Shown: one piece after another, positions 1 to 17,239 of the stretch
Numbering within the stretch: position 1 is the stretch's first letter
Layout: each line of letters starts with the position of its first letter
Assembly (NCBI GenBank): GCA_000416085.1
Contig: KE356579.1
Location: 2,036,656 to 2,053,894 of the forward strand
Direction: 5' to 3'
Source: a halophilic archaeon J07HX64
GTDB lineage: Archaea; Halobacteriota; Halobacteria; Halobacteriales; Haloarculaceae
DNA length: 17,239 nucleotides
Translations under genes and position numbers: made by a program
Notes under the pieces: model-generated
Databases searched by the model: none
Seen by the model: the letters and a program-made list of their open reading frames with translations, nothing else
Told to the model about the DNA's origin: nothing

Positions 1-2
1 GA

Positions 3-962
3 CTACTCGACACAGCGGGTGGTCGGGTCGTCTGCTCGGTCGACGACCCGGAGACAGGTCACGACCTGTACGCACTCTCACGGTCGGAACTCGACGCGTC
101 CTTCGAGGAAAGTGCGGTCCGGCTGACGAGCCTGAACGGAGCGTTCGTCGAGGAGCACCCGACCGCCGAGCTACACCGTGTGCGGACCGAACACGACGAT
201 GTGGAGGGTGACGGCGACCCGGTCACGGTCGAGTCGATGGTGTACACGCCCCCGGGGTTCGACCCGGCCGACCCGGAGCCACACCCGACAGTTCTGTGGC
301 CACACGGCGGTCCGATGTCGTACGACGACCCGACGTTCCGTTTCACGAATACGTACTTCACGAGCCGCGGGTACATCGTGCTCAGACCGAACTACCGCGG
401 GAGCACCTCGTACGGGCAGGCGTTCTGCGAGACGCTCCGCGGGCGGTGGGGGAGTGTCGAGGTGGTCGACCAGTTGGCCGCGCTCGACGACCTGGTCGGC
501 CGCGGGTGGGCCGCCCCCGACCGGTTGTTCGCGACCGGGTTCTCCTATGGCGGTATCTCGACGGGCTTTCTCGTCACCGAGACCGACCGGTTCGCAGCGG
601 CGGCCCCGGAACACGGTATCTACGACCGCCGGTCCGCCTTCGGTACCGACGACACACACGTGTTCACCGAACACGACCTCGGCCTGCCGTGGGAGAACCC
701 GGAGCTGTACGAGGCGAACTCCTCGGTAACAGAGATCGACCAGGTCGAGACGCCGCTTCTGGTCACTGCGGGAGAAAACGACTGGCGATGCCCGCCGACA
801 CAGGCAGAACAGCTGTACGTGAGTGTCCGAAAGCAGGGTGTCCCGGCGAAACTCGTCGTCTACCAGGACGAGGGCCACAGCCCTGGTGACCCCGACAACG
901 CGGTTCACCGTCTCGAAACAATCGTCGAGTGGTTCGAGCGGTTCGACCCCACGGAAGACTGA
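3..962 (+). CDS. S9-family prolyl oligopeptidase-like serine peptidase, C-terminal part (5' end outside window)
   Basis: The reading frame is open from the left edge, so only the last 319 residues are visible and the true start lies upstream. They begin with what looks like the end of a beta-propeller segment, followed by an alpha/beta-hydrolase domain typical of peptidase family S9 (acylaminoacyl-peptidase/prolyl oligopeptidase type). Visible family signatures are the oxyanion-region WPHGGP, the nucleophile elbow GFSYGG with Ser coded at 543-545, the acid Asp in GENDW at 780-782, and the catalytic His in EGHSPG at 876-878. All three catalytic residues are therefore present. The expected activity is cleavage of short peptides, often in the cytoplasm; the exact specificity cannot be read from this part. 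No signal sequence can be judged because the N-terminus is missing. The gene converges on the MoxR gene, with 16 bases between the stop codons. Confidence in the family is high. Confidence 0.93.
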   Translation, partial: LLDTAGGRVVCSVDDPETGHDLYALSRSELDASFEESAVRLTSLNGAFVEEHPTAELHRVRTEHDDVEGDGDPVTVESMVYTPPGFDPADPEPHPTVLWPHGGPMSYDDPTFRFTNTYFTSRGYIVLRPNYRGSTSYGQAFCETLRGRWGSVEVVDQLAALDDLVGRGWAAPDRLFATGFSYGGISTGFLVTETDRFAAAAPEHGIYDRRSAFGTDDTHVFTEHDLGLPWENPELYEANSSVTEIDQVETPLLVTAGENDWRCPPTQAEQLYVSVRKQGVPAKLVVYQDEGHSPGDPDNAVHRLETIVEWFERFDPTED

Positions 963-978
963 GCGTCGACCGCCCGTC

Positions 979-1929
979 TCAGGCCACAGTCGGCACCGGG
1001 ACCTCGTCGAGCACCTCCTCGACCACGTCGCGCTTGTCGACCTGGTTTACCTGTGCGTCCGCGGTGAGCACGAGCCGGTGGGCGAGCACAGGTCGGGCGA
1101 CCCGTTTTATCGTATCCGGTGTGACAAAGTCGTCGCCGGCGAGTACGGCACGGGCGCGGGCGGCCTCGAACAGTCGCTGTGAGCCACGGGGGGAGACCCC
1201 GATAGCGACGCGGTGGTCGCTCCGTGTGGCCCGCGTAATCTCGAGCGCGTACCGCATGAGGTCCTCGTCGACGCGAACCGACTCCGGGACCTCCTGCAGG
1301 TCGAGCACCGCGTCGGTCGAGAGCACGCGCTCGACGCTCGGACTGCGCGCCGAGCGGTCGTCGCGGCGTTTGAGAAGCGTGAGTTCGCCGTCGAACTCGG
1401 GGTAGCCCAGACTCGTCTTCACCATGAACCGGTCGATCTGTGCCTCGGGCAGCGCGAATGTCCCCTCCTGTTCGACCGGATTCTGTGTGGCGATCACAAA
1501 AAACGGTTCGGGCAGGTCGTGGGTGTCGCCGTCGACACTGACCTGACGCTCGCCCATCGCCTCCAACAGCGCAGACTGTGTCTTTGGCGGGGCGCGGTTT
1601 ATCTCGTCGGCCAACACCACGTTGTTGAACACCGGACCGGGTCGAAATTCGAACTCCCGGTCCTGTTCGTTGAAGATGTAGGTGCCGGTCACGTCTGCCG
1701 GCAGCAGGTCCGGGGTGAACTGTATGCGGGAGAAGGAGAGTCCAAGCGCGGTGGCCATACTCCGGGCGGTTAGTGTCTTGCCCGTGCCGGGGACATCCTC
1801 CAGCAGAATGTGTCCCCGGGCGAGCATCCCTGTGAGTACGGTTTCCAGGAACCCCCGGTCGCTGACGACCGCCTCAGTGATCGAGTCGACGACTGCTGTA
1901 CACTCGCGTGTTGCCTGCTCTCTATCCAT
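979..1929 (-). CDS. MoxR-family AAA+ ATPase
   Basis: A 316-residue protein with the full MoxR set of motifs. These are Walker A (VPGTGKT, residues 46-52), Walker B (VVLADE, 104-109) followed by INRAPPKTQ, sensor 1 (ATQN, 147-150), the candidate arginine finger in IDRF (Arg167) and sensor 2 in SPRGSQRL (Arg248). The start at 1929 gives the usual short MoxR N-terminus and normal family length. MoxR ATPases act as chaperone-like machines that load or mature partner proteins, often DUF58 or von Willebrand factor A (VWA) proteins, and they are usually encoded just upstream of those partners. Here nothing follows it: the next gene downstream is the convergent peptidase. Its partner is therefore either elsewhere, or is the small membrane protein just upstream, for which there is no functional evidence. 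No Shine-Dalgarno is evident; a weak TATA-like element lies at about 1983-1988. Confidence 0.95.
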   Translation of the reverse strand: MDREQATRECTAVVDSITEAVVSDRGFLETVLTGMLARGHILLEDVPGTGKTLTARSMATALGLSFSRIQFTPDLLPADVTGTYIFNEQDREFEFRPGPVFNNVVLADEINRAPPKTQSALLEAMGERQVSVDGDTHDLPEPFFVIATQNPVEQEGTFALPEAQIDRFMVKTSLGYPEFDGELTLLKRRDDRSARSPSVERVLSTDAVLDLQEVPESVRVDEDLMRYALEITRATRSDHRVAIGVSPRGSQRLFEAARARAVLAGDDFVTPDTIKRVARPVLAHRLVLTADAQVNQVDKRDVVEEVLDEVPVPTVA

Positions 1930-1982
1930 TGTGATCTGACGCCGACTACAGCGTCGCTGTCACCGCGTTCTCCCTCGGGGCA

Positions 1983-1988
1983 TTTTAT
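1983..1988 (-). promoter_or_regulatory. Possible TATA element for the moxR-like gene
   Basis: On the minus strand the AT-rich hexamer ATAAAA stands out from G/C-rich surroundings about 55 bases before the MoxR start codon. With the usual archaeal TATA-to-start-site spacing of 25-27 bases it would give a transcript with a leader of roughly 30 bases. The match to the haloarchaeal TATA consensus is only moderate, so this is tentative. The gene could instead be cotranscribed with the small ORF upstream. Confidence 0.3.
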
Positions 1989-2023
1989 CCTGTCCATCCA
2001 TGGGTATCGCGGACTCAATCCGG

Positions 2024-2176
2024 CTACGCCGCCACGACGGTGAGAGTGCCGCCGAGGGTGGCGAGCCCCCCGAGATCGAAGACCTGCCAGGACGGAGCCC
2101 GGGCGACCACCCACGTGATGAGGGCGATGGCGGTGAGCACCAGCCCGGGGTCGCCCCGACGCGAGACCGGGGCCAC
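2024..2176 (-). CDS. Probable 50-residue membrane miniprotein of unknown function
   Basis: A short GTG-initiated frame ending at TAG (2024-2026). I do not recognise a family. Two hydrophobic segments are visible: residues about 11-25 (containing LVLTAIALITWVV) and about 35-50 at the very C-terminus (containing LATLGGTLTVVAA). They are joined by a short Arg/Pro/Trp/Asp loop. By my count 46 of 50 codons end in G or C, as expected for a real gene in this genome, while the alternative frames give Arg/Ser/Pro-rich nonsense. A TGA stop lies immediately before the GTG, so the frame cannot extend further. A start at the internal GTG (residue 13) is also possible. It lies between the regulator and the moxR-like gene on the same strand, about 95 bases before moxR, so cotranscription with moxR is possible. 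Function unknown; existence moderately supported. Confidence 0.5.
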   Translation of the reverse strand: MAPVSRRGDPGLVLTAIALITWVVARAPSWQVFDLGGLATLGGTLTVVAA

Positions 2177-2358
2177 TCAATAATCTCTTGTACGATACCG
2201 GCGAGCACCGCCACCACCGGCGCGACGCGATTCGTCCGACAGGAGATTCCGTCCTGTGGCGGTGGTATGTACTGGTCGAACCCTCCTATCCTACGTCGGC
2301 CTGGAGGCGGTCAGACGCGGGGGAGGCGAACACCCACGAGTTCAGCCCCGAGAGAGGG

Positions 2359-5196
2359 TCAATCGAACAGTTCCTCGAACACCTTCGCCTGCGCGGCGCG
2401 GAGGTGCTGGTGGTAGGTCGGGCGCGAGATATCCATCGCCTCGGCGAGTTCGTTCCCGTCGATGTCACGGGGCCAGTCGAAGAACCCGCCGAGGTGGGCC
2501 GTCCGGAGCGCGGTCTCTTGACGGTCGGTCAGCCGGTCGCTGATAGCCGCGGTGAAATCCTGCCGGGTCTCGACGGGGCGTTCGCGCTCGTGGTAGCCGA
2601 GCAGCTCTGTCCCGGGGTACTGCTCGGCGACGAGGTCGAACAGCTCGCGCGCCTCGGCCTCGTACGGCAGTTCGACCGTGATGCGGGTTGTGCCCCGTTC
2701 GGCGGTGACAGCCTGGAGCGCGGCGCCGTACTCGGTGAGCACAGCGAGCAACGACTCCTCGACGACCACCTCCAGCAGACACTCACGGTCGTGTGCGACG
2801 ATACAAGTGACCGACTCCACCTCGGGGTCACCCCGAACACGCTCGACAAACGCCTCCGGTTCGACGTCGGTGACCGAGAGGTACATCTCGATGCTCCCGT
2901 CGGCACGGCGGTCGGTGCCGGCGGACTCGAGGCACCCACCGTCGCCGGACAGCCGACTGAACAACAGGTCCGGGTCGCCGATCGCGAGTTCGAGCTCGAT
3001 TGTTTCGGTGGCGTCGAGGATGCGACCCCGCTCGACGGCGTTCGTGGCGTTCGCGGTGGCCCGCCCGAGCGCCTCTAACACCGCACGCTCGCGCTCGTCG
3101 AGTCTGTTCCGGTCCTCGGCACACACCACGAGCACACCGTAGGTAGTGCTCTTGTAGACTAGCGGGACCGCGACGAACGCCTCGACTACACCCGCGAGCC
3201 CGGCCCACGGCTCCGCTGCCGGCAGGTTCTCGACGTCGAACAACCGAGGTGTCCCCTCGCGGTACGTCTCGCTTATCGGGTCGTCACCGTCGAGGGCAAA
3301 CGACCAGTCACCGCCCGACAGGTCCCGACCGGCCCACGCGGCCGGTGTGAGCCGCTCGCTGGTGATGTCCGGCCGGCCGACCCATGCGAACGCGTAGGGG
3401 TCCGCGTCGGCGAGTTCGCCGACGACACCCGACTCGATCTCCTCGCGGGTGGTCGCCTCGACGAGCACCTCGGCGGTCTGCCGGACCAGCCCGTTGACCC
3501 GGTTGAGCACGCGCTCTGTGTGCTCGCGGGCCTCTCGGACCTCGCGCTCACGTTTTGCACGCGTGCAGGCGGCCGCTGCGCTCGTCGCTAGCAGCGCGAG
3601 CAACTGCTCGTCCGCCTCGTCGAACGCGCCGGGCGATGTCGAGCCGACACTCAGCGTTCCACGGACGCCGACGGGGTAGTACATCGCCGAGGCCAGACTG
3701 TCAGGGCCCTGTTCGTCTCCGCCGAAGCTGTCTATGACCTGTTTCTCGCCGGTCGCGAACACCTCACCCGGGTACCCCTCGCCGACCTCGTACACGGGGC
3801 GTTCACCCATTGTTTCCCGGGCGCGCTCGGTGGCGGCGGCCGGTTCGAGTGTGTTCTGGTCGGAGTTGTACAGCCGGAACACGCTCGTGTCGAATCCCAG
3901 AAGCTCCCGCGCCGCGTTGACCGCTATCTCGGCCACCTGCTGTGGGTCCTTTGCCTGCATGAACGAGCGGGTGATCTCGAGCAGGTCCGAGAGTCGCCGC
4001 CGGTGCTCGGTGCGCTCGCTGACGTCACGTCCGACCCCGACCACACCGCTGACCTCGCCGCTCCCGTCGCGGAGCGGCGCCCCGGAGAACTCGTAGGGTA
4101 TCTGCTCGCCGTCTGCGGTTTCGAGCGCCGCCTCCACCGAGGCGTACTCGCCGTTGCGCACCCGGCGGGTAGCCGAGTCGAGGCGGTCGCGGTCCTCGCT
4201 GGCGACGAACTCGGGGGCGGTCATCCCCTCGAGTTCTGCCGCCGTCCGGCCGGTCACCGCCGCGAGCTGGTCGTTCCAGCGAACCAGGGTTCCACTGCTG
4301 TCGAACGCGTACAGCGGGTCCGGCAGACTGTCGATGAGGCTCTCTGTGAACGCCTGCTGTTGTTCCAGCTCCTCCTCGTAGGCCTGCTGTTCCAGCAGGT
4401 AGTGCACCCAGTTGGTCAGCAGCTCCGCGAACGTCTGCTCGCGCTCGCTGAACGGCTCTGCCCGCGGCTCCGGATCGACAAAGCAAACAGTGCCGTACTC
4501 CTCGCTCGCAACCTCGACTGTCGCGCCCAGATAACACTCCAACCCGGTGTGGTCGTACGCCGGGTCGGACGGCCGCTCGGTCCCGGCGGCCGCGATGGCT
4601 GTCGGCCCGGCCCCGTCGATCGTGTGCCGGCAGTACATCGCGGACAGTGGATTCGTCGTGCCCGAGGACAGCCCCTCCGACCCACCCTCCTCCCCGACCG
4701 CGACAGACCTGACGACCTCGTGGGTATCCTCCTCGATACGCGCTAGTGTCGCGTATGCGGTCCCGAGCCGTTTGGCACCGGTCTCGAGTATCCGGTCTAT
4801 CCGCTTGTCGGTCGCGAGTGTCGGGTCGGTGGCGATCCCGTGTAGCGATTCGAGCGCGCGCTCGTTTGCCTGTCCCTCCCCGCTGGGGTTGTCGCGTTGC
4901 TCCTGCAGCACAACCGTTGCACCGTCTCCGACCGGGTACGCGGTCCCCGCCAGCCGCCACCCCTCGTCGCCTGTAAACGGCACCTCCTGCCCGGACCGGC
5001 GGGCCTGCCGACACCCTCTCACCAGCTCTGTCTCCGGAAACCGGTCTCCGAGTCGCTCGCCGACCAGACGGTCCGGTTCGACACCCAGCAGCGCCGCCGC
5101 GCTCCCGCCCAGCGTCGTCACCACTCCGTCTCCGTCCGTCACCAGCAGTCCCTCTGAACCTGCTGTCTCCGTCTCCATTTGTAGCGAATCGTTCAT
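2359..5196 (-). CDS. Multi-sensor PAS/GAF regulator with bacterio-opsin-activator type HTH-10 DNA-binding domain
   Basis: A 945-residue predicted transcription regulator with no transmembrane segments. Domains read from the translation, with rough limits: PAS (10-98), GAF (112-270), short coiled coil (271-283), PAS (284-396, with the ...GVVGVGRDVSERTEHRR ending typical of PAS C-termini), GAF (397-546), coiled coil (545-565), GAF (570-720), the Bat-associated domain (about 725-875), and a C-terminal HTH-10 (about 885-940, with LTDRQETALRTAHLGGFF and SRPTYHQHLRAAQ). This architecture is common in haloarchaeal Bat-like proteins, which are thought to sense redox, light or small ligands and to act directly on DNA. 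There is no kinase, receiver or phosphorylatable His domain. No ligand or target can be deduced. It is monocistronic, with its own TATA box at 5226-5234, which sets the start at 5196 behind a very short leader. Confidence 0.93.
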   Translation of the reverse strand: MNDSLQMETETAGSEGLLVTDGDGVVTTLGGSAAALLGVEPDRLVGERLGDRFPETELVRGCRQARRSGQEVPFTGDEGWRLAGTAYPVGDGATVVLQEQRDNPSGEGQANERALESLHGIATDPTLATDKRIDRILETGAKRLGTAYATLARIEEDTHEVVRSVAVGEEGGSEGLSSGTTNPLSAMYCRHTIDGAGPTAIAAAGTERPSDPAYDHTGLECYLGATVEVASEEYGTVCFVDPEPRAEPFSEREQTFAELLTNWVHYLLEQQAYEEELEQQQAFTESLIDSLPDPLYAFDSSGTLVRWNDQLAAVTGRTAAELEGMTAPEFVASEDRDRLDSATRRVRNGEYASVEAALETADGEQIPYEFSGAPLRDGSGEVSGVVGVGRDVSERTEHRRRLSDLLEITRSFMQAKDPQQVAEIAVNAARELLGFDTSVFRLYNSDQNTLEPAAATERARETMGERPVYEVGEGYPGEVFATGEKQVIDSFGGDEQGPDSLASAMYYPVGVRGTLSVGSTSPGAFDEADEQLLALLATSAAAACTRAKREREVREAREHTERVLNRVNGLVRQTAEVLVEATTREEIESGVVGELADADPYAFAWVGRPDITSERLTPAAWAGRDLSGGDWSFALDGDDPISETYREGTPRLFDVENLPAAEPWAGLAGVVEAFVAVPLVYKSTTYGVLVVCAEDRNRLDERERAVLEALGRATANATNAVERGRILDATETIELELAIGDPDLLFSRLSGDGGCLESAGTDRRADGSIEMYLSVTDVEPEAFVERVRGDPEVESVTCIVAHDRECLLEVVVEESLLAVLTEYGAALQAVTAERGTTRITVELPYEAEARELFDLVAEQYPGTELLGYHERERPVETRQDFTAAISDRLTDRQETALRTAHLGGFFDWPRDIDGNELAEAMDISRPTYHQHLRAAQAKVFEELFD

Positions 5197-5225
5197 TGGA
5201 TACTAACAGGTTAGGTAGCCCGGAG

Positions 5226-5234
5226 TATATAAAT
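5226..5234 (-). promoter_or_regulatory. TATA box of the PAS/GAF/HTH-10 regulator
   Basis: Minus-strand ATTTATATA in the 55-base gap between the MaoC-like gene and the regulator. Its centre is about 34 bases from the ATG at 5196, predicting a transcription start near 5204 and a leader under 10 bases, which is normal in haloarchaea. Confidence 0.7.
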
Positions 5235-5251
5235 CCCGTCTCCTCGGGTCG

Positions 5252-5683
5252 TCAGGGCTCTCGCGGATAGAGTGTGAGCGCGTCAACCCACAGCACCTGC
5301 TCGTCATCCTGATTGTGTGTCTCTATCTCCTGGTGGACGAGTCCGCGCCCCTCGTCGAACGGCTCCTTCTCGCCGAGTGTCAGCGTCGCCGAGAGCCGGT
5401 CGCCGGGCCGAACCGGTTCCGGCCAGCGCAACCCATCGAGCCCCAGTGACCCGACGGTGTGTGCCTCCTGAAGATACCCCTCGACGAGCAGCCGCATCGT
5501 CACCGCAGCCGTCTGCCACCCGCTCGCGACCAGCCCACCGAACGGGCCGTCCGGGTTGTCTGACAGATGAAACCCCTGTGGGTCGTAGCGCTCGGCGAAC
5601 GAGCGTATCCCCTCGCCCGTCAGTTCGTAACTCCACAGTTGGACCCTCTCGCCTGTCGTCACCGCCCCGTAGCTGTCGTGCAC
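5252..5683 (-). CDS. MaoC-like hot-dog fold dehydratase/hydratase
   Basis: A 143-residue protein of the MaoC/(R)-specific enoyl-CoA hydratase type. The hydratase-2 motif is visible as YDPQGFHL, with the candidate catalytic Asp34 and His39, followed by the family's FGGLVASGWQTAA segment (about 48-60). Members hydrate enoyl-CoA or dehydrate hydroxyacyl-CoA thioesters; the substrate here is unknown. The frame is open further upstream, to 5764. However, the TATA-like tract at 5703-5712 predicts transcription starting near 5681, so the GTG at 5681-5683 is chosen as a leaderless start. The GTG at 5687-5689, two codons earlier, is the main alternative. The frame beyond 5689 runs through the promoter and is not believed. 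It lies between btuF and the regulator, with no functional link evident. Confidence 0.85.
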   Translation of the reverse strand: MHDSYGAVTTGERVQLWSYELTGEGIRSFAERYDPQGFHLSDNPDGPFGGLVASGWQTAAVTMRLLVEGYLQEAHTVGSLGLDGLRWPEPVRPGDRLSATLTLGEKEPFDEGRGLVHQEIETHNQDDEQVLWVDALTLYPREP

Positions 5684-5702
5684 GAACACATTTCGGGGTC
5701 GC

Positions 5703-5712
5703 AAATAAAAAA
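5703..5712 (-). promoter_or_regulatory. TATA-like element of the MaoC-like gene
   Basis: Minus-strand TTTTTTATTT in an otherwise G/C-rich region, centred about 25 bases before the GTG at 5683. The spacing fits a leaderless transcript and decides the start chosen for the MaoC-like gene. Confidence 0.6.
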
Positions 5713-5767
5713 CACCGGGCCGGTTTCCGTGATCCGCCGCGGTGACTGCCCCCGGCAGGACCACCGG

Positions 5768-7048
5768 CTATCTGTCCGTGCGTCGTCGTCCGACCGCGAC
5801 GAGCGCACTCAGCGCTACCAGCACCGCGACGACTGTCAACCCGGTCCCGTCACCGTCTGCGCTGCCCTCACTGCCATCCTCACCGGTGCTGTCGTCCGCG
5901 GAGTCATCGACGGACCCGTCTGTGGAATCGTCGGCCCCGTTGTCGGTGGACCCGTCTGTGGAGTCGTCGGCGGATCCGTCTGTGGAATCGTCGGCCCCGT
6001 TGTCGGTGGACCCGTCCGTGGAGTCGTCGGCCGAATCGTCGGCTCCGTCATCGGCAGACCCGTCCGTGGAGTCGTCGGCCCCGTCGTCCGCGGAGTCGTT
6101 GTTGCGTGCGGCCGCGAGCGCCTCGGCGTGGAAGGTTTCCGCGAGGTTCTCGACGACATCGGCGTACCGCGGTCCGCGCTGGTTGAACAGGTTGGGGTCG
6201 ACTCTGGCGATCCGGTCTTGTTGCAGCGCCGTCGTCCCGTTGTAGCCGCTGAACTCCGAGAGCTGGCCGCCCTCTGTCGTGATGACCCACTCGGGGTTGG
6301 CCGCGACGACCTGTTCGGGGTCGAACTGGAGACTGTCGAACCCGGCCGCGATGTTCTCCAGCCCGGCGGTGGTGAGCAGTTCGTGCTGGAGTGACCCCTC
6401 GGTGACAGTGGTGCCGAACCCGGAGTCGTAGAACACCTCCGGTCGCTGTTCGTCCGCGACGGCCGACTCGACGAACTCGAAGGTCCCGGTCATCTCCTCG
6501 ACTGCCTCGTCTGCGGCCTCGCACTCGCCGAGCAACCGGCCCGTCCGGTCGAGCACGTCGGCCAGTCCGTCGAGTTCCGACGGCCGCTCGTAGTAGTAAA
6601 CCGTCAGCCCCGCGTTCCTGAGTTCGGTGACCGAATCCTCCGGCACCTCGTTCGGTGCGAGCACGATGTCCGGGTCGAGATCGACTATCGTCTCGCTGTC
6701 CGGCACAGAGAGTCCCACACTGTCGTCGAACTCGAGGACGTGTGTCCTGTTCTGGCTCCCGTCGAGATACGAGGTCCACTCCCGGACCGGCATCCCCACC
6801 ACCTTCTCCTCCGCGTCCATCTCCCAGATCTGCTGTGCGACACTCGGCAACAGCGCCACAACCCGCTGTGGCTCCTCCTGTATCTCGACCTGCTGGCCCG
6901 TGTTGTCCTCGACTGTCAGCGGGAACTCGCAGGTGTGACCCGACGCGACTGTGCTACCTGTCGACTGGCCGCCCGCGAGACCGGCGGTGAACGCCAACCC
7001 CAACGCGAGCGCGACCAGCACGCACACTGTGACTTTGTCTCTATGCAC
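5768..7048 (-). CDS. btuF: Cobalamin/siderophore ABC importer substrate-binding protein, C-terminally anchored
   Basis: A 426-residue exported binding protein of the Peripla_BP_2 (BtuF/FepB) family. It has a Sec-type signal segment (about 5-27). The binding domain (about 40-312) includes PQRVVALLPS and NQRGPRYADVVE. A low-complexity acidic stalk rich in Asp/Ser/Thr/Gly (about 317-400) is followed by one transmembrane helix (about 402-420) and a basic GRRRTDR tail. The domain order matches archaeosortase-processed PGF-CTERM proteins, but the usual Pro-Gly-Phe is replaced by Thr-Gly-Leu. The start is the GTG at 7046-7048, preceded by a purine-rich GGAAAGG; the upstream in-frame TTG at 7075 lies inside the promoter core. 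It is divergent from btuC and btuD, as expected for the captor of this importer. Cobalamin is the likely substrate by analogy with the Halobacterium btuCDF cluster. A siderophore or haem substrate cannot be excluded. Confidence 0.88.
   Translation of the reverse strand: MHRDKVTVCVLVALALGLAFTAGLAGGQSTGSTVASGHTCEFPLTVEDNTGQQVEIQEEPQRVVALLPSVAQQIWEMDAEEKVVGMPVREWTSYLDGSQNRTHVLEFDDSVGLSVPDSETIVDLDPDIVLAPNEVPEDSVTELRNAGLTVYYYERPSELDGLADVLDRTGRLLGECEAADEAVEEMTGTFEFVESAVADEQRPEVFYDSGFGTTVTEGSLQHELLTTAGLENIAAGFDSLQFDPEQVVAANPEWVITTEGGQLSEFSGYNGTTALQQDRIARVDPNLFNQRGPRYADVVENLAETFHAEALAAARNNDSADDGADDSTDGSADDGADDSADDSTDGSTDNGADDSTDGSADDSTDGSTDNGADDSTDGSVDDSADDSTGEDGSEGSADGDGTGLTVVAVLVALSALVAVGRRRTDR
5891..6100. 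repeat. In-frame tandem repeat encoding the BtuF acidic stalk
   Basis: Two adjacent 60-base units (5913-5972 and 5973-6032) differ at only three positions. Each is built of a 36-base and a 24-base subunit that are themselves multiples of a 12-base motif. Degenerate 24-base copies continue on both sides. On the minus strand the array codes for repeated Asp-Asp-Ser-Thr-Asp-Gly-Ser and Asp-Asn-Gly-Ala blocks, so its length can change without breaking frame. Confidence 0.85.
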
Positions 7049-7073
7049 GTCCTTTCCTGAACACCAGTGCAAC

Positions 7074-7081
7074 AAATATTT
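7074..7081. promoter_or_regulatory. Shared bidirectional TATA core of btuF and btuCD
   Basis: The palindrome AAATATTT sits in the 60-base divergent gap. Its centre is 31.5 bases from the first base of the btuC ATG (7109) and 29.5 bases from the first base of the btuF GTG (7048). It can therefore be read as a TATA box on both strands, giving leaderless or nearly leaderless transcripts each way. No second AT-rich element is present in the gap. Confidence 0.6.
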
Positions 7082-7108
7082 ATCTAATCAAAGCGCAGTT
7101 GATGAACG

Positions 7109-8206
7109 ATGCGGATACTGCTCCGGACGGCACTGTGGTCGGCGGCGCTGGTCGCGGCGCTGGTCGGGACTGTGCTCGCGAGCACCACAGTCGGGTCGGT
7201 AAACCTCGATATTGTGACGGTCACCCGGGCGGTGCTCAACACGCTCGCCTACCCGTCGGGGGTGGGGCTGGAATCGGGTCAGTTCGGTTTCGGTGAGCGT
7301 GTTGTCCAGGTGCCGGTGCCGGATGTTTCCTACACCCGACCGTTCGGGTTCGAGGTTGCCGAGACCGACCAGATAATCGTCCAGCGGATACGGCTGCCTC
7401 GGATCGCGCTCGGTGCGGTCGTCGGATTCGCGCTGGGAGCCGCGGGTGCCGTGATGCAGGGGTTCTTTCGGAACCCGATGGCGGACCCCTCGATAATCGG
7501 GGTCTCCTCCGGTGCGGCGGTCGGTGCGGTCGCCACGATAGCCTTCCCGGTCGCGATGCCGTTCGGACTCCAGACCGCCGCGTTCCTCGGTGCGGTGCTC
7601 TCCGCGTTCGGGGTGTACTTCATCGCCACCGAGGACGGCCGGACCCCGGTCGCGACGCTGTTGCTCGCCGGACTCGCGGTCCAGACGTTTCTCGGGGCTG
7701 TTGTCTCCTTTCTCCTCCTGCGGTCCGGCGAGGGGCTCGAGGAGGCTATCCTCTGGCTGATGGGAACCCTGCGCTACAGCAACTGGGGCGATGTCGAGGC
7801 GACCCTGCCGCTCGCTGTCCTGTTCTTTGTCGTCCTGCTCGCGTACGCCCGCGACCTGAACGTCATGCTGCTCGGTGAGGAGGAGGCGCTCGCGCTCGGT
7901 ATCGAGGTCGAGCGGACCAAACGACTGTTGCTCGTGGCCTCGGCGCTCATCACCGCCGCCGCTGTTGCCGTGGCGGGCATCATCGGCTTTGTCGGCCTCA
8001 TCATCCCTCACATCATGCGTCTGATTGTCGGTCCCGACCACCGGATTCTCGTCCCCACCAGCGCGCTCGCCGGGGCGACGTTCCTCGTGCTCGCGGATAC
8101 GGTTGCCCGGGCGGGCACCGCCATGCCCGTCGGCATCGTCACCGCCGCTGTCGGCGCGCCCTTTTTCCTGTTCCTGCTCCGCCGACGAGAGGTGCACGCG
8201 CTGTGA
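7109..8206 (+). CDS. btuC: Cobalamin/siderophore ABC importer permease (FecCD family)
   Basis: A 365-residue multi-helix membrane protein of the BtuC/FecCD type II importer permease family. Hydrophobic segments run through the whole length, from residue 7 to about 357, consistent with about ten helices. Family signatures include RLPRIALGAVVGFALGAAG (95-113), the conserved QGFFRNPMADPSIIGVSSGA stretch (117-136) and the coupling loop around EEEALALGIEVERTKR (257-272), which contacts the ATPase. After this come GIIGFVGLIIPHIMRL (290-305) and the C-terminal helices. A soluble insertion at about 50-90 (Gly/Phe/Val rich, between the first and second helices) is typical of haloarchaeal members. The ATG start lies about 31 bases after the shared TATA core. 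Its last four bases overlap the btuD start (GTGA), so the two proteins are probably translationally coupled. Confidence 0.94.
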   Translation: MRILLRTALWSAALVAALVGTVLASTTVGSVNLDIVTVTRAVLNTLAYPSGVGLESGQFGFGERVVQVPVPDVSYTRPFGFEVAETDQIIVQRIRLPRIALGAVVGFALGAAGAVMQGFFRNPMADPSIIGVSSGAAVGAVATIAFPVAMPFGLQTAAFLGAVLSAFGVYFIATEDGRTPVATLLLAGLAVQTFLGAVVSFLLLRSGEGLEEAILWLMGTLRYSNWGDVEATLPLAVLFFVVLLAYARDLNVMLLGEEEALALGIEVERTKRLLLVASALITAAAVAVAGIIGFVGLIIPHIMRLIVGPDHRILVPTSALAGATFLVLADTVARAGTAMPVGIVTAAVGAPFFLFLLRRREVHAL

Positions 8207-9387
8207 TCCGTCTCGACGACGTCGACCTGTCGCTCGCTGGGACAGATGTTCTCGACGGCGTCTCGCTGTCGGTCGAGCGCGGCGAGTTCGTCGCGCTGGT
8301 CGGCCCGAACGGCGCCGGCAAGACGACGCTGTTGCGCGCGATACAGGGTATCCTCGACCCCGACGCCGGGCGGGTCACACTCGACGGCGAGCGGGTGTCC
8401 GACCTCTCCGCGTCGGCGGCGAGTCGCCGGGTCGCGACTGTGCCACAGGACACCCACGTCGGCTTTTCCTTTACCGCCGAGCAGGTCGTCGAGATGGGGC
8501 GCACCCCGCACCGCTCCCGGTTCGACTGGACCGACGACACCGGCACGGTCCGGGCGGCGATGTACCGTACCGAGACGCTCGCGCTCCGGGACCGTGCGGT
8601 CGACTCGCTGAGCGGTGGCGAGCGCCAGCGTGTTATTCTCGCCCGGGCGCTCGCCCAGGAACCAAACGGACTCCTGCTGGACGAGCCAACAGCGAATCTC
8701 GATATCAACCACCAGATTCAGGTGCTCGAACTCGTCTCCGACCTCGTCCGCGAGGGTCGTGCTGCGTTTGCGGCCATCCACGACCTCGATCTCGCCGCCC
8801 GGTTCTGTGACCGACTCCTGCTTCTGTCCGACGGTCGGGTTCGCGCCCGCGGCCCACCGGGGCGCGTGCTCGCGGACCCGGCACTCGCAGACGCGTTCGA
8901 CACCGAGACGGCCGTCTCACGGGATCGTATCACCGGCACACACCGGATAACGGCGCTCCCGGACCGCCCGGACCGGTCCGGACAGGTCCACGTTGTCGGC
9001 GGCGGTGCGAGCGGGGTAGCCGCTGTGCGCGCTCTGTGGCGGGCGGGGTACGAGGTCACCCTCGGTCCGGTCCCCGAGGGCGATGTCGCCGCGAGTCTCG
9101 CCGCCGACCTCGGTCTGCGAACTGTCACGGTCCCTGCCTTTGAACAACCGGCCGACACCGAGCGCGCGGCGGCCCGTGACCTCGCCCGGGCGGCCGACAT
9201 ACTGGTCGTCGCCGATCACGACACGACTGCCGGGGTGGTGGCCGACCGGGCCGACGAGGTACCTCGTGTGCGGGCCAACTTCGGTGACTCTGGCCTCCGG
9301 CGCACCGCCGGTGACGGCGGCGAAACACGGGTCGTCGAGAGTGAGGCGGACCTGCTCACCGCTGTCGACACGCAGATCAGTAACTAA
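8203..9387 (+). CDS. btuD: Cobalamin/siderophore ABC importer ATPase with C-terminal fused domain
   Basis: A 394-residue protein. Residues 1 to about 235 form an ABC ATPase: Walker A GPNGAGKTT (34-42), Q-loop Gln82, signature LSGGERQR (136-143), Walker B LLLDEP (157-162) and H-loop His193. After a short linker, residues about 258-394 form a separate Rossmann-like domain. It starts VHVVGGGASGVAAVRALW (262-279) and contains ILVVADHDTTAGVV (333-346), resembling a nucleotide- or dinucleotide-binding fold. Long BtuD proteins of about 400 residues are known in Halobacterium, so the fusion is not unique. The role of the extra domain is unknown to me. The GTG start overlaps the btuC stop by four bases. 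The gene ends 11 bases before the end of the convergent nusA. With BtuC and BtuF it forms the complete importer. Confidence 0.92.
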   Translation: MIRLDDVDLSLAGTDVLDGVSLSVERGEFVALVGPNGAGKTTLLRAIQGILDPDAGRVTLDGERVSDLSASAASRRVATVPQDTHVGFSFTAEQVVEMGRTPHRSRFDWTDDTGTVRAAMYRTETLALRDRAVDSLSGGERQRVILARALAQEPNGLLLDEPTANLDINHQIQVLELVSDLVREGRAAFAAIHDLDLAARFCDRLLLLSDGRVRARGPPGRVLADPALADAFDTETAVSRDRITGTHRITALPDRPDRSGQVHVVGGGASGVAAVRALWRAGYEVTLGPVPEGDVAASLAADLGLRTVTVPAFEQPADTERAAARDLARAADILVVADHDTTAGVVADRADEVPRVRANFGDSGLRRTAGDGGETRVVESEADLLTAVDTQISN

Positions 9388-9398
9388 CAGGACAGCGA

Positions 9399-9818
9399 CT
9401 ATGCCAGTTCGATATCGTCTATCTCGTGGTGTCGCTTCGCCAGACTGCGAGCGGTCTCGATGTTCTGCCCGCCGGCCCCGATCGCCACGCCGCGGTCGTT
9501 CTCGTCGACCTCGGCGTAGGCGACCGTCTCCTCTCCCTCGCTTATCGTGACGTTGTACACCGCGGCAGGTGCGAGCGTGTTCGCGACAAACGCCTCCGGT
9601 CGGTCTGCGTCCTCGACGAGTGTCACCTGCGAGCCCAGTCGCCGCTCGATGCGTTTCACGTGCTCGCCGCCGGGACCGATCGCCTGCCCCATCTCGCCGG
9701 CACCGACCAGCACCACCACACGGTCATCGTCGACGAGGCAGTCCCGGACGGTCACGTCTGTCTCCTCCTCGACCAGGCCCGCGACCCGGAGCGCATCCCC
9801 CGAGAGCGTCACCCGCAT
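9399..9818 (-). CDS. nusA: Archaeal NusA-like transcription factor (two KH domains)
   Basis: A 139-residue RNA-binding protein consisting almost only of two KH domains. Their GxxG loops are seen as IGPGGEHV (47-54) and IGAGGQNI (113-120). Archaeal NusA lacks the N-terminal polymerase-binding and S1 domains of the bacterial protein, so this is full length. It is expected to bind nascent RNA and influence elongation or termination. The start codon overlaps the rpoA'' stop (TGATG), placing it as the last gene of the rpo operon seen here. In many archaea rpsL and rpsG follow; here the convergent btuD follows instead. Confidence 0.93.
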   Translation of the reverse strand: MRVTLSGDALRVAGLVEEETDVTVRDCLVDDDRVVVLVGAGEMGQAIGPGGEHVKRIERRLGSQVTLVEDADRPEAFVANTLAPAAVYNVTISEGEETVAYAEVDENDRGVAIGAGGQNIETARSLAKRHHEIDDIELA

Positions 9819-12472
9819 CAGTCGGAGGGCTCGCCCGGACTCATCCGCAGGTCCACGTCACCCGTCCCGAGTTTGATCGGCTTCCCGACGATGACGTTCT
9901 CTGTCACACCGTCGAGCTGGTCGATCTCGCCGTGGATCGCCGCGTCGAGCAGGTGACTCACTGTCACCTCGAACGCCGCCCGCGCCAGTACCGAGTCCTT
10001 TGCACCCGAGATGCCGTGTCGACCGATCGACTCTATCTCGCCCTGGTTCGTCATTATGTCCGCCACCAGCATCAGGTGGCGGATGTTCACGTCACCGAGT
10101 CCCTGCTCCTCGAGTGTGTTCATCGTCTCCTCGATGATGGACTCACGCGCCGCCTCGATACCCAGTTCACTGTGTATCTCGTGGATGTTGTTGCAGGTCG
10201 TCCGGGAGGCGTCGACCCCCTCGATCTCGAGGGCCGTCCCGAAGTCTGACCCCTCTGTGTAGAGGACGAACTCCTCGCCGTCGTCCAGGTCTTCCTTTCG
10301 AATGACCACCCGCGAGATATCCTCGATACCCTTGAACACTATCTCTCGAAGCTCCTCGACGAGCTGGAGCAGATCCCGGTAGGAGGGCTCCTCCGGACCG
10401 AACTCGATGTCCAACTCGTTCTGCTTTGCCTCAACACCGAGCGATGACTCGATCGTGTCCGCGATCTCCTCGGCCACCTCGATCGGGTCCGCGACAGTCG
10501 GCCACCGTTCGCGCAGTGTGTCCTCGTTGAGCGACACCTGTACCAGCATATCGGCCACGTTCGTCGAGACATCACCCAACTGGAGGATCCGTGTTGCCTC
10601 GATGTTCCAGACAACCTCGTGTGCCCGGTCACGGTCCGTCGCGTACTCCTCGTCGAGGTAGACCGTCATCATCGGCGTGTCGGGCTCCTTTCGCGCGTCC
10701 ACCAGCTCGATCAGCCGAGGCAACCCCTGCGTGACGTCGATCTCCGCGACACCCGCGTAGTGGAAAGTGTTCATCGTATTGTGTGTGACGACACCCTCCG
10801 CCGTCGTGAACGTCTCCAGTCCCTCGACCGAGAGGTCGTAGACGAACTCGTGACGGGGCGCGACGGACTCGATAGAGGCGATCCGGTCCCAGACGACATC
10901 ACCCTCGACTGCCTGGGAGAGCGCCTCGAACGCCTCACGATGAGCGTCTACCTGTCCATCCATCTCCTCCAGAAGGCGTGAGAGTCGGTTTCGACCGATA
11001 CGCTGGCGCCTGTGTGCGGCGTTGACCGTACGGGAGGGGATCCCTGCCTCGCTCGCAACGGATCTCAGAGCGGTGCCGAAGTTCGGAATCTGGTCGGTTG
11101 CGTCCGGCCCATCCGGGTCGATTGCTGCCGCCGTCTCGGCCAGTGTTTCGCCGCGCTCGCCGACCATACCGACACGTTCGTGGAACCGGCTCACGTGCTT
11201 GCTCGGAATCCGCAGCGTGTGCAGACTCTGCTGTTCGCCTCTCGTCGCGTAGACTCCGACCCGGGCGAGCAGCAGTGTGATATCCTCTGTCAACTGCTTC
11301 GACGTCGAACCCGCGCGGACTGCGTTTGTCGTGACATTCCCATCGCCGCTGAAGTACCCTGACAGCAGTCCACGAACGAACGTCTCGTTTGCACCGAACG
11401 CGACGCCCGGAACAGTCTTCTCACCTCCCTCGAAACAGACACGACGAAGAAGGTCAGCCAGAACAGTTCCGTTGAGTCGAATATCGTATCCGGTGGCGAA
11501 GCCACTCGTGTTCTCGTACTCGTTGACGGTAAACCCGAACCGGTCGGCAAACGCACGAATTCGGTGCTGGAACTCGTCGTCGACGTTCGAGACCGAGATG
11601 TAGTGCTCTGTCAGAGAGCCCTCTGCGAGGAACGCCCCGATAAAGAACCCGGTCTGTTCGTCGAGCGGGAGCCGTTCCGGAAGCGAAATTGTTCCACCGC
11701 GGGGGTAGACAGCGTGCTGTTCGAGGTCTCCTGCCTCGAGCGCCTGACGCTTGTTGCGAATCTGGTCCGCTCCCCCCGGGCATGTCTCGGCGCCACCGTC
11801 GGTGAGTAGTGAGGTATACCAGTACTCGTCTGCCGGCAGATACTCACGAAGGTCGAGTTCGTCTGCCGTCTCTCCTCCGAACGACGCGACGACTGGTAAC
11901 CACCGGCCCTCTGATAGCTCCTCACCGGCGACCGGGACAACCTCGTTATCCGTGCGGGTGACAAACGAGTGTGATTTTGTCGCCCGTATGCTGCGGCCGG
12001 ACTCGAGTTCGATCTCGAGGACCTCTTCGGGAGCCTCGTGTCTGCTGATCTCCTCGAGGGGTTTCCACGCGACCTGCTCGTCGGCACGGAGCGAGAGCAC
12101 CTCGAACCCGTCTGGGGCGCGCGCCACCTCGTGGTCACCTGTCGTTCGAGACGGCTGGTCTTCGAGCAGTCTGTCGACCAGTGAACCGATCTCTGTCACC
12201 GCCGTCTCGCCGTCCCGTCTGATCAGGACACGCTCGTCGGCCTCGACAGACATCTGGGTACCGGGTTCACCGATACTCTGTGCGCTGACGGTCCCGACAG
12301 GGTCGAGCGGGTCGACACGGGAGTCCTCGTACTCTGCCTTTGTTGCCCGGACAATCTGCTCTGCCTCCTCGACAGTCGGGTTGCGGTCCTCGAGTGTGCT
12401 GTGCAGCTGTTTTTTGAGACGTCGCGGGAGATCACTCCCCTCGACGGTCGCCTCGATTTTGCTCTGTGTCAT
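9818..12472 (-). CDS. rpoA2: DNA-directed RNA polymerase subunit A'' (Rpo1C) precursor containing an intein
   Basis: An 884-residue precursor. Extein residues 1-74 end in the trigger-loop motif ...SIGEPGTQM, and residues 566-884 resume with [20 protein letters not shown]. The joined 393-residue product has the normal length for archaeal A''. Residues 75-565 are an intein. A'' supplies the trigger loop, part of the cleft and the jaw of the polymerase. By alignment to yeast Rpb1, Gln73, Met567 and His571 correspond to the catalytic trigger-loop residues Gln1078, Leu1081 and His1085, so the insertion splits the catalytic element. The C-terminal part has the usual ...[25 protein letters not shown] block (about 821-845). 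The ATG lies six bases after the rpoA' stop, and the stop overlaps the nusA start by one base. Confidence 0.96.
10778..12250 (-). mobile_element. RpoA'' intein with LAGLIDADG homing endonuclease
   Basis: The in-frame insert of 491 residues runs from Ser75 to Asn565 of the precursor. Splicing motifs are all present. Block A begins [10 protein letters not shown] with Ser as the first residue. Block B has TKSH (Thr165 and His168). Block F has [14 protein letters not shown] (544-557), and block G ends GVVTHN with His564-Asn565, followed by Thr as the +1 extein residue. Two dodecapeptide endonuclease motifs are visible: [10 protein letters not shown] (276-285, acidic Glu284) and [10 protein letters not shown] (369-378, acidic Asp377), with a block D lysine at 352. 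Both acidic residues are kept, so the endonuclease may be active. A region at about 463-505 ([24 protein letters not shown]) looks helix-turn-helix-like and may contact DNA. Inteins at this A'' site are known in other archaea. Confidence 0.95.
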
Positions 12473-12478
12473 CTGTGG

Positions 12479-15394
12479 TTAGTCGTCACTCTGGGCGAGC
12501 CACCAGTCGTCGGCGTGCTCGGAGATGTTGATCGGCTCCTGTTCGTTGCCGAGGAACTGGCTTTTCTCCTGGCCGTTCTCGAACTCGCTGTCGAGCACAC
12601 GGTCGGCGATGCGCTCGACATCGACCGCGGGCTCGGTCTCGCTTGAGGACACCTCCACCGGGGAGGTGCCGTCCTCGCCGAACTCGAACTGGACGACGGT
12701 GTCGCCGGTGTCCCGGACGGTGCCGTCGTACTGTGCCTCGAGTTCGGAGAGCGCGTTTATGAGACGCCGCTGGAGATAGCCCGACTTGGAGGTTCGGACC
12801 GCGGTGTCGACCAGCCCCTCGCGGCCACCCATCGCGTGGAAGAAAAACTCCCGTGGGTCGAGCCCGTCGCGATAGGAGTGGCGCACGAACCCGCGGGCGT
12901 CCGCCGAGAGGTCGTTCTCCTTGAAGTGACTGAGTGTGCGGTCCTCGTAGCCACGGTTGATACGCTCGCCCCTGACGGCCTGTTGACCGACACAGCCGGC
13001 CATCTGGGTCAGGTTGAGCATCGACCCGCGAGCCCCGGACTCCGCCATCACCACCGCAGGGTTGTCGTCGTCGAACTCCTCCTCGGCGATGTCACCCGCG
13101 CTGTCCCGGGCCTGTCCGAGCGTCTGCATTATCTTCATCTCCAGGGTCTCGTCGACTGTCCGGCCCGGTAGCGACTCGAGGTCGCCGCGCTCGTAAGCCT
13201 GGATGAGCTCTTGGACGCGCTCCTCGGCGTTGTCGAGCGCCTCGTCGACCTGGGCCTGTGCCTCCGGCGGCACCGACTCGTCGTCGATGCTGATCGAGAA
13301 CCCAAAGTGCATTATCGTCCGCACCGCGAGCGAAGACACCTCGTTTATGAAGATGCGTGCACGCGTTCGCGAGTAGTCTTTCGCGATTGTGTCGACCACC
13401 TCGCCGCCGAACGCGCCGACGGCGTCCTCGTCGACAGTTCCCTCGAGCAACTGCCCGTCCGTGACGACAACTCTGTCGCCGGCCGAGGATGTGAACTCCA
13501 GATCCAGGCCGTCGGGCAACAGCTCCGAGAACAGCGTCCGCCCGGTCCAGTACGGCTCACCCTCACCGTCCACGGGACCGTCGGGTTCGGGTAACTCGTC
13601 GATGCGTGTCGTCCGCAGCAGGTCGAGCGCCTGTGTCTCGTTGAACTGCGGGTTCTGGTTGGTCAGCAGGTACGTCCCGGTGACGTGGTCCTGGATCGCC
13701 CCGATTATGTTCTCGCCCATCTTCGGGCTGAGCATCTGCTCCTGCACGCGCATCAACGTCCGGGCCTCCGCACGCGCCTCCTCGTTCTGCAGTGCGTGCA
13801 TGTTCATCTCGTCGCCGTCGAAGTCTGCGTTGTACGGCGGGCAGACTGTCGTGTTGAGGCGGAACGTCTTGTACGGCATCACGACAACCTCGTGAGCCAT
13901 TATCGACATCCGGTGCAGCGAGGGCTGGCGATTGAAGATGACGATGTCGCCGTCGATGAGGTGACGGGAGACCTCCCAGCCGGGTTCGACCTTCTCGGAG
14001 AGCTCCTCGCAGTTCTTCTCGGTCACCTTCAGCCGGCGGCCGTCGCCCCGGCGGACGTAGTTCGCGCCGGGGTGTGCCTCGGGCCCGTTGCGGACGTACC
14101 GGCGGGCCTGGTCCAGGTTGCGGCTGTTCACGTTCATCGTCTGTGTCATCTCGGTCGCGACCCGGTCCGGCACACCGACCTCGTTCAGTGAGACTGTCGG
14201 GTCAGGGGAGATGACCGTCCGGGCCGAGAAGTTCACACGCTTGCCGGACAGCGAGCCGCGGAACCGGCCTTCCTTTCCTTTCAGGCGCTGAGACAGCGTC
14301 TTCAGCGGCCGGCCCGAGCGGTGCCGAGCGGGCGGGGTGCCCGATATCTCGTTGTCCATGAACGTCGTGACGTGGTACTGCAGCAGTTCCCAGAGGTCCT
14401 CGATTATCAGCTGTGGGGCACCGGCCTCACGGTTCTCCATGAACCGCTGGTTGATACGGATGATATCGACCAGCTTGTGTGTGAGGTCGTCCTCGGAGCG
14501 CTGGCCGTTGTCGAGCGTAATCGACGGGCGGGCGGTCACCGGCGGCACCGGCAGCACCGTCAGAATCATCCACTCGGGTCGGGAACCGTCCGGGTCGATA
14601 CCGATAGATTCGATGTCGTTGTCGGGGATATGCTCGAACCAGTCCCGGATGTCCGAGGCCATCAGCTTGTTCATGTCCTCCTCGGTCAACTCGACGCCGA
14701 GTGCCGATTCGAGCATCTCTCGGTCGTCGGGCCGCGGACGGAACTCGCCGGAGATTATCTCCCGGATACGCCCGCTGTCGAGTCCGGTCTCCTTTGCGAG
14801 GTCTGTCGGTGTCACACGGGCGGAGTCCTCGTCGGGTTCCATCGCACCCGCGATGCGGGCGGGGTAGTCCGAGGCGAGCACGTCCTGAACCTCGTAGTAG
14901 GTTGTCGGTTTCTCGTGCTGGATGTCGAACTGCTCCTCGCCACAGTGCGGACAGCGGTCCTTCTTGCGGGCCTGCCGGATCGCGGACTTCGTCACGTCGT
15001 CGACATCACGACCGAGATTCCGGGTCCGGTCCAGATTGTCCCGAAACTCGGACTGTTCGTTCTCGGTGAGCAGAACACGGCTGCACTCCCGGCAGGTACC
15101 CCGGAGGAGTCGCCGGATGAGTTTGGCGAACCCCACGTGGATAACCGGCGCCGCGAGTTCGATGTGTCCAAAGTGGCCGTTGCACGAACCGGAGTGTTTG
15201 CCGCACGTCTTACACTCCAGTCCGGGGTCTATAACGCCGAGTCGCGGGTCCATCAGCCCCATGTCGATGGGGAACCCGTCGTCGTCGTACGTGTCGGCCG
15301 TGATGACCTTCGTCGCCGAGATATCCCGGTAGGATTCGGGGTCCATCAGGCCGAAGTCGATCCGTTCGAGATCCTGTGGTGTGTCGAGTGCCAT
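12479..15394 (-). CDS. rpoA1: DNA-directed RNA polymerase subunit A' (Rpo1N)
   Basis: A 971-residue protein, full length for haloarchaeal A'. It carries the N-terminal zinc sites Cys61, Cys64, Cys71 and His74, and Cys101, Cys104, Cys148 and Cys151. It also has GKEGRFRGSLSGKRVNFSAR (373-392), the NRQPSLHRMSIMAHEV segment (488-503), the catalytic metal motif NADFDGDEM (522-530, with Asp524, 526 and 528) and the bridge-helix region DPREFFFHAMGGREGLVDTA (846-865). It pairs with A'' to form the largest-subunit equivalent and carries the active-site magnesium. Unlike A'' it has no intein. The C-terminus has an acidic stretch (about 906-925). It starts two bases after the rpoB' stop and ends six bases before rpoA''. 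Confidence 0.97.
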   Translation of the reverse strand: MALDTPQDLERIDFGLMDPESYRDISATKVITADTYDDDGFPIDMGLMDPRLGVIDPGLECKTCGKHSGSCNGHFGHIELAAPVIHVGFAKLIRRLLRGTCRECSRVLLTENEQSEFRDNLDRTRNLGRDVDDVTKSAIRQARKKDRCPHCGEEQFDIQHEKPTTYYEVQDVLASDYPARIAGAMEPDEDSARVTPTDLAKETGLDSGRIREIISGEFRPRPDDREMLESALGVELTEEDMNKLMASDIRDWFEHIPDNDIESIGIDPDGSRPEWMILTVLPVPPVTARPSITLDNGQRSEDDLTHKLVDIIRINQRFMENREAGAPQLIIEDLWELLQYHVTTFMDNEISGTPPARHRSGRPLKTLSQRLKGKEGRFRGSLSGKRVNFSARTVISPDPTVSLNEVGVPDRVATEMTQTMNVNSRNLDQARRYVRNGPEAHPGANYVRRGDGRRLKVTEKNCEELSEKVEPGWEVSRHLIDGDIVIFNRQPSLHRMSIMAHEVVVMPYKTFRLNTTVCPPYNADFDGDEMNMHALQNEEARAEARTLMRVQEQMLSPKMGENIIGAIQDHVTGTYLLTNQNPQFNETQALDLLRTTRIDELPEPDGPVDGEGEPYWTGRTLFSELLPDGLDLEFTSSAGDRVVVTDGQLLEGTVDEDAVGAFGGEVVDTIAKDYSRTRARIFINEVSSLAVRTIMHFGFSISIDDESVPPEAQAQVDEALDNAEERVQELIQAYERGDLESLPGRTVDETLEMKIMQTLGQARDSAGDIAEEEFDDDNPAVVMAESGARGSMLNLTQMAGCVGQQAVRGERINRGYEDRTLSHFKENDLSADARGFVRHSYRDGLDPREFFFHAMGGREGLVDTAVRTSKSGYLQRRLINALSELEAQYDGTVRDTGDTVVQFEFGEDGTSPVEVSSSETEPAVDVERIADRVLDSEFENGQEKSQFLGNEQEPINISEHADDWWLAQSDD

Positions 15395-15396
15395 TG

Positions 15397-17223
15397 TTAG
15401 ACTGCGTCCTCCAGTTCGAGTCGCGGGCGGATGCCGAGCGCTATCATCTCGTCGAGTAGAAGCTTGAACGCGTAGCTCACCTCTATCTCGTGTATATCAC
15501 TCTCCGAGTCGGTCAACGGGTCGTAAACACGGCGCTGGTTGACATCCTCCACCGCAACCATGCCGCTGTCCGCGGAGACGTACACTGTCTCGCGGTCGGA
15601 CTCGTCGAGGAGCCGTTCTTTCAGTGTCATCGCGGCGCCGTGCCCGATGAACACGTCCCGTTCCATCTCGCCGATACGGAGCCCACCCTCGCGTGCCCGC
15701 CCCTCGGTGGGCTGGCGGGTCAGCACCTGCACCGGCCCGCGCGAGCGGGCGTGAATCTTGTTCGACACCATGTGGTAGAGCTTCTGATAGAAGATGGTGC
15801 CGACGAAGATCTCCGCCTCGATCTTCTCGCCGGTTACACCCGAGTACATCGTCTCCTTGCCGCTGGATTCGAAGCCGTGTTCCTCGAGTGCACCCCGGAG
15901 TTCCTCCTCGTTCTCGCCGGTAAAGGGGGTGCCGTCGACCCGACGCCCCTCCAGCGAGCCGACCTTGCCGCCGATCATCTCCAGGATGTGGCCGACTGTC
16001 ATCCGGGAGGGCAGAGCGTGGGGGTTCAGGATGAGATCCGGCACCACACCCTCGTCGGTGAACGGCATATCCTCGTGCGGGGCGATGTGGCCGACAACCC
16101 CCTTCTGACCGTGTCGCGAGGCAAACTTGTCCCCCAGCTCAGGGATGCGCTCGTCGCGCACCGACACCTTCGATAGCTTCGAGCCATCCTCACCCTCCAT
16201 CAGTGTGACCGTGTCGACGATGCCGGACTCGCCGGACCGCATCGTCACCGATGTCTCCCGGCGTTTCTGTGGGCTGAGCCCGCCCATGTCGTCGGGCTCC
16301 TCCAGGAACCGTGGCGGCGAGGTCTTCCCCAGCAGGACGGCGCTCTCACCGACCGACGTCTCCGGGTTCACGAGACCGTCCTCGTCGAGGTGTTTGTAGG
16401 CCTCCTCGCCGCGGGCACCCCGAACCTCCTCGTCGGGTATCTCGAAGCGGTCCTCCTGGCCACCGGGGTACCGGCGCTCCTCACCCTCGTAGGTCCGGAA
16501 GAAGTGCGACCGGGCGAGTCCCCGGTCGACCGACCCCTGGTTCATCACGAGGGCGTCCTCGATATTGAACCCCTCGTAGCTCATCACCGCGACCACGAAG
16601 TTCTGTGCGGCCGGCCGGTCGTCGTAGCCGATCTGCTCTGTTGTCTGTGTCTTCACCAGCGACAGCTGTGGGTAGTGCAGCAGGTGCTGGCGTGTGTCCG
16701 GGCGAACCCGGTAGTTCGCAGAGGGCAACCCGAGTGACTGTTTTATCATCCCCGACCCCATCGTGATACGGGGCGAGGCGTTGTGTTCGGGGTAGGGTAT
16801 CATCCCGGCACCGATGCCGAAGATGAGCTGTGGGTCGACCTCCAGGTGTGTGTGATCCTCGGTGAGATCGTCCTCCTCGACGGCGACCAGGATGTCCTCC
16901 TCCTCCTCGGCGTCGATGAACTCGATGTAGCCCCGGTCGACGAGGTTCTGGAAGTCCAGGTCGCCGTTCTCCAGCGCCTCGACATCCTCGTCGGAGACCA
17001 GCGGTTCGCCGTCCTCGACGACGAGCAACGGACGGCGTGCCCGTCCGGCGTCGGCGTTTACGATCACCTCGTCGGTTCGCTGGTTGACCGCGACGTTCAC
17101 CATCTCACTGACCTCGCCCCGACGGCGGGCCTGCCGGATGTGGTCTGCGAGCTGTTCTGGGCTGGGATGTGTCCCAACCAGGCTCCCGTTGACGTAGACT
17201 TTTGCTTCTCTTTGCTGACTCAT
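15397..17223 (-). CDS. rpoB1: DNA-directed RNA polymerase subunit B' (Rpo2C)
   Basis: A 608-residue C-terminal half of the split second-largest subunit. Family motifs include the [18 protein letters not shown] region (148-165), [18 protein letters not shown] (211-228), [15 protein letters not shown] (364-378), [20 protein letters not shown] (503-522) and the C-terminal [11 protein letters not shown] (583-593). It completes the active-site wall, hybrid-binding domain and clamp anchor together with B''. The C-terminal zinc-ribbon positions expected to be Cys-x2-Cys ... Cys-x2-Cys read SADS (550-553) and DPLT (568-571), and there is no cysteine anywhere in the protein. The ATG at 17221-17223 follows the B'' stop by one base, and the stop is two bases before rpoA'. 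Confidence 0.97.
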
Positions 17224-17224
17224 G

Positions 17225-17239
17225 TTAGTCGTCTGCAGG
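17225..17239 (-). CDS. rpoB2: Last codons of RNA polymerase subunit B'' (Rpo2N), cut by the window edge
   Basis: The minus strand reads Pro-Ala-Asp-Asp-TAA immediately before the B' start. In archaea with split B subunits the gene directly upstream of B' is B''. The call rests on gene order plus an acidic C-terminal end and a stop codon one base from the next start. Only four codons and the stop are visible. Confidence 0.5.

Follow-up and report, generated by a model that had tools for sequence, protein, structure and literature searches.

The gene for RNA polymerase subunit A'' of the halophilic archaeon J07HX64 is interrupted by an insert whose residues and predicted fold mark it as a class 1 intein of the canonical type, complete with a LAGLIDADG homing endonuclease. 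We consider it most probable (about 0.86) that this insert is a mobile intein of the rpolA'' allele, which would act as a passenger that must be spliced and not as a regulator of its host. In a sequence-only reading of the window, i.e. the whole stretch of 17,239 nucleotides analysed here, splicing had been proposed as a post-translational control point. Canonical splicing residues, four empty sites in the same genus, an insertion position as predicted by homing and the lack of any sign of conditional splicing in the sequence speak against this proposal. As a single case the intein is ordinary, a further member of a published allele. The useful addition is an occupancy map of one trigger-loop codon, with full, mini and empty states and signs of movement between groups. 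Close relatives in these three states offer natural comparisons for a direct test of whether an intein in an essential enzyme acts as a regulator or as a passenger.

Locus and structure of the intein

The window carries an archaeal polymerase cluster (Table 1). The A'' ORF runs through 884 codons without interruption, and the open frames of empty haloarchaeal A'' genes have 396-517 codons. The insert takes up residues 75-565 of the precursor (491 residues), and its ends were located in stretches of 17 and 14 residues. ORF, Pfam and NCBIfam agree with its earlier placement between Met74 and Thr566, flanked by GEPGTQM and TMNTFH. Pfam recognises Intein_splicing (65.1 bits) and LAGLIDADG_3 (68.4 bits) on A''. 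NCBIfam recognises intein_Nterm, intein_Cterm and, with 1273.9 bits, NF011491, by which it already models the whole intein-bearing A'' precursor; this alignment joins residues 5-878 of the protein with positions 5-849 of the 860 in the profile. Matches by chance are excluded. A genome search found no second A'' match in the genome of J07HX64.

Table 1. Features of the polymerase cluster and of the A'' intein (window positions)
Feature	Position	Strand	Evidence
rpoB, C-part	17223-15397	-	
rpoA1 (subunit A')	15394-12479	-	
rpoA2 (subunit A'')	12472-9818	-	
NusA-like	9818-9399	-	
N-extein of A'', residues 1-74, ending GEPGTQM	12251..12472	-	ORF, NF011491, PDB alignment
rpolA'' intein, Ser1 to Asn491	10778..12250	-	Pfam/NCBIfam, junctions, AlphaFold model
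N-terminal Hint (splicing) half, intein residues 1-126	11873..12250	-	intein_Nterm; retention in mini-inteins; structure matches
Block B TKSH, intein residues 91-94	11969..11980	-	conserved T91, H94
LAGLIDADG homing endonuclease domain, about intein residues 193-380	11111..11674	-	LAGLIDADG_3; I-DmoI structures align with 193-376
First LAGLIDADG motif (13 residues), acidic Glu210	11612..11650	-	
Second LAGLIDADG motif (16 residues), acidic Asp303	11333..11380	-	
C-terminal Hint half, intein residues 445-491, ending VVTHN	10778..10918	-	intein_Cterm; kept in full and mini inteins
C-extein of A'', Thr566 to stop, starting TMNTFH	9818..10777	-	RNA_pol_Rpb1_5; TIGR02389; PDB alignments

All residues of a class 1 intein are present: Ser1, T91KSH94, His490, Asn491 and Thr+1. 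S1, T91, H94, H490 and N491 are each found in at least 90% of 44 full halobacterial, 20 mini and 10 non-halobacterial inteins. The AlphaFold model predicts the intein with high confidence and with a Hint fold, and the endonuclease domain combines two LAGLIDADG motifs, their acidic residues and the corresponding fold. At the position of Glu210, 43 of the 44 halobacterial full inteins have E (the ten others: E in 4, D in 4, V in 2); at that of Asp303, 43 of 44 have D (the ten others: D in 5, N in 4, K in 1). Mini-inteins keep residues 1-127, and their consensus gap lies within intein residues 128-445 and spans the endonuclease region. Cys157 and Cys272 are the only cysteines of the window intein. 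Cys1 occurs in 3 of 79 named relatives (L155, L159, L160), among the best 80 of 211 relatives from GTDB.

The A'' mRNA encodes a single 884-residue precursor carrying the Hint domain and the two-motif endonuclease. By the known intein mechanism, Ser1 would undergo an N-O acyl shift at Met74-Ser1, Thr566 would attack, Asn491 would cyclise aided by His490, and ligation of Met74 to Thr566 would yield a normal trigger loop. The freed intein may then cut an empty rpoA2 at the same site and copy itself in. Under the host's own salt and temperature splicing would most likely be constitutive.

The host genome forms one contig, yet is 72% complete by markers. It contains 23 Pfam splicing-domain matches, and its intein hosts are A'', B12-dependent ribonucleotide reductase, MCM, ATP synthase A, DNA polymerase II large subunit, dCTP deaminase, UDP-glucose dehydrogenase, an RtcB-like protein, DNA polymerase B and one unnamed protein. 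Seven of the ten appear in the list of halobacterial inteins given by Soucy et al. (PMC4071816); ATP synthase A, the RtcB-like and the unnamed protein are absent from that list. Such an intein-rich genome fits an ordinary mobile element.

The intein-bearing MCM (L311, genome positions 723500-730500) is split over two overlapping frames of 1395 and 512 residues, which is a frameshift or a sequence error. An 884-residue intein-bearing ORF at L310:1859-4510 (+) has the intein-bearing A'' model, covering the insert part, as its sole NCBIfam match at E<=1e-20. Subunit A' has 971 residues and exceeds its 883-position NCBIfam model; residues 140-243 match the model of the archaeal bridging factor aMBF1 (TIGR00270) with E 4.6e-05 and a score of 23.3 bits (cut-off 110), a hint of an inserted helix-turn-helix. 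A 369-residue ORF of the window (7088-8197, -) is without NCBIfam match at E<=0.001, and an ORF of similar length lies opposite (7109-8206, +).

Insertion into the trigger loop

A 63-residue query of the joined exteins aligns with its residues 2-63 to residues 1059-1120 of yeast Rpb1 (1i3q_A). Both segments comprise 62 residues, hence there is no net gap; the yeast pairing was read from these equal lengths, the residue-by-residue alignment covering archaeal chains. The junction falls between yeast M1079 and T1080, with Gln73 corresponding to Q1078, Met74 to M1079, Thr566 to T1080, Met567 to L1081, Asn568 to N1082 and His571 to H1085. This alignment bears out that yeast trigger-loop residues lie on both sides of the junction, the L1081 position being Met here. 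In the empty A'' genes examined, GEPGTQM-TMNTFH is continuous and without gap; three of family code f3 have GEPGTQL. The joined exteins therefore give a normal trigger loop, and the intended refutation of this point failed.

In yeast, Q1078 recognises the 2'-OH of the NTP and has been proposed to free M1079 from a hydrophobic pocket, starting the closing of the loop (PMC5127505). The substitutions Q1078A, N1082A, H1085A and L1081I/A/G/F are all inviable (PMC3325174), and L1081M is viable with a severe growth defect (PMC5127505). Deletion of the trigger loop in Pyrococcus furiosus slowed incorporation about 30-fold in elongation and abolished initiation (PMC3737540). The claim that unspliced A'' is catalytically dead stands in so far as no working polymerase is expected from it (PMC3737540, PMC3325174). 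However, since the loop-deleted P. furiosus polymerase elongates but cannot initiate, 'initiation-dead' is better founded than 'dead'. By this analogy unspliced A'' should at least be unable to initiate, and we infer that it also fails at assembly, which is likelier still.

Six Aenigmatarchaeota (L141, L143, L146, L148, L149, L155) have the trigger loop TMR[ST]YT[LM], in which Thr replaces the catalytic His (yeast H1085), and still carry the intein at the same codon. Each of their genomes has one A'' match, but as completeness is not given for them a second copy may exist. The lack of the trigger-loop His would make such a polymerase unusual.

Distribution within Halobacteria

An even draw of 391 genomes of Halobacteria was searched with an intein match threshold of E<=1e-20, which strongly decayed mini-inteins may escape. 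Matches were obtained in 58 genomes, i.e. 38 full inteins, 17 mini-inteins and 3 genomes matching another intein (G282, G294, G391). The DNA pattern of an empty Met site was positive in 230 genomes and in none of the 55 occupied ones. The remaining 106 genomes belong to family code f3 (99) and genus code g41 (6), or have A'' cut by a contig end (G349). A tally of seven genomes of the window's genus, with G090 left out, gave three occupied (G000, G070, G080) and four empty sites (G018, G034, G046, G058). The distinct halobacterial inteins retrieved were 44 full (468-496 residues) and 20 mini-inteins (198-215 residues), the latter without endonuclease. The window intein is 55-72% identical to full-length inteins of class relatives, and all 120 proteins listed in a protein search, own included, share the insertion codon. 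An apparent A'' duplication in Halorubrum sp. CBA1125 (P0085, P0086) was rejected as one protein with two starts.

Distribution beyond Halobacteria

A phylum-wide search with the C-extein detected A'' in 147 of 148 genomes. Of the 124 genomes outside Halobacteria, 123 have A'', and 11 long frames among these contain an insert, in each case at the same codon; both junctions were read in 10 of them and the C junction alone in L089. Reading of four non-halobacterial frames of 539-570 codons showed empty sites, and frames below about 500 codons were called empty by length, mostly unread.

A scan of GTDB species with allele alignment yielded 211 relatives. The best 80 are all A'' with TQM before the intein; 79 reach HN|T and L123 is cut, showing the N side only. 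By NCBI names, the 79 comprise Halobacteria (26), Aenigmatarchaeota (15), Woesearchaeota (14), Microcaldota (Micrarchaeota, 5), Archaeoglobi (4), Methanomicrobia (3), one each of Methanoliparia, Nanobdellota and Heimdallarchaeota, and nine without class or phylum. Occupancy of this codon thus extends from Halobacteria to Archaeoglobi, methanogens, DPANN groups and a Heimdallarchaeote.

A second search with a C-extein, among proteins, has no bias toward any intein. Its best 120 of 6820 matches comprised 33 inserts and 87 empty sites, and all 33 inserts sat at the one codon, none at another A'' site. Among the matches listed, nine proteins near the Archaeoglobaceae query (C-extein identity 77-86%; one named Archaeoglobales) have inserts of 252-357 residues in which no endonuclease Pfam domain was found. 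On viral contigs, none of the best 80 of 85 relatives shows the A'' junction; these are at most 39% identical, mostly over short stretches.

Soucy et al. (2014) give the rpolA allele for 10 Halobacteria and, in their account, for no Bacteria or other Euryarchaeota (PMC4071816). Our literature search, which did not cover a large intein survey of bacteria and archaea cited in PMC5784728, found no report of the allele beyond Halobacteria; its wider spread may already be in print.

Conservation of the insertion site

When 135 A'' proteins (57 of them empty) were aligned and compared over 375 windows of 14 residues, 12 windows surpassed the junction window in conservation. The junction ranks second among the 46 positions where S, T or C stands at +1. 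Eukaryotic polymerase inteins likewise reside in highly conserved sites (Goodwin et al. 2006, PMC1635734), and a 2009 study states this preference for inteins generally (PMC2814812). The trigger-loop position therefore requires no regulatory reason: such an extremely conserved codon would provide a lasting target in many species and make imprecise loss lethal.

The -1 residue (yeast M1079) is Leu in 25 of the 26 f3 genomes and in all six g41 genomes read, none of which is occupied; the loci concerned are L068, L074, L075 and L279-L307. Occupancy is 0 of 105 in the genomes lacking both Met pattern and intein (99 f3, 6 g41), compared with 55 of 285 with Met. The 31 of these 105 read at letter level are all Leu and all empty. 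As the 105 were chosen partly for absence of the intein, the fair claim is restricted to two points: Leu is absent from all occupied genomes, and the intein from all genomes read with Leu. G398 is an f3 genome with Met and no intein, and in the draw the Met families f6, f8, f9, f10 and f11 are also without occupied genomes. With two Leu lineages and these unoccupied Met families, protection by Leu at -1 is no more than a lead.

Movement and selection

Quick trees of inteins and exteins, with SH-aLRT only, were built from 67 and 65 rows. For Halobacteria, the window and every other named row were kept, and L135 and L150 (short C-exteins) were excluded from the extein tree. In the extein tree, Aenigmatarchaeota and Microcaldota each form one side of a branch (99 and 100, both starred); in the intein tree, Aenigmatarchaeota need 4 changes (3 forced) and Microcaldota 2 (2 forced). 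Over all groups there are 17 label changes in the intein tree and 12 in the extein tree, the minimum possible being 10. The shuffled intein tree gives 43.8, and in view of this strong clustering by group, vertical inheritance may account for much of the history within groups. The full or mini state changes at least 5 times on the splicing-domain tree (starred branches force 2) and 14 times on the host-gene tree.

Over 28 pairs of genus code g26, the ratio of intein dS to C-extein dS ranges from 1.02 to 4.01. Four other pairs have ratios of 1.22, 0.56, 1.70 and 0.12; ratios near 1 fit common descent. All these ratios may be distorted by codon bias or gene conversion, and a possible lowering of extein dS near the site weakens the comparison. 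The lowest ratio belongs to two mini-inteins of genus code g4 (L033, L034; intein dS 0.04, C-extein dS 0.33), where an endonuclease-less mini-intein seems to have moved between species. Intein history thus differs from host-gene history. In the 25 closest equal-length pairs listed, dN/dS is 0.10-0.19 for the endonuclease and 0.10-0.20 for the splicing domain, showing similar purifying selection on both domains; it is 0.01-0.32 for the first 150 C-extein codons. Similar dN/dS together with divergent histories is as expected of an element that homes now or did so until recently. Mini-inteins could persist through a benefit, but the rarity of precise deletion explains their persistence without one.

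Alternative explanations

Salt, temperature or redox might slow the splicing of A'' and thereby meter active RNA polymerase, an idea favoured by an insertion position that makes splicing essential to polymerase function (PMC3737540, PMC3325174). Reviews describe some halophile inteins as spliced upon salt activation (PMC10663303, PMC7765530). The window intein is itself acidic (85 D+E versus 48 K+R), but a salt requirement is expected of any halophile protein. The primary papers behind salt-activated splicing of halophile inteins are reportedly those of Reitter and of Ciragan, both from 2016. Known redox-controlled inteins act via a catalytic cysteine, whereas Ser1 and Thr+1 are the nucleophiles here, in canonical chemistry, and this route to redox control is missing. 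With four genomes of the same genus empty at the site and a homing signature in trees and dS, conditional splicing appears unlikely. A bolder scenario regards the trigger loop as a domain-wide intein refuge, long kept in several phyla since splicing gates polymerase biogenesis; lineages that changed Met to Leu would have closed the site, and cells with the intein would benefit from a delay, or from a brake responsive to salt, in making new polymerase. We hold this to be very unlikely.

Vertical inheritance of an intein that entered A'' early in archaeal history, its patchiness being due to loss only, would account for the same codon being used from Halobacteria to a Heimdallarchaeote and for intein-tree groups that mostly track lineages. 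It is highly improbable in view of the disagreement between intein and extein trees, in which a subgroup of Aenigmatarchaeota falls among Woesearchaeota, the Micrarchaeote L133 with methanogens and the Woesearchaeote L163 with Heimdallarchaeota (all starred), and of the unequal divergence of intein and extein. The incomplete genome and the broken-looking MCM frame make gene damage or sequence error possible, so that the insert might now splice poorly and A'' be a defective gene. This is scarcely credible for an unbroken frame with every catalytic residue present that is the sole A'' match in its genome and has relatives under purifying selection. A mobile intein that must be spliced remains our preferred reading.

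Comparison with known inteins

PI-PkoII and other two-domain archaeal inteins (2cw7, 1dq3, TliVMA 7qss) reside in other host genes and are 19-25% identical to the window intein. The eukaryotic and viral RPA2, RPB2 and RPC2 inteins resemble it in occupying conserved sites near the polymerase active site, but lie in the second-largest subunit and not in the trigger loop (PMC1635734). The Mja rPol A'' intein of Methanocaldococcus jannaschii (PMC1635734) resides in a subunit of the same name and may belong to the same allele. The closest system is the rpolA allele (Nph rPol A'' of Natronomonas pharaonis; Soucy et al. 2014, PMC4071816; NF011491/PRK14898), which has the same host subunit. The N. pharaonis protein annotated as 'subunit A'' (intein-containing)' (P0102) is 71% identical over 99% and has the same junction, from which we infer that the rpolA site of Soucy et al. 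is this very codon. The window intein shares with the rpolA'' allele the A'' codon and homology along the whole intein, and from the halobacterial allele it shows no difference in kind.
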